Assembly: GCF_000820845.2 (NCBI RefSeq)
Contig: NZ_CBXV010000001.1
Coordinates: 372,001 to 436,000 of the forward strand
Length of the DNA: 64,000 nt
Source of the DNA: Pyrinomonas methylaliphatogenes
GTDB taxonomy: Bacteria; Acidobacteriota; Blastocatellia; Pyrinomonadales; Pyrinomonadaceae
Reading direction: 5' to 3'
Shown here: positions 1-64,000 of the stretch, in pieces
Numbering within the stretch: position 1 is the stretch's first letter
How the letters are laid out: every line of letters begins with the position of its first letter
Program-made: the position numbers and the translations under genes
Notes under the pieces: model-generated
The model's database searches: none
What the model saw: the letters and a program-made list of their open reading frames with translations, nothing else
What the model was told of the DNA's origin: nothing

Positions 1-3000
1 TCAAAAAGTCAGCTTCATGCCAAACTGGATGTTGCGCGCCGGACCGGCTGCGGTCAGTTGTCCGAACGCCGAGCTGTTCAAGTTGGTTTCGACATCGCGA
101 AAGTTCGCTCGATTGAACGCATTGAAGATATCGGCTTGCAGTTGCAATCTGAACCTTTCGTTCAGCGCGACGCGTTTACGAATCGAGAAATCCCATGTCT
201 GCCAGCCGGGACCTAATACGGTGCCAACGCCGCAGGTCCCGCGACGCGTATCCGGCGCGGGAGCGAAGGCGGCTCGATTGATCCAGTTCGCCGGGCCGCG
301 TTCGCCGTCTGGAACCAATGCTGGGCCACCGAGACAGTCGGCGCGGCGATTGCCGATGGACGTGTTGCCGGTCACCGTGAAGTATTGGCCCGATTGCAGG
401 CGCGTGATTCCGCTTATCTCGTATCCGTTGAAGAGCGCTTTAAGCAATGTCGGGGCCTGAGCGAAGCCCTTGATCTTGTAAGTGTAGGTCGCAACGAAGA
501 TGTGACGGCGATCGAAAGTGGCTGGACCATAGTTGAACCGGCGATTGAATGGGTCTTCTGGATTATCGTTAAAACCGCTCGCGTCAGTCAACACTTTGGA
601 CCAGGTATAGCTGAGAGTTATCAGCAAGCCACCCTTACGCTTAGCGGCATAGAGTTGCATCGCGTGATAATTAGAAGTGGCGTCGCTTAAGCGCATGCGT
701 ATCGCCGAGTATCCCTTATACGGGCGCAGAGCGTTGATCGACGCGCGTTGGTTCGACGGGAGGGCGGCATTAGAAGCCAACGTTTCGAAGCTCGGCTGGT
801 TGATATCCGGTTGCCTAATCAAGTGGCGCCCGAGATTTCCGACATAGGCGGCTTCGGCGAAGAAGCCATACGGCAGCTCGCGTTGTACGCTCAGGCTGTA
901 GTTCATCGTATACGGGGTGGCGAGGTTAGGATCTACGGCGAAAATATCTGCGAAGGGGGCAGCGGCGGTCGTGCCTCCCGTTATGTTACTGAGATTGCCG
1001 TTCTCGTATTGCGCGCTCTTAACGAACGGCGGATTGTTGAGCGATGGGAAGATGAGGTTCCCTTCAATCCGGTCATAATAGATGCCGAAACCGCCGCGGA
1101 TGGCCGTTCTGTTATCGGCAAAGGGGGCGTAGGAGAAGCTCGCGCGCGGCATGAAGTAGTGATGCCCTTTGTAGAGTCCGCGCGGCGCTCCCGCCGGCAC
1201 AGCTTGAACCTCGGGACTGGTTGCGTTGGGGACGCGCCCCAGTTCGCTTGATGGCACGCCATCGCCTGCGCGGACCAGTCCGTTATATCGATTGCCGCCG
1301 CGCGAAAGGTCGATCGTGCCATTGGCCAACACCGTCACCGCTTGACTTGGATCGTAGCGCGTGGGATCGAAGTTGGTCAGATTGTTGGCTTGAGTGTAAA
1401 TCGGTGTGCCGAATTGATAACGCAGGCCGAACTCGGTGCTGAAGCGTCGGTGGACGCGCCAATTGTCAGTGACAAAGGATTCGATCTGGGTAAAACGGAA
1501 GAAACCGACCGGGTCGGCGCTCGCTTCGCTATACGTGCGGAAATTCCCCAGCAGCGCATCGGCAAGCGCATTGCCTGTGGTTCTGGGGTTGCCGCTTGTG
1601 CTAAAGCTCACCTGCCCGGCGTATGTCGTGCGCCCGTTCTGATCGATCCGATTGCGAATGATGACGAGTCCGGTCTTCACGGTATGGTTGCCGTGCACCC
1701 AAGTCAGCGTATCGCTGAAGGTGATATCGGTTGTCGGCGAAACCAGAGAGCGGGCCGCACCATTGAAACTCGCAAATCCGGTGATGCTCGTGTCGGGGAT
1801 GGAGTTCTCGTATGGCCCTCCGCCGGTGAAGAGTTGTTGAAAAGTGAAGCCGTAGGTTTCGCGCTTCCAGTATTCGCTGGCTGGTGGGATGCGCTGCGAA
1901 ACCCAGGCGCCGGTCGCTTTCCCTTCGTTGATGAGCGTCGGTCTTATGATCCAAGTGTGTGAGACCTGTAACGAGGTGCCAGGGCGTAAACGATGGCTCG
2001 GGATCGTCGGCAGTTGTGAGTTGATGAACGTGCCGAAAGGATCGATCAGATCGTTGTTGTCGTGTATGTAGCGTCCATAGATGCTGTGTCGTTCGTTGAA
2101 TCGATAGTCGAGCCGGAGAATGTCTTCGCGAAAATCAAGCGGATTGGGTTGCTGAAAGGTGATATTGTTCCCAACCGGTGCGTCTATATAGCTTGTGGCT
2201 AAGCCGATCATGGTACGGTAAACGCTAGCTATGGCGCGCCCGTCAGCGGTAATGCGGCTAGCTGGAATGATGTTGCCGGGAAAGCACGCGGTACGGACTG
2301 GCTGCCCGTTGACAAGCCCGCAACTGCCGCTTTTGCTCGGATCCCTCAGGAAACCATCATCGGCTGTTCCGACGATACCATCCGGTCCGCGTAGACGGTA
2401 TGAGAAGTCGCCATTCAGCTCGGCTAACGTCGGAACTGTGCGCACTACCGGATTGGAGAGGCGTCTGATCTTCTTCCACTCTTGCCCGCCGAAGAAGAAG
2501 AACCTGTTCTTGACAATTGGCCCTCCTAAACTGTAGCCGAAATCGTTGTAACGGAGCGGCGGGCGAATCGGGGCAAAGAAGTTGCGTGCGTCAAGCTTGT
2601 CGTTGCGCAAGAACTCAAAGGCGCTGCCGTGGAACTCGTTGGTCCCGGATTTAGTTACGACGTTGATCTGAGCGCCAGCGTTGCGCCCATATTCGGCCGA
2701 AAAATTGGCCGTTTGGATCTTTACCTCCTGGATGAAATCGATCCCCACGTTATTGATCTGACTGGCGTTGCTGCCAGATTGCAGGTTGAAGCCTCCGTCT
2801 ACGGTCAGGTTGTTCATCTGACCGCGATTGCCATTGATCGATTGTTGATTGGTGGCGAGGCTGGTGCTCAGCTCTAGCTGGTCGTCGGTGATCAAGGCGA
2901 CGCCGGGGATCAGGGAGAGCAGCTGAATGTAATTGCGTCCATTGAGCGCTAGGTTCTGGACTTGTTGACTGTCGATGACGCGCGCCACTTCGCCCGAAGC

Positions 3001-3390
3001 CATATTGACGGTCTCGCCGGTGGCGGCGCTGACTTCGACTGTTTCGGAAAGATCTCCGGGTTCGAGCGTTAAATCGACGGTCAAACGCGCATCGGCGGTC
3101 AGAACGTTATCCGACTGGGCTGCCCTTTTGAACCCTCGCTGTTCGGCTGTTACGAGGTAGGTCCCTATGGGCAGGTTAGTTACGGTGTAAAAACCATCCT
3201 CGTCGGTCGTCGTCGTGCGCTTGAGATTGGTTGCCACGTTGATCACGGTGATGGTGGCTCCGGGGATCACCGCTCCCGAAGAGTCTCGCACTGTGCCGGA
3301 GATGCGTCCCACGCTGGTCATCTGAGCGTTTGGAGCAGGGCTGAGCGCGAGGAGGAGAAGGCCGATGGTCAGAAGGCGTGCGGTTCGCAT
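1..3390 (-). CDS. TonB-dependent receptor, Oar-like, with carboxypeptidase-regulatory domain
   Basis: Outer-membrane receptor of about 1129 residues. The N-terminus (MRTARLLTIG, then a hydrophobic run ending PAPNAQ) is a signal peptide. A CarboxypepD_reg-like domain follows at about residues 25-110, then a TonB plug (GRNYIQLLSLIPGV, LTVDGG, GRNAGAQINVVTKSGTNEFHG) and a long beta-barrel ending in a terminal Phe. The stop codon is the first three bases of the window, so the gene is complete. I chose the start at 3390 because GGAGAG lies just upstream and a signal peptide follows; an in-frame ATG at 3507 sits at the predicted transcription start and would add 39 unlikely residues. The substrate is unknown. 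It has its own promoter and no adjacent transporter in view. Confidence 0.9.
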   Translation of the reverse strand: MRTARLLTIGLLLLALSPAPNAQMTSVGRISGTVRDSSGAVIPGATITVINVATNLKRTTTTDEDGFYTVTNLPIGTYLVTAEQRGFKRAAQSDNVLTADARLTVDLTLEPGDLSETVEVSAATGETVNMASGEVARVIDSQQVQNLALNGRNYIQLLSLIPGVALITDDQLELSTSLATNQQSINGNRGQMNNLTVDGGFNLQSGSNASQINNVGIDFIQEVKIQTANFSAEYGRNAGAQINVVTKSGTNEFHGSAFEFLRNDKLDARNFFAPIRPPLRYNDFGYSLGGPIVKNRFFFFGGQEWKKIRRLSNPVVRTVPTLAELNGDFSYRLRGPDGIVGTADDGFLRDPSKSGSCGLVNGQPVRTACFPGNIIPASRITADGRAIASVYRTMIGLATSYIDAPVGNNITFQQPNPLDFREDILRLDYRFNERHSIYGRYIHDNNDLIDPFGTFINSQLPTIPSHRLRPGTSLQVSHTWIIRPTLINEGKATGAWVSQRIPPASEYWKRETYGFTFQQLFTGGGPYENSIPDTSITGFASFNGAARSLVSPTTDITFSDTLTWVHGNHTVKTGLVIIRNRIDQNGRTTYAGQVSFSTSGNPRTTGNALADALLGNFRTYSEASADPVGFFRFTQIESFVTDNWRVHRRFSTEFGLRYQFGTPIYTQANNLTNFDPTRYDPSQAVTVLANGTIDLSRGGNRYNGLVRAGDGVPSSELGRVPNATSPEVQAVPAGAPRGLYKGHHYFMPRASFSYAPFADNRTAIRGGFGIYYDRIEGNLIFPSLNNPPFVKSAQYENGNLSNITGGTTAAAPFADIFAVDPNLATPYTMNYSLSVQRELPYGFFAEAAYVGNLGRHLIRQPDINQPSFETLASNAALPSNQRASINALRPYKGYSAIRMRLSDATSNYHAMQLYAAKRKGGLLITLSYTWSKVLTDASGFNDNPEDPFNRRFNYGPATFDRRHIFVATYTYKIKGFAQAPTLLKALFNGYEISGITRLQSGQYFTVTGNTSIGNRRADCLGGPALVPDGERGPANWINRAAFAPAPDTRRGTCGVGTVLGPGWQTWDFSIRKRVALNERFRLQLQADIFNAFNRANFRDVETNLNSSAFGQLTAAGPARNIQFGMKLTF

Positions 3391-3518
3391 ATGGTCTCTC
3401 CATTTTGAGTTGTAATTGAACAAAATATCCGAAATATTGCGAAAAATCTCCCCCGAAACGGCCTTTGCGACCCGATTGTAAAGATAATTTGGGTCATAGC
3501 TGAACAAATGTGGCGTGA

Positions 3519-3547
3519 AGTTTACTACCTCGCCGACCTCTTGTCAA
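3519..3547 (-). promoter_or_regulatory. Sigma-70 type promoter of the 1-3390 receptor gene
   Basis: On the minus strand TTGACA (3542-3547) and TAAACT (3519-3524) are 17 bp apart. Transcription would start near 3512 and give a leader of about 120 nt before the ATG at 3390. Predicted by eye from spacing and consensus only. Confidence 0.6.
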
Positions 3548-3631
3548 TGGGTTCGTGCGGAGAGGATAGAAAATCCGAGACGGGTCGTAGGACATTTGTC
3601 CATGAGTCGCAGAGCGGTGGCTTGAGAACTT

Positions 3632-4114
3632 TCACCGTTGCGTAAATTCGGCGAAGGTCGCGGCGCGTTTGACGGCGGCGACGATCTTCGTATAGCCCGT
3701 GCAGCGGCAGAGGTTGTTCGAGATCGCTTGTCTTATTTCGGCTTCGGTCGGGTGAGGATTGCGTTGCAATAGGGCGTAGCTGCTCATGATCATCCCGGGC
3801 GTGCAGAAGCCGCATTGCATCCCGCCTTCGTGCCAGAACGCCTCTTGCACGCGATCGAGGCGCCCTTCGCGCGCGAGCCCTTCGATGGTCGTCACCTCGC
3901 ATCCGTCGCATTGTGCGGCGAGTTTGATGCAGGCTAGAACCGGTCGCCCATCGACCAGCACGGTGCACGCGCCGCAATCTCCGTCATCGCACCCTTGTTT
4001 GGTCCCAGTGAGATTGAGGTCTTCGCGCAGAAGATTGAGCAAGGTTCTATTAGGCGCGACGGCGAGAGTGCGCTCCTCGCCGTTGACCTTGATCGTGATC
4101 AATTCGCATCTCAT
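3632..4114 (-). CDS. (2Fe-2S)-binding small subunit, xanthine/CO dehydrogenase family
   Basis: A 160-residue electron-transfer subunit of molybdenum hydroxylases (CoxS/XdhC type). Two [2Fe-2S] sites are complete: the plant-ferredoxin-like site with C42, C47, C50 and C62, and the helical site with C101, C104, C136 and C138 (CGFC and CRC). Length is normal for the family. These proteins normally work with a molybdopterin large subunit and an FAD subunit, but neither is encoded nearby: panC lies 77 bp upstream and a receptor gene with its own promoter follows. In acidobacteria such subunits can pair with membrane-anchored aldehyde dehydrogenase-type large subunits encoded elsewhere; which partner applies here cannot be seen. 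GGAGAG precedes the ATG. Confidence 0.9.
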   Translation of the reverse strand: MRCELITIKVNGEERTLAVAPNRTLLNLLREDLNLTGTKQGCDDGDCGACTVLVDGRPVLACIKLAAQCDGCEVTTIEGLAREGRLDRVQEAFWHEGGMQCGFCTPGMIMSSYALLQRNPHPTEAEIRQAISNNLCRCTGYTKIVAAVKRAATFAEFTQR

Positions 4115-4191
4115 GGCCTCTCTCTCCTTCTCATCCTTGGGGACGAAATGTCAGGTCTGCGTCCGTAAGGGGCGAGGAGGCCGTGTCGCGA

Positions 4192-5097
4192 TCACAGCCC
4201 CCTTGCGCTCCCTCGTATCTCTAGGCCAGCGCGCTCGCGTTGGCGCGCTGGATGAAGCACGACGTTATCGATCAGGCGAGTGTTGCCGACGTAGGCGGCT
4301 AAGGAGAGGAGCGCTGTGCGATCATCGAGCTTTTCGAGCTTTTCTAGCGTTTCAGCGTCGTTCAGGCTGACGTAATCGAGTCGCACGAGCGGTTCCGTGG
4401 CTATCTCCTCGCGTACCAATTCGAGCAGCTTGCGAGCGGAGCGCTCGCCGTTCAAGTAAGCTGCTTCGGCCCGCGCGAGGGCACGGTAGAGCACGCTGGC
4501 GGCGCGCCGCTCTTCCTCATTGAGATAAGCGTTGCGCGATGACATGGCGAGTCCCGAAGCTTCTCGCACCGTCGGCAGGACGACGATCTCCGTGTCGAAG
4601 GCTAGATCGCGCACCAAGCGTTTGACGACGACCGTCTGCTGCGCATCCTTCTGCCCAAAGAAGGCGAAATCGGGGCGCACGATATTAAATAGGATCGTCA
4701 GCACGGTCGCGACGCCGCGAAAGTGACCGGGCCGCGAGGCGCCCTCGAGTTGATCGGAGAGGCCTTCGACCGTGACATAGGTCGCGAAGCCTTTAGGATA
4801 GATCTCTTCGACCGAGGGGGCGAAGATATAGTCTACGTTGTAGCCAGCGAGCAGCGAAGTATCTTGAGTGAGATTGCGCGGGTAGCGTTCGTAATCCTCA
4901 TTTGGCCCGAATTGCGTTGGGTTGACGAAGATCGAGACGACCACTACATCGCACATGCGGCGCGCTTCTCGCACGAGGCTCAGATGTCCTTCGTGAAGCG
5001 CGCCCATCGTCGGAACCAGGCCGATCGTTTTGGCATCTTCGCGGCGCAGCTTGCGCGCCACCATGCTCATGCGTTGACGACGGGTGATGATCTCCAT
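4192..5097 (-). CDS. panC: Pantothenate synthetase
   Basis: Catalyses ATP-dependent condensation of pantoate with beta-alanine, the last step of pantothenate (vitamin B5) synthesis in the cytoplasm. At 301 residues it is slightly longer than usual (about 280). Family signatures are present: MGALHEGH with H35 and H38 of the nucleotidyltransferase HIGH-like motif, FVNPTQFGP, FGQKDAQQ and the SSRNAYL segment. It lies 9 bp downstream of panB on the same strand, so the two are almost certainly cotranscribed. The last ~20 residues, rich in Arg, extend beyond the conserved domain. Confidence 0.97.
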   Translation of the reverse strand: MEIITRRQRMSMVARKLRREDAKTIGLVPTMGALHEGHLSLVREARRMCDVVVVSIFVNPTQFGPNEDYERYPRNLTQDTSLLAGYNVDYIFAPSVEEIYPKGFATYVTVEGLSDQLEGASRPGHFRGVATVLTILFNIVRPDFAFFGQKDAQQTVVVKRLVRDLAFDTEIVVLPTVREASGLAMSSRNAYLNEEERRAASVLYRALARAEAAYLNGERSARKLLELVREEIATEPLVRLDYVSLNDAETLEKLEKLDDRTALLSLAAYVGNTRLIDNVVLHPARQRERAGLEIRGSARGL

Positions 5098-5106
5098 AGT
5101 GGAACT

Positions 5107-6015
5107 TCAGATCGTCCGCTGCTCACGATCTTCAATCCTTTCTTCATTGAGCAGCAGTTCGAGTTCGGCGGCGGTCTCCGGCGAGACGGCATAAGATTCG
5201 TCCTCCGCCGGGTAGGAGCCTGAGCGCACATCTTCGGCGAAGCGGGAGATGGCTTCGGTCATGATCTGACGCATGTTGGCGTACTGTCGCACGAAGCGCG
5301 GTTTCCGGTTCTCGGTGAAAGAGAGCCCGATGAGGTCATGGATGACGAGCACTTGGATGTCGCAGTGTGGACCGGCGCCGATCCCGATCGTTGGGATCTT
5401 GACCGCCTCCGTGATGATGCGCGCGACCTCGCGCGGCACAAGCTCAAGCACGATTGAGAAGACGCCTGCCGCTTCGAGCGCCCGCGCGTCTTCGATGAGC
5501 GCCCGCGCGGCTTCTAAGGTTTTGCCTTGGAGACGAAAACCGCCGAGCTGGTTGACCGATTGTGGCGTCAATCCGATGTGCCCCATGACGGGGATCTCTT
5601 CGGCGATCAAACGCTCGATGAGCTGAAGACGTTTCCTCCCGCCCTCAAGTTTGACGGCCTCCGCTCCGCCTTCCTTGATCAACCGCAGCGCGGCGCGCAC
5701 GGCATCATCCGCGCCCGTGTGATATGAGCCGTATGGCATGTCGGCGACGAGCAGGGCGCGCGTGACGCCGCGTCGCACGGCGCGCGTCGCGCTCACCATC
5801 TCATCGAGCGTCACGGGGATCGTGTTCTCGTATCCGAGCACGACGTTGCCGAGCGAATCTCCGACTAGGACGATCTCGACACCGGCCTCATCGATGATGC
5901 GTGCGGTCGGATAATCGTAAGCCGTCAGGCAAACCAGTTTCTCACCGCGTTCTTTGCTTGCGCGCAAGGATGGGACGGTGACCTTCTCCGGACGCTGCTG
6001 TTTGAAATAGGCCAT
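5107..6015 (-). CDS. panB: 3-methyl-2-oxobutanoate hydroxymethyltransferase
   Basis: Transfers a hydroxymethyl group from 5,10-methylene-tetrahydrofolate to 2-oxoisovalerate, giving ketopantoate. The 302-residue protein shows the expected landmarks: LTAYDYPTARI near residue 35, the metal-binding VGDSLG segment, ADMPYGSYH, VKLEGG, MGHIGLTPQS and IPTIGIGAGPHCDIQVLV. It is the first gene of a panB-panC pair. No clear Shine-Dalgarno is visible before the ATG at 6015, but the conserved domain starts about 15 residues in, which fixes the start well. A TATAAT-type promoter lies 23 bp upstream. Confidence 0.97.
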   Translation of the reverse strand: MAYFKQQRPEKVTVPSLRASKERGEKLVCLTAYDYPTARIIDEAGVEIVLVGDSLGNVVLGYENTIPVTLDEMVSATRAVRRGVTRALLVADMPYGSYHTGADDAVRAALRLIKEGGAEAVKLEGGRKRLQLIERLIAEEIPVMGHIGLTPQSVNQLGGFRLQGKTLEAARALIEDARALEAAGVFSIVLELVPREVARIITEAVKIPTIGIGAGPHCDIQVLVIHDLIGLSFTENRKPRFVRQYANMRQIMTEAISRFAEDVRSGSYPAEDESYAVSPETAAELELLLNEERIEDREQRTI

Positions 6016-6037
6016 AATTCGCTCGTTTCAAATCGAG

Positions 6038-6067
6038 ATTATAGGCGAGCGCGCACGCTATAAGCAA
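6038..6067 (-). promoter_or_regulatory. Promoter of the panB-panC unit
   Basis: On the minus strand TTGCTT (6062-6067) and a perfect TATAAT (6038-6043) are separated by 18 bp. Transcription would begin about 15-20 nt before the panB ATG, leaving a very short leader, which fits the lack of an obvious ribosome binding site. Confidence 0.55.
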
Positions 6068-6107
6068 CTGTGACCGAAAGTTCGGGGGGCTTGAAGTGGT
6101 GCTCGCG

Positions 6108-6638
6108 TCATGGCTGGCGATCTCTCGCTGGCCGCCACAGTCTTACAGCCGATTCGTCGTTGACTTCGGCGAGGAGTTGGCGAACGGTTTTACCAAACGA
6201 TGGATGGATTGTCAGCGGCGCTATTTCGGCCAGCGGCGTGAGGACGAAGCGGCGCAGGTGAAGGCGTGGATGCGGAAGGATTAAAAGCTCGGTCCGCAGT
6301 TGCAGATCGGCGTAGAGCAACAGGTCGAGATCGATCGTGCGCGGGCCGCGTGCCACTTGGCGGTGGCGCCCGAGTTCCCGCTCGATATGTAAGAGCGCGC
6401 GGAGCATCGCTTCGGGGGGGGGAAGCGCGCCTTCAAGCTCCGCCACCATGTTGAGGAATCTCGGTTGTTCGCGAAGATCGACCGGTTCGGTTTCGTAGAC
6501 GGACGAGAGGCGTTTGATCGGAAGCCCGGCCCGCATCATGCCGTGGATGGCGAGCAACAGATAGCCTGCGCGGTCGCCGACGTTCGATCCGAGACCGACA
6601 TAAGCCCGCGTGATCGAGTTTTGATCGCCTCCCTCCAC
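6108..6638 (-). CDS. folK: 2-amino-4-hydroxy-6-hydroxymethyldihydropteridine diphosphokinase
   Basis: HPPK transfers pyrophosphate from ATP to the pterin precursor of folate. The 176-residue protein contains AYVGLGSNVGDR near residue 12, SSVYETEPV, FLNMVAEL, the signature GPRTIDLDLLLY with the two metal-binding Asp residues, and LPHPRLHLRRFVLTPL. The start is a GTG at 6638; there is no nearby in-frame ATG, and GAAGGG lies upstream. It precedes panB on the same strand with a 92-bp gap holding the panB promoter. PanB consumes a folate cofactor, so the proximity is metabolically sensible, though not proof of coupling. Confidence 0.95.
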   Translation of the reverse strand: MEGGDQNSITRAYVGLGSNVGDRAGYLLLAIHGMMRAGLPIKRLSSVYETEPVDLREQPRFLNMVAELEGALPPPEAMLRALLHIERELGRHRQVARGPRTIDLDLLLYADLQLRTELLILPHPRLHLRRFVLTPLAEIAPLTIHPSFGKTVRQLLAEVNDESAVRLWRPARDRQP

Positions 6639-6707
6639 CGTCTCGCGCCCTTCGTCATCTGACAGAGTAACATAAGTGTGGGCGGAAGTTCGATTCGCTT
6701 TGGGCGG

Positions 6708-6734
6708 TTGCGGCGGCGCATTCTGTGGTATACT
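6708..6734 (+). promoter_or_regulatory. Possible extended -10 promoter of the 6873 gene
   Basis: TGG followed by TATACT (6729-6734) resembles an extended -10 element; TTGCGG (6708-6713) is 15 bp upstream, short for a normal spacer. It would give a leader of about 130 nt. Confidence 0.35.
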
Positions 6735-6872
6735 TTTTCGAGCGCAGAGCGGAAACTATCCGTGGCGCGGGTTGAAATCCAACGCCGAGCTCTGAGGCGT
6801 TTACTCCAGCGATGGCGCGTCGCGTGCCATCCGGGCGGGTTTGACGACTCGAAGAGCCCCGTCCAGACACAA

Positions 6873-8174
6873 ATGGCTCGACGAAAGTTTCGCAACAATC
6901 AGCGTCGCGAACCGACGACTGAAAGGTCTTTGCACGAGTATCTGATCTCCGCTCCCGTGCCGCAGACATCTCGCTCCGAGTTGATGCGTTTGGTGCGTGG
7001 GGGCGAGGACACTTTTCTTGAACTCAAGGTCAAACTCTCCAATCCCGAAAAGGTCGCCCAAGAGATCGTGGCGCTCGCCAATGCGGGCGGTGGGACGATC
7101 GTCTTCGGCATCTCCGACCAGATGCGCATCGAGGGCGTAGACGATGCTGAGGAGGTCCAGCGCGAGCTTGTGCACATCTGTCGCGAGCAGATCATCCCCC
7201 CGCTCTTCCCGTACATCGATTGCATCTCTTTCGATAGCGGGCGGCGCATCGTCGCGCTCGAGGTGCGAGGCAAAAGGAGGCCCTATCGAACGCGCGATGG
7301 TCGTTTCTTCGTCCGTTTCGGCGCCGAAAAGCGCGAAGCCTCGCCCGAAGATATCACCGCGCTACTTGATGAGGGGCGTCCGTTCAGCTACGAAACGATG
7401 CCTGTCATCGGCGCGCGCATCGAAGACATCGACGAGGCGCATCTGTGGAGCTTCATGCGCGAGTTTGCCGAGGACGCTTCTAACGGTGCGCACTTCGGCG
7501 ATTACCCGACTGCCGAAGTGCTGGAGCATGATCTCCTGCTGGCGACGGATAGCGAGGGCGCGCTCGCGCCGACGGTAGCCGGGATGTTGCTCTTCGGTAA
7601 GAGCGAGCGAGTGGCGGAACTGCTGCCGCGCGCTTGCGTGGTAGCGGTACGTTTTGCGGGCGATACGGCGCAGTCGCCGATCGTCGAACGCGCGCAGTTG
7701 GTGGGCAATCTCTACACGCTCTATGAGTCGGCGCTGCGTTTCGTCAGGCGATATTGCGATCTGCTCGACGAGCGTCCGCGCGATCTCGTTTCGAGCGAAT
7801 CGCCGGTGATCGGGCGCGCCGCGTATCATCGCGGGGCGGTGAGCGAAGCGATCGCCAATGCGCTCGTTCACAGAGATCTCTCCGTGCGTGACGCGGCGAC
7901 GCGCATCCACATCTTCGATCGCTCGATCGAGGTGAGCAATCCGCGCCGGACGGCTGGATTCATGCCTTTCGCCCAACGTGCGATCCGCTACGGAGTGCCG
8001 CAGCGCTTGAATCCGCAGATCGCCGCGATCTTCTCCAATCCAGCCTATGGGCTCGATCTGCCGCGCGGCGGATTGCCGATGCTGCTTCGACAAGCGCGTT
8101 TGTTCTCCGGTCAGCGAGCGGAGATCCGTGCCCTCAACGATGAATTCCGCGTGCGACTGTGCGGCGTCGTGTGA
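6873..8174 (+). CDS. AlbA_2 (Schlafen AAA_4-like) DNA-binding protein with HATPase-like C-terminus
   Basis: Putative transcriptional regulator of about 433 residues. Roughly residues 35-150 match the AlbA_2/Schlafen AAA_4 domain (FLELKVKLSNP, ALANAGGGTIVFGI, FFVRFGAEKREA). The C-terminal part (AVSEAIANALVHRDL, then IEVSNPRR and GVPQRLNP) matches the degenerate HATPase module common in this family, sometimes named RecG-related. I start at 6873, where the ATG precedes a basic N-terminus; an earlier in-frame start at 6678 would add 65 low-complexity Arg-rich residues and overlap the likely promoter. Its target is unknown. It sits alone between divergent folK and a convergent thioesterase gene. 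Confidence 0.8.
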   Translation: MARRKFRNNQRREPTTERSLHEYLISAPVPQTSRSELMRLVRGGEDTFLELKVKLSNPEKVAQEIVALANAGGGTIVFGISDQMRIEGVDDAEEVQRELVHICREQIIPPLFPYIDCISFDSGRRIVALEVRGKRRPYRTRDGRFFVRFGAEKREASPEDITALLDEGRPFSYETMPVIGARIEDIDEAHLWSFMREFAEDASNGAHFGDYPTAEVLEHDLLLATDSEGALAPTVAGMLLFGKSERVAELLPRACVVAVRFAGDTAQSPIVERAQLVGNLYTLYESALRFVRRYCDLLDERPRDLVSSESPVIGRAAYHRGAVSEAIANALVHRDLSVRDAATRIHIFDRSIEVSNPRRTAGFMPFAQRAIRYGVPQRLNPQIAAIFSNPAYGLDLPRGGLPMLLRQARLFSGQRAEIRALNDEFRVRLCGVV

Positions 8175-8226
8175 AGATGGATCGCCTCTAAACCTTACGC
8201 CTTGAAATCATCTGGTCTTGAAGGGA

Positions 8227-8739
8227 TCATTCGGGGGCGCTGCCTTCGGGCACTCTCCCCGCCGCGCGCGCGCTGCGCCCTTGCGTGGCGGTCAGCGCGC
8301 CCTGTGGTGGAGAGGAGAGCAAGGCGCGGTAGCTCTCCGGAAGGGTGCGAACGCGCCCTTCGCGATCCGTGACGACGTGACCCGTTTCGCCTTCGGCGAT
8401 GATCTGCCCGTCGGATGCGCGCACGATCTCGTAGCCGAAGCGAAGGCTGCGCCGTCTGAGTTCGGTGATGTGCGTGCGAACGATTAGCTCATCGTCATAG
8501 TAAGCGGGTGCCTTATAGCGACAGTAGCTCTCTGCGACGACGAGGAAGGCATCATCATTCTCTTCCATCTCGCGATAGGAGAAACCTCGCGCTCGGCAAT
8601 ACTCTGTGCGCCCGATTTCAAACCAGACGAAGTAATTGGCATAATAGACGACGCCCATGCGATCCGTCTCGGCGTAACGAACGCGGATGGTCGTCTCATG
8701 CCATTGATTGAAAAGCGCATCGTCGATCGGTTCAGTCAT
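8227..8739 (-). CDS. Acyl-CoA thioesterase, YbgC/4-hydroxybenzoyl-CoA thioesterase (hotdog) family
   Basis: Hydrolyses acyl-CoA thioesters in the cytoplasm; substrate not predictable from sequence. The hotdog signature RVRYAETDRMGVVYYANYFVWFE (shown here as YAETDRMGVVYYANYF) contains the catalytic Asp and the Tyr/Asn stretch of the YbgC group. About 170 residues; the domain ends near residue 135 and a short Arg/Ala/Pro-rich tail follows. I place the start at 8739 because GGAGGT lies 11 nt upstream; an in-frame upstream start at 8781 has no support. It has a near-consensus promoter of its own and converges with the AlbA_2 gene. Confidence 0.9.
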   Translation of the reverse strand: MTEPIDDALFNQWHETTIRVRYAETDRMGVVYYANYFVWFEIGRTEYCRARGFSYREMEENDDAFLVVAESYCRYKAPAYYDDELIVRTHITELRRRSLRFGYEIVRASDGQIIAEGETGHVVTDREGRVRTLPESYRALLSSPPQGALTATQGRSARAAGRVPEGSAPE

Positions 8740-8795
8740 CTCGAAGCAGCACCTCCAGCCGAAACGTGGTGGTGGTTTCATCCGATTGTGTGCGG

Positions 8796-8825
8796 ACTAT
8801 AAAGGCGAAAGGCTGAAGATGTCAA
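8796..8825 (-). promoter_or_regulatory. Near-consensus promoter of the thioesterase gene
   Basis: Minus-strand TTGACA (8820-8825) and TATAGT (8796-8801) with an 18-bp spacer. The predicted leader is about 50 nt and carries GGAGGT. This is among the best housekeeping promoters in the window. Confidence 0.65.
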
Positions 8826-8897
8826 TCATCCCTTGGGTAGAAAGTTGTCGCTCCAGCTTGCGGTAGCTTCCCAGAAGGAGAGGGGGCGCTTGACCCG

Positions 8898-10196
8898 ATG
8901 AGCCTATCTTCGCGCAACATCCTGTTGCCCATCTTGTTTTTGATCTCTTCGCTCGGCGTCGCTTCGAACGTGCAGGTGGGCGATCGGTCGAGCCTCGCCG
9001 ATGCCCTCCCATCGCTCAGCGAGCAGCTATTGCGCGAGACGAGCGAGATAAGGCAGTTGAAGATCTTGCGTCCGGTGCCGAGCAGCGTGCAGTCGCGGGC
9101 GGAGATAGAGCGGATGCTCGCTCATCATCTCGACGAGCAGGATCCGCCGCAGGTGAACCGCGCGACCAATCTCTTCCTGAAGAGGCTTGGCCTCGCGCCG
9201 CTGAACTTCGACCATCGCTCTTTTATGCTCAAACTTTTGACCGACCAGGTTGTCGGTTATTACGATCCGGAACAGCGACGCTTCTTCATCGCCGATTGGG
9301 TGGATATCGCTGGGCGAAAACCGGTGATCGTGCACGAACTGACACATTCGTTGCAGGATCAGCATTTCGATCTCAGGCGTTTCGAAAGATGGCCAAAAGA
9401 TGAATCGGATGCGAAGTTGGCTGCACAGGCTCTGATCGAAGGCGACGCGACGTTGGTGATGACGTTCTATCTGTGGCGCAATCCGGGCCAGATCTTCGCT
9501 CTGCTGAAAACCTTCGGCAATGGCTTAGGAATGGAGGCGATCGGATCGGCGCCGCGGGCCATCGCTGAATCGCTCAAGTTCCCTTACATCGAAGGGAGCG
9601 CGTGGGTTCGCGAGCTTCATCGTCGCGGCGGATGGGAGTTGGTCTCGCGCGCCTATTCAGATCTACCTCGTTCGACGGAGCAGATCTTGCACCCGGAAAA
9701 ATATTTCGCTCGCGAGCTGCCGGTTGAAGTGAAGATCGCCGATGTTTCGCCGCTTCTGGGCGGAGAGTGGAAGCGGATCGCTTCCGACGTGTGCGGCGAG
9801 TGGGGATTGGCTCTGATCCTCGGAGAGTTCTTACCCGAAGATTTGACGGCGCGTGCGGCCGCAGGTTGGGGAGGCGATCGTTACGCTCTTTACGAAGGGC
9901 CGAACGGTCAAACGGCGATCTTGATTATTACGGTCTGGGATGCTGAACCTGACGCGCGCGAGTTCTTCGATGCCTATTCGCAAAGGGTGATTAAACGTTA
10001 TGCCGATAACGAAGAGGTCATCGAGCGTTTGACGGCGGACGGGGCGTATCGCCTGTGGCGGACCGGTGAAGGTTTGGTCTGGCTCGAGCGGCGCGCAACG
10101 AGCGTCATCATCTTCGAAGGCGCGCCGCGTGATCTTGATTGGCGTAGGTTGCCGGGGAGGCGATGGGCGAGTTTTCAGCCTCCTCGCGCGAATTGA
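8898..10196 (+). CDS. Secreted protein with gluzincin-like HExxH motif, unknown function
   Basis: A 432-residue protein with an N-terminal hydrophobic signal (ILLPILFLISSLGVAS). The clearest motif is VIVHELTHSLQDQHF near residue 145, an HExxH zinc site, followed about 35 residues later by LIEGDATLV, whose Glu could be the third zinc ligand as in gluzincins. Upstream is VVGYYDPEQRRFFI, typical of acidobacterial proteins usually annotated as hypothetical. The C-terminal third has no recognisable domain. GGAGAGGGGG precedes the ATG. It could be a peptidase or a non-catalytic zinc protein; neither substrate nor partner is visible. The ROK regulator downstream has its own promoter. Confidence 0.8.
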   Translation: MSLSSRNILLPILFLISSLGVASNVQVGDRSSLADALPSLSEQLLRETSEIRQLKILRPVPSSVQSRAEIERMLAHHLDEQDPPQVNRATNLFLKRLGLAPLNFDHRSFMLKLLTDQVVGYYDPEQRRFFIADWVDIAGRKPVIVHELTHSLQDQHFDLRRFERWPKDESDAKLAAQALIEGDATLVMTFYLWRNPGQIFALLKTFGNGLGMEAIGSAPRAIAESLKFPYIEGSAWVRELHRRGGWELVSRAYSDLPRSTEQILHPEKYFARELPVEVKIADVSPLLGGEWKRIASDVCGEWGLALILGEFLPEDLTARAAAGWGGDRYALYEGPNGQTAILIITVWDAEPDAREFFDAYSQRVIKRYADNEEVIERLTADGAYRLWRTGEGLVWLERRATSVIIFEGAPRDLDWRRLPGRRWASFQPPRAN

Positions 10197-10200
10197 AGCC

Positions 10201-10230
10201 TTGCTGAAGATCGCGCGATTGTGTTATAGC
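10201..10230 (+). promoter_or_regulatory. Promoter of the ROK regulator gene
   Basis: TTGCTG (10201-10206) and TATAGC (10225-10230), spacer 18 bp, starting just after the stop of the preceding gene. Suggests separate transcription of the ROK gene. Confidence 0.45.
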
Positions 10231-10296
10231 CTCTGGGCAAAAATCTCGTTGGCTCGTGGCGCTCTAAGAATCCATGCGACTCTCTGAAAAAGGATC

Positions 10297-11484
10297 ATGC
10301 GGCGAATAGATCTGAGAAAAGCGCAAGCGGCCCGCGCGGCGACGATCCGCGGCATCAATCGGCAGATCGTGCTCAACTACATTCGCGATCGCGAGCCGAT
10401 TTCGCGGGCCGAGATCGCTCGCGAAACCGCATTGCAGCGTTCGACCGTTTCGACCATCGTCGAGGAGCTCAAAGCCGAAGGGTTGATCGAGGAGATCGGG
10501 ACCGGAAAATCGACCGGTGGCCGACGCCCGATGTTGCTGCGCTTGCGGGCCGCCGGAGCGATGGCGATCGGCGTCGATGTGACGCCTTCGCATACGACGA
10601 TCGCGACTTGCGATTTGGCGGGGCGCATCATCGAGCGCGAGCAGTTCGCTTCGGTCAAAGACCCTAAAGAGTTCGTCAAAAAGATCAGCGCCATCGTGCG
10701 CCAGATGCACGCGCGTAATAGTTCGACGATCAGCGGGATCGGCATCAGCCTCCCCGGCCTGGTCGATCCGGATGCAGGGCGGGCCATCTACATCCCGCAT
10801 TTCAATTGGCGCGATTGGCCCGTAGTGGTCGAGGTCTCGGCGGTCACCAGCCTTCCGGTGATCATCGACAATGATGCTAACGCGGCGGCGCTCGCCGAAT
10901 TGTGGTTCGGTCGGCCAGAAGTGAGCAACGCGCGCGACTTCATCCTGGTCTTCGTCGGAGAGGGCGTTGGAACCGGAATCGTCTTCGATGGGCAGATCTA
11001 TCGAGGCGAGCGCGGCGCGGCTGGAGAGTTCGGCCATATGATCATCGGGCAGCGCGGTTTGATCGCTTGCTCCTGTGGGAATTTCGATTGCTGGGAGGCT
11101 TTCGCTTCCGGACGGGCGGCGGTCGAAAGGTATCGGAGGGCTTCCGGCAAAGATGCGCCGTTCAGCTTCGATGAGGTGATCGAATTCGCGCTGCGTGGAG
11201 ATCAAGCGGCGATCGCGGCGCTGACCGAAACGGCCCATTATTTGGGGATCGGCATCTCGAACCTGATCGTCGGTCTCAGCCCGGCGGTAGTCATCGTCGG
11301 CGGATCGATCGTGCGGGCTTGGCCGCTCATCGCCGAAGCCTTGGAAGAGCCGGTCAAAAGGAGCATTCGCCGCGGTCTCCCGTCGTCGCACATCATGCCC
11401 TCGACGCTCGGCGACCAACCGACTTTGATGGGCGCGCTCAGCCTCGTGCTCGCGCGCAAATTCGCCTTGACGACGGCCGCTTGA
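10297..11484 (+). CDS. ROK family transcriptional regulator (NagC/XylR type)
   Basis: A 395-residue protein with an N-terminal winged helix-turn-helix (about residues 20-75; SRAEIARETALQRSTVSTIV) and a sugar-kinase-like ROK domain. ROK landmarks are present: GIGISLPGLVD, IIDNDANAAAL with the catalytic-type Asp, GTGIVFDGQIYRG, and the zinc-binding CSCGNFDCWE. The HTH argues for a sugar-responsive repressor rather than a dedicated kinase. No sugar-metabolism operon adjoins it, so its regulon lies elsewhere, or it may control malQ or the uronate locus at a distance; that is speculation. AAAGGA lies upstream of the ATG. Confidence 0.93.
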   Translation: MRRIDLRKAQAARAATIRGINRQIVLNYIRDREPISRAEIARETALQRSTVSTIVEELKAEGLIEEIGTGKSTGGRRPMLLRLRAAGAMAIGVDVTPSHTTIATCDLAGRIIEREQFASVKDPKEFVKKISAIVRQMHARNSSTISGIGISLPGLVDPDAGRAIYIPHFNWRDWPVVVEVSAVTSLPVIIDNDANAAALAELWFGRPEVSNARDFILVFVGEGVGTGIVFDGQIYRGERGAAGEFGHMIIGQRGLIACSCGNFDCWEAFASGRAAVERYRRASGKDAPFSFDEVIEFALRGDQAAIAALTETAHYLGIGISNLIVGLSPAVVIVGGSIVRAWPLIAEALEEPVKRSIRRGLPSSHIMPSTLGDQPTLMGALSLVLARKFALTTAA

Positions 11485-11655
11485 AATCGCTGGGGCGCGC
11501 TTTGCGAAAAAGGCGCGTAATTGAAGCGACCTGTGGCGGTCTCGGTGAGAGTTGACGCCAGCCGTCGCTTTAGCGACCTTCCGCTTGCCTAATAAAGGCT
11601 CTCGATTATCGGCTGCGGCGCGAGATCCACACTTCGAATGCGCGCGGCTCCTCGT

Positions 11656-13551
11656 TTAGCCTTTCTCCTTGATCCCCTTGCCTTGAACGATGGTGAGGAT
11701 GCGATCGGCTTCGACGTTCTCGAAAGTCTCCACGCCACCGCCGGGCCAGTGAACTTCGATCTTATCCACTTTCGTCGCCGGACCCAGACCGAAATGCAGC
11801 CGCAGATCGTTCTGCGAAGCGTAATTCCCCCCGCTCACCACATCGCGGCGTTGCCGCATCTTGCCGACAGTCACGTAGACGACCGCGCCGATGGCATCGC
11901 GCGGCGATCTCTTCGCCGGATCGCCGACGAGTTTGAGCAGGAGCCAATGGTTCTTCGATTCATAGACGTTGCGCAAGATGACGGGCGGCCCATCGATCGT
12001 ATTGATCACGGCATCTAAGCGCCCATCGTTATCGAGATCGCCGATCGCCATGCCGCGCGCCGACCAGGCCATCGCTAAGGCGCTTCCCGGGGCCGCGCCG
12101 ACGCGCTCGAAACGGCCATTGCTTAGATTGCGGAAGAGCAACATCTGCTGCGCGTAGCTCGTGCCCCATTGGTACTGGTCCACCACGGGATAGACGTGGC
12201 CGTTGGCGATGAGGATGTCTTGCCAACAATCGTTGTCGTAGTCGATGAAGGCGGTGCCCCATCCGAGGAATGGGATGGTCGGTTCGCCATGACCGGCTTG
12301 GACCGTCACATCGGTGAAATTCCCCTCGCCATCGTTGTGATAAAGCGTGTTGGAATCGTCCGAAAAGTTCGTGATGTAGAAATCGACGCGCCCGTCGTTA
12401 TCGTAATCGCCGATGGCCAATCCCATCCCCGCTTGTTCGCGCCCGTTCTCGTTCAAGGCGACGCCCGAAGGATAGCCGACCTCTTCGAACGTGCCGTCGC
12501 CTTTGTTGATATAGAGCTGTTTCGGCGTCGAATCGTTGACGACGATCAGATCGAGCAGGTCATCCTCGTTGACGTGGACGAAAGCTGAAGAGAAGCCGTA
12601 ATACTTCTGCGGATCGTTCACTCCGGCTTTGAGGCTGACATCTTCGAACGTTCCATCTGGCTTCTGGTGGTAAAGCGTATCGCTTTCGCCCGGCAGCCCG
12701 CGCGGCCCGCACATGACCGGCACGCCGCGGAATTGGCAGAAGTTTTGCGAGATGCCGCCCGATTTGCCGGCTTCTGCTGGACTCGGGGGAAGGTTGTTGA
12801 TATCGAATTCGACGTATCCGGGGACGAAAAGATCCAAGCGCCCATCGCCATCATAATCGCCCCAGGTCGCGCCCGTACTCCATCCTTTGCGCGCGACGCC
12901 GACCTGTTCGGCGACATCCGTGAAGGTGCCGTCGCCATTGTTGCGATAAAGCCGCGACACGCCGAAGTTACTCACATAGATGTCCAGATAACCATCGTTG
13001 TTGTAATCGCCGACGGCCACGCCCGTACCCCAACGTTCATTCGCCACGCCAGCCTTGTCCGTGACATCCTCGAAGCGCCAGTTGCCGAGGTTATGATAAA
13101 GAGCGGCGCGCGGCGGTTTCGCTTTGCCGCGCAGGGCATCGAAGGTCGAACCGTTAAGCAGATAGATATCCGGCAACCCATCGTTATCGTAGTCGAAGAT
13201 GGCGACGCTGCCGCACGTGGTTTCGAGGATGTAGTCTTTAGCCGGAGTGCCGCAGACATTGCGAAATCGCGCGAGCGGCGTGCGCGCTGTCACATCTTCG
13301 AAGACGATCGGCGCTTTGGGATCGACGATGCCGATCGTGCGGCGCGACGTATAGGTGCGAGCAACGCCAGTCGCCACGCCGCCCATCTGCGGCGCAGCTT
13401 GACTTGAGGTCGACTGGGCACGCGCGATGGGCGGGATGGCGCTCAGGATGAGCGCCAGCGCACAGCAGGAGCTGAGGATCGCGCGAAGTCTCGATCGCCG
13501 ATCTTTGCGCTTGCGCTGAAGCTTGGCGGAATTTTTGCCTCTCATCTTCAA
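11656..13551 (-). CDS. CRTAC1-like FG-GAP/VCBS repeat protein with ASPIC/UnbV domain (second gene of pair)
   Basis: A secreted 631-residue protein. After a basic N-terminus and hydrophobic signal (ALALILSAIPPIARAQ) come repeated FG-GAP/VCBS calcium-binding beta-propeller blades, seen as DYDNDG, DYNNDGYLDIYVSN, DYDGDGRLDLF and DLDNDGRLDAVI, spaced about 55-60 residues apart. The last ~75 residues are the ASPIC/UnbV domain (RDAIGAVVYV, SQNDLRLHFGLG, VHWPGG). Such proteins are abundant in acidobacteria, often as extracellular or periplasmic proteins with no assigned biochemical role. It starts 3 bp after the stop of the upstream paralogue, so the two form an operon. Confidence 0.92.
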   Translation of the reverse strand: MKMRGKNSAKLQRKRKDRRSRLRAILSSCCALALILSAIPPIARAQSTSSQAAPQMGGVATGVARTYTSRRTIGIVDPKAPIVFEDVTARTPLARFRNVCGTPAKDYILETTCGSVAIFDYDNDGLPDIYLLNGSTFDALRGKAKPPRAALYHNLGNWRFEDVTDKAGVANERWGTGVAVGDYNNDGYLDIYVSNFGVSRLYRNNGDGTFTDVAEQVGVARKGWSTGATWGDYDGDGRLDLFVPGYVEFDINNLPPSPAEAGKSGGISQNFCQFRGVPVMCGPRGLPGESDTLYHQKPDGTFEDVSLKAGVNDPQKYYGFSSAFVHVNEDDLLDLIVVNDSTPKQLYINKGDGTFEEVGYPSGVALNENGREQAGMGLAIGDYDNDGRVDFYITNFSDDSNTLYHNDGEGNFTDVTVQAGHGEPTIPFLGWGTAFIDYDNDCWQDILIANGHVYPVVDQYQWGTSYAQQMLLFRNLSNGRFERVGAAPGSALAMAWSARGMAIGDLDNDGRLDAVINTIDGPPVILRNVYESKNHWLLLKLVGDPAKRSPRDAIGAVVYVTVGKMRQRRDVVSGGNYASQNDLRLHFGLGPATKVDKIEVHWPGGGVETFENVEADRILTIVQGKGIKEKG

Positions 13552-13554
13552 ACC

Positions 13555-15324
13555 TCAACGTTCCGTGATGGTGTAGTAGCGATTAGCGGTCAACCCCTCG
13601 ATCTTCTCGGTGCGCCCGCTGGGCCAACGGATTTCGACGCTGCGAAGATCGTTGTCGCCGAGTCCGACGATGATGCGCGCATCGTTGGCCGATAGATAGC
13701 TCCCCGCCGTCGTCACTTCGTATGTCTGCTTGTTGCCCGCTGAATCGGTGACGATAAGGCGTGATCCGAGTGCATCGCGGTTCGACTTCGTGCCGATCAG
13801 GCGGAATCCTATCCAACGATTCTTCGTCCCTTCGTTTCGCAGAATAACCGGCGCCGCATCGAGATTCGCGATGACTATATCGATGTCGCCGTCGTTGTCA
13901 ATATCGCCGAAAGCTGCGCCGCGGGCGGCCAGTCGGCGATTAAACGCTATCCCTGCGGTGGCCGAAACGTTAAAGAATTTGCCGCGCACGTTGCGCATCA
14001 GAAGCGGCGTCTGTTTGTAGGTCAGATAGCTCGAGGTCTTTTCGATCGTATCGAGCACGTGGCTTTGAGCGACGAAGAGATCGCGCCATCCGTCGTTGTC
14101 GAAATCGGCAAAGCGCGTTCCCCAGCCAGAATAGAGTATCGTGATCGGTCCGATGTTGGTCGTGTTCGTCACATACGTGAACGATAGATCTCCGATGTTG
14201 CGAAAGAGCGCGTATGTTTCGTTCGAAAGGGCGGTGACGAAGATGTCAATCAACCCGTCGTTATCGTAATCGGCTGCGTCCACGCCCATCCCGGCAAACG
14301 TCTTCCCATTCTCATCGTAGCTCGCGCCGGAGATCAACCCGATATCTTCGAAAGTGCCATCGCCGCGGTTATGAAAGAGAGATTGCGGGACGCTGTCGTT
14401 GGCGACGAAGATGTCAGGCCACCCATCGCCGTCGAAGTCGGCGATGGCGACGCCCAGACCTTTGCCAGCGGAAGCGGCGATCTGGCTCTTCGCGCTCACA
14501 TCTTCAAACGTCCCATCCGGCCTCTGGTGAAAGAGAAGGTTGGAGATGGGTTTGAAATTGTCCGGGTGGCAGTACGCGCGGTAGCCGGGGCGCAGCTCGC
14601 CGCAATAGAGCGCGCCACGTTCGAAATCCCACTCCATGTAACGAGCGATGAACAGATCTAAACGTCCATCGCGGTCGTAATCGAGCCACGCCGCGCTCGT
14701 CGCCCACCCAGCGACGTTCAGGCCGACCTGTTTGGTCACGTCTGTGAAAGTTCCGTCCCCGTTGTTGTGGTAAAGGAAGGAGCGTTCGTAGCCGCTGACG
14801 AAAAGATCAGGGTGGCCATCGTTATCATAGTCTCCGACGGCGACGCCCATGCTATATCCATCGCCGCGGACTCCCGCCCGCTCGGTTACATCTTCGAACG
14901 TCCCATCCGGCTTTTGATGATACAACCGATTCCAATAACGCGGGTCGCGTTTGTCCGGCATGGCCCCTTTGGGCATCGGATCTTGAAGCGCCGCTCCGTT
15001 GGTGAAGAAGATGTCCAAACGTCCATCGTCGTCATAATCGAAGAGGGCCACGCCGCCGCCCATGGCTTCGAGCAGATATTTTTGCGAAGTCATCGAAGCC
15101 TGGTGTTTGAAATCGATCTTCGTTTGTGCCGTGATGTCTGTGAATGTGATCGGTGAAGGCGCTTGCGGCATCGCTCCCGGCGGTCGCTTGATGGGCTCGT
15201 TGGCCGCATAAGACCTTCCCGTGCGCGGCTGTTCGGTTTGCTGTGCGAGCGCAAAGGGGAAGAGCGCGCTGAGCGCTAGGAGGATCGAGCAGGCCGATGA
15301 CTTTTTGGCAGATGAGAACCTCAT
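13555..15324 (-). CDS. CRTAC1-like FG-GAP/VCBS repeat protein with ASPIC/UnbV domain (first gene of pair)
   Basis: A 589-residue secreted paralogue of the next gene. It has a signal peptide (ILLALSALFPFALAQ), a lead-in segment ITFTDITAQTKIDF, then propeller blades marked by DYDDDGRLDIFFTNG, DYDNDGHPDLFVSG, DYDRDGRLDLFIA, DFDGDGWPDIFVAND and DIDNDGDIDIVIAN, each a Ca-binding DxDxDG loop. The C-terminal ASPIC/UnbV domain includes ALGSRLIV, SYLSANDARIIVGLG and IRWPSGR. It is the promoter-proximal member of the pair. Function unknown; a calcium-stabilised adhesion, scaffold or surface role is a family-level guess only. Confidence 0.92.
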   Translation of the reverse strand: MRFSSAKKSSACSILLALSALFPFALAQQTEQPRTGRSYAANEPIKRPPGAMPQAPSPITFTDITAQTKIDFKHQASMTSQKYLLEAMGGGVALFDYDDDGRLDIFFTNGAALQDPMPKGAMPDKRDPRYWNRLYHQKPDGTFEDVTERAGVRGDGYSMGVAVGDYDNDGHPDLFVSGYERSFLYHNNGDGTFTDVTKQVGLNVAGWATSAAWLDYDRDGRLDLFIARYMEWDFERGALYCGELRPGYRAYCHPDNFKPISNLLFHQRPDGTFEDVSAKSQIAASAGKGLGVAIADFDGDGWPDIFVANDSVPQSLFHNRGDGTFEDIGLISGASYDENGKTFAGMGVDAADYDNDGLIDIFVTALSNETYALFRNIGDLSFTYVTNTTNIGPITILYSGWGTRFADFDNDGWRDLFVAQSHVLDTIEKTSSYLTYKQTPLLMRNVRGKFFNVSATAGIAFNRRLAARGAAFGDIDNDGDIDIVIANLDAAPVILRNEGTKNRWIGFRLIGTKSNRDALGSRLIVTDSAGNKQTYEVTTAGSYLSANDARIIVGLGDNDLRSVEIRWPSGRTEKIEGLTANRYYTITER

Positions 15325-15359
15325 CGCTCACAAAAAACAGTTGCGGGCGCGTGCGCAAA

Positions 15360-15389
15360 ATAGTACAGTAAGCAAACAAAGAAGGCCAA
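15360..15389 (-). promoter_or_regulatory. Promoter of the CRTAC1 gene pair
   Basis: Minus strand TTGGCC (15384-15389) and TACTAT (15360-15365), spacer 18 bp, giving a leader of about 30 nt before the ATG at 15324. Moderate match to consensus. Confidence 0.4.
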
Positions 15390-15465
15390 GTCGCGCGAGA
15401 CGGTTCGCTGATCAGATCCTTACAAGGGCGGACAGCGTCTCAGTTCGAAAAATTTTGGAGGCGAC

Positions 15466-15969
15466 ATGAAGACGAGAATGCTCAGTCAACTTTTGGCCCT
15501 CGGGCTGTTTCTCTCTTTGGTCTACGGAGCGCAAAATGGGCCCGTCATCTTAACGGGCGCTGATTTGGCGCGAGTCGTTCCGGCGGGTTTCTACTTCGAA
15601 GGGTTGAGCGCGCCGACGCAGATGCGCAACGCTGCCGCCGCGCGCTTCGGCCAAAAGCAGCATGTCATCGCAGGATTAGTTGATACCTCTGGATATTCGT
15701 CCGATGTGCGAGCTAAGTACGAAGGTTTTCTGATCACCGATCTGAACATTTCGATCAACGATCAGGAGCTTGGCGTCGGGGCTTACGGTTTCGGTTTCAC
15801 CAACGATGGACGGTTCAACGTCATGGACATCAGCGGAAAGCAGATCCTCTCGACCGCCGCAGCGCAGGATAGCAACCTACGCCGTCCGCGCCCGCTGATG
15901 ATGGTTCAAACGCCAGATGGAGTGCGGCTTTATAGCGGACGCAGCTACGTCACCATAAAGGCGCGCTAA
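15466..15969 (+). CDS. Small secreted protein of unknown function
   Basis: A 167-residue protein with a signal peptide (LLALGLFLSLVYGAQN) behind a good ribosome site (TTGGAGG, 8 nt from the ATG). I do not recognise the family. The mature part begins VILTGADLARVVPAGFYFEGL and has alternating polar/hydrophobic segments with repeated Gly (LGVGAYGFGFTNDG), suggesting an all-beta fold. No Cys is present in the mature protein. It lies between the divergent CRTAC1 pair and a third CRTAC1-type gene, so a role with those secreted proteins is plausible but unproven. Confidence 0.75.
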   Translation: MKTRMLSQLLALGLFLSLVYGAQNGPVILTGADLARVVPAGFYFEGLSAPTQMRNAAAARFGQKQHVIAGLVDTSGYSSDVRAKYEGFLITDLNISINDQELGVGAYGFGFTNDGRFNVMDISGKQILSTAAAQDSNLRRPRPLMMVQTPDGVRLYSGRSYVTIKAR

Positions 15970-16139
15970 GGCAAAACGAAGGCGGCACATCATCGCGTCC
16001 GTTCGTTTGAGGGCGTGAAAGAAGAGGCGTTCTGCCCTAAAGCGTTGCGGCATGTCATCGGTCGGTCGCACATTGCTCAGCGTTCTGTAAGCGCGGAAAG
16101 CTGACTTGAAGCATCGCAGTACATTTCGGGCTGAATCGG

Positions 16140-19100
16140 ATGATGCGCAAAGGGATTTCGTGCTCTTTACTGATCTCCATTCTTCTCTGGTCAACTTCGC
16201 ATCTTACATCGCAACAGAGATCCGTTTCAGGGGGGGCGCGCGAAGAGGCCTATCGCATCAACAACCTTGGCGTGGCTTTGCTTGAACAGTACGACTACAA
16301 GAGAGCCGCGGAGACGTTCCGTCGCGCGTTGCAGGTCGATCCGAAATTGAGCCTTGCGCGCATCAATCTCGCGATCGCGCTCTATAACGCCTCGGATCTC
16401 GAGGGGGCGCGGGCGGCTGCGGAAGAGGCGATCAAGCTCGCACCCGATGCCCCACAGCCTTATTACATCCTAGGGCTCATCGCCCGTTCACAGAATCGAA
16501 CCGAAGATGCGATGGCGGCGTTCAAGCGCGTGTTAGCGATCGATCCGCGCGATGTCGGCGCGAACGTCAATCTGGGCCAGATGCTGGTCCAGCAAAGGCG
16601 TTATCAGGAGGCCATCGCGGCCTTCCGTGCGGCGTATGATGTCGAACCTTACAATACGACGGCGCTCTACAATCTGGCGACAACCCTATTGCGTGCGGGA
16701 GAACGCGAAGAGGGGCAGCAGTTGCTGCAACGCTTCCAGAAGCTCAGACAGAGCGGGGCTGGGACGAGCTTGGGCCAGTCTTACCCCGAACAGGGGCGTT
16801 ATGCTGAAGCGGTCACTTCGACCGGACTCGAAGAGGGGCTCATCAACCTTTCGATCCCAAGCGTCGCGTTCACCGAAGCGACGCGAACGTTCCTTCGAGG
16901 GAACGGCGAGCGTGAATCTCTCGTCGATCTTGCCGCGCTCTTCGGACGGCGCTTCGATCGTTTCGATCGAACGACTTTGCGAAACATAGCCTCATCTTTG
17001 GGGGGCGGCGTCACGCTCTTCGATTTCGATGGCGATGGCGATCTGGATCTCCTCGAACTCGCTCCCACCTCGCAAAGGCTTTATCGCAATGACGGCGGGC
17101 GTTTGACGGATATCACGGAGGCGTCAGGGCTGGCCCAGATGCCATCTGATTCCGTGTGCATCGGTGCGGTCGCCGGAGATTACGATAACGACGGCAAACC
17201 CGATCTTTTCATCTTGCGTTACGGGCAGAGTTCGCTTTACCACAACGAAGGGAACGGCAAATTCACGGATGTGACGGCGAAAGCGCGCATACCCACGTAT
17301 CAGGCGCTCGCGTTGACCGCCGCCTTCGTCGATGTCGATCACGACGGCGATTTGGATCTTGTGATCGGCGGATTCGCGGCACCGCCGACAAAGCAAGGGG
17401 CGCTCGTCTTCCCTGACGATCTGCCGCTTGCTCCCAACATGCTATTGCGCAACGATGGCGATGGCACATTCAGCGATGTTTCGGAAGAGGCGAAAGTGAA
17501 AGGCCCGACTGGACGTGTGATGGCCATCGTGCCGACCGATTTCGACAACAGGCGGGATGTGGATCTACTGATGGTCCAGTATGACGGGCCGCCTGTGCTC
17601 TTCAAGAATCAACGCGACGGCTCTTTCCGCGACGTCAGCGCAGAAACGGGGTTGAGCAAACGGCGATCCTTCGTCTGCGCGGCGGCGGGGGATTTCAACA
17701 AGGATGGGTTCACCGATTTCTTCTTCGGCAAGGTGGATGGGAGCGGCGTTTTCGCCATCAGCGATGGGCGCGAGCATTTCAATCTGGTCAACGCGCCGGA
17801 TGCTTCGGCTGGCGCTTCGGTCGCGCAATTCATCGACTATGATGATGATGGGTTGCTCGATCTGCTCGTCTGGACGGCCAAGGGGCCGCGTCTTTTCCGT
17901 AATCTCGGGAACCGTTGGGAAGATCTCTCGATGCGGGTCTTCGAACATCTCAACGCTAGCTTCCCTACGCGAGCGTTAGCCTCTGGAGATCTAGACGGCG
18001 ACGGCGATGATGATCTGGTTGTGCGCGGTCCTGATGGGTTGCATGTCTTGCGCAACGACGGCGGCGAACGTCAAGGGGCGATCCGCGTGCGCTTGGCCGG
18101 GAAGGTGAGCAATCGCAGCGGCGTTGGGGCCAAAGTCGAGATGCGTGCCGGAAGCCTCTGGCAGAAACTCGAATTCTACGCGGCGACGCCTGCGCCCGCG
18201 CCGTCGGATATCTCCTTCGGGCTAGGGGCGCGCGCGCGGGCCGACGTCGTGCGCGTGCTCTGGCCCGCTGGCATCGTGCAGGCGGAAACCGAGATGCCGA
18301 CTTCGAACGACGGTGCGATGGCGTTACGCGCGCTCACCGTCACCGAGGTCGATCGTAAGCCCTCATCATGCCCGTATCTTTTCACTTGGAACGGCGAGAG
18401 GTTCGAATTCGTCACCGATTTTCTGGGCGGCGGCGAGATGGGATATTGGATGGGGCCGGGCCAATGGAGCGTGCCTGATCCCGTAGAATACGTGCGCATC
18501 CGCGATGATCAGTTGCGCGCGCGCGATGGAAGGTTCGAGATCCGCATCACCAACGAACTCGAAGAGGTTCTGTATCTGGACCGCGTGCAGTTGATCGCCA
18601 TCGCGCATCCGGCGGATCTCGAAGTCTTCCCGAACGAGGGGATGACGGAACCGCCGCGCCCCTACAAGCTTCACAAACTCCGCCATCTGCGCCCAGTGCG
18701 AAAGGCCGTCGATGATCACGGATGTGATGTCTCGGATCGGATTGCGCGTATAGATCGGCGTTATCCGGATGATTTCGGTCTGCTCGAGATTCGCGGATAC
18801 GCCGAACCCCATACGCTTACGCTCGATCTAGGCAAGGTCGATAAGCGCACGGCTCTCGTCTTGACCGGTTGGACCGATTACGCCTTTTCGAGCGATAACG
18901 TCGCGGCATCGCAACGCGGGCTGAGTCTGAGGCCGCCGCGGCTCGAGGCGAAGGACGCGCACGGGAGATGGCGAACCGTGATCGAAGACATGGGCATTCC
19001 GGTTGGGCGCCCACAAGCGATCGTCATTGAACTCGGCGATAAGCTTCGTCCAGGCGAGCGCGAGGTTCGGATTACGACCAACATGCGCATCTATTGGGAT

Positions 19101-19622
19101 CAAATACTCGTCGCCGAAGAATCTCCGGCGACGCGCGTCAGCTCAGTGCGCCTCGATCCTGTGAGCGCGGAACTCCGTTGGCGCGGTTTTTCGGCGGCCA
19201 TTTCGCCCGATGGGCGTGAACCTTTCGGTTATGACTATGATCGAGTCTCTTTCGCTTCGCCATGGAAACTGATGCCCGGTCGGTACACGCGCGAAGGCGA
19301 TGTGCGTGCGCTTTTGTTGAAGACCGATGACATGTTCGTCATCTCGCGTTCGGGTGACGAAATCGCCTTGTCCTTTTCGGCGGAGAGATTGCCGCCTTTG
19401 CCTCGTGGATGGAAGCGAACATTCTTGCTCTTTGCCGATGGCTTCAGCAAAGAGATGGATATAAATTCGGCGAGCCCGGATCAGGTTGCGCCGCTTCCCT
19501 TTCATGGCATGAAGAGTTATCCATACGCTTGGCCCGAGCATTACCCAAACACCGAAGCGCATCGGCGTTATCTCGAACGCTACAACACGCGCGTCGTGGC
19601 GAGAGCTGTGGCGAGATTGTAG
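16140..19622 (+). CDS. TPR / FG-GAP (VCBS) / ASPIC-UnbV multidomain protein with uncharacterised C-terminal module
   Basis: A 1160-residue secreted protein (signal ISCSLLISILLWSTSHLTS). Residues about 35-215 hold tetratricopeptide repeats (NNLGVALLEQYDYKRAAETF, ANVNLGQMLVQQRRYQEAIA, ALYNLATTLLRAGEREEG). Residues about 285-635 hold FG-GAP blades (DFDGDGDLDLL, DYDNDGKPDLFI, DVDHDGDLDLVI, DLDGDGDDDLVV). An UnbV-like segment follows (GVGAKVEMR, FGLGARA, VLWPAG; about 650-710). The last ~420 residues start at CPYLFTWNGERFEFVTDFLG and match nothing I can name; they look beta-rich with a discoidin-like feel but no diagnostic motif. The fusion joins a protein-interaction scaffold to the propeller family of the neighbouring pair. 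Two ATGs (16140, 16143) are possible starts; no strong ribosome site. Confidence 0.9.
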   Translation: MMRKGISCSLLISILLWSTSHLTSQQRSVSGGAREEAYRINNLGVALLEQYDYKRAAETFRRALQVDPKLSLARINLAIALYNASDLEGARAAAEEAIKLAPDAPQPYYILGLIARSQNRTEDAMAAFKRVLAIDPRDVGANVNLGQMLVQQRRYQEAIAAFRAAYDVEPYNTTALYNLATTLLRAGEREEGQQLLQRFQKLRQSGAGTSLGQSYPEQGRYAEAVTSTGLEEGLINLSIPSVAFTEATRTFLRGNGERESLVDLAALFGRRFDRFDRTTLRNIASSLGGGVTLFDFDGDGDLDLLELAPTSQRLYRNDGGRLTDITEASGLAQMPSDSVCIGAVAGDYDNDGKPDLFILRYGQSSLYHNEGNGKFTDVTAKARIPTYQALALTAAFVDVDHDGDLDLVIGGFAAPPTKQGALVFPDDLPLAPNMLLRNDGDGTFSDVSEEAKVKGPTGRVMAIVPTDFDNRRDVDLLMVQYDGPPVLFKNQRDGSFRDVSAETGLSKRRSFVCAAAGDFNKDGFTDFFFGKVDGSGVFAISDGREHFNLVNAPDASAGASVAQFIDYDDDGLLDLLVWTAKGPRLFRNLGNRWEDLSMRVFEHLNASFPTRALASGDLDGDGDDDLVVRGPDGLHVLRNDGGERQGAIRVRLAGKVSNRSGVGAKVEMRAGSLWQKLEFYAATPAPAPSDISFGLGARARADVVRVLWPAGIVQAETEMPTSNDGAMALRALTVTEVDRKPSSCPYLFTWNGERFEFVTDFLGGGEMGYWMGPGQWSVPDPVEYVRIRDDQLRARDGRFEIRITNELEEVLYLDRVQLIAIAHPADLEVFPNEGMTEPPRPYKLHKLRHLRPVRKAVDDHGCDVSDRIARIDRRYPDDFGLLEIRGYAEPHTLTLDLGKVDKRTALVLTGWTDYAFSSDNVAASQRGLSLRPPRLEAKDAHGRWRTVIEDMGIPVGRPQAIVIELGDKLRPGEREVRITTNMRIYWDQILVAEESPATRVSSVRLDPVSAELRWRGFSAAISPDGREPFGYDYDRVSFASPWKLMPGRYTREGDVRALLLKTDDMFVISRSGDEIALSFSAERLPPLPRGWKRTFLLFADGFSKEMDINSASPDQVAPLPFHGMKSYPYAWPEHYPNTEAHRRYLERYNTRVVARAVARL

Positions 19623-19753
19623 GTTCCCTCGGCGCAGAGGGTGTGCCGTAAAAATGGCGCCGATTGACAGCCAAGCGCAGTCTGATGTTGAGTGGAGCAA
19701 GTTGGGGAAGCGGGGAGTAAAACGAAATCGTCGGAGAGGGCTAAGAGGGAATC

Positions 19754-20749
19754 ATGAAGCAGATCAGATATTCTGTCGCCGTTTGTCAAACGGACTTGCC
19801 TAACCCGATCGATCGGCGCGAGATGAAGCGCAACACCGATCGTCTGCTCGCGATGATCGATAGCGCCGTCGCCGGAGCCGCGCCCTTCCTCCCAGTTCGT
19901 TTGGTCGTCTTCCCGGAGTTTGCGCACGCGGCGCCGATCTACGCGACGCTCGGCGAATTGCGCGAAAAATTAGCCATTCCCATCCCGAACGAGCACACCG
20001 AACGGCTCACCGAGAAAGCGCGCGAACATGGGATCTACATACAATCCGGTTCGATGTTGGAAGTGGATGAGAGATGGCCGGACGCGGTCTTCAATACGAC
20101 GTGCTTGATCGGTCCAGAAGGGATCCTCTACAAGTACCGTAAAGTGAACACATGGATCCCTTATGAGGTTCATACCAGCCCGCACGATCTGAAAGGGTAC
20201 GATGAGCCGCTCTTCCCGGTCGCGGACACTCCGATCGGCAAGATCGGCTGCGCGATCTGCTACGACTGGCTTTTCCCCGAAGCGATCAGACAACTGGCCG
20301 CAAACGGCGCGGAGATTTTGATTCGCGTCTCGGCCTATATGGATCCTTGGGGGGCGACCGAACCGATGGCCTGGTGGACCATCATCAACCGCGCGCGCGC
20401 CATCGAGAACATCGCTTATGTGGTTGCCGCCAATCAAGGGGCGAGCCTTCGCCACTATCCGCCATATTCTTGGCCGGGCGGGAGTCAGGTCATAGACTTC
20501 GATGGGCGCATCTTGGCCGAAGCTTCGCCCGGACCGGGTGAACGCATCGTCGTCGCGCCGGTAGATGTTTCAGCGCTGCGGCACGAGCGCGCGGCGCGCG
20601 TGGGGCATCACATGCTCGCTCATTTGCGCACGGAAGCGTATCCGGTCTATCGCGCACACATCTATCCCCCGCAAGAGAATGTCCCACGCGAACTCTCTTA
20701 CGAGCGGAACTGTCAACAGATCGCCGAGGCTAAGCGAAGATGGTCGTAG
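19754..20749 (+). CDS. Nitrilase/carbon-nitrogen hydrolase family protein
   Basis: A 331-residue cytoplasmic C-N hydrolase. The catalytic triad of the nitrilase superfamily is visible: Glu in VVFPEFAH (about residue 56), Lys in KYRKVNTW (about 131) and Cys in IGCAICYDWLFPEA (about 170), followed by the second conserved stretch ENIAYVVAANQG. The long insert YEVHTSPHD and overall length resemble amide hydrolases rather than true nitrilases. Substrate cannot be fixed from sequence; amidase is likelier than nitrile hydrolysis. GAGGGAAT precedes the ATG. A strong hairpin terminator follows, so it is probably monocistronic. Confidence 0.88.
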   Translation: MKQIRYSVAVCQTDLPNPIDRREMKRNTDRLLAMIDSAVAGAAPFLPVRLVVFPEFAHAAPIYATLGELREKLAIPIPNEHTERLTEKAREHGIYIQSGSMLEVDERWPDAVFNTTCLIGPEGILYKYRKVNTWIPYEVHTSPHDLKGYDEPLFPVADTPIGKIGCAICYDWLFPEAIRQLAANGAEILIRVSAYMDPWGATEPMAWWTIINRARAIENIAYVVAANQGASLRHYPPYSWPGGSQVIDFDGRILAEASPGPGERIVVAPVDVSALRHERAARVGHHMLAHLRTEAYPVYRAHIYPPQENVPRELSYERNCQQIAEAKRRWS

Positions 20750-20776
20750 AAGATGCGGGGATCGCTCGGCATAGCG

Positions 20777-20810
20777 CGGGACTATAACTAAAGTTATATC
20801 CCGGCTTTTT
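20777..20810 (+). terminator. Rho-independent terminator after the nitrilase gene
   Basis: An inverted repeat with arms CGGGA(c)TATAACT (20777 onward) and AGTTATATCCCG (to 20803) forms a stem of about 12 bp with one bulge and a tiny loop, followed by GGCTTTTT. Most of the stem is A/T, but the GC clamp and T-run fit an intrinsic terminator. Confidence 0.7.
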
Positions 20811-20849
20811 ACTATGGTTCGATGACAAGGGAGAGGGAAGAGGCTATCA

Positions 20850-23135
20850 GTGAGCCTCGGCGCTAAAATTTCGGGGACCGGAAGATCGCTGGGCACCGTC
20901 ACGGTTATGTGGGAACAGAGCGGAAAAGTACGATTGGCTCGAAGATCGTTGGTCTGTTTGATCGCGCTCGGCGCCTTCTTTGCGGCGTGGACGGTGGTGC
21001 GTAGCGCGGCGGGGAATGGTAGCGACGCCGAATCTTATCACGACAAAGTGGCGGCGAGTTACGATTGGCGCTTTGGCCCTAATCCGTTCGCGCCGAGCAA
21101 TGCGACGACCGAGACGGGCAAGTTCATTCCGCCCGAAAAGTTCATCTCTTCGACCCGTTGCATGCATTGTCACACGGACGTGCATGCGCAGTGGTTGCAG
21201 TCGGCCCATCGCAACGCCTTCCGCGAACCCTTCTATCAGAAGAACGTCAAAGATCTGATCGCGCAGCGTGGCATCGCCTACACGCGCCATTGCGAGTCTT
21301 GTCACAATCCAGCGGCGCTTTTCACAGGTGCCCTGACCCCCAATCCGGTCTTCAAAGATCGCCCTTTCGACGAAGATGGGGTCTCCTGTATCGCCTGTCA
21401 CTCGATTCAAGCCGTCAACGGTAAAGGGATCGGTGGCTATGTGATGGGCGAACCGGCCCTGCTTGTGCGGGAGGATGGGACGAAGCTATTGAACGTCACC
21501 GATCAGGAGATTTTGAACGACGTGCCGTCGCACCGGCGAGCGATGATGCGCCCGCTTCTGAAATCGCCGTGGTTCTGTGCCGCTTGTCACAAGTCTCAAG
21601 TGCCGCGCGAGTTGAACGATTACAAATTCATCCGCACGTTCCCGCTCGGGGATGAGTGGCAGATGTCCTCTTTTTCGAAGGAGTCGCCGCACCCATTCTA
21701 TGTGCGTGATAGAGCGACATGCGCTTCGTGTCACATGCAGCGCGAACCCGTGAAGCTCTTCGATGTTTCGGCGAAGAATGGGATGATCGCTTCGCACCGT
21801 TGGGCGGCGGCCAATACGGCGATCCCGTACTTTTACGGTTGGCAGGAACAGCTCGCTGCGGTCCAAAAATTCCTCGAGAACGATGTCGTCGGCGTCGATA
21901 TCTTCGCCATTCGGCGACAGCCGCGCGGCGCTTCGCAAGAGGAGTTCATCGCGCCCGTCAATCGAAGCCACTTCGTGATCGAGCCGGGCGATACGATCAC
22001 CGCCGACGTGGTCATCACCAACAAGAACATCGGGCATTCGTTCCCGCCCGAGTTGCGCGATTTCTATGAGGCATATGTTGAATTCACCGTCTCAGACGCG
22101 GCGGGACGAACGCTTTACCAATCGGGATTCATCAAGCCGGATGGTTATTTGGATGAGTCGGCGCACAATTACAAGACCTATCTCGTGATGGCCGATGGCA
22201 CGTTCAACGATAAGCACATGATTTGGAAGACGCGCGTCGTCGCGCAGAACAATCAGATCCATTCGGGGCGTTCCGACGTCGCGCGCTATCGGTTCACGAT
22301 CCCGAAGGAGACGGGCGGATTGGTGAGGCTGACGGCGCGCGTTCGCTACCGACGTTTCACGCGCGTATATCAAGACTACGCGCTTGGCAAAGCGGTCGAT
22401 TATCCGATCGTGACGATGGCGACGGCGGAGTGTGTGCTGCGCATCGGCGAGAACTATCCGCAGCCGGTCGATCCAACGGCGAAAGGTTTCATGCCGGATT
22501 GGCGCCGGTGGAACAATTACGGCATCGCCGTTTTAGAGCAAAAACAGTACGCTTTGGCCGCAGAAGTCTTCGCGCGGGTCATCGAGATGGACGAGAAATA
22601 TCGTCCGATGGCGAAGGTCAACCGCGCCTTGGCCTTGATCGAATTGGATCGGTGGGATGAGGCGGCTGAGTTGGTCGATTCCGCATTGCGCGATGATCCT
22701 ACCAACATGCGCGCTCTGTTCCAACGCGCGCGCATCCGCATCAAACGCGGTGAGCTCCAAGCGGCGGAAGAGGATTTGCGGCGTGTGCTCGAAGCCTATC
22801 CGCGCGATCGAATCACGCTCCAGCAGATGGGCGAGCTGATGAAGATCAAACACGATTATCAAGCGGCACGGGAGTACTATGAGCGCATCCTAGCGATCGA
22901 TCCCGAAGATACGGGCGCGCACTATAACATGATGCTCATCTACCGCAAGCTCGGCATGAACAAGGAGGCGCAGTATCATGCGCGTATCTTCGCCGATTTG
23001 AAGGATGATCCGAGCGCGCTTCACATCGCGGCGGATTTCCTGCGCCGCCATGCGGAGATGAAAGCGGAGAGCGTCCCCTTCCACGTTCATGACCTAGATG
23101 CGAGCCCTCCGCCGCTTGTGGCCAAGAGCCATTGA
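20850..23135 (+). CDS. Five-haem c-type cytochrome with C-terminal tetratricopeptide repeats
   Basis: A 761-residue exported cytochrome. A basic N-terminus and hydrophobic stretch (VCLIALGAFFAAWTVV, about residues 35-50) form the signal or anchor. Five CXXCH haem sites lie at residues 104-108 (CMHCH), 148-152 (CESCH), 180-184 (CIACH), 243-247 (CAACH) and 291-295 (CASCH), in the manner of cytochrome c554-type multihaem proteins. A beta-rich stretch follows (about 375-510), then at least four TPRs (about 545-715; NNYGIAVLEQKQYALAAEVF, AYPRDRITLQQMGEL). I keep the GTG start at 20850 because GGGAGAGGGAAGAGG lies upstream; an ATG at 20907 is the alternative. Likely periplasmic electron transfer; partner and substrate unknown. 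Confidence 0.9.
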   Translation: MSLGAKISGTGRSLGTVTVMWEQSGKVRLARRSLVCLIALGAFFAAWTVVRSAAGNGSDAESYHDKVAASYDWRFGPNPFAPSNATTETGKFIPPEKFISSTRCMHCHTDVHAQWLQSAHRNAFREPFYQKNVKDLIAQRGIAYTRHCESCHNPAALFTGALTPNPVFKDRPFDEDGVSCIACHSIQAVNGKGIGGYVMGEPALLVREDGTKLLNVTDQEILNDVPSHRRAMMRPLLKSPWFCAACHKSQVPRELNDYKFIRTFPLGDEWQMSSFSKESPHPFYVRDRATCASCHMQREPVKLFDVSAKNGMIASHRWAAANTAIPYFYGWQEQLAAVQKFLENDVVGVDIFAIRRQPRGASQEEFIAPVNRSHFVIEPGDTITADVVITNKNIGHSFPPELRDFYEAYVEFTVSDAAGRTLYQSGFIKPDGYLDESAHNYKTYLVMADGTFNDKHMIWKTRVVAQNNQIHSGRSDVARYRFTIPKETGGLVRLTARVRYRRFTRVYQDYALGKAVDYPIVTMATAECVLRIGENYPQPVDPTAKGFMPDWRRWNNYGIAVLEQKQYALAAEVFARVIEMDEKYRPMAKVNRALALIELDRWDEAAELVDSALRDDPTNMRALFQRARIRIKRGELQAAEEDLRRVLEAYPRDRITLQQMGELMKIKHDYQAAREYYERILAIDPEDTGAHYNMMLIYRKLGMNKEAQYHARIFADLKDDPSALHIAADFLRRHAEMKAESVPFHVHDLDASPPPLVAKSH

Positions 23136-23166
23136 GGTGTTCGAATCAACGGAAGCTTTCTGCGTG

Positions 23167-23205
23167 AGGCTCTTCGTCCTTCGCGGTAAGAGCCTTTTGT
23201 CTTAT
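23167..23205 (+). terminator. Rho-independent terminator after the multihaem gene
   Basis: Arms AGGCTCTT (23167-23174) and AAGAGCCT (23188-23195) form a perfect 8-bp stem with a 13-nt loop followed by TTTTGTCTTAT. The trailing TATACT (23203-23208) could serve as the -10 box of the next cytochrome gene, so terminator and promoter abut. Confidence 0.7.
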
Positions 23206-23238
23206 ACTCGTGCGCATTAAAAAAGGAGCGATTTCCCT

Positions 23239-23679
23239 GTGATGTCACGGACGATGAGGAAAGAGTTTTTGGCCATCTTAGTGGGAATTATCTTGTTGGG
23301 CGGCGTCGTCACGGCGGCCATCAGCGAGCAGGCGAAAGGGAATGGTTCGGTAAAGGGTAACTCGAACGTCGCCGGATGCGAGCCGACGGCCGAAGCTCTG
23401 CGCGCCAAGGAGTTGTACTTGAAAAATTGCGCACGGTGTCACGGCGATGACGGACGCGCGCAGACGCCGCTTGGGCAACGGCTCAAAGCCGGCAATCTCG
23501 CCGATGCGCGGTGGCAATGGGAGACGAGCGATAAACGGATCGCCGAGATAATCACTAATGGTGAAGAGCGAATGCCAGCTTTCGGTAAGAAGCTTTCGCC
23601 CGAAGAGGTTGAGCTCGTCGTCACGCATGTGCGGACGTTGAGAGAGAGGAGCCATCCTTCTTCTCCATCCCATCAGTAG
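23239..23679 (+). CDS. Mono-haem cytochrome c
   Basis: A 146-residue exported class I cytochrome c. An N-terminal helix (FLAILVGIILLGGVVTAA) anchors or exports it. The haem site is CARCH (C64-H68) within LKNCARCHGDDGRAQT; the likely axial Met is in EERMPAFGKKLS, followed by the terminal helix VELVVTHVRTLRE. It may carry electrons from the five-haem protein encoded just upstream. Adjacent GTG (23239) and ATG (23242) are both possible starts; AAAAGGAG lies about 10-13 nt upstream. A terminator separates it from the upstream gene. Confidence 0.92.
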   Translation: MMSRTMRKEFLAILVGIILLGGVVTAAISEQAKGNGSVKGNSNVAGCEPTAEALRAKELYLKNCARCHGDDGRAQTPLGQRLKAGNLADARWQWETSDKRIAEIITNGEERMPAFGKKLSPEEVELVVTHVRTLRERSHPSSPSHQ

Positions 23680-23706
23680 GCTGAGCGGTCAACAGCAGGA
23701 GAGCGT

Positions 23707-25230
23707 GTGATCTTTCCGAGGGCGAGCGGCATCCTTCTTCATCTGACGAGCCTTCCGGGGCAGTTCGGGATCGGCGATTTAGGCGCTGAGGCGAGAAAGT
23801 TCGTCGATTTTCTCGTTGCGAGCGGACAATCGCTCTGGCAGATCTTGCCGCTCGGTCCTACCGGTTACGGCGATTCGCCGTATCAATCGCTCTCCGCTTT
23901 TGCCGGCAACACGCTTCTGATCAGCCCAGCACAGCTTCTCGCGGATGGCCTGTTGGCCGCTGAAGATATACCGCCGATAGGTTTCCCACAAGCGCGAGTG
24001 GACTTCGGACGAGTCATCGCGTTCAAACGGATGATTCTCGAGCGCGCCTTCGCGCGTTTTCGGGAGAAGCCCTTCGGTTTCAGGGAAGAGTTCGAACGTT
24101 TCTGCGAGTGGGCGGCAAGCTGGCTCGACGATTATGCGCTCTTTCGCGCGCTGAAAGAGGCTCATGGCGAGGCGCCGTGGAACCTCTGGGATAAAGCTTT
24201 CGCGCGGCGGCAGGAGCTTGCGCAAGCGCGCGCGCAGCTTCGGGAACGGATCGAGGCGCATAAATTCCATCAGTTCCTCTTCTTCAAACAGTGGCTCGAG
24301 CTCAAATCCTACTGTAGCGAGCGCGGCGTGAAGATCATCGGCGACGTCCCTCTTTTTGTCGCTTACGATTCCGCCGATGTATGGGCCAATCCGCACTTGT
24401 TCAAGCTTAATGAAAACGGCGCGCCGAAAGTGGTGGCTGGCGTTCCCCCAGACTATTTCAGCGCGACGGGGCAATTGTGGGGCAATCCGATTTATGACTG
24501 GGACCGTCTGAAGAGCGAAGGGTTCCATTGGTGGATCGAGCGCGTGCGGTGGACGTTACAGTTGGTTGACATAGTGCGGCTCGATCACTTCCGCGGTTTC
24601 GTTGCGTGTTGGGAGGTGCCGGGCGAGGATAAGACGGCTGAGCGCGGGCGATGGGTCGAAGCGCCGGGAAATGAACTCCTCTCCGCATTGACTGAAGAGT
24701 TGGGCCAACTTCCGTTCATCGCCGAAGATTTGGGTTTCATCACTACGGATGTCATCGCGTTACGTGACCATTTCGGGTTTCCGGGAATGCGCATCCTGCA
24801 ATACGCCTTCGGTGGGGATAGTCGCGATCAAAACCTCCCGCACAACTATCCACGCAACGCCGTCGTCTACACAGGCACACACGATAACGACACGGTCATC
24901 GGTTGGTTTAATGGCCGGGTCGGAGTGGATTCGACGCGCGACGCCGAACAGATCGAGCGTGAGCGGCGATTCTGCATGAAGTATTTGAACACGGACGGTC
25001 GCGAGATAAATTGGGATTTCATCCGCGCGGCGTTCGCTTCGGTCGCCGACTTGGCCATCGTGCCGCTACAAGACGTTCTGGGCTTAGGGAGCGAAGCGCG
25101 CATGAACCTTCCGGCAAGCGCGGAAGGAAATTGGAGTTGGCGTTATACGCCAGATTCTTTGACCGAAGAACATAGCCGGCGATTGCGCGAGCTGTCGGAG
25201 CTTTACGGGCGATCGGTTGGAACGGTTTGA
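23707..25230 (+). CDS. malQ: 4-alpha-glucanotransferase (amylomaltase)
   Basis: GH77 enzyme that transfers alpha-1,4-glucan segments between maltodextrins in glycogen and maltose metabolism. Its 507 residues match the family length. Motifs in order: SGILLHLTSLPG, IGDLG, YQSLSAFAGN, DVPLFVAYDSADVWANP, GVPPDYFSATGQLWGNP, VRLDHFRGF with the nucleophile Asp, AEDLG with the acid/base Glu, and GTHDNDT with the third Asp. The start is a GTG at 23707 giving MIFPRASGI. It lies 27 bp after the cytochrome gene, but no functional link is apparent. It converges with the GlcD-GlcE gene. Confidence 0.96.
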   Translation: MIFPRASGILLHLTSLPGQFGIGDLGAEARKFVDFLVASGQSLWQILPLGPTGYGDSPYQSLSAFAGNTLLISPAQLLADGLLAAEDIPPIGFPQARVDFGRVIAFKRMILERAFARFREKPFGFREEFERFCEWAASWLDDYALFRALKEAHGEAPWNLWDKAFARRQELAQARAQLRERIEAHKFHQFLFFKQWLELKSYCSERGVKIIGDVPLFVAYDSADVWANPHLFKLNENGAPKVVAGVPPDYFSATGQLWGNPIYDWDRLKSEGFHWWIERVRWTLQLVDIVRLDHFRGFVACWEVPGEDKTAERGRWVEAPGNELLSALTEELGQLPFIAEDLGFITTDVIALRDHFGFPGMRILQYAFGGDSRDQNLPHNYPRNAVVYTGTHDNDTVIGWFNGRVGVDSTRDAEQIERERRFCMKYLNTDGREINWDFIRAAFASVADLAIVPLQDVLGLGSEARMNLPASAEGNWSWRYTPDSLTEEHSRRLRELSELYGRSVGTV

Positions 25231-25304
25231 GGGCAACTTGCGGCGCTGGATCGGTTGAGATGGATCAGTCCTTGCCGAAGGATGAGCCGACTTGGCTTCG
25301 ATCT

Positions 25305-28088
25305 TCAACCGAAGATCACGCTCTCCATTCGAGGGAAAGTTCGGTATGGATCGAGCGCCTCTTTTATCTCCGCATTGAGTCGAACGAGGCGCTGGTTGAA
25401 AGCCCCCTTTACGCGATCCTTGAACTGCTCGGGGGCGCGTTCGATCTTCACGCGGCAACCGGCGGCGCGGGCGCGCTCGTAGAGCTTCTCGAAGGAGCTT
25501 AGGTCGCGTTCGAACTCCACCGTCTCTTTGAAAAGGGTGAGACGCCCGTTCCCTAGACTCGCTCGCCACTCGTACCCGGTTGGCAACTGTCCATCGATTG
25601 ATCCGATGGACGAGATGAGAGCGCTCGGGCGCGATTCTATCCGGCAGACGAGCTTCGGCGCGATGCTCCGATGATTCAGGGCGCGCCATAGGCCAGTATC
25701 GTCATCGAGCGTCTCGCTCGTCAGATGGTCGGTTCGAAGGATGGCTCGAGTCTGGTCCAGTTGGTAAGAGACGGTTCTTGCCGTCCCAGCGTATCGGATG
25801 GCGAGGCCGTAATTAGAATCCCCGGTCGAAAGCCCGGTAATCTCGTCGGCTAATCGGGGCGAGAGCAGTTCGACGGCTACGGGGAAGAGTCGGGCATGGA
25901 GTAGAACGCGCGCTATCTCCGAGAGCTTTTCGATGCGCTCGCTTCGCGCGATGATGGTCGCCTCGCGTTCGGGCCTCGGTCTCAATTTGAAGGTAAGTTC
26001 GAGGATGACGCCAAGCGTGCCGCGACTCCCCGTGAACAGCTTGCAGAGGTCGTAACCGGCGACATTCTTGACGACGCGCCCGCCAGCCTTGATGATTCGT
26101 CCATCGGCCAACGCTACGCGCATGCCGATGACATAGCTTCTCATCTCTCCGTAACCCAAGCTTTGTGGCCCGTCGATCCCCGTGGCGACGGCGCCACCCA
26201 GAGTCGTTCGTTCGTCGTGGGGCGGATCGATCGGCAGCCATTGATTATGCGCTGCGAGCATTCGATTGAGCTCTTGGAACGTTAAGCCCGCTTCCGCCGT
26301 GACGACGAGATCGGCCGGTTCATGCGCGATCAGGCGCGCAAGCGCTCGCGTGCTGAGGACTAACTGGGAAGGGAGCGACGATGGGTTCAGCCATGTCATC
26401 GAACCTGCCGGCACGATGGACCAACCTCTCATCTGCGCCAGATTCAAAACCGCGCTCACTTGATCGAAAGAAGTTGGCGAAATGATGAGCGTTTCGTCTT
26501 CTGCGAGGACGTTGTCGGTTCCGACGATGGCCGCCATCGCTTTCCAAGCGTCGTCGAGATCGATCGGGCGATGAGCGGGCAGGATGCGCTCTCGTGTGCG
26601 TGCTCGGGCCGCAGCGATCTCTTGTCGCAGTAGAACGTCCGTGGCGACATCTGAGGAGAGCGCGCGGCGCGTCGTCTCCTTTTGAACGGCGCGCGCTTCG
26701 CCGCATGTGCGCGGCAGAGGGAGTATCTTCCCCGGATTGCACAGGCGCTCTGGATCGAACGCGGCGCGTATGCGAAGCATCGTTTCCAGATCATCCTCAG
26801 AGAAGATGAGTCGCATGTATTCGCTTTTATCCAACCCGACGCCGTGTTCGCCGGTGATCGTGCCGCCAGCGCGGACGCAAGCCTCCATGATCTCGCGGCT
26901 CGCCTCTTTGACGCGCCGCACTTGGTCTCGATCGCGCGAATCGAAACAGATGTACGGGTGGAGATTGCCATCACCGGCGTGGAAAACGTTGGCGACGATC
27001 AGACCGTATTTGGCGCCGATGCGATAGGTTTCTGCGAGCAGTTCGGGGAGACGTGAGCGCGGGACCACGGCGTCTTGCAGCAAAAGATCCGGCGCGATGC
27101 GTCCCATAGCACCGAAAGCCCCTTTTCGCGCGGCCCATAGTTGCGCTCTTTCACGCTCGTTCGCCGCGCGGCGGATCGTGCGCGCCCCGTGTTCGCGACA
27201 GATGGCTTCGACGTGCTCCACCTCATCATCGAGGCCAACTTCAAGGCCATCTAGCTCGACGAGCAAAGCGGCTTCGGCATCCAAAGGGAGCCCTGCGGCG
27301 AAGACGCTCGCTTCGACGGCGCGGATCGTCGCCCCATCGACCATCTCCAACGCAGCCGGGATGATACCTGCGGCGATGATGGCTGAGACGGCCCGGCTCG
27401 CGCTTTCCACGTCGAGGAAATCGGCAAGCAGCGTTCTGACGGCGGGCGGGAGCGGCATGAGTCTCACGGTCGCTTCCGTCGCGATACCGAAAGTCCCTTC
27501 GGAACCGATGAAAAGGCCGCGCAAATCATAGCCTGAAGACTCTTCCTGCGAGTCCCCGAGTTGAACGATCTCGCCATCCGGGAGGACGACGCGGAGCGCG
27601 AGCACGTGATCGACCGTCACGCCGTATTTCAAACAGTGTATGCCGCCAGCGTTTTCGGCGATATTGCCGCCGATGGTGCATGTCGCTTGGCTGGATGGAT
27701 CGGGCGCGTAATAGAGGCCGAAAGGCGCCGCAGCGCGCGATAGGTGCGCGTTGATGACTCCCGTTTCAACGACGGCCAGACGATCTTCAGGCGCGATCTC
27801 AAGTATTCGACGCATGCGCGAAAGCTCGATGATGACGCTTTGATCGAGCGCCGTCGCACCGCCCGAAAGACCCGTGCCAGCGCCGCGCGGGGTGAAAGGC
27901 GTCTTATGACGGGCGAGCGTGCGCACCACTTCTGCCGCCTCTTCCGTCGAACGCGGAAAGACGACGGCGCGCGGTAAGCTTTTGTGATGCGGCAAGCCGT
28001 CGCATTCGTAGACCAATAGTTCATCGGGCTCGGCGATCACTTGATCGCGCCCGACGATCGCGCCCAGTTCTGCGATTAGAGCCTTCAC
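25305..28088 (-). CDS. Fused glycolate oxidase-like GlcD-GlcE FAD-binding oxidoreductase
   Basis: A 927-residue protein joining two FAD-linked oxidases that are normally separate. Residues 1 to about 460 are GlcD-like: a PCMH-type FAD domain ([52 protein letters not shown]) and an FAD-oxidase C-terminal domain ([31 protein letters not shown]). Residues about 505-927 are GlcE-like ([52 protein letters not shown]). A ~45-residue Arg-rich linker joins them. The reaction is probably 2-hydroxyacid oxidation (glycolate or D-lactate). The Fe-S subunit GlcF is not adjacent. The start is GTG at 28088 behind AAGGAG. Confidence 0.92.
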
Positions 28089-28148
28089 GATCTCCTTGTC
28101 GCCCTTTACGAGAGTGGCAACGACAATGATACACTACGCGCCAGCTAC

Positions 28149-29843
28149 ATGATCAAACTCGCGTTCGGTCCGAATATGATGCAAAGGCTTCTCTTGTTCT
28201 TCGTCTTGTTCGCTGCGTTCGTCGGAAAGGTTGAGGCGCAAATGGTAACAGCCGATCTGGTCATCATCAACGCACATGTGCGAACCATGGATGAAGGGCG
28301 ACCTGAGGCCGAAGCGGTGGCCGTCATCGGCAATCGCATCGTCGCCGTCGGCTCGACCGCTGAGATCAAACGGCTCGTTGGCCCTAATACGCGCGTGATC
28401 GATGCCGGTGGAAGGCTCGTTCTCCCCGGTTTCAATGACGCTCACGTCCACTTCATCAGCGGAGGATTTCAGCTTGCGAATATCGATTTGCGCGACGCTG
28501 CCACGCCGCAAGAATTCGCCGAGCGCATCCGCCGCTTCTCGGAGAAGTTGCCCAAAGGGCGTTGGATTACGGGCGGCGACTGGGATCATGAGCGTTGGCC
28601 CGGCGCGCCGCTCCCGACGAAAGAATTGATCGATCCGTTCACTCCGGATCGCCCAGTCTTCGTCAACAGGCTCGACGGTCACATGGCGCTCGCCAACAGC
28701 TACGTTCTGAAGTTGGCCGGCATCACGCGCGCGACCCCCGATCCGCCGGGCGGTCAGATCGTGCGTGATCCGCGGACCGGTGAGCCGACCGGAATCTTGA
28801 AGGACGCCGCGATGGGTTTGGTCTATCGCGTCATGCCGGAGCCGAGCTTCGAAGAGAAACTCGAAGCGGCGCGACGCGCGACCGATTATGCGGCAAGTTT
28901 AGGCGTGACGAGCGTGCAAGATATGTCGGCTGGAGCGGATGTCGGAGTGTATCAAACGCTGCTCGAACGCGGCGAGTTGAAGACGCGCATCTATGCCGTC
29001 TCGCCTCTGCCGCAGTGGGAGAGGTTGAAAGCGGTCGGAGTGCGCGCCGCTTTCGGATCCCCGATGTTGCGGATCGGCGGATTGAAAGGGTTCGCCGACG
29101 GCAGCCTCGGTTCGACGACGGCGCTCTTCTTCGAGCCGTACAATGATGCGCCGAATACGCGCGGGCTGGCGACCGATGAGATGCCGCACATGTTGGAGCG
29201 CGTGCGAGGCGCGGACCGGGCCGGGCTGCAAGTGATGATCCATGCCATCGGCGATCGAGCTAATCACGAGATACTTTCGATCTACGAGCAGGTTGCACGC
29301 GAGAACGGCGAGCGCGATCGCCGCTTCCGCATCGAGCATGCGCAGCACTTGCGCGCGCAGGATATTCCGCGCTTCGGGCGCGATCACGTTGTCGCCTCGA
29401 TGCAACCCTATCATGCGATCGATGACGGGCGATGGGCCGAAAAAAGGATCGGGCCGGAACGGATCAAGACCAGTTACGCCTTCCGTTCGTTGATCGATTC
29501 GGGGGCCGTGCTCGCTTTTGGATCGGATTGGACCGTCGCTCCGCTCAATCCGTTGCTCGGGATCTACGCCGCCGTGACGCGCCGCACGCTCGATGGCAAG
29601 AACCCGAATGGTTGGGTCCCCGAACAGAAAATTTCGGTCGAAGAGGCCGTGCGCGCCTATACGGTCGGCTCAGCCTATGCGGAGTTCGCGGAGAAGGAGA
29701 AGGGAAGGATAGCGCCAGGAATGCTCGCCGATATGGTCCTGTTGTCTGAAGACATCTTTCGCATAGATCCGGTCGAGATAGAAAAAACGCGCGTGCTTTT
29801 GACCATCGTCGATGGTCGCATCGTCTACAGCATTGATCGCTAA
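28149..29843 (+). CDS. YtcJ-like metal-dependent amidohydrolase, exported
   Basis: A 564-residue amidohydrolase-3 family enzyme. The N-terminus carries a signal peptide ([19 protein letters not shown]), indicating a periplasmic or secreted enzyme. Metal-site motifs are present: GFNDAHVHF (HxH), [17 protein letters not shown] and FGSDWTV. The C-terminal [28 protein letters not shown] is the usual composite beta-domain. Substrate is unknown in this family. The ATG at 28149 and the tandem ATG at 28176 are both plausible; the second places the signal peptide immediately at the N-terminus. Divergent from the GlcD-GlcE gene with a 60-bp gap. Confidence 0.9.
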
Positions 29844-29872
29844 GCTCAAACGAACTCGCGCGCAGTTTCCCG

Positions 29873-31171
29873 CTAATTTCGTTCGCGTTGTCGGAAAGCC
29901 CTGTAAGCGAAAAAGATGATGAAACCGAAGGATGCGGCCAAGCTGGCATCGCGCGCCTCGCGCCACGTGCTGTTCGAAAGCAGCCAAACGATCAGCATGA
30001 GCGCAAAGATCGCGATGCCGGTTCCCGCCGGAGCGTGAAACTGCGCTTCGTTGATATCTGATCGGCGGCGAAAGGCCAAAAGCGCGGCGCATGTTGCCGC
30101 ATAAAGGACCAGTCGCGCGATCGCGCTGATCGTCAGCGCGTAGATGAACGTCCCTGAGAGCGTGAGCGCGAACATCGCTGTTGCAGTCAGAAGGATCGAG
30201 ACGTGGGGCGTGCGAAAACGCGCATGCGTCAACGCCAAGATGCGCGGGAGTTGACCTTGCTCGGCCATGGCGAAAGGCATGCGCGAACCGGCGAGCAGCA
30301 CGACATTCAGATTGCCGATGATCGAGATGGCGGCTCCGGCTGAGATGAGCGCCCCACCGGCGGCGCCGAGAAAACGGCTCGCCGATTCGGCCAATGGCCT
30401 TTCGGCCGTACTGAGTTCCGGTAGAGTCCCGATGCAGACGAATTGGATCGCGATAAAGAGCAGCGCCACCAAAAAGATGGCCGCGAGCACGGCGAAAGGG
30501 ATGTTACGTTGCGGGTCGCGCGCTTCGCCCGCCGGGATGACCGCCATCTCGAAACCCGTGAAGGCGTAGATGAGCAGCAGAACTGAGTTCGAGAAAGCGC
30601 CATAGCTCGGTCGGGTCTCAAAGGAGTAGTTCTGCGGCGCGATGAAGAAGAGCCCGATGGCGATGAAGAGGATGAGCGGCGCGAGTTTGCCGATGGTGAA
30701 TAGATTGCTGACCAGAGCCGTTTCGCGTATGCCCAAGATGTTGACGATGGTCAACGCGAGGACGACTGAGCTGATGAGCGAAGCGCGCCAGATGCCGGAA
30801 TCAACTGCGGGCCAAAAGTAAGCGACGTACTGGACCAGTAAGTTGCAGTTGGCGGCGAAGGCGGTCAATCTGACGAGCCACAGCAACCAGCCGACCCCGA
30901 ACCCGAGAGTCGGCCCAAAGGCTTCGCGCGCGTAAAGATACGGCCCGCCCGTCGCGTCAAAGCGGCTGCTCACCTCGGCGAAGCACAGGACGATCAGCGC
31001 GACGACCGACGCGCAGACGGCGAAGGCGATGAGACTGTAGGAGCCGGTTTGCGCGTAGACCTTCGCCGGAAGGCCGAAAATGCCAGCGCCGATGATCGAG
31101 TTCATCGCCATCGCGACGAGATCCCAACGGCGCATGCCGCGTATCAACCCTTCACGAGAGAGAGCTTCCAT
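29873..31171 (-). CDS. APC family amino acid/polyamine permease
   Basis: A 432-residue inner-membrane transporter with about 12 hydrophobic helices. The family signature is clear in helix 1 (NSIIGAGIFGLPAKVYAQTG), helix 6 (LLLIYAFTGFEMAVIPAGEARDP) and the loop after it (QRNIPFAVL). Substrate is most likely an amino acid; specificity cannot be read from sequence. It converges with the amidohydrolase gene and its start is 27 bp from the stop of the methyltransferase gene upstream on the same strand, so they may be cotranscribed. Confidence 0.92.
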   Translation of the reverse strand: MEALSREGLIRGMRRWDLVAMAMNSIIGAGIFGLPAKVYAQTGSYSLIAFAVCASVVALIVLCFAEVSSRFDATGGPYLYAREAFGPTLGFGVGWLLWLVRLTAFAANCNLLVQYVAYFWPAVDSGIWRASLISSVVLALTIVNILGIRETALVSNLFTIGKLAPLILFIAIGLFFIAPQNYSFETRPSYGAFSNSVLLLIYAFTGFEMAVIPAGEARDPQRNIPFAVLAAIFLVALLFIAIQFVCIGTLPELSTAERPLAESASRFLGAAGGALISAGAAISIIGNLNVVLLAGSRMPFAMAEQGQLPRILALTHARFRTPHVSILLTATAMFALTLSGTFIYALTISAIARLVLYAATCAALLAFRRRSDINEAQFHAPAGTGIAIFALMLIVWLLSNSTWREARDASLAASFGFIIFFAYRAFRQRERN

Positions 31172-31198
31172 ATATCCGAGCGAACGCGCGGGAATTCT

Positions 31199-31849
31199 TC
31201 AGCCGCCTTCTTTCCGCGCGAGGATGGCGATCTTGGTCCAGCCGATCGGTTCGAAAGAGGCGAAACGATGATCGAGCAGAATGCGAAAGTAACGATTGGT
31301 CGTCTCGACGATCTCTTCGACCGGATGGGCGCGGAAACGGAAGATGATCTCGAGGAGTTTGCTGACAGGCGAGGGGCGGACCGGAAGATGCAGAAAATAC
31401 CCGCCGGGTGCCGTAACGCGCGCTAGCTCCCGTAATCCGTCGTCCAGCGAAACGTACTCGAGCGCGCCGCTGGTGATGATGAAATCGAACGATTCGTCGG
31501 CGAACGGAAGCGAGAGGAGATTGGCTTGAAAGAAGGATGTCGTATGGCGCCCGGCGCCACGCTGTTCGGTGGCCCGCCGCGCCGTCAGTAAAGACGACGC
31601 TGAAAGATCTATCGCGACGATCTGAGCAGGTCGTTGAAGCGTGCGCAGGAGCGAGAGCGTAAGCAGGCCCGTCCCACATCCAGCATCAAGGATGCGCGCC
31701 CCGCTCGGCAGCGGAAGCGGATGGGCGAGCAGGAAGCGTTCGATCGAACGCCGATAGCCGTTAACTTTAAACGTCCAATCGTAAAGGCGCGCGATCCGGT
31801 CGTAAAACGTCCCCGCGCTCGTGTCGCTGATGTGCGTTATCTCGTTCAT
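31199..31849 (-). CDS. Class I SAM-dependent methyltransferase
   Basis: A 216-residue Rossmann-fold methyltransferase of the Methyltransf_11/UbiE-like group. Motif I is ILDAGCGTGLLTL (near residue 55), the acidic residue of motif II is in VAIDLSASSL, and the post-motif region is FDFIITSGALEYV followed by LARVTAPGGYFL. The start YDRIARLYDW is typical of ubiquinone/menaquinone-like or lipid methyltransferases, but the substrate is not predictable. GGAG lies close to the ATG. A TTGAAG/TATAAA promoter lies upstream; the APC permease may be the second gene of the unit. Confidence 0.9.
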   Translation of the reverse strand: MNEITHISDTSAGTFYDRIARLYDWTFKVNGYRRSIERFLLAHPLPLPSGARILDAGCGTGLLTLSLLRTLQRPAQIVAIDLSASSLLTARRATEQRGAGRHTTSFFQANLLSLPFADESFDFIITSGALEYVSLDDGLRELARVTAPGGYFLHLPVRPSPVSKLLEIIFRFRAHPVEEIVETTNRYFRILLDHRFASFEPIGWTKIAILARKEGG

Positions 31850-31900
31850 CTCTCCTTGCGGCGCATAGACGCCCTTGAAAGTCGCCAGCGCTTCCGCGTT

Positions 31901-31929
31901 TTTATACCGAAACGCCGCAGAAGCTTCAA
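31901..31929 (-). promoter_or_regulatory. Promoter of the methyltransferase gene
   Basis: Minus strand TTGAAG (31924-31929) and TATAAA (31901-31906) with a 17-bp spacer. Leader of about 45 nt. Confidence 0.55.
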
Positions 31930-31962
31930 CATGGGAAGCGCCAGTTTGTTGGGCAAAGCGGA

Positions 31963-31991
31963 TTGCGCTTCGGGCCGAGAGCCGTTAAGCT
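31963..31991 (+). promoter_or_regulatory. Possible promoter of the dsbA-VKOR pair
   Basis: TTGCGC (31963-31968) and TAAGCT (31986-31991), spacer 17 bp, about 50 nt before the ATG at 32051. Divergent from the methyltransferase promoter. Confidence 0.4.
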
Positions 31992-32050
31992 TATGGGCGA
32001 GGTCGAGTGGCGATTCAACCCGATCCATCTTTGAAAGCGAATTTCGGAAG

Positions 32051-32767
32051 ATGAAGAAACAGCATGGAATAGAAGGGAGGGCGCTCCTTCCGTTCATCAT
32101 CATCTTCGTCGTCCTTTGTGCCGTCATCGTCGGCGGCGCGTTGCTCTATCGTTCGCGGAAGAGCCTGGAAGCGAGTGGGAGCAGTTCTGTCGCGACAGCG
32201 CCGAAGGAGACGGCGACGCCGCGCGCGATCGCGCCGGGCGCCGAGCCAGCCCATTTCCGCGGCGGCGCAGAAGCCCCCGTCATCCTCGAAGAGTTTGCCG
32301 ATTTCCAATGCCCATCGTGCGCAGCTTTGACGAAAGAGGTGAAGAGGGTGGCGCCTGAGTTCGGCGCGCGTTTGAAGATCGTCTTTCGCAACTTCCCGCT
32401 CACGTCCATTCACAAACACGCGCTCGAAGCGGCCAAGGCCGCCGAAGCGGCGGGGCTTCAGGGGCGCTTCTGGGAGATGCACGATCTACTTTACGACACG
32501 CAATCGCGCTGGGCCGATGCAGAAGATGCGCGCCCGATCTTCGCCGAATATGCCCGCACCTTGAAGCTCGACCTTGAAAGATTCTGGCGCGATATGGATA
32601 GCCCACAAGTCAACGAGCGGATCTTAGCCGATATGCAACGCGGTCGCTCGCTCGGCGTCTACGGTACTCCAACCGTCTTCATCAATGAGCGCGAAATCCC
32701 CTATCAATCGACCACCGCTGATGGATTGCGGGCGGCGATCAAGGATGCGCTCGGCGAGCGAAAGTAG
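32051..32767 (+). CDS. DsbA family thiol-disulfide oxidoreductase, membrane anchored
   Basis: A 238-residue periplasmic disulfide oxidoreductase. One N-terminal helix (LLPFIIIFVVLCAVIVGGALLY, residues about 12-33) anchors it. The thioredoxin-like domain has the active site FQCPSC (C87 and C90), followed by a DsbA helical insert and the cis-Pro loop YGTPTVFINE. It resembles the BdbD/DsbA-4 group. The ATG at 32051 follows GGAAG; longer in-frame starts would overlap the antisense methyltransferase gene and are not supported. The VKOR-type partner that would reoxidise it begins 4 bp downstream. Confidence 0.93.
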   Translation: MKKQHGIEGRALLPFIIIFVVLCAVIVGGALLYRSRKSLEASGSSSVATAPKETATPRAIAPGAEPAHFRGGAEAPVILEEFADFQCPSCAALTKEVKRVAPEFGARLKIVFRNFPLTSIHKHALEAAKAAEAAGLQGRFWEMHDLLYDTQSRWADAEDARPIFAEYARTLKLDLERFWRDMDSPQVNERILADMQRGRSLGVYGTPTVFINEREIPYQSTTADGLRAAIKDALGERK

Positions 32768-32771
32768 AAGG

Positions 32772-33242
32772 ATGGGCGGAACGGAAAGCCAAGGGGCGAC
32801 AGCGAACGAGAGGGGCTCGGGACGGCTAAAAGGCCGAACGATCCTCATCCTCATGGCGGCGGTCGCGCTGATCGGTCTAGGCGATGCGGTCTATCTAACG
32901 GTCGAACATCTCGCCGGACGCACGGCTCGCTGTACGATCTTAACCGGATGCTCAACCGTGCTGAGCAGCGAATATGCCAAATTCGGTTCGATCCCCCTTG
33001 CTGGGATCGGCGCGCTCGCCTATTTTGCCGTCTTCGGCCTCGCGACCTTAGCCGCGTTCGGTTACACGGCGGCACGGAGGCTGCTGCTGCCGCTTACGCT
33101 CACAATGTTCGGCGTAACGCTGTGGCTGCTCTATCTACAAGCCTTCGTCATACGCGCTTTTTGCGAATACTGTTTGCTCTCGGCGGGAAGCACGCTGATC
33201 CTCACGCTCCTTGCTCTTCTCCTCGGACGACGGCGAACCTAA
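32772..33242 (+). CDS. Vitamin K epoxide reductase (VKOR) family membrane protein
   Basis: A 156-residue membrane protein expected to take electrons from the adjacent DsbA-like protein and pass them to quinone, replacing DsbB. There are four hydrophobic segments. The conserved residues are present: loop cysteines C54 and C60 (CTILTGC), a Ser in the following SSEY segment, and the redox motif CEYC (C131-C134) in the last periplasmic turn. The start at 32772 is 4 bp after the dsbA stop and is preceded by AGAAGG; an upstream in-frame start at 32685 would overlap dsbA by about 80 bp. The two genes form a compact oxidative-folding unit. Confidence 0.92.
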   Translation: MGGTESQGATANERGSGRLKGRTILILMAAVALIGLGDAVYLTVEHLAGRTARCTILTGCSTVLSSEYAKFGSIPLAGIGALAYFAVFGLATLAAFGYTAARRLLLPLTLTMFGVTLWLLYLQAFVIRAFCEYCLLSAGSTLILTLLALLLGRRRT

Positions 33243-33274
33243 AGCGCAGGGTAGCCTTGTATCAAAAAAAATGG

Positions 33275-33304
33275 TTGCGGAAGGCCGGGCGTTTGTGGTA
33301 GAAC
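33275..33304 (+). promoter_or_regulatory. Predicted promoter of the lacI-type regulator gene
   Basis: TTGCGG (33275-33280) and TAGAAC (33299-33304) with an 18-bp spacer; TGG directly before the -10 could act as an extended element. The predicted start of transcription falls near 33311, exactly where the palindromic operator begins. Confidence 0.4.
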
Positions 33305-33310
33305 ATATTC

Positions 33311-33326
33311 CTGTTAAGGTTATCAG
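33311..33326. promoter_or_regulatory. LacI-family operator candidate, site 1 (regulator gene)
   Basis: CTGTTAAGGTTATCAG, an imperfect 16-bp inverted repeat ending 3 bp before the regulator ATG at 33330. It matches sites 2 and 3 at 34401 and 39100 at most positions. Its place at the predicted transcription start fits autoregulation. Confidence 0.6.
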
Positions 33327-33329
33327 AAG

Positions 33330-34382
33330 ATGTCCAAGCCGCCGAAACGACACGTAACGCTCACCGATATCGCCGCTGCCGCTGGCGTGGCACCCATGAC
33401 CGTCTCGCGCGTGCTCAACGGAAGCGGCTATGTGAGCGCAGAGACGCGCGAAAAGGTGCTCGCCGCGCTGCGCAAGATGAACTATCGGCCAAATGGGCTG
33501 GCCCGCGCCCTCAAGCGGCAGCGAACGGAGACGGTCGGTTTGGTGCTTGGTGATATCGCTAACCCATTCGCCGCCGAACTGAGCCGCGGCGTCCGCGAAG
33601 TGCTCGCCGCGCGCGGTTACAACCTCTTCATCTGCGTCAGCGAACAGAGCGCTAAGGAGGATTTGGCCGCCTTCGATTCGTTGCTCGATCATCGTGTGGA
33701 TGGTTTGATCGTCGCCACACGCGCTTCCAAACTCGGCAACGACCGGCTCGCCGAGATCGTCGAAGCGGGCACGCCGGTGGTCGCCATCGGGCGCGACTTC
33801 CGCCACCCGCAAGCCGATCTCGTCACGGCGGATCATCTGCGCGGCGGATATGAAGCCGCGCAACATCTGATCTCGCTGGGCCACCGAAGGATCGGCTTCA
33901 TCGGCGTTTCGCTCACCAGCGGGCTGTGGCTGCGCCGTTTCCAAGGCTACCTCGAAGCTTTGCGCGAGCACGGTTTACCGGTCGAAGAGGAGTTGGTCGC
34001 CGGCGGCGGCGCGAGCGCCGAACAGCCCGGTTACGCCACGGAGGAGATGGGGTACGAGGGGATGCGGCAGCTTCTCGCGTTGCGCGAGCCGCCAACGGCT
34101 GTCTTCGCGCGCAACGATTTCGCCGCTTTCGGCGCGATGAACGCGATCAAACGCGCCGGGTTACGCATCCCGCAGGATATAGCGATCGTCGGCTACGACG
34201 ATGTGCCGCTGGCAAGTCACACGTCGCCGCCGTTGACGACCGTGCGGCAACCGACGCGCGAGCAAGGGCGTCTGGCGGCGGAGTTGCTCTTGCGGCGCAT
34301 AGAGAGCCGCGAGCCGGTCGCGCGCGAGGAGCGCATCTTCGCCTGCGAGCTGGTGGTGAGGGAGTCGACCGTCGGCAAGTGA
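33330..34382 (+). CDS. LacI family transcriptional regulator
   Basis: A 350-residue repressor. The N-terminal LacI helix-turn-helix is complete (TLTDIAAAAGVAPMTVSRVLNG, residues about 10-31) with the hinge region NYRPNGLARALKR. The periplasmic-binding-protein-like effector domain follows (VGLVLGDIANPFAAEL, DGLIVATR, HRRIGFIG, PTAVFARNDFAAFGAMNAIKRAG, TTVRQPTREQG). It stops 8 bp before the first heparinase gene. Palindromes at the starts of this gene, the heparinase gene and the receptor gene make it the likely regulator of the whole locus; the inducer is probably a uronate or oligosaccharide breakdown product. Confidence 0.95.
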   Translation: MSKPPKRHVTLTDIAAAAGVAPMTVSRVLNGSGYVSAETREKVLAALRKMNYRPNGLARALKRQRTETVGLVLGDIANPFAAELSRGVREVLAARGYNLFICVSEQSAKEDLAAFDSLLDHRVDGLIVATRASKLGNDRLAEIVEAGTPVVAIGRDFRHPQADLVTADHLRGGYEAAQHLISLGHRRIGFIGVSLTSGLWLRRFQGYLEALREHGLPVEEELVAGGGASAEQPGYATEEMGYEGMRQLLALREPPTAVFARNDFAAFGAMNAIKRAGLRIPQDIAIVGYDDVPLASHTSPPLTTVRQPTREQGRLAAELLLRRIESREPVAREERIFACELVVRESTVGK

Positions 34383-34390
34383 GCTTTTCG

Positions 34391-36829
34391 ATGCGATCTA
34401 CTGTTAACGTTAACTGGGTCGGGAGGATGATCATCGCGCTCCTCATCGTCGGGAGCCAGAGCGCGATCGCGCCCGGCTCGCAGCGCGACCGCCCTTCGCC
34501 CCCGTTCGAGGAGCTTCTGCGCCGCCCTGTCGGTCTCCGCCCTGAACTGCGCGGCAGGCATCCGCGCCTGTTCTTCACGGCAGACGAACTCGAGCTTTGG
34601 CGCGAGCGTGCGCATACGACGCACCGCGAACTGTGGCAAGAGGCTTCGCAGCATGTGCGCGCCCTCGAACTTGAACCGCCGCCGCCAGGTTCGCCCACGC
34701 TCGACCGCAGCGGCGTCGAACAGCAGCCCGGCGACCTTTCGCAGTACGAGATCGCTTACATCCTCGCTGAAGTCTCTTTCGCTTACGCCATCGAGCGTGA
34801 CCCGCGCTATCTCGATGCCGCTAAGCGCTGGCTCATGACCGTCATTCGCTATGATCCGTGGGGATACACTTTTCGCACACCGAACGTCGATCTGCCGCCA
34901 GCCCATCTGCTCTACGCGGTCGCCCTCGCTTACGATCTTCTCTACAACGACCTGACCGGTCCAGAAAGGGAAGCCGTGCGCGCCAAGCTCGCCCGACAGG
35001 CGCGCTTGATGTATGACTACTTCCGTTACAGGCCGCGCAAGCGTTACTCCTATAGCCAGAACCACACCTTCATCCCGATGGCTGGGCTGGCGATTGCCGC
35101 GCTCGCGCTGATGGGCGAAGAGCCGGAGGCGGAAGGATGGGCGCGTCTTGCGCGCGCCGTCTATGACCGCGTGCGCACGACCTTCGGCGTGGACGGCTAC
35201 TACTACGAAGGATTCCACTATTTCGTCTTCAGCCTTCACTGGATCATTCGCTACTTGGACGCATGGGAGCACGCGACGGGCGAAGACCTCTATCCGCAGT
35301 GGCGCGCGAAGCTTCTCCCTTTGAAGTACTACGTCGCGCACTCCATTTTGCCCGATGGGCGCGGCATCTTCGATTTCGGCGATGCTGGGCGCGGCGCAGC
35401 CGAACGCAACGCGACGCAACGCGAGAGGCTGAACAGCGGTTACGAAGTCTTCTATCGCATTGCGGCAAAGTACAAAGATGCGGAGTCGCAAGCGGTCGCT
35501 GAGTGGTTAAGGCGTGATCTTCGGACGCGGACGTGGGAGCCGTACTGGGCCTTCTACTCGTACGATCCGAGCGTGCGTCCGGCGGTCATCGAGTCGCTTC
35601 CGCTCGCGTACTACTTTCGCGATAGCGGCGTCGTCTTCTGGCGCAGTAGCTGGAGGGCGGATGCCGTAGCGTTTGCTTTCAAGTGTGGTCCACCGGAAGG
35701 TCATCATGTGGCCGAGCTTCTTCCGCGGTTGCCCGATTGGCGCTTGAACACGGGCCACGCACACCCGGATGCCGGAAGCTTCATCATCTACGCGCACGGG
35801 CGATACTTGACCGGCGACACTGGTTACACGGGCGTCAAGCTGACGAGCGATCACAATACGGTGCTCGTCGATGGGCGCGGGCAAGCGAACGACGGGCGAC
35901 ACGAGGTCTTCAAAGATGTGCCGTATGATCGGCTGGACCAGATCAGGATCGTCGAGGTGTGGGCGACGCCGGAATATTTCTACGCGCGCGGGAGCGTCGC
36001 TGCCGCTTATTCGCCGGAGCTCGGGCTTGCGCGCTTCGATCGTCATCTCCTTTACGTCGCGCCCGATTACTTCATCGTTTGGGACGAACTCGAAGCGCAC
36101 GATCCGCATGTCTTCACGTGGCTTTTGAACGCGGAGCAAAGGATCGTCGAGGAGTCGCCGGCGGTCCACCTGCTGATCAACAAAGATGCCGCTTTGCTGG
36201 TCCAGCGACTTCTTCCGGCAAAGGCCGAGGTGCAGATCGCGCCGCAGATGGTGACGACGCAGGGGCGACCGGGTTCAGTCGAGCGGGGGGCGCAGGAGCA
36301 GCGCGGCGTGCAGCTCATCGTGCGGAGCGAAGCCGCGCGATCGCTGGAATTCCTCCATCTGCTCTGGCCAGTCAAACTCGATGCACTGCGGACGCGCCCG
36401 AAAGCGTCATCGCTCGACGGCGCGCGCGGCGCGCTCATCGTCTGGCCCGATGGTTCGCGCGAGGTGATCGCGTTGCAGCCAACGCGCGAATCGGTCGAAG
36501 GCGTTGTGACGGACGGCGCGCGCGCGGTCGTTAGCTTCCGGCAAGATCTTTGGCGACGGCTCATCGTGCATGCGGGAACGCGACTTGCGCTTGACGACAA
36601 ACTCTTGCTTTCGACGTCGCGTCCGGCGACCGTCTCTCTGATCGCGGACGGGCAGGGTGGGCATGGCGTAGCGAGCGCGGCGGCGCCGTTCGAGTTAACC
36701 CTTCGCCTTGCGCAGCGCCCGCGCGAAGTACGTGTCGGCGGCGTCGCGGTACCGTTTGAATACGATTCGAAAGCGCGCACGTTGCATTTGCGATTGGAAC
36801 GCGCCGGACGATTCGAATGGATCGAATGA
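34391..36829 (+). CDS. Heparinase II/III family polysaccharide lyase, exported (first copy)
   Basis: An 812-residue lyase-like protein. The N-terminal (alpha/alpha)6 toroid spans about residues 60-400 (HPRLFFTADELELWRERA, YSYSQNHTFIPMAG, GYYYEGFHYFVF) and the heparinase II/III beta-domain about 410-660 with its signature HAHPDAGSFIIYAHG, LTGDTGY, and HNTVLVDGRGQ. These enzymes cleave uronate-containing polysaccharides by beta-elimination; exact substrate is unknown. About 150 extra C-terminal residues form a further beta-rich region absent from the second copy. A weak signal (MIIALLIVGSQSAIA) suggests export. Start options are 34391 and 34427 (GGGAGG abuts the latter); the operator at 34401 lies between them. 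Confidence 0.9.
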   Translation: MRSTVNVNWVGRMIIALLIVGSQSAIAPGSQRDRPSPPFEELLRRPVGLRPELRGRHPRLFFTADELELWRERAHTTHRELWQEASQHVRALELEPPPPGSPTLDRSGVEQQPGDLSQYEIAYILAEVSFAYAIERDPRYLDAAKRWLMTVIRYDPWGYTFRTPNVDLPPAHLLYAVALAYDLLYNDLTGPEREAVRAKLARQARLMYDYFRYRPRKRYSYSQNHTFIPMAGLAIAALALMGEEPEAEGWARLARAVYDRVRTTFGVDGYYYEGFHYFVFSLHWIIRYLDAWEHATGEDLYPQWRAKLLPLKYYVAHSILPDGRGIFDFGDAGRGAAERNATQRERLNSGYEVFYRIAAKYKDAESQAVAEWLRRDLRTRTWEPYWAFYSYDPSVRPAVIESLPLAYYFRDSGVVFWRSSWRADAVAFAFKCGPPEGHHVAELLPRLPDWRLNTGHAHPDAGSFIIYAHGRYLTGDTGYTGVKLTSDHNTVLVDGRGQANDGRHEVFKDVPYDRLDQIRIVEVWATPEYFYARGSVAAAYSPELGLARFDRHLLYVAPDYFIVWDELEAHDPHVFTWLLNAEQRIVEESPAVHLLINKDAALLVQRLLPAKAEVQIAPQMVTTQGRPGSVERGAQEQRGVQLIVRSEAARSLEFLHLLWPVKLDALRTRPKASSLDGARGALIVWPDGSREVIALQPTRESVEGVVTDGARAVVSFRQDLWRRLIVHAGTRLALDDKLLLSTSRPATVSLIADGQGGHGVASAAAPFELTLRLAQRPREVRVGGVAVPFEYDSKARTLHLRLERAGRFEWIE
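34401..34416. promoter_or_regulatory. LacI-family operator candidate, site 2 (heparinase gene)
   Basis: CTGTTAACGTTAACTG: the central 12 bp (GTTAAC-GTTAAC, 34403-34414) are a perfect palindrome with the central CG usual for LacI-family operators. It lies inside the first codons if translation starts at 34391, or just upstream if it starts at 34427. Confidence 0.7.
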
Positions 36830-36912
36830 GGGCGAACAGTCGGTTGGCGATTCGCGCGATGCGTGGTCGTATCGAAGCTCGACGGGCGAGCGAAAGCGGT
36901 GGAGCTGAAGGG

Positions 36913-38292
36913 ATGATCGAACCGAGGCTGAAAACGAGAAACGTCGAGGTCGTCGCATCGGCGGGCGGGTTCAAGATCGCCGGATTGCGTTGGTGGATCA
37001 TCGGTCTGATCTTCTTCGCGACGCTCATCAACTACGTAGATCGGCTGACGATCTCCGTGCTCGCTCCTGTGATCACGCGCGAACTTGGGTTGTCGAACCT
37101 CGAATTTGCCAGCGTCGCCACGTGGTTCCTCGTCGCTTACACCATCAGCCAAACTCTTTCGGGCAAGCTTTATGATCGCGTCGGAACGCGCAAGGGGTTC
37201 ACGATCTCGGTCATCGTTTGGTCCAGCGCGGCGATGGCGCACACTTTCGCGCGAGGTCTTGCGTCGCTCAGTCTCTTCCGGTTCGCGCTCGGTTTGGGCG
37301 AAGCGGGCAACTGGCCCGGGGCGGCGAAGGCGATCGCCGAGTGGTTCCCTGTGAAGCAAAGGGCGTTCGCCATGGCGATCTTCAACAGCGGCGCAGCGCT
37401 CGGTTCAGTCATCGCGCCGCCGCTGATCGTCTGGTTGCAACTGCGTTACGGCTGGCAGGCGACCTTCATCGTCACCGGCGCGCTCGGCTTCATCTGGCTC
37501 GGGGCGTGGCTCGTCCTCTACCGGGCGCCGGAGAGCCATCCGTGGATCGGCGATGAGGAGCTTCGCCTCATTCGCGAGGATGCGGCTGGTCCAGAAAGCG
37601 CAACGGCTCGATCCGTCGCGGCGCAAGAAGAGCTTTTGACGCCGCGTTGGCGCGACCTGTTGCGTTGCCGGCAAGTATGGGCCATCGTTCTTGCGCGTTT
37701 CTTCGTCGATCCCATCTGGTGGCTTTACATCACATGGCTGCCGAAATATTTGGCCGATGTGCGCGGGTTCAGTCTCGCGCAAATAGGCTACTTCGCCTGG
37801 GTGCCGTACGTGGCGGCAGATGTCGGCAGCCTCTTTGGCGGATGGATGGCGGGCCACCTGATCGGTCGCGGCTGGAGCGTGGGGAGCGCGCGTCGCACAG
37901 TGATCGTCGGAGCGGCGCTGTTGATGCCCGCTGGAATGCTCGCCGCGTTTGCTTCCAGACCGCTGGAGGCGCTCGTTCTGATCGCTGCGGTCCTCTTCGG
38001 ATTTCAAGCGTGGATCAACAACGTGCAGACGTTGCCGAGCGATCTCTTCCCGTCACGAGCAGTGGCTTCGGTGGCGGGGTTAGGCGGGACCGGTGCCGGA
38101 ATCGGAGCGATCCTCTTCACGCTCTCGACCGGCTGGATCGTGGACCATTTCTCATACACGCCCGTCCTCGTCATCGCCGGATTGCTCGCGCCGCTTGGCA
38201 CGTTTGCGCTCTTCGCCTTGGCTGGCCCGATCGGGCCGGTCGCCTTGGACCGAGTTCTACCCAGATCTTCACGTCGAGAGGAGATGATATGA
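36913..38292 (+). CDS. MFS transporter, ACS/hexuronate-type
   Basis: A 459-residue 12-helix major facilitator. Helix 1 and the following loop (LIFFATLINYVDRLTISVLAP) and the MFS loop motif GKLYDRVGTRKG match the anion:cation symporter group that includes ExuT-type hexuronate and galactarate carriers; RFALGLGEAGNWPGAAKAIAEW is especially typical. It probably imports the mono- or disaccharide acids released by the lyases. The start at 36913 follows GGAGCTGAAGGG; an upstream in-frame ATG at 36817 would overlap the lyase gene. Its stop codon overlaps the next start in an ATGA arrangement, implying translational coupling. Confidence 0.93.
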   Translation: MIEPRLKTRNVEVVASAGGFKIAGLRWWIIGLIFFATLINYVDRLTISVLAPVITRELGLSNLEFASVATWFLVAYTISQTLSGKLYDRVGTRKGFTISVIVWSSAAMAHTFARGLASLSLFRFALGLGEAGNWPGAAKAIAEWFPVKQRAFAMAIFNSGAALGSVIAPPLIVWLQLRYGWQATFIVTGALGFIWLGAWLVLYRAPESHPWIGDEELRLIREDAAGPESATARSVAAQEELLTPRWRDLLRCRQVWAIVLARFFVDPIWWLYITWLPKYLADVRGFSLAQIGYFAWVPYVAADVGSLFGGWMAGHLIGRGWSVGSARRTVIVGAALLMPAGMLAAFASRPLEALVLIAAVLFGFQAWINNVQTLPSDLFPSRAVASVAGLGGTGAGIGAILFTLSTGWIVDHFSYTPVLVIAGLLAPLGTFALFALAGPIGPVALDRVLPRSSRREEMI

Positions 38293-39056
38293 AAGAGAAG
38301 TTCGATCTTAGCGGAAAAGTGGCCCTCGTCACCGGCGCCTCTTCCGGCATCGGTCGCGCGACCGCCATCGCTCTTGCGGGGTGCGGCGCTGCCGTTTGCA
38401 TCAACTACCACCGCAACGAACGAGGGGCAGAGGAGACGCGCGCTGCCATCATCGCAGCGGGCGGGCGCGCGATGGTTGCGCGCGCCGATGTGACGCGCCG
38501 CGCAGATGTCCGTTCGCTCATCGAACGCGCGGTGGCGGAGCTGGGGCCAATCGATATCTTGGTGAACAATGCCGGTTCGCTCATCGAACGCTTGAGGATT
38601 CTGGAGTTGACCGAAGAGCGCTGGGATGAGGTGATCGCGCTCAATCTGAAGAGCGCATTTCTCTGTTCGCAAGCGGTCGCCGCTTCGATGATGGAACGGC
38701 GCACGGGCGCCATCATCAACGTCGCGTCAATTGCCGGAAGAAACGGCGGCGCGCTCGGCTCCATACACTACTCGACAGCCAAAGGCGGACTCATCGCGTT
38801 CACCAAAGGATTGGCCAAAGAGCTTGCGCCGTATGGTGTCAGGGTCAATGCCGTCAATCCAGGAGTCATAGATACGCCATATCACGAACAGTTTTCGACG
38901 CCTGAGATGATGCGCGCTTACACGAACAACATACCGCTTGGCCGGATCGGTCATCCCGCTGAGGTCGCCAGCGTGATCGTCTTTCTCGCTTCGGATGCGG
39001 CGAGCTATCTAGTTGGGGAGACCGTCGAGATCAACGGCGGGATGCTGATGTTGTAA
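38289..39056 (+). CDS. SDR family NAD(P)-dependent oxidoreductase
   Basis: A 255-residue short-chain dehydrogenase. The cofactor motif is TGASSGIG (residues about 15-22), NNAG follows near residue 96, and the catalytic Ser and YxxxK are in SIAGRNGG and YSTAKGG. The sequence ends with the usual AYLVGETVEINGGM-like SDR tail. In uronate-degrading loci such enzymes act as KduD-like or 4-deoxy-5-keto-uronate reductases, so reduction of an unsaturated uronate product is likely here; this is inference from context. It starts within the stop codon of the transporter gene. Confidence 0.93.
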   Translation: MKEKFDLSGKVALVTGASSGIGRATAIALAGCGAAVCINYHRNERGAEETRAAIIAAGGRAMVARADVTRRADVRSLIERAVAELGPIDILVNNAGSLIERLRILELTEERWDEVIALNLKSAFLCSQAVAASMMERRTGAIINVASIAGRNGGALGSIHYSTAKGGLIAFTKGLAKELAPYGVRVNAVNPGVIDTPYHEQFSTPEMMRAYTNNIPLGRIGHPAEVASVIVFLASDAASYLVGETVEINGGMLML

Positions 39057-39095
39057 GCGCGCGCCATCAAGAGCGAGAAGCGAAAGGAGGTCGCC

Positions 39096-42000
39096 ATGAC
39101 AGTTAACGTTATCAGAAAAACGCTCGCCCTCTCAACGCTCGTCCTCTGCGTCGCCGCGCTGGTCAGTCCGACTGGCGCTCAAAGCTTTACGGCGACCGTC
39201 GTCGGGCAAGTCACGGACCAAAACGGCGCGGCCATCCCGGGCGCGACCGTCACCATCACGGAGCGCGCTACGGGACGGACGCGCGCGACCGTAACTAACA
39301 GCGACGGTAACTACACCATCCCACAGCTTCCGCCCGGACGTTACGATCTGCGCATCGAAGCGGCGAACTTCCGGCCTGTAATCCAGCCGGATCTCGTCCT
39401 CGAGACGAACAAGACGCAGCGCGTGGACATCGTCTTGCAGGCGGGCGATGTGCAGGAGACGGTCACCGTGACGGGCGAGGCCCCTTTGATCAATACCGAC
39501 ACGTCAAGTAAAGGTGAGGTGATCTCGCCGCGGCAGGTTGAGGATCTACCGCTCAACGGGCGAAATTTTACGGACCTCGCATTGCTCGTGCCGGGCATTT
39601 ATCGCCGTCCTTCCGATGACGATCAAGGTGAGGGTTTTGCCACTTCCGGCACGCGTACCGACGCGACCAATTTCATCCTCGATGGCGTCGTCAATCGGTC
39701 CGATCGTAATGGCTCGGTCGGCGTGAATACGAGCGTCGATTCGATCCGCGAGTTCAAGGTCGAAACCTCTACTTATTCGGCGGAATATGGACGCAACGCT
39801 GGCGCGCAGATTATCGTCGTTTCGAAATCGGGCACCAACGAGTTCCACGGTTCGCTCTTCGACTACTTGCGCAACGATATCTTCGACGCGAACAACTTCT
39901 TCACCGCACCTGGCGAGAGCAAACACCTGCGACGCAACCAATTCGGCGCGACCCTCGGTGGACCCCTCCCGTTCTTCAACTTCGGTGAAGGAGGTCCGGT
40001 TTTCAGGTCAGGGCGCGATCGCACTTTCTTCTTCGTCTCGTACGAAGGGACGCGCGAGCGCCGTTCGGAATCGGCTTTCGTGACGGCGCCGAACGCGGCT
40101 TGGTTGCGTGGCGATTTTCGTAACGTGCGCGGGCCGGGTAAAGATGGCATTTGGGGCAACGCCGACGATACGAACCGCGTGCTCTGCTTGACGAAGACGG
40201 GGCAGAAGGTCGAGTGCCCGACGCCCAACGTCATTCCGCTCGCGCCCGATCCGCGTTTCCCGAACATCGTCGCTGCCAATCCGGTTTCGCTGCAAATTCT
40301 CCGATTTGTTCCGGCGGCTAACATTCCGGGCACGCTCGATGGCTATGCGGCGCAGGGTTTGAATCGAACGGACCGTGACCAATGGCTCGCGCGCGTGGAC
40401 CATCGCTTTTCGGCAAACAACAGCTTCTATGTACGCTATGCGAACAACTGGCGGACTGGTTACGATCCGTTCCCATCGAGCCGGAATTTCTATCCCGGCT
40501 TCGGTCGCGATGTGGACTACAAGTACAACAATTTTGCGTTGAGCGACACTCATGTCTTCTCGCCGCGCGTCGTCAACGAGGCGCGTTTCGGCTTTTACTT
40601 CCAGAAGAATCAAAATCTCGGCCAGAATCGCGCCACCGATTACGATGCTCTTTTCGGCATCCCGGGGCTCACTCCCGGTCCAGCCTATCAAGGCTTTCCG
40701 TCGATTCGCATCGATGGTTTTTCGGAGTTCGGCGATCGTCCGAACGATCCGTTCATCTACAACATTCGCACCGGGCAATTCTTCGATGTCGTGAACGTCA
40801 CGAACGGCAACCACAATCTCAAACTCGGCGTTGACATCGTGCGCGCGAACTACGTTGAAGCGGACGTGCGCAACATCCGCGGCGATTTTCGTTTTCGCGG
40901 ACGGAATACGAATCCTTCGGGAAGCGCGGCGAGCGGCTTCTACGCCTTTGCGGATTTTCTGTTGGGATTGCCCGATTCGACGCAGCGCCAGATCGGTGCC
41001 GAACCGGCGGACCTGACCGGTTGGCAGTACGCCTTCTTCGTTCAAGATGATTGGCGGATCAGGCCGTGGCTGACGCTCAATCTCGGTTTGCGCTACGAAC
41101 TGCAGATGCCGCTCGAAGAGGCTGGCGGGCGGCTCGCCAACTTCATCCCCGAGCTGGGCCAAGTCGTGCTCTCGGGCGATCCAAGATTCCCGAAATCGCT
41201 CATCGACGCGGACAAGAACAACTGGGGGCCGCGCCTCGGTTTCGCGCTGCGTCCGTTCGGCAACGATCGCACGGTGATTCGGGGCGGAGGCGGCATCTAT
41301 TACAGCCTTGAAACCTTCAACGTCATACGGCAACAATTGGCCGTCGCCTATCCGTTCGTCATACGCGAGCAGTATTCGCGCCTGTCGAGCAATCCGCTAC
41401 TGCTCAGTTTCAATAATCCGTTCCCGCAAGGGCGCGGTGGGTTGGTTGGGTTGAACACGCCGATGGGGATCCCGGTCGATTACAAGACACCGGAGATCTA
41501 TCAGTACAACTTGACGCTCGAGCGCGAGCTTGCGCGCGATCTCGCTTTCGAGATCGGTTATGTCGGAAGTCAAGGCCGTCATCTCGGCATCCGCTACAAT
41601 CTGAATCAACCGTTGCCTATCGGGCTGAATCCAAATGGAACGTTGGTCACGCAGCGCACCTATCCGCAATTTGGCGACATCCAGTATCAAGATCAGGTCG
41701 CTTCTTCGAATTATAACGCGCTGCAAACTTCGCTCCGGCGACGCGCGCGCAATGGGTTGACCTTGCTCATCTCTTACACTTTTTCGCGTTCGATTGACAC
41801 TTGGTCGTCGACCAATAATTCGACGACCGGTGAACAGGAATATCCGCAGGACATCAGGAACTTGCGGGCCGAGCGCGGGCTATCGGACTTTCATCGCAAG
41901 CATCAATTCTCGGCAAGCTTCAATTACGAGCTGCCTTTTGGGCGCGGTCGCGCCCTCCTTTCGGATGCCTCGGGCCTGGTCCAGGCGTTCCTCGGCGGAT

Positions 42001-42431
42001 GGCAGATCAATGGGATCTTGACGCTGCTTTCCGGAAGACCGTTCACGCCGCAGTACAGCGCGCCTGACGTTGCGAATCAGCGGCCAGATCTGGTCGGCGA
42101 TCCATACGCGAACATCCCGCCCGGCCTCTTCTTCAATCCGGCCGCTTTCCGTCGGCCCGTCGCGACGCCTGCGGATCCGGACCTGTTCGGCAACGCTGGG
42201 CGGAATATCTTGATCGGACCGCCGTTCAAGAATCTGGACCTATCGTTACATAAGGTCTTCCCTTTAGGGGAGAGGTTCAAGTTGCAATTCCGCGCCGAAG
42301 CCTTCAATGTCACCAACCACCCGAACTTTCAGATACCGGTCTTTCGTCTGGATCTGTCGAATGTCGGGCAGGTGACGCAAACGGCCAACGAAGGGCGCGA
42401 GCTTCAATTCGCGCTTAAGTTGCTGTTCTGA
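39096..42431 (+). CDS. TonB-dependent receptor, Oar-like, of the uronate locus
   Basis: A 1111-residue outer-membrane receptor. A signal peptide (LALSTLVLCVAALVSPTGAQ) leads into a carboxypeptidase-regulatory-like domain (about 30-115; VVGQVTDQNGAAIPGATV), a plug (about 120-270; DLPLNGRNFTDLALLVPGI, AGAQIIVVSKSGTNEFHG) and a large barrel ending in LLF. AAAGGAGG lies 5 nt before the ATG. It lies 39 bp after the SDR gene, with an operator palindrome in codons 2-7. It probably brings oligosaccharides through the outer membrane. No SusD-like partner is present, as expected outside Bacteroidota. Confidence 0.93.
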   Translation: MTVNVIRKTLALSTLVLCVAALVSPTGAQSFTATVVGQVTDQNGAAIPGATVTITERATGRTRATVTNSDGNYTIPQLPPGRYDLRIEAANFRPVIQPDLVLETNKTQRVDIVLQAGDVQETVTVTGEAPLINTDTSSKGEVISPRQVEDLPLNGRNFTDLALLVPGIYRRPSDDDQGEGFATSGTRTDATNFILDGVVNRSDRNGSVGVNTSVDSIREFKVETSTYSAEYGRNAGAQIIVVSKSGTNEFHGSLFDYLRNDIFDANNFFTAPGESKHLRRNQFGATLGGPLPFFNFGEGGPVFRSGRDRTFFFVSYEGTRERRSESAFVTAPNAAWLRGDFRNVRGPGKDGIWGNADDTNRVLCLTKTGQKVECPTPNVIPLAPDPRFPNIVAANPVSLQILRFVPAANIPGTLDGYAAQGLNRTDRDQWLARVDHRFSANNSFYVRYANNWRTGYDPFPSSRNFYPGFGRDVDYKYNNFALSDTHVFSPRVVNEARFGFYFQKNQNLGQNRATDYDALFGIPGLTPGPAYQGFPSIRIDGFSEFGDRPNDPFIYNIRTGQFFDVVNVTNGNHNLKLGVDIVRANYVEADVRNIRGDFRFRGRNTNPSGSAASGFYAFADFLLGLPDSTQRQIGAEPADLTGWQYAFFVQDDWRIRPWLTLNLGLRYELQMPLEEAGGRLANFIPELGQVVLSGDPRFPKSLIDADKNNWGPRLGFALRPFGNDRTVIRGGGGIYYSLETFNVIRQQLAVAYPFVIREQYSRLSSNPLLLSFNNPFPQGRGGLVGLNTPMGIPVDYKTPEIYQYNLTLERELARDLAFEIGYVGSQGRHLGIRYNLNQPLPIGLNPNGTLVTQRTYPQFGDIQYQDQVASSNYNALQTSLRRRARNGLTLLISYTFSRSIDTWSSTNNSTTGEQEYPQDIRNLRAERGLSDFHRKHQFSASFNYELPFGRGRALLSDASGLVQAFLGGWQINGILTLLSGRPFTPQYSAPDVANQRPDLVGDPYANIPPGLFFNPAAFRRPVATPADPDLFGNAGRNILIGPPFKNLDLSLHKVFPLGERFKLQFRAEAFNVTNHPNFQIPVFRLDLSNVGQVTQTANEGRELQFALKLLF
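39100..39115. promoter_or_regulatory. LacI-family operator candidate, site 3 (receptor gene)
   Basis: CAGTTAACGTTATCAG, covering codons 2-7 of the receptor gene. It shares GTTAACGTTA with site 2 and GTTATCAG with site 1. Both site 2 and site 3 encode Thr-Val-Asn-Val just after the start codon. Confidence 0.65.
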
Positions 42432-42497
42432 GCTCGACAATCTTAGCCACGAGGCTCGTCCGACGATGCGCGATAGAGGAGGTCAAACGCTCATCCG

Positions 42498-44489
42498 ATG
42501 GTGAGGGATTTGATAGCTTTGCTGGTGATCTCTTTTTTGCTCTTTTCGAGTCGTTCGTTTCCGCAGGATCGCTACGAAACTCTTGGACCGAAAGATAATC
42601 CGGCCAGGGCGAGTCGTCGACCGCACCCGCTTGAAGAGCTGATGCGGACGCGCCATGCAACGTTGCGCCCGGAGTTGCGCGGCGTTCATCCACGAGTTTT
42701 TGTCACGGAAGAGGAGCTTGAGCTCCTTCGCCAACGCGCGCGCACGACGCATCGCGAGTTGTGGCAACGCGCGCTGTCGCAGGTGCGCGCTTTGCGGCGC
42801 GACCCACCGCCCGCTCCGGCTCAAGAACGGCGCGCGCAGAACGAGGTGGGGATAGGGATCGCCGAGGCCGCTTTCGCTTACAGGATCGAAGGCGATCCGC
42901 GCCTGCTCGCCGCCGCGCGCAAGTATATGGAAGCTGCCGTAAGCTACGACGTGTGGGGTTATTACTACAACAAACCGAACGTGGATCTCGCCGCCGGGCA
43001 TCTCCTTTATGGGCTCGGTTGGGGATACGATCTGCTCTATCACGATCTGACGGAGAAAGAGCGCGCGCGTTACCGCGATAAACTTATCAAGCAGGCCCGT
43101 CTGCTCTTCGATTACTACAAGCCGAAACCGGGCCGCACCTACTCGTACAGTCAGAATCATGTTTTCATTCCGATCGCTGGTCTAGCTGTCGCCGCCTATG
43201 CGCTTTACGACGAGGTCGAAGATGCGCCCGAGTGGGCGCGTCTGGCGCGTGCCATTTACGATCGCGTGCTTGCTACGTACACGCCAGATGGCTACTACTA
43301 TGAGGGGTTCGAGTACTGGGTATTTGCGACGCCGTGGATCATCCACTATTTGGATGCGCATCGGCATGCGACCGGCGAAGATCTTTACGATCAACCGGGC
43401 TTGCGCGCGATGCACAAGTACGTAGCCCACACGATGTTGCCATCCGGACGCGACATCTTCGATTTCGGCGATGCATTCGAAGGGCCGCTTACGCGCTTGC
43501 GACGCGGCGAAGATCATCAGCGCACGCATCCGGGTGGCCATCTCCTTTCGAACTACAACCTTCTCTATGCGACGGCGGCGCGCTTTCGTGATGGTGAAGC
43601 GCAGGGCGTCGCAGAGTGGCTGCGCAAGCTCGGACAGCTCAACGCGGAGGATTTCTGGTCACTCATCTGGTATGATCCGACGGTGCAGCCTGTTCCGATC
43701 GAAAAACAGGCGCGTTGGCACTATTTCACGGATCATGAAGTAATCTACTGGCGAAGCGGTTGGAGCAAAGAGGCTGTGGCCTTCGCCTTCAAGTGCGGTC
43801 CGCCCGAGGGGCATCACGCGGCGGAATTGTTGAAGAGATTTTCCGACTGGCACCTGTCGTCAGGTCATGCGCACCCGGATGCTGGAAGTTTCATCATCTA
43901 TGCTAAAGGACGATACCTTACTGGAGATTCTGGTTACGCCGGCGTTCCGCTAACGGCGCATCATAACACGGCGCTCGTCGATGGCCGCGGGCAGGCGCGC
44001 GAGGGTCGAGGGCATGATGCGTTCAGTGGAGTGCCCTACGATTTGCTAAACCGCATCAGAATTCTCGAGGCGAAGTTGGGCGATAAAGAAGTCGTGATTC
44101 GCGCCGATGTCACATCAGCCTATATGCCTGAGTTGGATCTTCTTCGCTTCGAGCGCGAATTCCGTTTCTCGGCGGAAGGCGGCTTTCGGATTATCGATAC
44201 GTTGCAGCTAGCCAAAGCGCACGTGATCACCGAACTCATCCATGCCGATGAAACGATCATGCCCCTTGGGGATGATCGTTTCGCGATCGGGGGCAGCGAT
44301 GCGAAACTCATCGTCAGCGTCGAGGAACCTAAGACCGTGCGTTTCCGCATCGAGCCCAACATCGTGATTGCGGCCGGGCTGCCGGGTTCCGTCGATAAGG
44401 GGGAAAGGCAGGAGCGGGGGCAGCGATTGGCCATCTCCAGCGCTGGCCCGGTGAGGGACATTCGCTTCGCGCTTTCTCTTAAGCTGTGA
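42498..44489 (+). CDS. Heparinase II/III family polysaccharide lyase, exported (second copy)
   Basis: A 663-residue paralogue of the lyase at 34391. A clear signal peptide (LIALLVISFLLFSSRSF) indicates export. It keeps the toroid motifs (HPRVFVTEEELELLRQRA, YSYSQNHVFIPIAG, YYYEGFEYWVF) and the beta-domain signature (HAHPDAGSFIIYAKG, LTGDSGY, HNTALVDGRGQ). It lacks the ~150 C-terminal residues of the first copy. Two different lyases suggest complementary linkage preferences or endo/exo roles. It lies 66 bp after the receptor gene and has no operator of its own, so it is probably the last gene of the operon. Confidence 0.92.
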   Translation: MVRDLIALLVISFLLFSSRSFPQDRYETLGPKDNPARASRRPHPLEELMRTRHATLRPELRGVHPRVFVTEEELELLRQRARTTHRELWQRALSQVRALRRDPPPAPAQERRAQNEVGIGIAEAAFAYRIEGDPRLLAAARKYMEAAVSYDVWGYYYNKPNVDLAAGHLLYGLGWGYDLLYHDLTEKERARYRDKLIKQARLLFDYYKPKPGRTYSYSQNHVFIPIAGLAVAAYALYDEVEDAPEWARLARAIYDRVLATYTPDGYYYEGFEYWVFATPWIIHYLDAHRHATGEDLYDQPGLRAMHKYVAHTMLPSGRDIFDFGDAFEGPLTRLRRGEDHQRTHPGGHLLSNYNLLYATAARFRDGEAQGVAEWLRKLGQLNAEDFWSLIWYDPTVQPVPIEKQARWHYFTDHEVIYWRSGWSKEAVAFAFKCGPPEGHHAAELLKRFSDWHLSSGHAHPDAGSFIIYAKGRYLTGDSGYAGVPLTAHHNTALVDGRGQAREGRGHDAFSGVPYDLLNRIRILEAKLGDKEVVIRADVTSAYMPELDLLRFEREFRFSAEGGFRIIDTLQLAKAHVITELIHADETIMPLGDDRFAIGGSDAKLIVSVEEPKTVRFRIEPNIVIAAGLPGSVDKGERQERGQRLAISSAGPVRDIRFALSLKL

Positions 44490-44571
44490 CATGGACGATC
44501 GCATCATCAACAATTCTCGCGTTCGTGTGTGACGACCGGAATCCCATCTGCCTGCAGTCCTAGACGGTCGA

Positions 44572-44600
44572 TTGCGAACGGTTGGCGAGAGAGCTAAAAT
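44572..44600 (+). promoter_or_regulatory. Promoter of the M16 peptidase gene
   Basis: TTGCGA (44572-44577) and TAAAAT (44595-44600) with a 17-bp spacer, 110 nt before the ATG. It separates the peptidase gene from the lyase operon. The rest of the 220-bp gap (44490-44709) shows no other feature. Confidence 0.5.
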
Positions 44601-44709
44601 CCTCATCCGGCTCTACTCACCTTATCGTTTTTAACGCTGACCGGCGTGACGTCATCCGACAGCGCGAGTTTTGCGCGAATCGCCACGCTCGACAGGAAGG
44701 AGGGGTACC

Positions 44710-47613
44710 ATGAGGGGCAGGCGTTTAGCATCCATCCTATTGGTTTGGGTTTTGATTCTCTCCAGCGTTTCAGCGCAAAGAGGGAGCATGAGACGGAACA
44801 CAGGTGCGACTTCAGGGAAAGCGGAGGGCGCGCGCGTCCTACCGCCGATCCGTTACACGGAGTTCAAGCTGCCGAATGGGTTGCGGGTCATTCTGCACGA
44901 GGATCATTCGACTCCGATCGTCGCCGTCAACGTGTGGTACCACGTCGGTTCGAAGAACGAGGTTCCGGGCAAGACCGGGTTCGCGCATCTTTTCGAGCAC
45001 ATGATGTTTCAAGGATCGAAGAATTACGACGATGATTATTTCAAGCCGATTCAAGAGGCGGGCGGCACGTTGAACGGTTCGACCAATGCCGATCGAACGA
45101 ACTATTGGGAGGTTGTCCCTTCGAACTTCCTCGAATTGGCGCTCTTCATGGAGGCCGATCGCATGGGCGGTTTGCTCGATGCGCTCACGGAGGAGAAGTT
45201 GAACAACCAACGCGAGGTCGTCAAAAACGAGAAGCGCCAGAATTACGATAACCGTCCCTATGGCTTGGTTTCGGCGCGAATCGCCGAATTGATCTATCCG
45301 CCGACGCATCCGTATCACTGGTTGACGATCGGCTCTTTGGACGATCTGAACGCCGCTTCGATGGAGGATGTCAAGGCTTTCTTCCGTCGTTTCTACACGC
45401 CAAATAATGCCAGTTTGGCGATCGCGGGCGATTTCGATCCAGCGGAAGCGCGCCGTCTGGTCGAAAAATACTTTGGCCCGATTGCGCGCGGTCCAGAGGT
45501 GAAGCCGGTCTCCGCTCCGCAACCCCATCTCGATCACGAGATACGCGAGACGATGCAGGATCGCGTCTCGCTCGCGCGCATCTATATGGTTTGGCATTCG
45601 GTTCCGCAGTGGACGCCAGATGATGCGGCGTTAGACATGCTCGCGCGCATTTTGGGCGGGGGGCGCAGTTCGCGGCTCTATAAATCGCTCGTCTATGAGC
45701 GGCAGATCGCACAGGATGTGTTCGTCGCTAATCTCTCGCGCGAGATCGCCGGTCAATTCCAGATAGTCGCAACCGCCAAGCCGGGCAAATCGCTCGCCGA
45801 GTTGGAGCGCGCGATCGCAGAAGAATTAGCGAAGATCAAAAGCTCTGGCCCAACGCGCGAAGAGATGGAGCGCGCCTATAACGTCATCGAAGCCAATTTC
45901 ATCTATGGGCTGCAGACGGTGGGCGGTTTCGGCGGCAAGAGCGACCAGCTCAACCAGTACGCGATCTTTCTCAACAACCCTGGATACTTCGAAGAGGATT
46001 TGGCCCGATACCGGCGCGTCACAGCGCAAGACGTGCGGCGGGTCGCCAATCAGTATTTGACCGACAAAAGGTTGGTTTTGAGCGTTGTTCCACAGGCACA
46101 GCGTCAAGGGGCGAGGAGGGAAGCAAAGGAAGGCGCGCCCGCGGCGGACGGGACTGTGAAGAAGGAGGGCGGCGTGGGCCAGAGCGCACAGGCCGCGATG
46201 GCGAAGCTGCCACGCCCCAAACCTGATCCGAAATTCAGTCTGCCGCCGATTCAGCGGCGTCGCCTTTCCAACGGGCTTGAGGTCTTAGTGGTCGAGCATC
46301 ATGAGTTGCCGCTGGTCCAGATGAATCTGGTCGTCAAGACCGGCGGGGCGGCTGATCCGCAGGATAAGGCGGGGCTGGCCAGCCTGACAGCCGATATGCT
46401 CGATGAAGGGACGCGGACGCGCTCGGCTCTAGAGATCTCCGATCAGTTTGCGGCGATCGGAGCGCAATTCAACATCGGCACGGGCTGGGATGCGACGAGC
46501 GCGAATCTTTTGACTCTCACGCGCCATCTGGATCGCGCTTTGGATCTGTTTGCCGACATCATCACGAATCCGGCGTTCCCGCAAAGCGAGCTCGAGCGGT
46601 TGCGCGCTCAACGTCTCGCGTCTTTCCGCCAGCGCCGCGACAATGCCGAGGCGATCGCCCAGATCGTTTACGCTGCGCTTCTCTATGGGCGCCATCATCC
46701 ATACGGCCATCCGTTGACGGGCGATGAAGATTCGGTCAAAGCGATCGGTGTTGACGACGTGCGCCGGTTCTATGAGACATACATGCGTCCGAACAATGCG
46801 GCTTTGATCGTCGTCGGCGATGTCACTCCGGCGACCATCATCCCCAAGCTCGAGCGGGCGTTTGCCAACTGGAAGCCGGGCGAAGTGCCCAAAGTCAACA
46901 TCCCGCCCGTCGCGCCACGCGATCATGCGGCGATCTATCTGGTCGATCGCCCCGGTGCAGCGCAGTCAGTCATCCAGATCGGGCAAGTCGGCGTCGAACG
47001 TTCAACGCCGGATTATTTCCCTCTGCTGGTTCTCAACACGATCCTCGGCGGGCAGTTCGTCTCGCGCGTCAATCTGAACTTGCGGGAAAGCAAAGGTTAC
47101 ACGTATGGGGCGCGGACCGCGTTTGATTTCCGTCGCGGCGCTGGTCCATTCGTCGCTTCCGCTGGGGTCTTCACCGGCGTGACGAAGGAGTCCGTCGAAG
47201 AGTTCTTGAAAGAGTTGCGCGGCATACGTGGCGAGATCCCCATCACGCCGAATGAGCTGGAGTATGCTAAGCAGGCGCTGATTCGCGGTTTCCCGCGCGG
47301 TTTCGAGACCCCAGGGCAGATCGCCGGACGTTTGGAAGATATCGTGCTCTACGATCTGCCGGACGATTACTTCAATAACTACATCGCGCGCATTCGCGCC
47401 GTGACGCTCGATGACGTGAATCGCGTGGCCAAACGTTATCTTGATCCGTCGAGGATGGCGATCCTCATCGTTGGGGATAGACAAGCGATCGAGCCGGGTC
47501 TTCGTTCGCTCAAAGAGATCGGGACGACGATCACCTTCGTCAATCCTGAAGGGCGTGTCGTCGCGGGCGAAGAGAGCGGTGCGAGTCGTAGCGGCGAAAA
47601 GTCAGCGCCCTGA
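44710..47613 (+). CDS. M16 family zinc metallopeptidase, two-domain (PqqL/pitrilysin-like)
   Basis: A 967-residue exported peptidase (signal ASILLVWVLILSSVSAQ). The first M16 unit (about residues 45-480) holds the inverted zinc motif HLFEH (H93, E96, H97) and the distal Glu in NNQREVVKNEKRQNYDNRP. The second unit (about 515-950) resembles M16 but lacks HxxEH, having DMLDEGT instead; it keeps the NLRESKGYTYGARTAF substrate-binding segment. One active and one inactive half in a single chain is the standard PqqL-like layout. A charged Lys/Gly-rich linker joins the halves. GAAGGAGGGG precedes the ATG. Probably degrades small periplasmic peptides. Confidence 0.94.
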   Translation: MRGRRLASILLVWVLILSSVSAQRGSMRRNTGATSGKAEGARVLPPIRYTEFKLPNGLRVILHEDHSTPIVAVNVWYHVGSKNEVPGKTGFAHLFEHMMFQGSKNYDDDYFKPIQEAGGTLNGSTNADRTNYWEVVPSNFLELALFMEADRMGGLLDALTEEKLNNQREVVKNEKRQNYDNRPYGLVSARIAELIYPPTHPYHWLTIGSLDDLNAASMEDVKAFFRRFYTPNNASLAIAGDFDPAEARRLVEKYFGPIARGPEVKPVSAPQPHLDHEIRETMQDRVSLARIYMVWHSVPQWTPDDAALDMLARILGGGRSSRLYKSLVYERQIAQDVFVANLSREIAGQFQIVATAKPGKSLAELERAIAEELAKIKSSGPTREEMERAYNVIEANFIYGLQTVGGFGGKSDQLNQYAIFLNNPGYFEEDLARYRRVTAQDVRRVANQYLTDKRLVLSVVPQAQRQGARREAKEGAPAADGTVKKEGGVGQSAQAAMAKLPRPKPDPKFSLPPIQRRRLSNGLEVLVVEHHELPLVQMNLVVKTGGAADPQDKAGLASLTADMLDEGTRTRSALEISDQFAAIGAQFNIGTGWDATSANLLTLTRHLDRALDLFADIITNPAFPQSELERLRAQRLASFRQRRDNAEAIAQIVYAALLYGRHHPYGHPLTGDEDSVKAIGVDDVRRFYETYMRPNNAALIVVGDVTPATIIPKLERAFANWKPGEVPKVNIPPVAPRDHAAIYLVDRPGAAQSVIQIGQVGVERSTPDYFPLLVLNTILGGQFVSRVNLNLRESKGYTYGARTAFDFRRGAGPFVASAGVFTGVTKESVEEFLKELRGIRGEIPITPNELEYAKQALIRGFPRGFETPGQIAGRLEDIVLYDLPDDYFNNYIARIRAVTLDDVNRVAKRYLDPSRMAILIVGDRQAIEPGLRSLKEIGTTITFVNPEGRVVAGEESGASRSGEKSAP

Positions 47614-47623
47614 TCGAGTTAGG

Positions 47624-47645
47624 GGGGCGCAGACCGACGCGCCCC
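47624..47645 (+). terminator. GC-rich hairpin after the M16 gene
   Basis: Arms GGGGCGC (47624-47630) and GCGCCCC (47639-47645) form a 7-bp stem with an 8-nt loop, 10 bp past the stop codon. Only TT follows, so it may stabilise the transcript end or act with Rho rather than be an intrinsic terminator. Confidence 0.35.
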
Positions 47646-47720
47646 TTACAAACTGAATGAGGGATTGCGCGCCTCTTCTTCAGCTAAGGATTCTTGCGAA
47701 GTTGCGGCGCGTTTGCACAG

Positions 47721-47751
47721 TTGAACGTTAAGCGACCTCATGTGGTATGAT
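47721..47751 (+). promoter_or_regulatory. Promoter of the copper/silver-type efflux locus
   Basis: TTGAAC (47721-47726) and an extended -10 TGG-TATGAT (TATGAT 47746-47751); the 19-bp spacer is long, as seen for promoters remodelled by MerR-type regulators, though no such regulator is encoded here. The predicted start is about 30 nt before the ATG at 47788. Confidence 0.5.
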
Positions 47752-47787
47752 TTGGGCTGCTCCACATTGTCGAGGGCGGTAAGCTCA

Positions 47788-48159
47788 ATGAAAGGGCGCA
47801 GGGCGCGGAAGCGGCACATGGAAATCCTGCTCATCGCGGCCTTGATAAACGGCGCGTTGTTGGGCAGTTCGTTGACTTTCGCTGATCGGGCTTGCAGCTG
47901 CTGTGAGGTCGCTTATTCATGTCAGAACGGGCCGCTTGCCTTCGGAGCGCGTTTGTGCTGTCTGTTCTATTGTTCGCAGAGCGGCGAGCACGCTCAATCG
48001 AGCGGTTGCCAACTTTCACGGTTGGCTGTTTCCACTATCCATCAACAAAGCGAGCGCTCCTTCCACCTTATCTCGGATGGCGATGCACGGCGAATCGAAC
48101 GCGCCATCGCGTTGAACTCCCGCCCTCAATACATCCTCCATCTCGCGCTTCTCATTTAA
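47788..48159 (+). CDS. Small cysteine-rich exported protein upstream of the efflux genes
   Basis: A 123-residue protein with a basic start, a hydrophobic signal (ILLIAALINGALLGSSLTFA) and a short Cys-rich segment (CSCCEVAYSC, then LCCLFYC). The C-terminus ends ILHLALLI, a hydrophobic end I associate with small secreted proteins that precede Cus-type operons in this group; that is recollection, not a search result. Eight cysteines within about 40 residues suggest metal binding or disulfides. Starts at 47788 or 47818 are possible. It follows a good promoter and lies 254 bp before the YtkA-like lipoprotein gene, so a metal-sensing or chaperone role is plausible. Confidence 0.55.
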   Translation: MKGRRARKRHMEILLIAALINGALLGSSLTFADRACSCCEVAYSCQNGPLAFGARLCCLFYCSQSGEHAQSSGCQLSRLAVSTIHQQSERSFHLISDGDARRIERAIALNSRPQYILHLALLI

Positions 48160-48257
48160 GGTCATCTGGGCCGTAGTGTGTCCACATGTTGGGCGGTTCT
48201 CAAAGCGCTCGTTGAGCTGGACGGTTGGGAAGGGCGCGAGAGTCCGTAGCGTGTGGG

Positions 48258-48354
48258 CCGCTGATCCGATCGATTGGCGATTTGAGAGCTTTCAGTCTGA
48301 TTCTGATTTGCAATACACAGCGACCGCTGATCCGATCGATTGGCGATTTGAGAG
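48258..48354. repeat. Two-copy 31-bp direct repeat in the efflux leader
   Basis: A 31-bp sequence beginning CCGCTGATCCGATCGATT occurs identically at 48258-48288 and 48324-48354, with a 35-bp intervening stretch, so the period is 66 bp. It lies between the Cys-rich gene and the YtkA-like gene. No cas genes are present. No copies elsewhere in the window were noticed. The rest of 48160-48412 shows no recognisable gene. Confidence 0.85.
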
Positions 48355-48412
48355 GGCCGGTTTCCGGCTCGGAGGATCGCCGTTCAGATATAAGACTCTT
48401 CTTGCGAGGTGA

Positions 48413-48838
48413 ATGAAGATGCGGAGGTCTATTTTGGCGACTTTGATCTGTTCGATTGGCGCTGCGCTTCTCATCGCGTGTGGTTCGGATGCGGACACGG
48501 GCAAGGTGATCAAAAGCGCAGCGGCGGGTAACGGTCTAACGGTCGAGCTGTCGAGCGCGAGCGGCGCGCTTAAGCACGGCGAGCAGCAGTTCTACCTCAT
48601 CTTCAAGGATAGCACTGGAAAGACGGTGGATGTCGGCGCGGTCGCGCTCAATTTCTACATGCCTGCGATGGGCACCATGCCGGCGATGAACGATCGGGCG
48701 ACGCTGACGACGACCAAGCGGCCCGGCGTCTATCGCGGCGAAGTCAAACTCGAGATGGCCGGCGAGTGGCAGGCGCAGATCACTTATGAAGGACCAGCCG
48801 GGAAGGGAAGTTTATCCTTCCCCGTGATGGCCCAGTGA
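48413..48838 (+). CDS. YtkA-like (FixH-type) lipoprotein of the efflux operon
   Basis: A 141-residue exported lipoprotein: signal ending LLIAC gives the lipidated Cys at 23. The mature part is a YtkA/FixH-like beta-sandwich ([44 protein letters not shown]). The loop [10 protein letters not shown] offers four Met residues spaced for soft-metal binding, suggesting Cu(I)/Ag(I) capture and handover to the RND pump, similar in role to CusF though not homologous. It is the first gene of the pump operon, 19 bp before cusA. GCGAGGTGA precedes the ATG. Confidence 0.85.
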
Positions 48839-48857
48839 TCTGTTGAATGGGTCTGTC

Positions 48858-51800
48858 ATGATCGATCGTTTAATCGAGATCTCGTTGCGCAATCGAGCGC
48901 TGGTGCTCATCCTCTATGCGGGGATAGCGCTCTGGGGATTTTGGGCGTTGCTGCGCACGCCGATCGACGCGATCCCGGATCTTTCGGATAATCAAGTCAT
49001 CGTCTTCACAGATTGGCCCGGACGTTCGCCTCAGGAGGTCGAAGATCAGATCACTTATCCGCTTGTCACCAACCTTCAGGGGTTGCCCGGCGTCCGTGCC
49101 GTACGCGCCAGTTCCGCTTTCGGTTTTTCGATGATCAACGTCATCTTCGAAGATGATGTTGATCTCTACTGGGCCAGGACGCGCGTTCTCGAGCGCTTGA
49201 ATCTTCTCACCAAGCGTTTGCCGGCGGGCGCAACGCCGACGCTGGGACCCGATGCGACCGGCGTTGGGCAGATCTTCTGGTACACGCTCGAAAGCGATGA
49301 GATGAACTTACGCGATCTGCGCACGTTGCAGGACTGGTTCGTGCGTTACCAATTGAATTCCGTGCCCGGCGTCGCTGAGGTCGCCAGCGTTGGCGGTTAC
49401 GTGAAGCAGTATCAGATCGATGTCGATCCGAATAGGCTGCGCGCTTACGATATTCCTTTCTCTCGGATCATCGAAGCGGTCCAGCGGGCGAACAGCAATG
49501 TCGGCGGTAACGTCATCGAACAAGCGGGTGAGTGGACGGTTGTGCGCGGTCTCGGTTTGATCGAGTCGCCTGCGGATATAGAGCGGATCGTCATCGGTTC
49601 AGCGCATGGCACGCCGATCTACGTGCGAGATGTCGCCGAAGTCAGAATCGGCGACGCTTTTCGCGCGGGCGCGCTTGACAAGAACGGCCATGAAGCGGTC
49701 GGCGGCGTCGTCATCGCGCGCTATGGCGCGAACGCGCATGAGGTGATCGAGGGGGTCAAGCGAAAGATCGCAAGTTTGGAGCAAGGGTTGCCGAAGGGCG
49801 TAAGGATTGTACCCTTTTATGATCGCACGGAGTTGATCGATCGCGCGACCGACACGCTCAAACGCGCGCTCATCGAAGAGATGCTCTTGGTCACCGCAGC
49901 CCACATCATTTTCCTTGCGCACTTCCGCTCGATTCTGATCGTGACGATCCCGTTGCCGTTAGCTGTGCTCATCGCGTTCCTCGGCATGTACTACTGGGGC
50001 ATAGGATCGAACTTGATGTCGCTCGCGGGGATCGCGATCGCCATCGGCGTGCTCGTCGATGCCGGGATCGTCGTGACGGAGAACGCCTTTCGATCCATAG
50101 AGCGACAGCGGGTCGATACGCGCGATCGCCGGCGCGTATGGCAAACGGTTTTGGATTCGACTCGTTTGGTCGGACGTCCGATCTTCTTCTCGATGGCGAT
50201 CATCATCTTCGCTTTCCTTCCGGTCTTCGCTTTGACGGGGCGCGAGGGGAAGCTGTTTCATCCGCTCGCTTACACGAAGACTTTCGCGATGGTCGGTTCG
50301 ACGGTCATCGCCGTCACCCTTGTTCCGGTCCTTTGCACCATCCTTTTGGGCGGGAGAGTTCATGCCGAAAAGGATAACCCCGTGATGCGCGCGTTGCAGG
50401 CGATTTATCGCCCATTGCTTCGTCGGGCGTTAGACCATCGCGTCTTGACCATCTCATTGGCCGTCGCGCTGTTTGTCGGCGCGATCTGGCTTGCGCGAGG
50501 GATCGGCACGGAGTTCATGCCGACGCTCGATGAAGGTGATTTGATGTATATGCCTGTGACCGATCCGGCCATTTCGCTCGACGAAGCGTTGCGCATCTTG
50601 CGCCGTCAGGACCAGATCTTGAAGAGCTTCCCGGAGGTCGAGTGGGCCGTGGGAAAGGTCGGGCGGGCTGAGACATCGACCGATCCGGCGCCGGTCAACA
50701 TGAACGAGACGATCGTTCATTTGAAACCGAAAGATGCGTGGAGACCGGGCATGACGCGCGAAAAGCTGATCGCCGAGATGGACGAAGCGCTGCGGATGCC
50801 CGGCGTGGTGAATATCTGGACACAGCCGATCATCAATCGCATCGAGATGCTTTCGACCGGCATCCGTTCAGAAGTGGGCATCAAGATCTTCGGCGAAGAT
50901 CTAAGGACGATCGAGGATCTCTCGCGCCGCATCGCCGATCTGATAAGGACGATTCCCGGCGCTGCGGACGTTTATGCTGAGCAATTGAGCGGTGCGCCTT
51001 ATCTTGACATCGAAATCGATCGCCAAGCGGCGGCCCGTTATGGGATCGATCCGCAAACGGTTCAAGATGTGATTGAGAACGGGATCGGCGAAACGGTCAT
51101 CTCAACGACCATCGAAGGGCGACGCCGTTTCCCGATACGCGTTCGCTACGCCCCGGAATTCCGCTCGACTCCTGAGTCGATAGGGCGGATCCCGATCGCT
51201 TCGCCATCGGGTGCGCCCATTCCTTTAGCGGCTCTTGCGTCGATCCGGCGCGTCGAAGGACCAGCGATGATTCAAAGTGAGAACGGACTTCTTCGCGGCA
51301 CAGTGTTGTTGAACGTGCGCGGGCGCGATGTCGGAAGCTTCGTGGAGGAGGCGAAGCGCATTATCGCGGAGCAGATCAAGCTGCCGCCCGGTTACTATCT
51401 GGAGTGGAGCGGACAGTATGAGTATCAGCAACATGCGCGTCGGCGCTTGCTGATCGTCGTCCCTCTTACCATCGCCATCATCTTCTGTTTGCTCTACTTC
51501 ACTTATGGCTCGGCGCTCGAAGCGGCGCACGTTCTGCTTGCCGTTCCGTTCGCGTTGACGGGGGGCATCTATCTGCTCTGGTTACTTGGCTATAACTTCT
51601 CCGTCGCCGTTTGGGTTGGGTTCATCGCGTTGTTCGGCACAGCGGTGCAAACCGGGGTCGTCATGGTCATCTATCTGCAAGAAGCCGTCGAACGCAAACG
51701 CCGTGAAGCCGGTCATCTGACGCGCGCATTGTTGGTCGAAGCGGTGATGGAAGGTGCGCTGCTCCGTTTGCGTCCGAAGGTGATGACGGTTTCGACCGTC

Positions 51801-52001
51801 ATCGCGAGCTTGCTCCCCATTATGTGGAGCGCGCGCGCAGGGGCGGAAGTGATGAAACCGTTGGCGACGCCTGTGCTCGGAGGGATGGCGTCAAGCTTGC
51901 TCCATGTGCTCATCGTAACGCCCGTCATCTTCTTTTGGTTGCGCGAGCGCGAATTGAAGAGGAGGCCCGTTCTCGCAGAGAGAGCTGAGGCTTTACGATA
52001 A
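48858..52001 (+). CDS. cusA: CusA/CzcA family heavy-metal efflux RND transporter
   Basis: Inner-membrane pump of 1047 residues that exports metal ions using the proton gradient. RND motifs are seen: N-terminal helix ([18 protein letters not shown]), the [16 protein letters not shown] segment, helix-4 charged site [19 protein letters not shown], and helix 11-12 region [23 protein letters not shown]. The helix-4 sequence is closer to Cu/Ag exporters than to CzcA-type DFGxxxDGxxxxxEN. Periplasmic Met-containing stretches ([20 protein letters not shown]) agree with monovalent soft-metal substrates. A TTG at 48843 could also serve as start; the ATG at 48858 is preferred. Confidence 0.93.
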
Positions 52002-52019
52002 AGCGAGGGGATCGGGGAG

Positions 52020-53366
52020 ATGGGAAGGTTTATCGCATCGCCGTCGTTCTGGTTGATCGTTCTGCTCCTATTGACTGGGTCGGCGATGGGACAGGATGTG
52101 ACCCAAGTCAAAACGTCGCTAGCGCGATACCTCGATCCGGTCAACGGAGTTACGGTAGACGAAGCGGTCGCGAAGGCATTGGCTCATGATGGCGAGATCC
52201 AAGCGATGCGCGCTGAGATCGAGGCGGCGCGCGCGCGTTTGCGACAGGCGGAATTGAGGCCCGATCCGAAGATCGGAGTCGAACGCGCCGAACAGATGGC
52301 TGGTCCAGACAATACCACGCGCGTCGTTGGCATGATACCGCTCGAGATCGGCGGACGGCGTGCGGCACGCATCGCCGTCGCTGCGCGCGAATTGGAGTTG
52401 CGTGAGGCGATACTCGCAGATTTGGAGCGACAGCGTGCGGCGGACGTGCGCGCGAAATTCGGCGAAGCGCTCGCTGCCCTCAGAAGACTTGATTTCATCG
52501 AAGATCTGCTCCGGCTCGACCAACGCAACTACACGCTCATCGCGGCGCGAGTCAGCGAAGGCCGGAGCGCGCCGCTCGAACAGAACATCGCCCTGGTTGA
52601 GATCAATCGCATCCGCTCTTTACGCGAAACCGAACTCGGCAAAGTCGAAGTTCTGCTGCTTGAGCTCCGCAACATGATGGGGATGGTGCCGGATGAGCCT
52701 TTACGTCTGCGCGGCGATCTGGTCCAGAAAGATCAATTGCCAGCGATGGATGAGGCGATCAATCAGGCGCTCAGTGCAAGGCCCGATTTGCGCGCCGCGC
52801 GCGTGGCGGAAGAGTTGGCTGAGGCGCGGATCGAGCAAGCGCGCGCCGAAGGTCGTGTGGGAGCTGATCTGATGGCCGGTTATGAGCGGATGAACCTCGG
52901 CTTCCCGCTTTTAGGCATCGGCGAACGCGGCGGTCTCGCCCCTCTTCGCATGACCTCGCACTCGCTCATGTTCGGCGTAACCTTCAGCCTGCCGGTGCGA
53001 AATCGCAATCGAGGGGCGATCGAGGCGGCGATCGAGGAGGCCGAAGCCGCACGGCGGCGGCGCGAATTCGCTGAGCTCACCGTGCGTCGTGAAGTCTCCG
53101 CCGCTTACGCGCGTTACAACAGCGCGATACGAGCCTTGGAGATATTCCGGCTCGGCGTACGCGATGCGGCGAGCGCAAACCTCGAAACGATCAGACGAAC
53201 ATATGAACTCGGGGCGAAAACTCTGCTCGACTATCTTGCCGAACAACGCCGCTTCATCGAAATCGAGACCGGTTATGTCGAAGCGCTCTTGGAGGCTTAT
53301 CTGGCGCGCGTCGAAGTGGCGCGGGCGATAAACGCCCCTGAGTTGATCAACGGACCGGCGAAATGA
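52020..53366 (+). CDS. cusC: TolC-like outer membrane efflux protein
   Basis: Outer-membrane channel of the tripartite pump, 448 residues. Signal peptide FWLIVLLLLTGSAMGQ. The two OEP halves are rich in heptad-like helices (ARARLRQAELRPDPKIGVE, ELAEARIEQARAEGRVG, RREVSAAYARYNSAI), and the conserved LDYLAEQRRFIEIETGYVEAL precedes the C-terminus. It lies 18 bp after cusA with GGGGAG upstream, and its stop overlaps the start of cusB in ATGA. The order A-C-B differs from the usual C-B-A or B-A. Confidence 0.9.
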   Translation: MGRFIASPSFWLIVLLLLTGSAMGQDVTQVKTSLARYLDPVNGVTVDEAVAKALAHDGEIQAMRAEIEAARARLRQAELRPDPKIGVERAEQMAGPDNTTRVVGMIPLEIGGRRAARIAVAARELELREAILADLERQRAADVRAKFGEALAALRRLDFIEDLLRLDQRNYTLIAARVSEGRSAPLEQNIALVEINRIRSLRETELGKVEVLLLELRNMMGMVPDEPLRLRGDLVQKDQLPAMDEAINQALSARPDLRAARVAEELAEARIEQARAEGRVGADLMAGYERMNLGFPLLGIGERGGLAPLRMTSHSLMFGVTFSLPVRNRNRGAIEAAIEEAEAARRRREFAELTVRREVSAAYARYNSAIRALEIFRLGVRDAASANLETIRRTYELGAKTLLDYLAEQRRFIEIETGYVEALLEAYLARVEVARAINAPELINGPAK

Positions 53367-54643
53367 TCGAGAAAGGGCAAAAAGAAGAAAGCGTCACGGC
53401 GAAGATCGAAAGTCGCAGTGATCGGCGCAGATTGCGCGCGCGTTGGCTCGGCGCGATCATCGCCATTATCGTTATCGCGCTGGCCCTTTGGTTATGGCGG
53501 CGGGCGGCGAGCGAAGCCGGACGTCCCGTTCCTGCTCCATCGTCAGAGCCTGTCACGCAGACGGTAGCTCCCGATGAGGCGATGACGTTGCGCGTCGAGC
53601 CGGAATGGATCGCGCGCGCGCAGATTAAGATCGAGCCGGTCGCTGAACGCGCGATGCCGGGGATCGAAGGATTCGAAGCGATACCCGGCGTCGTTCAACC
53701 GAACTCCTATCGCACGACGCCCGTGCTTTCGCTCGTCGGTGGCATCGTTCGAAAGATAAACGTGGAATTGGGCACATATGTACGGCGCGGGCAACCGATC
53801 GTTACGATCAGCAGCGATGAGTTAGCAGTCGCGCAATCGGATTACCTAAAAGCGCTCGCTCAACTCGATGAGCACCACAAACATCATCGCCGTGTGATGC
53901 AACTGGTCGAGATCGGCGCGGCCAGTCGCGAGGAGTTAGAACAGGCGACCACAATGCTCAGATCAGCAGAAGCGGAGGTCGCGCGGTTGCGCGAACGATT
54001 GTCGTTGCTAGGGATGTCGGCGTCGCGCATAGAGGCTCTGCGTTCGTCATCGCAGATCAATTCCGAGGTTCAGATCGTCGCCCCGGTATCCGGCACGGTG
54101 ATCGATCGCAAAATCAATCTCGGCGAGGTCGTTGAAGCGAATAAGGAGCTTTTGCGCATCGCCGATCTGTCGAGCGTGTGGATCATCGCGCAAGTTTACG
54201 AAAAAGATCTGACGCGCGTTCATGTCGGAAGCATCGCGCGCATGACCGCTTCGGCATATCCGGGGCGTGCATTCTACGGGCGCGTCACCTATATCGCGCC
54301 GAATCTAGACGAAGCGACGCGCACAGCGCAAGTGCGGATCGAAGCGGCCAATCCCAATCGGTCGCTCAAAATCGATATGTACGTCAACGTCGAATTCGGT
54401 CAAGGCGAGCGCGTGGTCCCAGTCGTTCCAAAGTCGGCGGTGCAATGGGTCGGTAATCAGACGGTCGTCTTCGTGGCGACCGATGAGCCGGGACTTTTCC
54501 TCGTCCGCCCTGTGCGACTCGGAGAGGAAAAGGAAGGTTTCTATCCAGTGCTCGAAGGAGTGGCGCGGGGTGATCGCGTCGCGACGGAAGGGAGCTTCAT
54601 GCTGCGTGCCGAGTGGCTCAAGCAACATCCCAATCTGAGGTGA
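53363..54643 (+). CDS. cusB: RND efflux periplasmic adaptor subunit
   Basis: Membrane-fusion protein of 426 residues linking pump and channel. An N-terminal helix (AIIAIIVIALALWLWRR) anchors it. Then come the lipoyl half (LVGGIVRKINVELGTYVRRGQPI), an alpha-hairpin coiled coil with QLDEHHKHHRRV, the second lipoyl half (IVAPVSGTVIDRKINLGEVV), a beta-barrel (VWIIAQVYEKDL) and a membrane-proximal domain ending in GDRVATEGSFML. The His-rich HHKHHRR in the hairpin might contribute to metal binding. It overlaps cusC by 4 bp and ends the operon. Confidence 0.92.
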   Translation: MIEKGQKEESVTAKIESRSDRRRLRARWLGAIIAIIVIALALWLWRRAASEAGRPVPAPSSEPVTQTVAPDEAMTLRVEPEWIARAQIKIEPVAERAMPGIEGFEAIPGVVQPNSYRTTPVLSLVGGIVRKINVELGTYVRRGQPIVTISSDELAVAQSDYLKALAQLDEHHKHHRRVMQLVEIGAASREELEQATTMLRSAEAEVARLRERLSLLGMSASRIEALRSSSQINSEVQIVAPVSGTVIDRKINLGEVVEANKELLRIADLSSVWIIAQVYEKDLTRVHVGSIARMTASAYPGRAFYGRVTYIAPNLDEATRTAQVRIEAANPNRSLKIDMYVNVEFGQGERVVPVVPKSAVQWVGNQTVVFVATDEPGLFLVRPVRLGEEKEGFYPVLEGVARGDRVATEGSFMLRAEWLKQHPNLR

Positions 54644-54784
54644 GGACGAGGTTGTGCCAAGAGATCACGGAACAATACATCACATACCAATTCCGCGATC
54701 TGGGTGCGATCCAGAGCGAAATGCGGAAGCGAGACCGAAGTTCTCGATCGCAAGCAGATGAATTCTAACTGTACGGGCGCCGTC

Positions 54785-54991
54785 TCAACAGCAGCGTCTT
54801 AATCCACCTCGACCATAGCGATCCTTCAAATGGCGATCGTAGAATGCCCGCCTCGAAAGTGGAGCCTCTCCAGGGTGAAACGTGGCGTGCCATTCGAGAT
54901 AAGCCCCATAGTTTGGTAACCCGAAGATGGTCTGAATCGCCGCGCTCAATCTGCCGATCAATCTTCTCGCTCTCTCCATCGCCGCTTTCAT
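54785..54991 (-). CDS. YbdD/YjiX family protein (CstA partner)
   Basis: A 68-residue protein matching the YbdD/YjiX family: GLPNYGAYLEWHATFHPGEA near the middle and the conserved C-terminal basic/Gly segment ending RRCC. Family members are encoded next to CstA/BtsT carbon-starvation and pyruvate transporters and are thought to be accessory to them. It lies 24 bp downstream of cstA with GGAGG 5 nt before the ATG. The 141-bp gap to the convergent cusB gene shows no feature. Confidence 0.9.
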   Translation of the reverse strand: MKAAMERARRLIGRLSAAIQTIFGLPNYGAYLEWHATFHPGEAPLSRRAFYDRHLKDRYGRGGLRRCC

Positions 54992-55015
54992 CGCTTGCCT
55001 CCGAGGCGAAACGTT

Positions 55016-57076
55016 TTAAGTTTGAGCGCCGGACGATAGGACGAAAGGCGCTTCTTTCAGCTCCAATTTGCGTTTGGCGATCAACGCTTGATAGCAGACG
55101 CGCATCGCGTCGAGGAAGACTCCGACGATCACGAAGATCAGAATCGCGGTCATCAGAGCGTCCACGCGGTCATTGAACAGCATCTTCTCCATATCGGCCA
55201 TCGATTTCGCCGGACCGATCAGCCGCCCTTCGGCGATGCCATTAGCGACCGTTTGCGCATGAGCGAGGAAACCGATGGCTGGATCCGGCGAGAACAGTTT
55301 CTGCCAACCGGCGGTTAAGGTGACGGCAAGCAACCAAGCGAGCGGCGCGAAAGTTATCCAGCTATATCTGGCTCGCCCCATCTTGATGAGGATGACGGTT
55401 GCCGCGCTCAGCGCGATGCCCGCCAGCATCTGATTGGCGATGCCGAAAAGAGGCCATAACGTATTGATCCCACCTAGAGGATCGGTGACGCCTTGGTAGA
55501 GGAAATAACCCCACGTCGAAGCGATGATGGCGCTTGCTAGAACGTTAGCGCCGAACGATTCTGTGCGCCCGAGCGGTCGCCAAATGTTGCCCAACAGGTC
55601 TTGCAACATGAAGCGCCCAACGCGCGTTCCAGCATCGATCGTCGTCAAGATGAAGACGGCTTCGAAGAGGATAGCGAAATGATACCAGAAGGCTTTGAAG
55701 CCGCCCATGAATTTAGAGAAGGTGTCGGCGATCCCGACGGCGAGCGTCGGCGCCCCACCAGTACGCGACAGGATCGTCTGTTCGCCGACGTCTTTGGCCC
55801 ATTGCGTGATCGTTTGGGCATCGATGGCGAACCCCCACTGGCTGATCTTCGCGGCAGCCGTCGCCGCGTCGTTTCCGATCGCCGCCGCTGGGGAGTTCAT
55901 GGCGAAATAGATGCCGGGTGTGAGCGAAGTGGCGGCGACCATCGCCATCACGGCGACGAAAGATTCCATCAACATAGCGCCGTAGCCGATCATGCGCGCT
56001 TCGGATTCGCGTTGGATCATCTTGGGCGTTGTGCCAGACGAGATCAGCGAGTGGAAGCCTGAAACGGCTCCACAGGCGATCGTGATGAACAGGAACGGGA
56101 AGAGATCGCCGCTGAAAACCGGACCGGTCCCATCCACGAAGCGCGTCATCTTGGGCATGTGGATCGGCGGGAGGACGATCAGGATGCCGATCGCAAGCAG
56201 CAAGACCGTGCCGACCTTGAGAAATGAGCTAAGGTAATCGCGCGGCGCCAGCAGCAACCAGACCGGCAAGATGGACGCCGTGAAACCATAGAGGATCATC
56301 AATTGAGCGAGCGTCGTCCCGCTTAGGGTGAATAGATTGGACCAATATGGATGGGCGGCCACATGTTGGCCCAGCCAGAGCGAAAGCAGGAGCAGGGCAA
56401 GTCCGATCAGCGATCCTTCGAGAACCCGACCCGGTCGCAGATGGCGCATATAGACGCCCATCAGGAGCGCGATCGGGATGGTCATCGCGATCGTGAACGT
56501 TCCCCACGGCGATCCCTTCAGCGCGTTGACGACGACGAGCGCGAGCACGGCGATCAGAATGACCATGATCGTCGGGATGCCGATCAGGGCGAGGAAGCCG
56601 CTGAACGGTCCGATCTCATCGCGCACGATCTGTCCGAGAGAACGCCCGTCGCGCCGCATCGAAAGAAAGAGGATCACGAAATCTTGGACCGCGCCGCCCA
56701 GCACGACGCCGATGATGATCCACAACGTGCCGGGCAGATATCCCATCTGGGCGGCCAGAATAGGACCGACCAGTGGACCAGCGCCGGCGATCGCGGCAAA
56801 ATGATGGCCGAGCAGTACCCATTTGTTCGTCGGGACATAGTCTTTGCCATCGTTGTGAATCTCAGCAGGTGTCGCGCGCCGGTCATCGACGCCGAGGGCT
56901 CTGTAAGCGATGAACTTGCTGTAGAAGCGATAGGCGACAGCGTAAGTCGCCACCGCCGCGATGATCAACCACGCGGCGCTGATCGTCTCGCCGTTGTTGA
57001 GCGCGAGAACGGCGAAAGCGAGCGCGCCGAGTATGGAAATGACTGTCCACAATAGAATGGAGAAGATCTTCTTCAC
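55016..57076 (-). CDS. cstA: Carbon starvation protein A family transporter (CstA)
   Basis: A 686-residue inner-membrane transporter with about 16-18 helices, of the CstA family known for peptide and pyruvate uptake. Signature stretches: YRFYSKFIAYRALGVDD, PTNKWVLLGHHFAAIAGAGPLVGP, AQMGYLPGTLWIIIGVVLGG, FVILFLSMRRDGRSLG, ACGAVSGFHSLISSGTTPK and FEAVFILTTIDAGTRVGRF. I start it at the GTG at 57076, which follows GAAGGAG and gives the normal N-terminus MKKIFSIL; a longer GTG start at 57247 would overlap the PepSY gene. YbdD follows directly. Confidence 0.96.
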   Translation of the reverse strand: MKKIFSILLWTVISILGALAFAVLALNNGETISAAWLIIAAVATYAVAYRFYSKFIAYRALGVDDRRATPAEIHNDGKDYVPTNKWVLLGHHFAAIAGAGPLVGPILAAQMGYLPGTLWIIIGVVLGGAVQDFVILFLSMRRDGRSLGQIVRDEIGPFSGFLALIGIPTIMVILIAVLALVVVNALKGSPWGTFTIAMTIPIALLMGVYMRHLRPGRVLEGSLIGLALLLLSLWLGQHVAAHPYWSNLFTLSGTTLAQLMILYGFTASILPVWLLLAPRDYLSSFLKVGTVLLLAIGILIVLPPIHMPKMTRFVDGTGPVFSGDLFPFLFITIACGAVSGFHSLISSGTTPKMIQRESEARMIGYGAMLMESFVAVMAMVAATSLTPGIYFAMNSPAAAIGNDAATAAAKISQWGFAIDAQTITQWAKDVGEQTILSRTGGAPTLAVGIADTFSKFMGGFKAFWYHFAILFEAVFILTTIDAGTRVGRFMLQDLLGNIWRPLGRTESFGANVLASAIIASTWGYFLYQGVTDPLGGINTLWPLFGIANQMLAGIALSAATVILIKMGRARYSWITFAPLAWLLAVTLTAGWQKLFSPDPAIGFLAHAQTVANGIAEGRLIGPAKSMADMEKMLFNDRVDALMTAILIFVIVGVFLDAMRVCYQALIAKRKLELKEAPFVLSSGAQT

Positions 57077-57164
57077 GTGGTGCGGTTCTCCTTCTTCGAA
57101 GACTCGGCTTTGAAATCTCCTTGTGGGCGCAGTCGAGATTTTAACAGAGATGCGAGGCGTTCCA

Positions 57165-58700
57165 TCAAATTTTCTTCGCCATCCTTCTGAATCGGCTTGC
57201 GGTGAGGCGCGCACGTTGCTGCTTACAGCTCGCTGCCTTGATTCCACGAAAGCCTCTATCGGCGAAGAGTGCCGTTGCGCCGAGCATCGCTACGGCGACG
57301 TTGCCCAAGGCGAAGGCGATCATCAACAGATCGCGCCGGAACGTCCCCAATGGATTCAAGAAGTGCCACTTGTGAAGGCGCGTGAAACTCCAGCTTTCGA
57401 AGCGCTCTAACCCATCGCGAAATGAAGCCGCCAACGCTCCATCGGTCGGATCAATATAACAGCGCGTATGTGCGCCATCGTCGTACTGAACTTTGAAGAC
57501 AGGTAGCCTTTTGTAGATGAAGCCATATTCGTCGGTAAATTGACCGATCCGAGTGATGGAAACGAGACGCGCGTCGCCCATCTTGCACGACGAGTCGGCG
57601 AGTTGGCGCGCATATCTTTCTTCCGCATCGCTGCCAAGCTTGCGTTCCCCTTTCACGCTCAAATAGTCTACCCCTCCGTCCGCACGCATGATTCGATAGC
57701 AGGGTTCCCCATCCAGCCGGACGAGCGCGATGCGCGTCACCGCCGCTTCAGTCGCGATAAGGCGCGAAAGCGGTGCGGAGAGGTCTCCTGCGCTGAAATC
57801 GGCGGTCGCGCGATGCGCAGTGGTTGCGGCTTCGTCTCCTCGAAGTTTGACGAAAGCATGTAACCCTCCGCTTGCGGAGAAACTGAGCATCGTCGCGGAG
57901 ACGAGAAGGCCCAGTTGCCGATGATAGCGCCGCAATGCTCCCCGACGATCGCTCTGCCTGATGACGGCGAACCTCTTCCACAAAAGGCCATAGATCAATA
58001 GGCCGCTCAGCGACGTTGAGAGAGCGAGGGCGGCGAAGATGAGCATCAGCGCTGAACGCAAAGGACCGTTCGATCCGAGAAAGGTCCAGTTGTGGAAAGT
58101 TTCAAAAAACCATGAGAGTCTGCGCTTCGTGTTATTGACCAAGGTTCCTAGTCTTGCGCTCTCCGTATCGACGTAAACGCGCATCCCATCGGGGCGATTG
58201 AAACTAACTTTGTAGATTGGAAGCAAGCGGTTCACTTCTCCGTATTCGGCATCGAACGCGGTCAGCCTTTCGATCGCCGTGATTGCATGCGTTCGATCAT
58301 TCAAATACTCGCGCGCAAGATAGGCTGCGTAAATCGCCTCTCCATCGGCGAGCGGCGCGCCATCTCGCGCGTCAAGATAGAGCGGCGGATCGCCGTGATG
58401 GAGCTTCACTCTGTAATAAACGTGATCGGAGCAGGAGATCGCGTCGAACGCGGCAAAACGCTCGATGCCGTTGCGCGCTAGCGCCTCTTTAGGCGTCAGC
58501 ATGATTTGATCGAATTTAAGGGGCGGAAGCGACAGGATAGCCGTGGCTGGGCGCGGTTGAGTCCAGTTCATCAACGGGTGACAGATGCCGCTCAAGCCCC
58601 ACAGGATGATCGCCATGCAGGCAACAAAACCGAGCCGCCTGTGCCAAAGGTACAAAAGTCTCTTCGAACGTCCACGCAGATTGTAAAGAGGTTTTCTCAT
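57165..58700 (-). CDS. PepSY-associated transmembrane protein (iron-uptake type)
   Basis: A 511-residue inner-membrane protein of the PepSY_TM family. The first helix region LYLWHRRLGFVACMAIILWG carries the conserved His and Gly. Two PepSY-like periplasmic repeats (about residues 60-180 and 290-430) lie between helix pairs (SALMLIFAALALSTSLSGLLIYG; LLVSATMLSFSASGGLH; LLMIAFALGNVAVAMLGATALF). Relatives next to siderophore receptors can reduce ferric siderophores in the periplasm. Here the gene follows an Oar-like receptor by 56 bp on the same strand with GGAGG before the ATG, so a shared iron or metal role is likely. Confidence 0.88.
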   Translation of the reverse strand: MRKPLYNLRGRSKRLLYLWHRRLGFVACMAIILWGLSGICHPLMNWTQPRPATAILSLPPLKFDQIMLTPKEALARNGIERFAAFDAISCSDHVYYRVKLHHGDPPLYLDARDGAPLADGEAIYAAYLAREYLNDRTHAITAIERLTAFDAEYGEVNRLLPIYKVSFNRPDGMRVYVDTESARLGTLVNNTKRRLSWFFETFHNWTFLGSNGPLRSALMLIFAALALSTSLSGLLIYGLLWKRFAVIRQSDRRGALRRYHRQLGLLVSATMLSFSASGGLHAFVKLRGDEAATTAHRATADFSAGDLSAPLSRLIATEAAVTRIALVRLDGEPCYRIMRADGGVDYLSVKGERKLGSDAEERYARQLADSSCKMGDARLVSITRIGQFTDEYGFIYKRLPVFKVQYDDGAHTRCYIDPTDGALAASFRDGLERFESWSFTRLHKWHFLNPLGTFRRDLLMIAFALGNVAVAMLGATALFADRGFRGIKAASCKQQRARLTASRFRRMAKKI

Positions 58701-58756
58701 CCCAACCTCCAGTTTCGCTTGAGATCGTGATGTGTGCCGCTTTGCTCGCCCTTGGG

Positions 58757-61693
58757 TTAGAACTGGACGCGCAGCACGAACTGTGCGCGGCGCGGATCGA
58801 AGGCCGATTTGTAACGCCCGAAAGTGGGCGAAGAGAGCACGTTGTCCACTTCGTTAAAGTTGGTCGCGTTGAACAGATTGAAGACTTCGATGCGCATCTG
58901 TAATCGCAGCCTCTCGCGTAAGGGGAAGTCTCGCTGAAGCGATACGTTCCACTCGTAAAAGCTCTCGGCGCGCTCCGTGTTACGTCCGAGCGTGCCCAAG
59001 CTCCCCGGTCGAGGGATCAGTTGCGATGGCGCGACCCCTGGCGCGATGCGGATTGGCACCGGCGACGACGGGTCGCGTGCGAGCGCCCCCGGAAGATCGT
59101 TCAAGCGATTGTTGTTATTGCCGGAAGGTGTGTTCGTCCCCGAGTAGAGAGTGTAAGGAAGGCCGGAACGATACGCGATAATGCCGGAGATGGTCCAATC
59201 TTCGAGCAAGATGCCCATTCTCGGGCGGCGCAAGCGCCATATGTAGGTGAGGCTCAGCGAGTGGGGAATGTCATAATCGGAAACGGCGCGATCGAGGTAT
59301 AGGCGGTTCTCATCGAGCGGGAGCAAGCGACGATCTATGCCAGTGTTAGTCGAGATGATATCTGAGATCTCATCGATGAACTTCGAGCGAGTGTAGGCGG
59401 CGCGCACTTGAAGATCGGAGTTGAAACGTCGCGTCCAACCGATTTGCAGCGCATGGTAGCTGGCGTTAGCTGTAGTCTCAAGAAGGTTGATGACGCCGCG
59501 ACTCGGGTCGGGGCGTCGCGCTTGAGGCAGTTGCTCTCCACCGTTCGGTCGCCGCGTGCGCGACAGATGATGCGACATCGTACCGACATAAGAGATGTCG
59601 AGCGTGGATTGCGGATGGCCGAGCTCCCGTTCGATCCCAAGGCTGATGTGTTCAGCATATGGGGTCTTCACATCCTGACTCGGGATGACGAGACCGCTTG
59701 GCAATCCGATCCGCGCTTGCTCCAAAAGGTTCGGAAAGGTCGGATTGTAGGCCACGTAGTTTGTGACGAGCGGCGGGACGAAGCGCGTCAAGCCGAGAAA
59801 CGTCGTTTCGACGACGTTGTAATAGATGCCGTATCCGGCGCGCATCGCCATCCCAGCAAGTGGCGACCAAATTAGACCAATGCGCGGCGCGAAGTTGCTA
59901 AAGTCGGTGCGCAACAGCTTCTGCAAGGGGAGACGACCGGCCACTTCACGCGGTGCCGTATTGATCTCGTAGCGAAGTCCAAGGTTGAGCGCCAAGCTGG
60001 GCGTCGCGCGCCAATCGTCTTGGATGTAGGCGTGAAGTTCATCGCGCCGTAACCCGATGCGCGGATTGCCCAGATTGCGCGTGTAGACGGCTGGACGCGC
60101 GCGGAGGAAGTCCGCGATGCTGTTGAAGGTCAGCTGCCCGCGAAAGCTGCTGTCTAGATTGCCGCCGTTGACTTGAATCGCTCTAAAAGATGCTCCGAAC
60201 TTGAGCGTATGGCGTTTTCGCGCCCAAGTGAGGTCGCCCATCGCTTGGTAGTTGTTTTGGAACTGATACTGATTGAGGTATGAAGGGATGCCGAGCGTGC
60301 TCAAACCCGTCACAACGAGCAATCCGACTTCACCGTTGATCTTCTGATCGCCCAAGAATAGGGGATCTGGTGAATCAGAATCATGCTCGACCTGACGGTT
60401 AAAACCGAGGCGAGCTTCAAGCAAGAGCTCGGGTCGTATGGTCCACGTATGTTGAATCGTCGCATTGATCGTGCGTCGCTCGCCCGGAGCTCTGCTCGTC
60501 AAGATGTTGCCGACGCCGAAGGATTGACGATCAGCGCGCGTGTCATTGATGCGTACCATCAGGCTTTGACGCGCGTTGATGAACCAATCGCCGCGAGCGA
60601 GATAAGTTCGTTGATCGGTCGCCGACGGCACGCCCAGACTCAAGAAGCGCTCCGCGCTCGAGGGAACCGTTGGGTACAGAGCAACCAGCGGCGCAACGTG
60701 CGGGTCGGCCATCGCCTTTTCCGCCGCCGTCAAACCTTGGTAAAGAGCGTTCTGCGTGCCGCGCACGCGGAAGATTTCGTACTGCGCGAAGAAGAAAGCT
60801 CGTCGTTTGGCGATCGGGCCGCCAAGCGTGGCGCCAGCGAGATTGGAAAGCGAGGCCGGCTTTTCGTTTTCGAAGAAGTTGCGCGCCCGCAACGCCGAAT
60901 CGTTGTGATACCAATAGGCGCTACCGTGATACTCATCGGTGCCGGATTTGGTGATGATCGAGACGATGGCGCCGGAATTTCGTCCGTGCTCGGCTTTGAA
61001 ATTGTGTGTGATTATTTCGAAGCTGGCGATCGCTTCTTGGCTGACGAGTTGTTCCGTTACTCCGCGTCCAGCGATGAGGCCAGTGTTGGCATCGGTCGCG
61101 TCAACTGAATCGATCATGTAATTGTTGCTTCGTGGGCGATTGCCGTTGACGGTGAACGGAGCGTGCGCCTGAGGCGAAAAGGCGACTCCGGGCGCGCTTC
61201 GCGCCTGCGCATAGTAATTCCGCCCCTGTGTCCCGGCCTGCACCGGCAGATCATTCATCTCACTGTCGCTGAAACTCCGCGATCGCTTGGCGTCGTCGAG
61301 CGTCAACGTGCTAACGACGTCGGTTTTGACAATGACCATCGCTGAGACTTCGGCGGGTTGCAGGCGCGCCTCGACCTTGACCGATTCGCCGACGAGCAAT
61401 GAGATCTCGGCGCTTCGGAAAGTAGCGAATCCTCCTTTCTTGATCTCGAGACAATACTCGCCAACTTCAAGTGACGGAAAGCGAAATTCGCCGGTATCAT
61501 CCGTGAGCGTTTCAAAAACGAGCTCCTTCTTCAAATCTCGGACCAGCACGGTCGCTCCCGGTATGGCGCTGCCATTCGTGTCAGTAGCCCTTCCGACGAT
61601 GCTCCCTTTGATGTTTTGCGCTTCGCCGAGGGTGAATCCGCCTAGACATAGAGCAAGCATGATTGCGTAAGGGATGAAGTCTCTTCTGAGCAT
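58757..61693 (-). CDS. TonB-dependent receptor, Oar-like, paired with PepSY protein
   Basis: A 978-residue outer-membrane receptor. Signal peptide (IMLALCLGGFTLGEAQ), carboxypeptidase-regulatory-like domain (about 28-115; SIVGRATDTNGSAIPGATV), plug (about 120-260; AEHGRNSGAIVSIITKSGTDEYHG) and barrel ending FVLRVQF. GAGGAGG lies 8 nt before the ATG. It is the smallest and most divergent of the three receptors. The PepSY neighbour and a Fur-like element upstream point to ferric chelate transport, but the ligand is not visible from sequence. Confidence 0.93.
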   Translation of the reverse strand: MLRRDFIPYAIMLALCLGGFTLGEAQNIKGSIVGRATDTNGSAIPGATVLVRDLKKELVFETLTDDTGEFRFPSLEVGEYCLEIKKGGFATFRSAEISLLVGESVKVEARLQPAEVSAMVIVKTDVVSTLTLDDAKRSRSFSDSEMNDLPVQAGTQGRNYYAQARSAPGVAFSPQAHAPFTVNGNRPRSNNYMIDSVDATDANTGLIAGRGVTEQLVSQEAIASFEIITHNFKAEHGRNSGAIVSIITKSGTDEYHGSAYWYHNDSALRARNFFENEKPASLSNLAGATLGGPIAKRRAFFFAQYEIFRVRGTQNALYQGLTAAEKAMADPHVAPLVALYPTVPSSAERFLSLGVPSATDQRTYLARGDWFINARQSLMVRINDTRADRQSFGVGNILTSRAPGERRTINATIQHTWTIRPELLLEARLGFNRQVEHDSDSPDPLFLGDQKINGEVGLLVVTGLSTLGIPSYLNQYQFQNNYQAMGDLTWARKRHTLKFGASFRAIQVNGGNLDSSFRGQLTFNSIADFLRARPAVYTRNLGNPRIGLRRDELHAYIQDDWRATPSLALNLGLRYEINTAPREVAGRLPLQKLLRTDFSNFAPRIGLIWSPLAGMAMRAGYGIYYNVVETTFLGLTRFVPPLVTNYVAYNPTFPNLLEQARIGLPSGLVIPSQDVKTPYAEHISLGIERELGHPQSTLDISYVGTMSHHLSRTRRPNGGEQLPQARRPDPSRGVINLLETTANASYHALQIGWTRRFNSDLQVRAAYTRSKFIDEISDIISTNTGIDRRLLPLDENRLYLDRAVSDYDIPHSLSLTYIWRLRRPRMGILLEDWTISGIIAYRSGLPYTLYSGTNTPSGNNNNRLNDLPGALARDPSSPVPIRIAPGVAPSQLIPRPGSLGTLGRNTERAESFYEWNVSLQRDFPLRERLRLQMRIEVFNLFNATNFNEVDNVLSSPTFGRYKSAFDPRRAQFVLRVQF

Positions 61694-61745
61694 GAAATCG
61701 CCTCCTCACAGAGCAGATGAAATTTTTGGACCAGTGTTCAACGCC

Positions 61746-61758
61746 AAGAATGATTATC
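61746..61758 (-). promoter_or_regulatory. Fur-box-like element upstream of the receptor gene
   Basis: Minus-strand GATAATCATTCTT matches 11 of 13 positions of the right part of the 19-bp Fur consensus, about 55 bp before the receptor ATG. GATAAT inside it could also be a -10 box. Only part of a full 19-bp site is present. Confidence 0.35.
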
Positions 61759-61897
61759 CAGTGAACGCAGTCTTCGGCGATCCTGCCGATAATCCGGGAC
61801 TCTCTGGGGACGGTCCTTCAACCCCCATCTAGTTCGGCTTAGATCGGCGATTTGCTGAGATGGCTTAAGGGAAGATTGTGGAGACTAAGGGCGGTGG

Positions 61898-62437
61898 TCA
61901 GCAGGCGGGAGGAGCACGATTAGAATTGCCTAAGCAATAACCGGGCAGAGTTGATCGATTTTCGAATGGGATTCTCGCTCGCGCGGCGAAACGGGAGACG
62001 AGCAGAAGAAGAGGGCGTGCGGCGATAGCTTTATCGCCGCGTTTAATCGATGAAGCTGACCATCCCGAAAGCGCGGTGGCTAGATCAGAAAGACAGAATC
62101 CAGCCAGTGCGTCGTTTGGGGTCAGCGCTCGATCCCAGCTTTTGTGGCGAAGAAAAGAGGTTGGATGGTTGAAGACCTCGCGCTTTACCCAATCCTTGCC
62201 GCAAAATTTGTCTAGTTTAGCGCTGGCTGATGGCGGCGTCTTCTCGCGACTGCGAAGATCTAGATGGCGCGTGCTACCGGAGCAAGCTCTTGCTCGATGA
62301 GAACCGTTGCTCGTGAAACAGATTGACGCGCGCGCCGCAGAGTCGGCGAAAGCAATAGGCGCAATGCTCGCCAATAAAGCGAGCAGTAAAGTAATGAGCC
62401 CTCTGGAGCGAAAAGCTTTCGCGCGTAAAAAGCCCAT
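61898..62437 (-). CDS. Putative small exported protein, unknown
   Basis: A 179-residue ORF whose N-terminus looks like a signal peptide (basic MGFLRAKAFRSRG, then LITLLLALLASIAPIAFA). The rest has no recognisable domain, several Cys and a Ser/Arg-rich composition that could be chance coding. Support for expression is the near-consensus promoter directly upstream. There is no ribosome site, and the predicted transcript start is only about 4 nt before the ATG. It ends 204 bp before the receptor start. If it is not a gene, 61694-62645 is a ~950-bp non-coding stretch. Confidence 0.35.
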   Translation of the reverse strand: MGFLRAKAFRSRGLITLLLALLASIAPIAFADSAARASICFTSNGSHRARACSGSTRHLDLRSREKTPPSASAKLDKFCGKDWVKREVFNHPTSFLRHKSWDRALTPNDALAGFCLSDLATALSGWSASSIKRGDKAIAARPLLLLVSRFAARARIPFENRSTLPGYCLGNSNRAPPAC

Positions 62438-62447
62438 CGGCGCTCGG

Positions 62448-62477
62448 ATTATAGTTTCAGCTTCGCTCGCTCGTCAA
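62448..62477 (-). promoter_or_regulatory. Near-consensus sigma-70 promoter
   Basis: Minus strand TTGACG (62472-62477), 18-bp spacer, perfect TATAAT (62448-62453). The best promoter in the window by eye. It points at the 61898-62437 ORF and the receptor/PepSY pair beyond. Confidence 0.65.
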
Positions 62478-62643
62478 TAAACTGTGCGCTGCGATGACCT
62501 CACATGGCCTTCAGTCTCCGCGTGAAGACTTAGGTTGATCTTGAGAGCGAAGTCACGGGTGTTTGTTAGTCAGTTGCTTGGGCATTTACGAGAATCCGCC
62601 AAGAAAGCCCACCGTTCCTAAAAGCATGGACATTTATCCACGA

Positions 62644-62668
62644 CGTCAACCGAACGGCTCTGTTGACG
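62644..62668. repeat. Hairpin across the stop codon of the TnpB-like gene
   Basis: CGTCAAC (62644-62650) and GTTGACG (62662-62668) form a perfect 7-bp stem with an 11-nt loop. The TGA stop (62646-62648) lies in one arm. Such hairpins mark the ends of IS200/IS605-type elements, but could also end transcription. Confidence 0.6.
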
Positions 62669-64000
62669 ATTCGCGTTCGGGAATTTCACCCGAAACACCG
62701 AGTCGGCACGCTCCCGGTGGATCCACGATCTGACCGGAAGGTGGCGACCGTCGGTCACACTCGGTGTGTGCTCCATGCACCGCTCGCAGCGCCCTCAGAA
62801 CGCAAGCCCAAAACCGCCACACATGCTCGCCGCGATTCCTTGCAGGTAGCAGCAAGGTGACATGACGGCCCCCGCGTGTCGGAACACGCGCCTCGCTTCC
62901 AACGGGACGCTCCGCAAAACCCAATCCTCTGCGCGCGACCGCACACGCCGCGCCGACGTGTACGCTCACGCCATATCGAGTTGCATAGTTGACCGCACCG
63001 ATTACGCTCGTATAGGCGGCGCTCCGACGGATGACTTCCACGCCACGCCGACAACACGCCCGATCAATACAATCCAATATCTGAGAATACGAAAATGACG
63101 ACAACTCTCTGGCGCGATCAGCACCGACGCCCTCCAACTCCGCACGCTTGCGCGCAAAATCCAACTGCTCGATGACCACCGGAAGCCCGCGCTCGCGCGC
63201 TAACTCAGCCACGCGCGCACACGCTTGCATGATCACCGCACGCCGCTCGCCGCTCGTCTTGCCTCGAAGCCGCAACGGTATCAACCACCACTCGACGAGG
63301 TTGCCGTCGCCGTCCGTCTCCACCACCGCCAGATGATCCACGTTGACGTCAACGCCGATGGCCCCCAACTCGCGCCAAGTCGCCGTCGGCGGCAGATCCT
63401 CATCCACCGTGACAAACAGCCGCCAACTCTTCTCATCCCGCAAAAATCGATAACTGATCGCCCGCCCAATGCGCTTGGTCACACGGCGGCCACAACTGGT
63501 TGTCGTCTTTATCGTTATTGATTCTAGCGCGGCGATGATCTGTTGGTGTCCGTGGCGAAAGCGTATCCCGCCGATCTCTAGATATTTGCCGTATTCATGC
63601 GCCAGCGCGGGCGGCAGGCGCAACCTCAAGCGCAGCGTCCCGTCCTCAGCGACTGTGGCGACGCATGATTGGTTGCCGCCAGTTTCATCGCTGCTCCCGA
63701 CCACAAAGAACTGATTGGCGCGCGCTCTTCTCCACTCCTCTAGCCACTGCTCATGATCACGATAGCCGTTATCCTCAAGATGAAACTGCCGCCGAAAGAG
63801 CCGCCGCCCGCCAAAACAGATCCGCACACGCCCCTCACTTAGATCTCTCGTCAGAAGGTCGAGTCGCCGGCAGAGATGTTCGAGACGGCGCTTCTTTTCG
63901 TGAAGCGCTTTTGATCAGGGAGCGCGCCGCGCCAACCTCTTGATCACCTTGTGCGCGCGCGCGATGCGCCACCTTAACTCCTCGATCCGCTGCGGCAGCA
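62646..64000 (-). pseudogene. TnpB-related IS200/IS605-type accessory protein gene, interrupted and truncated by window end
   Basis: The open part (62646-63914) encodes a TnpB-related protein: ICFGGRRLFRRQFHLEDN, GSSDETGGNQSC, LRLRLPPAL, the RuvC-I region IGVDVNVDHLAVVE, RuvC-II VVIEQLDFARKR, and VHVGAACAVARRGLGF at the RuvC-III position. Reading on upstream in the same frame gives HEKKRRLEHLCRRLDLL, then an in-frame TGA at 63915-63917, then more family-like sequence (LPQRIEELRWRIARAHKVIKRL) to the window end. The gene is therefore broken by one stop, unless translation restarts at the GTG at 63827. No CxxC zinc finger is seen, and the third RuvC Asp is replaced by a His-containing motif. No TnpA is in view. 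Confidence 0.75.

What the first reader, a model, noticed from the sequence alone, without database searches (positions are those of the whole stretch)
62646..64000. TnpB-related protein with altered RuvC-III site, no zinc finger and an in-frame TGA
Seen: RuvC-I and RuvC-II acidic residues are kept (D160 and E220 counting from the GTG at 63827), but where TnpB has Asp-x-N-A-A the protein has H-V-G-A-A-C, and no CxxC pairs are found. Upstream the reading frame continues with family-like sequence after a TGA at 63915-63917. Inferred: a divergent branch of TnpB-like proteins, possibly not a normal guided nuclease, here inactivated or restarted internally.
Basis: partly seen in the sequence, partly recalled or inferred. 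Interest (0 to 1): 0.6.

Follow-up and report, generated by a model that had tools for sequence, protein, structure and literature searches.

The report
Broken IS607 TnpB-like guided nuclease gene
The sequence is a decayed copy of a mobile-element gene for a TnpB-like protein, a relative of CRISPR nucleases, together with its guide-RNA-like end; in most relatives compared, one of the three active-site residues is a histidine that is firmly kept, which suggests a working but unusual guided DNA cutter.

Summary
Read past the window edge, the gene is a 533-codon frame starting at window-equivalent 64247 and cut at codon 111, so the 63827 GTG is internal. It is a decayed copy of a zinc-finger-less TnpB branch carried by IS607 elements: 16 of 33 His-bearing loci have an IS607-type serine recombinase just upstream. 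His is not drift: the third position is His in 33, Asp in 9, Ala in 1 of 43 sequences (a sample gathered mostly with His-bearing queries), with the first Asp (38 of 38) and the Glu (41 of 41) invariant. The 3' end of the gene overlaps a covarying, pseudoknotted guide-RNA-like structure that ends at a GG followed by a pyrimidine in 36 of 36 GG-ending sites. "Not a guided nuclease" is therefore not favoured; likelier is a guided nuclease with an Asp-Glu-His site resembling T. thermophilus RuvC and Cas9. Cleavage is untested.

The parts
62646..63827 (-). open part of the tnpB-like frame downstream of the TGA (393 codons from an internal GTG): end of the N-terminal lobe and the RuvC domain
63915..63917 (-). 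in-frame TGA, codon 111 of the 533-codon frame, in a poorly conserved linker
63918..64000 (-). upstream part of the same frame lying in the window (it runs on to a GTG at window-equivalent 64247, outside the window)
63348..63350 (-). RuvC-I Asp codon (D160)
63168..63170 (-). RuvC-II Glu codon (E220)
62958..62960 (-). RuvC-III His codon (H290) in the place of the third Asp
62612..62694 (-). guide-RNA-like scaffold (right-end RNA, reRNA/omegaRNA) overlapping the 3' end of the gene
62676..62694 (-). hairpin P1 (62694-62689 with 62681-62676)
62644..62668 (-). stem P2 (62668-62662 with 62650-62644); the tnpB stop codon 62648-62646 lies in its 3' strand
62652..62657 (-). 5' half of the pseudoknot, CCGTTC in the P2 loop
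62612..62617 (-). 3' half of the pseudoknot, GAACGG; its last GG (62613-62612) is the inferred IS607 right-end core
62592..62611 (-). flank just outside the element: first base a pyrimidine (T), then the inferred guide
   Evidence: use as a guide is inferred from published IS607 systems

Best explanation
A decayed copy of an IS607-family element with no tnpA beside it. Its gene belongs to a broad zinc-finger-less TnpB branch and is cut by a nonsense codon at position 111 (shown). The element's right end encodes a guide RNA scaffold with hairpin P1, stem P2 and a pseudoknot to the 3'-terminal GAACGG, ending at the GG where the element stops (structure and boundary shown by covariation and by insertion sites; transcription and use as guide inferred). 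In intact relatives the protein would bind this RNA, find DNA matching the right flank (for instance the donor site left after excision) and cut it with a RuvC site made of Asp-Glu-His, the His holding metal A as proposed for T. thermophilus RuvC and Cas9 (cutting inferred). Cutting would favour retention of the element, as proposed for other TnpBs.
For: IS607 link: 16 of 33 His-bearing loci have an IS607-type TnpA ORF just upstream. Conserved site: His 33, Asp 9, Ala 1 of 43; first Asp 38 of 38, Glu 41 of 41; dN/dS 0.19-0.22 in three pairs. On a 34-row tree Asp/His needs 2 changes and well-supported branches force both, so the two residues have replaced each other. Fold: model of an intact relative, pLDDT 81.5, aligns to Cas12f1 (Z 16.1), ISDra2 TnpB (Z 15.4) and T. 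thermophilus RuvC (Z 13.5). RNA: 18 matches, 95.2% of cells paired against 76.9% shuffled, covariation 0.484 against 0.144, 0 of 500 shuffles as high; the model finds it at E<1e-8 at the 3' end of 5 relatives it was not built from. Ends: pyrimidine after GG in 36 of 36 GG-ending sites. Precedent, read in passages: third residue His in Deinococcus-Thermus RuvC, active, H143D more active (PMC3834835); SpCas9 H983 superposes on it and H983D cuts (PMC8112549); IS607 TnpB ISXfa1 has GG ends, a fixed right-flank base and a needed pseudoknot (PMC10711439).
Against: No activity data. SpCas9 also needs D986, three residues after H983; this branch has Ala there in 33 of 33 His rows, so the analogy is incomplete. 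Cas12m with His at the first place does not cut, and Cas12m with a DED site does not cut either (PMC10442227, PMC11013384). The RNA model matched at E<=0.01 in 16 of 30 His-bearing loci given to it, 6 of them used to build it; it missed 14 (L012, L015-L018, L021, L022, L024, L052, L054, L065-L068) and all Asp-bearing loci given; in L017, L021, L022, L066 and L067 I saw the pseudoknot halves only by eye. The His-to-H143 match is counted back from the end of an alignment range, not taken from a printed residue alignment. RuvC-like folds not known to me as nucleases (SPT6, Tex) match the domain about as well as RuvC. The His share leans on His-bearing queries.
Confidence: 0.6

Rival explanations
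1. RNA-guided but non-cutting: the His site grips metal and DNA, so the protein blocks transcription or marks sites, as Cas12m and TldR proteins do.
For: Cas12m2 with a His-Asp-Asp site binds one Mg and silences without cutting (PMC10442227); RuvC inactivation occurred independently several times in Cas12 (PMC12669027).
Against: First Asp and Glu stay invariant (38 of 38, 41 of 41) and the third place is His or Asp in 42 of 43; in HDD-type Cas12m it is the first two residues that changed. 16 of 33 His loci have IS607 tnpA just upstream, so they sit in mobile elements rather than host regulatory loci.
Confidence: 0.3
2. The 393-aa product is made by internal restart at the 63827 GTG and works as a short protein.
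For: The frame after the TGA is open for 422 codons; a GTG lies at 63827.
Against: The lost stretch matches the N-termini of intact relatives. Other copies are broken in other ways: two overlapping frames in L007, L014, L016, L018, L048, a stop within the match in L002 and L037.
Confidence: 0.03
3. The TGA is read through or is an assembly error, and the gene is whole.
For: It is the only stop in a 533-codon frame.
Against: Little either way: no reads are available and recoding was not tested. No tnpA lies beside the gene, and the matches in the one same-genus genome are fragments.
Confidence: 0.07

Closest known systems
IS607 TnpB with its reRNA (ISXfa1, ISFba1)
   Same: IS607 serine recombinase, right-end RNA, GG ends, fixed right-flank base, pseudoknot (PMC10711439, PMC11061315; passages); same overall fold (8iaz Z 12.2)
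   Different: ISFba1 has a DED site (D194, E290, D371) and many TnpBs have a zinc finger; here His at the third place and no CxxC pairs
T. thermophilus RuvC and Cas9 RuvC site
   Same: His at the third metal-binding place of an active nuclease (PMC3834835, PMC8112549; passages)
   Different: SpCas9 keeps D986 after the His; here that place is Ala; they are not TnpB/Cas12 proteins
Cas12m (type V-M)
   Same: small TnpB-derived RNA-guided protein, some with a His in the RuvC site
   Different: His is at the first place (HDD), CRISPR arrays and a zinc finger (GoCas12m) are present, no dsDNA cutting (passages)
pro-Fanzor / Fanzor TnpBs
   Same: IS607 lineage with an altered RuvC site (PMC10711439)
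   Different: there the Glu has moved next to the zinc finger; here the Glu is in the canonical column and the zinc finger is gone
TnpB-like gene beside a CRISPR-like array in Thermus phages Lalka (PMC11437467)
   Same: same zinc-finger-less family by sequence
   Different: Asp at the third place and no tnpA found in the held flank

Membership tests
RNA-guided TnpB (NCBIfam NF040570 / TIGR01766) | score over the curated cut-off | tested here: not met
   window piece 39.6 bits against 100 and 28.3 against 32; of 9 relatives 0 pass NF040570 and 5 pass TIGR01766
RNA-guided TnpB (NCBIfam NF040570 / TIGR01766) | RuvC-I Asp and RuvC-II Glu | tested here: met
   38 of 38 and 41 of 41 rows with a residue there, of 50 rows
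RNA-guided TnpB (NCBIfam NF040570 / TIGR01766) | third Asp (DxNAA) | tested here: not met
   His in this copy and in 33 of 43 rows with the column, this copy included
RNA-guided TnpB (NCBIfam NF040570 / TIGR01766) | zinc finger between RuvC-II and RuvC-III | tested here: not met
   no CxxC in the C-terminal half in 48 of 50 ORF rows, one CxxC each in L051 and L041; none in the 393 aa
RNA-guided TnpB (NCBIfam NF040570 / TIGR01766) | right-end RNA overlapping or following the gene's 3' end | tested here: met
   this copy and 15 other His-bearing loci of 30 at E<=0.01; covariation
RNA-guided TnpB (NCBIfam NF040570 / TIGR01766) | RNA-guided DNA cleavage | not testable with these tools
   needs a bench assay
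IS607 family element | serine recombinase TnpA with the element | tested here: inconclusive
   none beside this copy; just upstream of 16 of 33 His-bearing loci; a full IS607 element with tnpA and canonical TnpB lies elsewhere in the genome
IS607 family element | ends at a GG dinucleotide | tested here: inconclusive
   right end met: copies in two genomes stop at the same GG and then differ; left end of this copy not found
Cas12m | RuvC triad of a Cas12m clade (HEK, HQK, HDD, DED, NED, DND) | tested here: not met
   D-E-H
Cas12m | CRISPR array beside the gene | tested here: not met
   no short-spaced repeat array in the 9,871 bases around the gene, one two-copy family only
pro-Fanzor/Fanzor | Glu moved to six residues before the zinc finger | tested here: not met
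   Glu in the canonical column in 41 of 41 rows with a residue there; no zinc finger
TldR (nuclease-dead TnpB repressors; definition recalled) | loss of the nuclease site | tested here: inconclusive
   D and E invariant, third residue changed to His; activity and gene regulation not tested

The most novel reading that the evidence does not exclude
A widespread TnpB lineage has exchanged the third catalytic residue between Asp and His at least twice and stayed an active RNA-guided nuclease: the TnpB/Cas12-side counterpart of the His in Cas9 and Thermus RuvC, without the further Asp that Cas9 keeps, the His perhaps slowing or tuning cutting or turning it into nicking.
Probability: 0.5. Interest if true: 0.65.

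Novelty: new variant of a known kind. Interest (0 to 1): 0.5.

Why it matters
TnpB is the ancestor of Cas12, and its studied members use a DED site; changed sites are usually read as dead or rearranged. A branch spread over several phyla that holds His as firmly as its Asp and Glu, and has exchanged it with Asp, makes the tolerance of this active site directly testable, and offers zinc-finger-less compact effectors (about 490-600 aa) with a short, clearly bounded guide scaffold. It also shows that an odd active site in a TnpB should not be read as loss of the guided function without looking at the right-end RNA.

Tried and rejected
Pfam gave no family for the window piece and only sub-threshold TnpB-type or unrelated matches for 9 relatives. 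Rfam up to E 1 gave no match to the RNA in 5 loci. phmmer against PDB with one intact relative gave only weak matches to unrelated proteins; a 29-row profile reached Cas12f at 1.1e-8, the printed alignments stopping at the TS before the zinc-finger place, so the third residue is not shown in them. The own left-end region has no second copy in the own genome or G102, so element length and TAM were not settled. A third stem (TGGA..TCCA) was left out of the RNA model: its register differs among copies, and a similar palindrome in the right end of the canonical IS607 element suggests a TnpA site instead. L012 and L013 were in the first RNA alignment (11 rows) and dropped from A4 (9 rows) for long inserts. 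A8 (18 rows) was made from 18 sources picked because they had matches. The first tree (38 rows, 3 changes) held one wrongly framed row (L071); I dropped it, both canonical TnpBs and the gappy L055 for (34 rows). A hidden canonical Asp and internal restart were considered and rejected (see above).

The 2023 PNAS census of TnpB and Cas12 is not held; I recall that it reports rearranged and inactivated sites, and it may already include this branch. Searches in the open-access library in whose listings I saw no title or abstract start on a D-E-H TnpB: (the one paper uses DEH for a transposon). I saw passages of eleven papers and no whole text. So I do not claim that it is unpublished.

Full report
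What was checked. The ORF 62646-63827 on the minus strand, D160, E220, the H-V-G-A-A-C stretch (His 290), the lack of CxxC and the TGA at 63915-63917 are all there. The contig of the window's genome runs 3,870 bases further; in it the frame continues upstream of the TGA to a GTG at window-equivalent 64247, so the gene is a 533-codon frame with one stop at codon 111. The lost stretch matches the N-termini of relatives (TYQTRL....GLTARQFNSVRV.LEGK). The protein search finds one copy in the genome, and, among 119 genomes of the order, the own genome and pieces in one other; among 396 of the phylum, the own genome and one more.

What family it is. Relatives were found in genome contigs (4 loci), viral contigs, plasmids (62 and 70 records) and phages (4 records). 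Most of these searches used His-bearing queries, so the sample leans to His-bearing relatives; the pattern of the widest viral scan (18 loci) did not include the third active-site column. An HMM of 12 rows was run on all ORFs of at least 120 codons in the loci then held. After merging pieces, 50 different ORF rows were read, fragments of frameshifted genes and near copies included: third residue His 33 (33 loci), Asp 9 (9 loci), Ala 1, no residue 7; first Asp 38 of 38; Glu 41 of 41. The Asp rows are two cyanobacterial plasmid genes (L025, L069) and a viral contig that groups with them (L051), a Thermus plasmid gene (L019) and a Thermus phage gene (L023) with three viral contigs that group with them (L053, L058, L059; groupings), and a further viral contig (L060). 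In the C-terminal half 48 of 50 rows have no CxxC. Full-length His members include L008, L011, L012, L013, L017, L043 and L070. The branch is rare in sampled genomes: 1 of 398 in the phylum of L007's genome, that genome itself.

Where it lives. phmmer with three TnpA queries found an IS607-type serine recombinase just upstream of 16 of the 33 His-bearing loci (broken in two pieces in L016 and L063) and at none of the 9 Asp-bearing loci (flanks are limited, so absence is weak). Five of these are annotated as IS607 family transposase. The window copy has no tnpA beside it; the same genome has a complete IS607 element with tnpA and a canonical zinc-finger TnpB on another contig, which could supply transposase in trans (inference).

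The guide-RNA-like end. A DNA search with window 62400-62960 in 60 family genomes showed that the last part of the gene and the bases after its stop recur in the own genome (C4, 93 bases, 90%) and at four places in a genome of the same genus, and in none of the other 58. The copies stop at the same point..GGAACGG or nearly so, and then differ. Many relatives in other phyla have the same kind of end. On 9 sequences, hairpin P1, stem P2 and the pseudoknot pair in 91.8% of cells against 76.8% in shuffles, 11 of 19 pairs changing on both sides. A covariance model with P1 and P2 but not the pseudoknot was built. In 43 sources it gave 25 matches up to E 1; among those below 1e-8 are five relatives not used in building it (L045, L048, L070, L043, L046), each at the 3' end of the tnpB-like ORF. 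Of 30 distinct His-bearing loci among those sources, 16 match at E<=0.01 (6 of them used in building) and 14 do not; no Asp-bearing locus given does. Eighteen matches aligned to the model pair in 95.2% of cells against 76.9%, covariation 0.484 against 0.144, none of 500 shuffles as high; the pseudoknot alone pairs in 95.3%. The 18 sources were picked because they had matches, and the alignment leans to P1 and P2 by construction, not to the pseudoknot. Searching 7 genomes gave matches in all 7, with seven copies in one genome (G122) that share the scaffold and differ after the GG, six of them at contig ends. Of 37 right ends read, 36 end in GG and all 36 are followed by T (24) or C (12); the second base is free. 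L011 ends in AACC. Some of these ends were located by a string ending in GG, so the GG is not an independent count; the pyrimidine is. This fits the fixed right-flank base of ISXfa1 (PMC10711439, passages).

The active site. A model of L008 from 15 rows (all from the window or the search for related loci) has mean pLDDT 81.5 and pTM 0.68. It spans the Cas12f/TnpB fold: SpCas12f1 Z 16.1 over 36-490, ISDra2 TnpB Z 15.4 over 36-455, T. thermophilus RuvC Z 13.5 over 303-454 against 1-158; the RuvC-like folds of SPT6 and Tex, not known to me as nucleases, match that domain about as well. D309, E369 and H439 of L008 lie on the first RuvC strand, at the end of a later strand and at the start of a RuvC helix. 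Counting back from the end of the RuvC range, H439 falls at position 143 if nothing is gapped there; H143 is the third active-site residue of that enzyme, is Asp in most species, and H143D raises activity (PMC3834835, passages). SpCas9 H983 is superposed on the same site; H983D still cuts and H983A is sharply reduced (PMC8112549, passages). SpCas9 also needs D986; the matching place here is Ala in 33 of 33 His rows. The exchange of His and Asp (2 changes forced on a 34-row tree) and dN/dS of 0.22, 0.19 and 0.20 in three pairs (the last pair is this broken copy with the frameshifted L007 and is near saturation, dS 2.3) favour a kept metal-binding role over decay. Against it stands Cas12m, where a His in the first place goes with loss of cutting, and where DED members do not cut either (PMC10442227, PMC11013384, passages).

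Verdict. The window feature itself is ordinary: a dead copy of an insertion-sequence gene. The family it exposes is less ordinary: zinc-finger-less IS607 TnpBs with a held Asp-Glu-His site and their own pseudoknotted right-end RNA, without an Rfam match in the five loci searched. I rate RNA-guided binding as very likely, cutting as more likely than not, and internal restart as unlikely.

Noticed in passing
L032 363-2031 (own genome, other contig): Complete canonical IS607 element: tnpA (184 aa) and zinc-finger TnpB (396 aa, RDVNAAKNL). Its right end shares a GGACAAATGTCCATG-like palindrome and GAACGG with the window element, so one TnpA may serve both.
   Followed up: partly
L101 (own genome C4:580838-580920), L102 (G102 C489), L104 (G102 C18): Stand-alone copies of the guide-RNA scaffold without the gene, each with its own right flank; stems partly decayed. 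Relics or orphan guides.
   Followed up: partly
L023 4411-4871, L053 2672-3059: TnpB-like genes of Thermus phage Lalka8 and of a viral contig are followed by CRISPR-like repeats (8 and 7 exact copies of a 22-base core); noted for Lalka phages in PMC11437467. They belong to the same zinc-finger-less family, with Asp at the third site.
   Followed up: partly
L063 about 1757, L013 about 1725, L012: Left-end homology of Pseudomonas elements begins near GGGCTTYT.. (by eye); a candidate left end and hint of a GG-containing TAM, not tested.
   Followed up: no
L020 (Calothrix plasmid): The one member with Ala at the third site (NSASSAAMVIGRR), D and E kept; a possible truly inactive case.
   Followed up: no
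window 61898-62437 (-): A 179-aa ORF just beyond the element's right end (MGFLRAKAFRSRGLITLLL..), hydrophobic start by eye; not searched.
   Followed up: no
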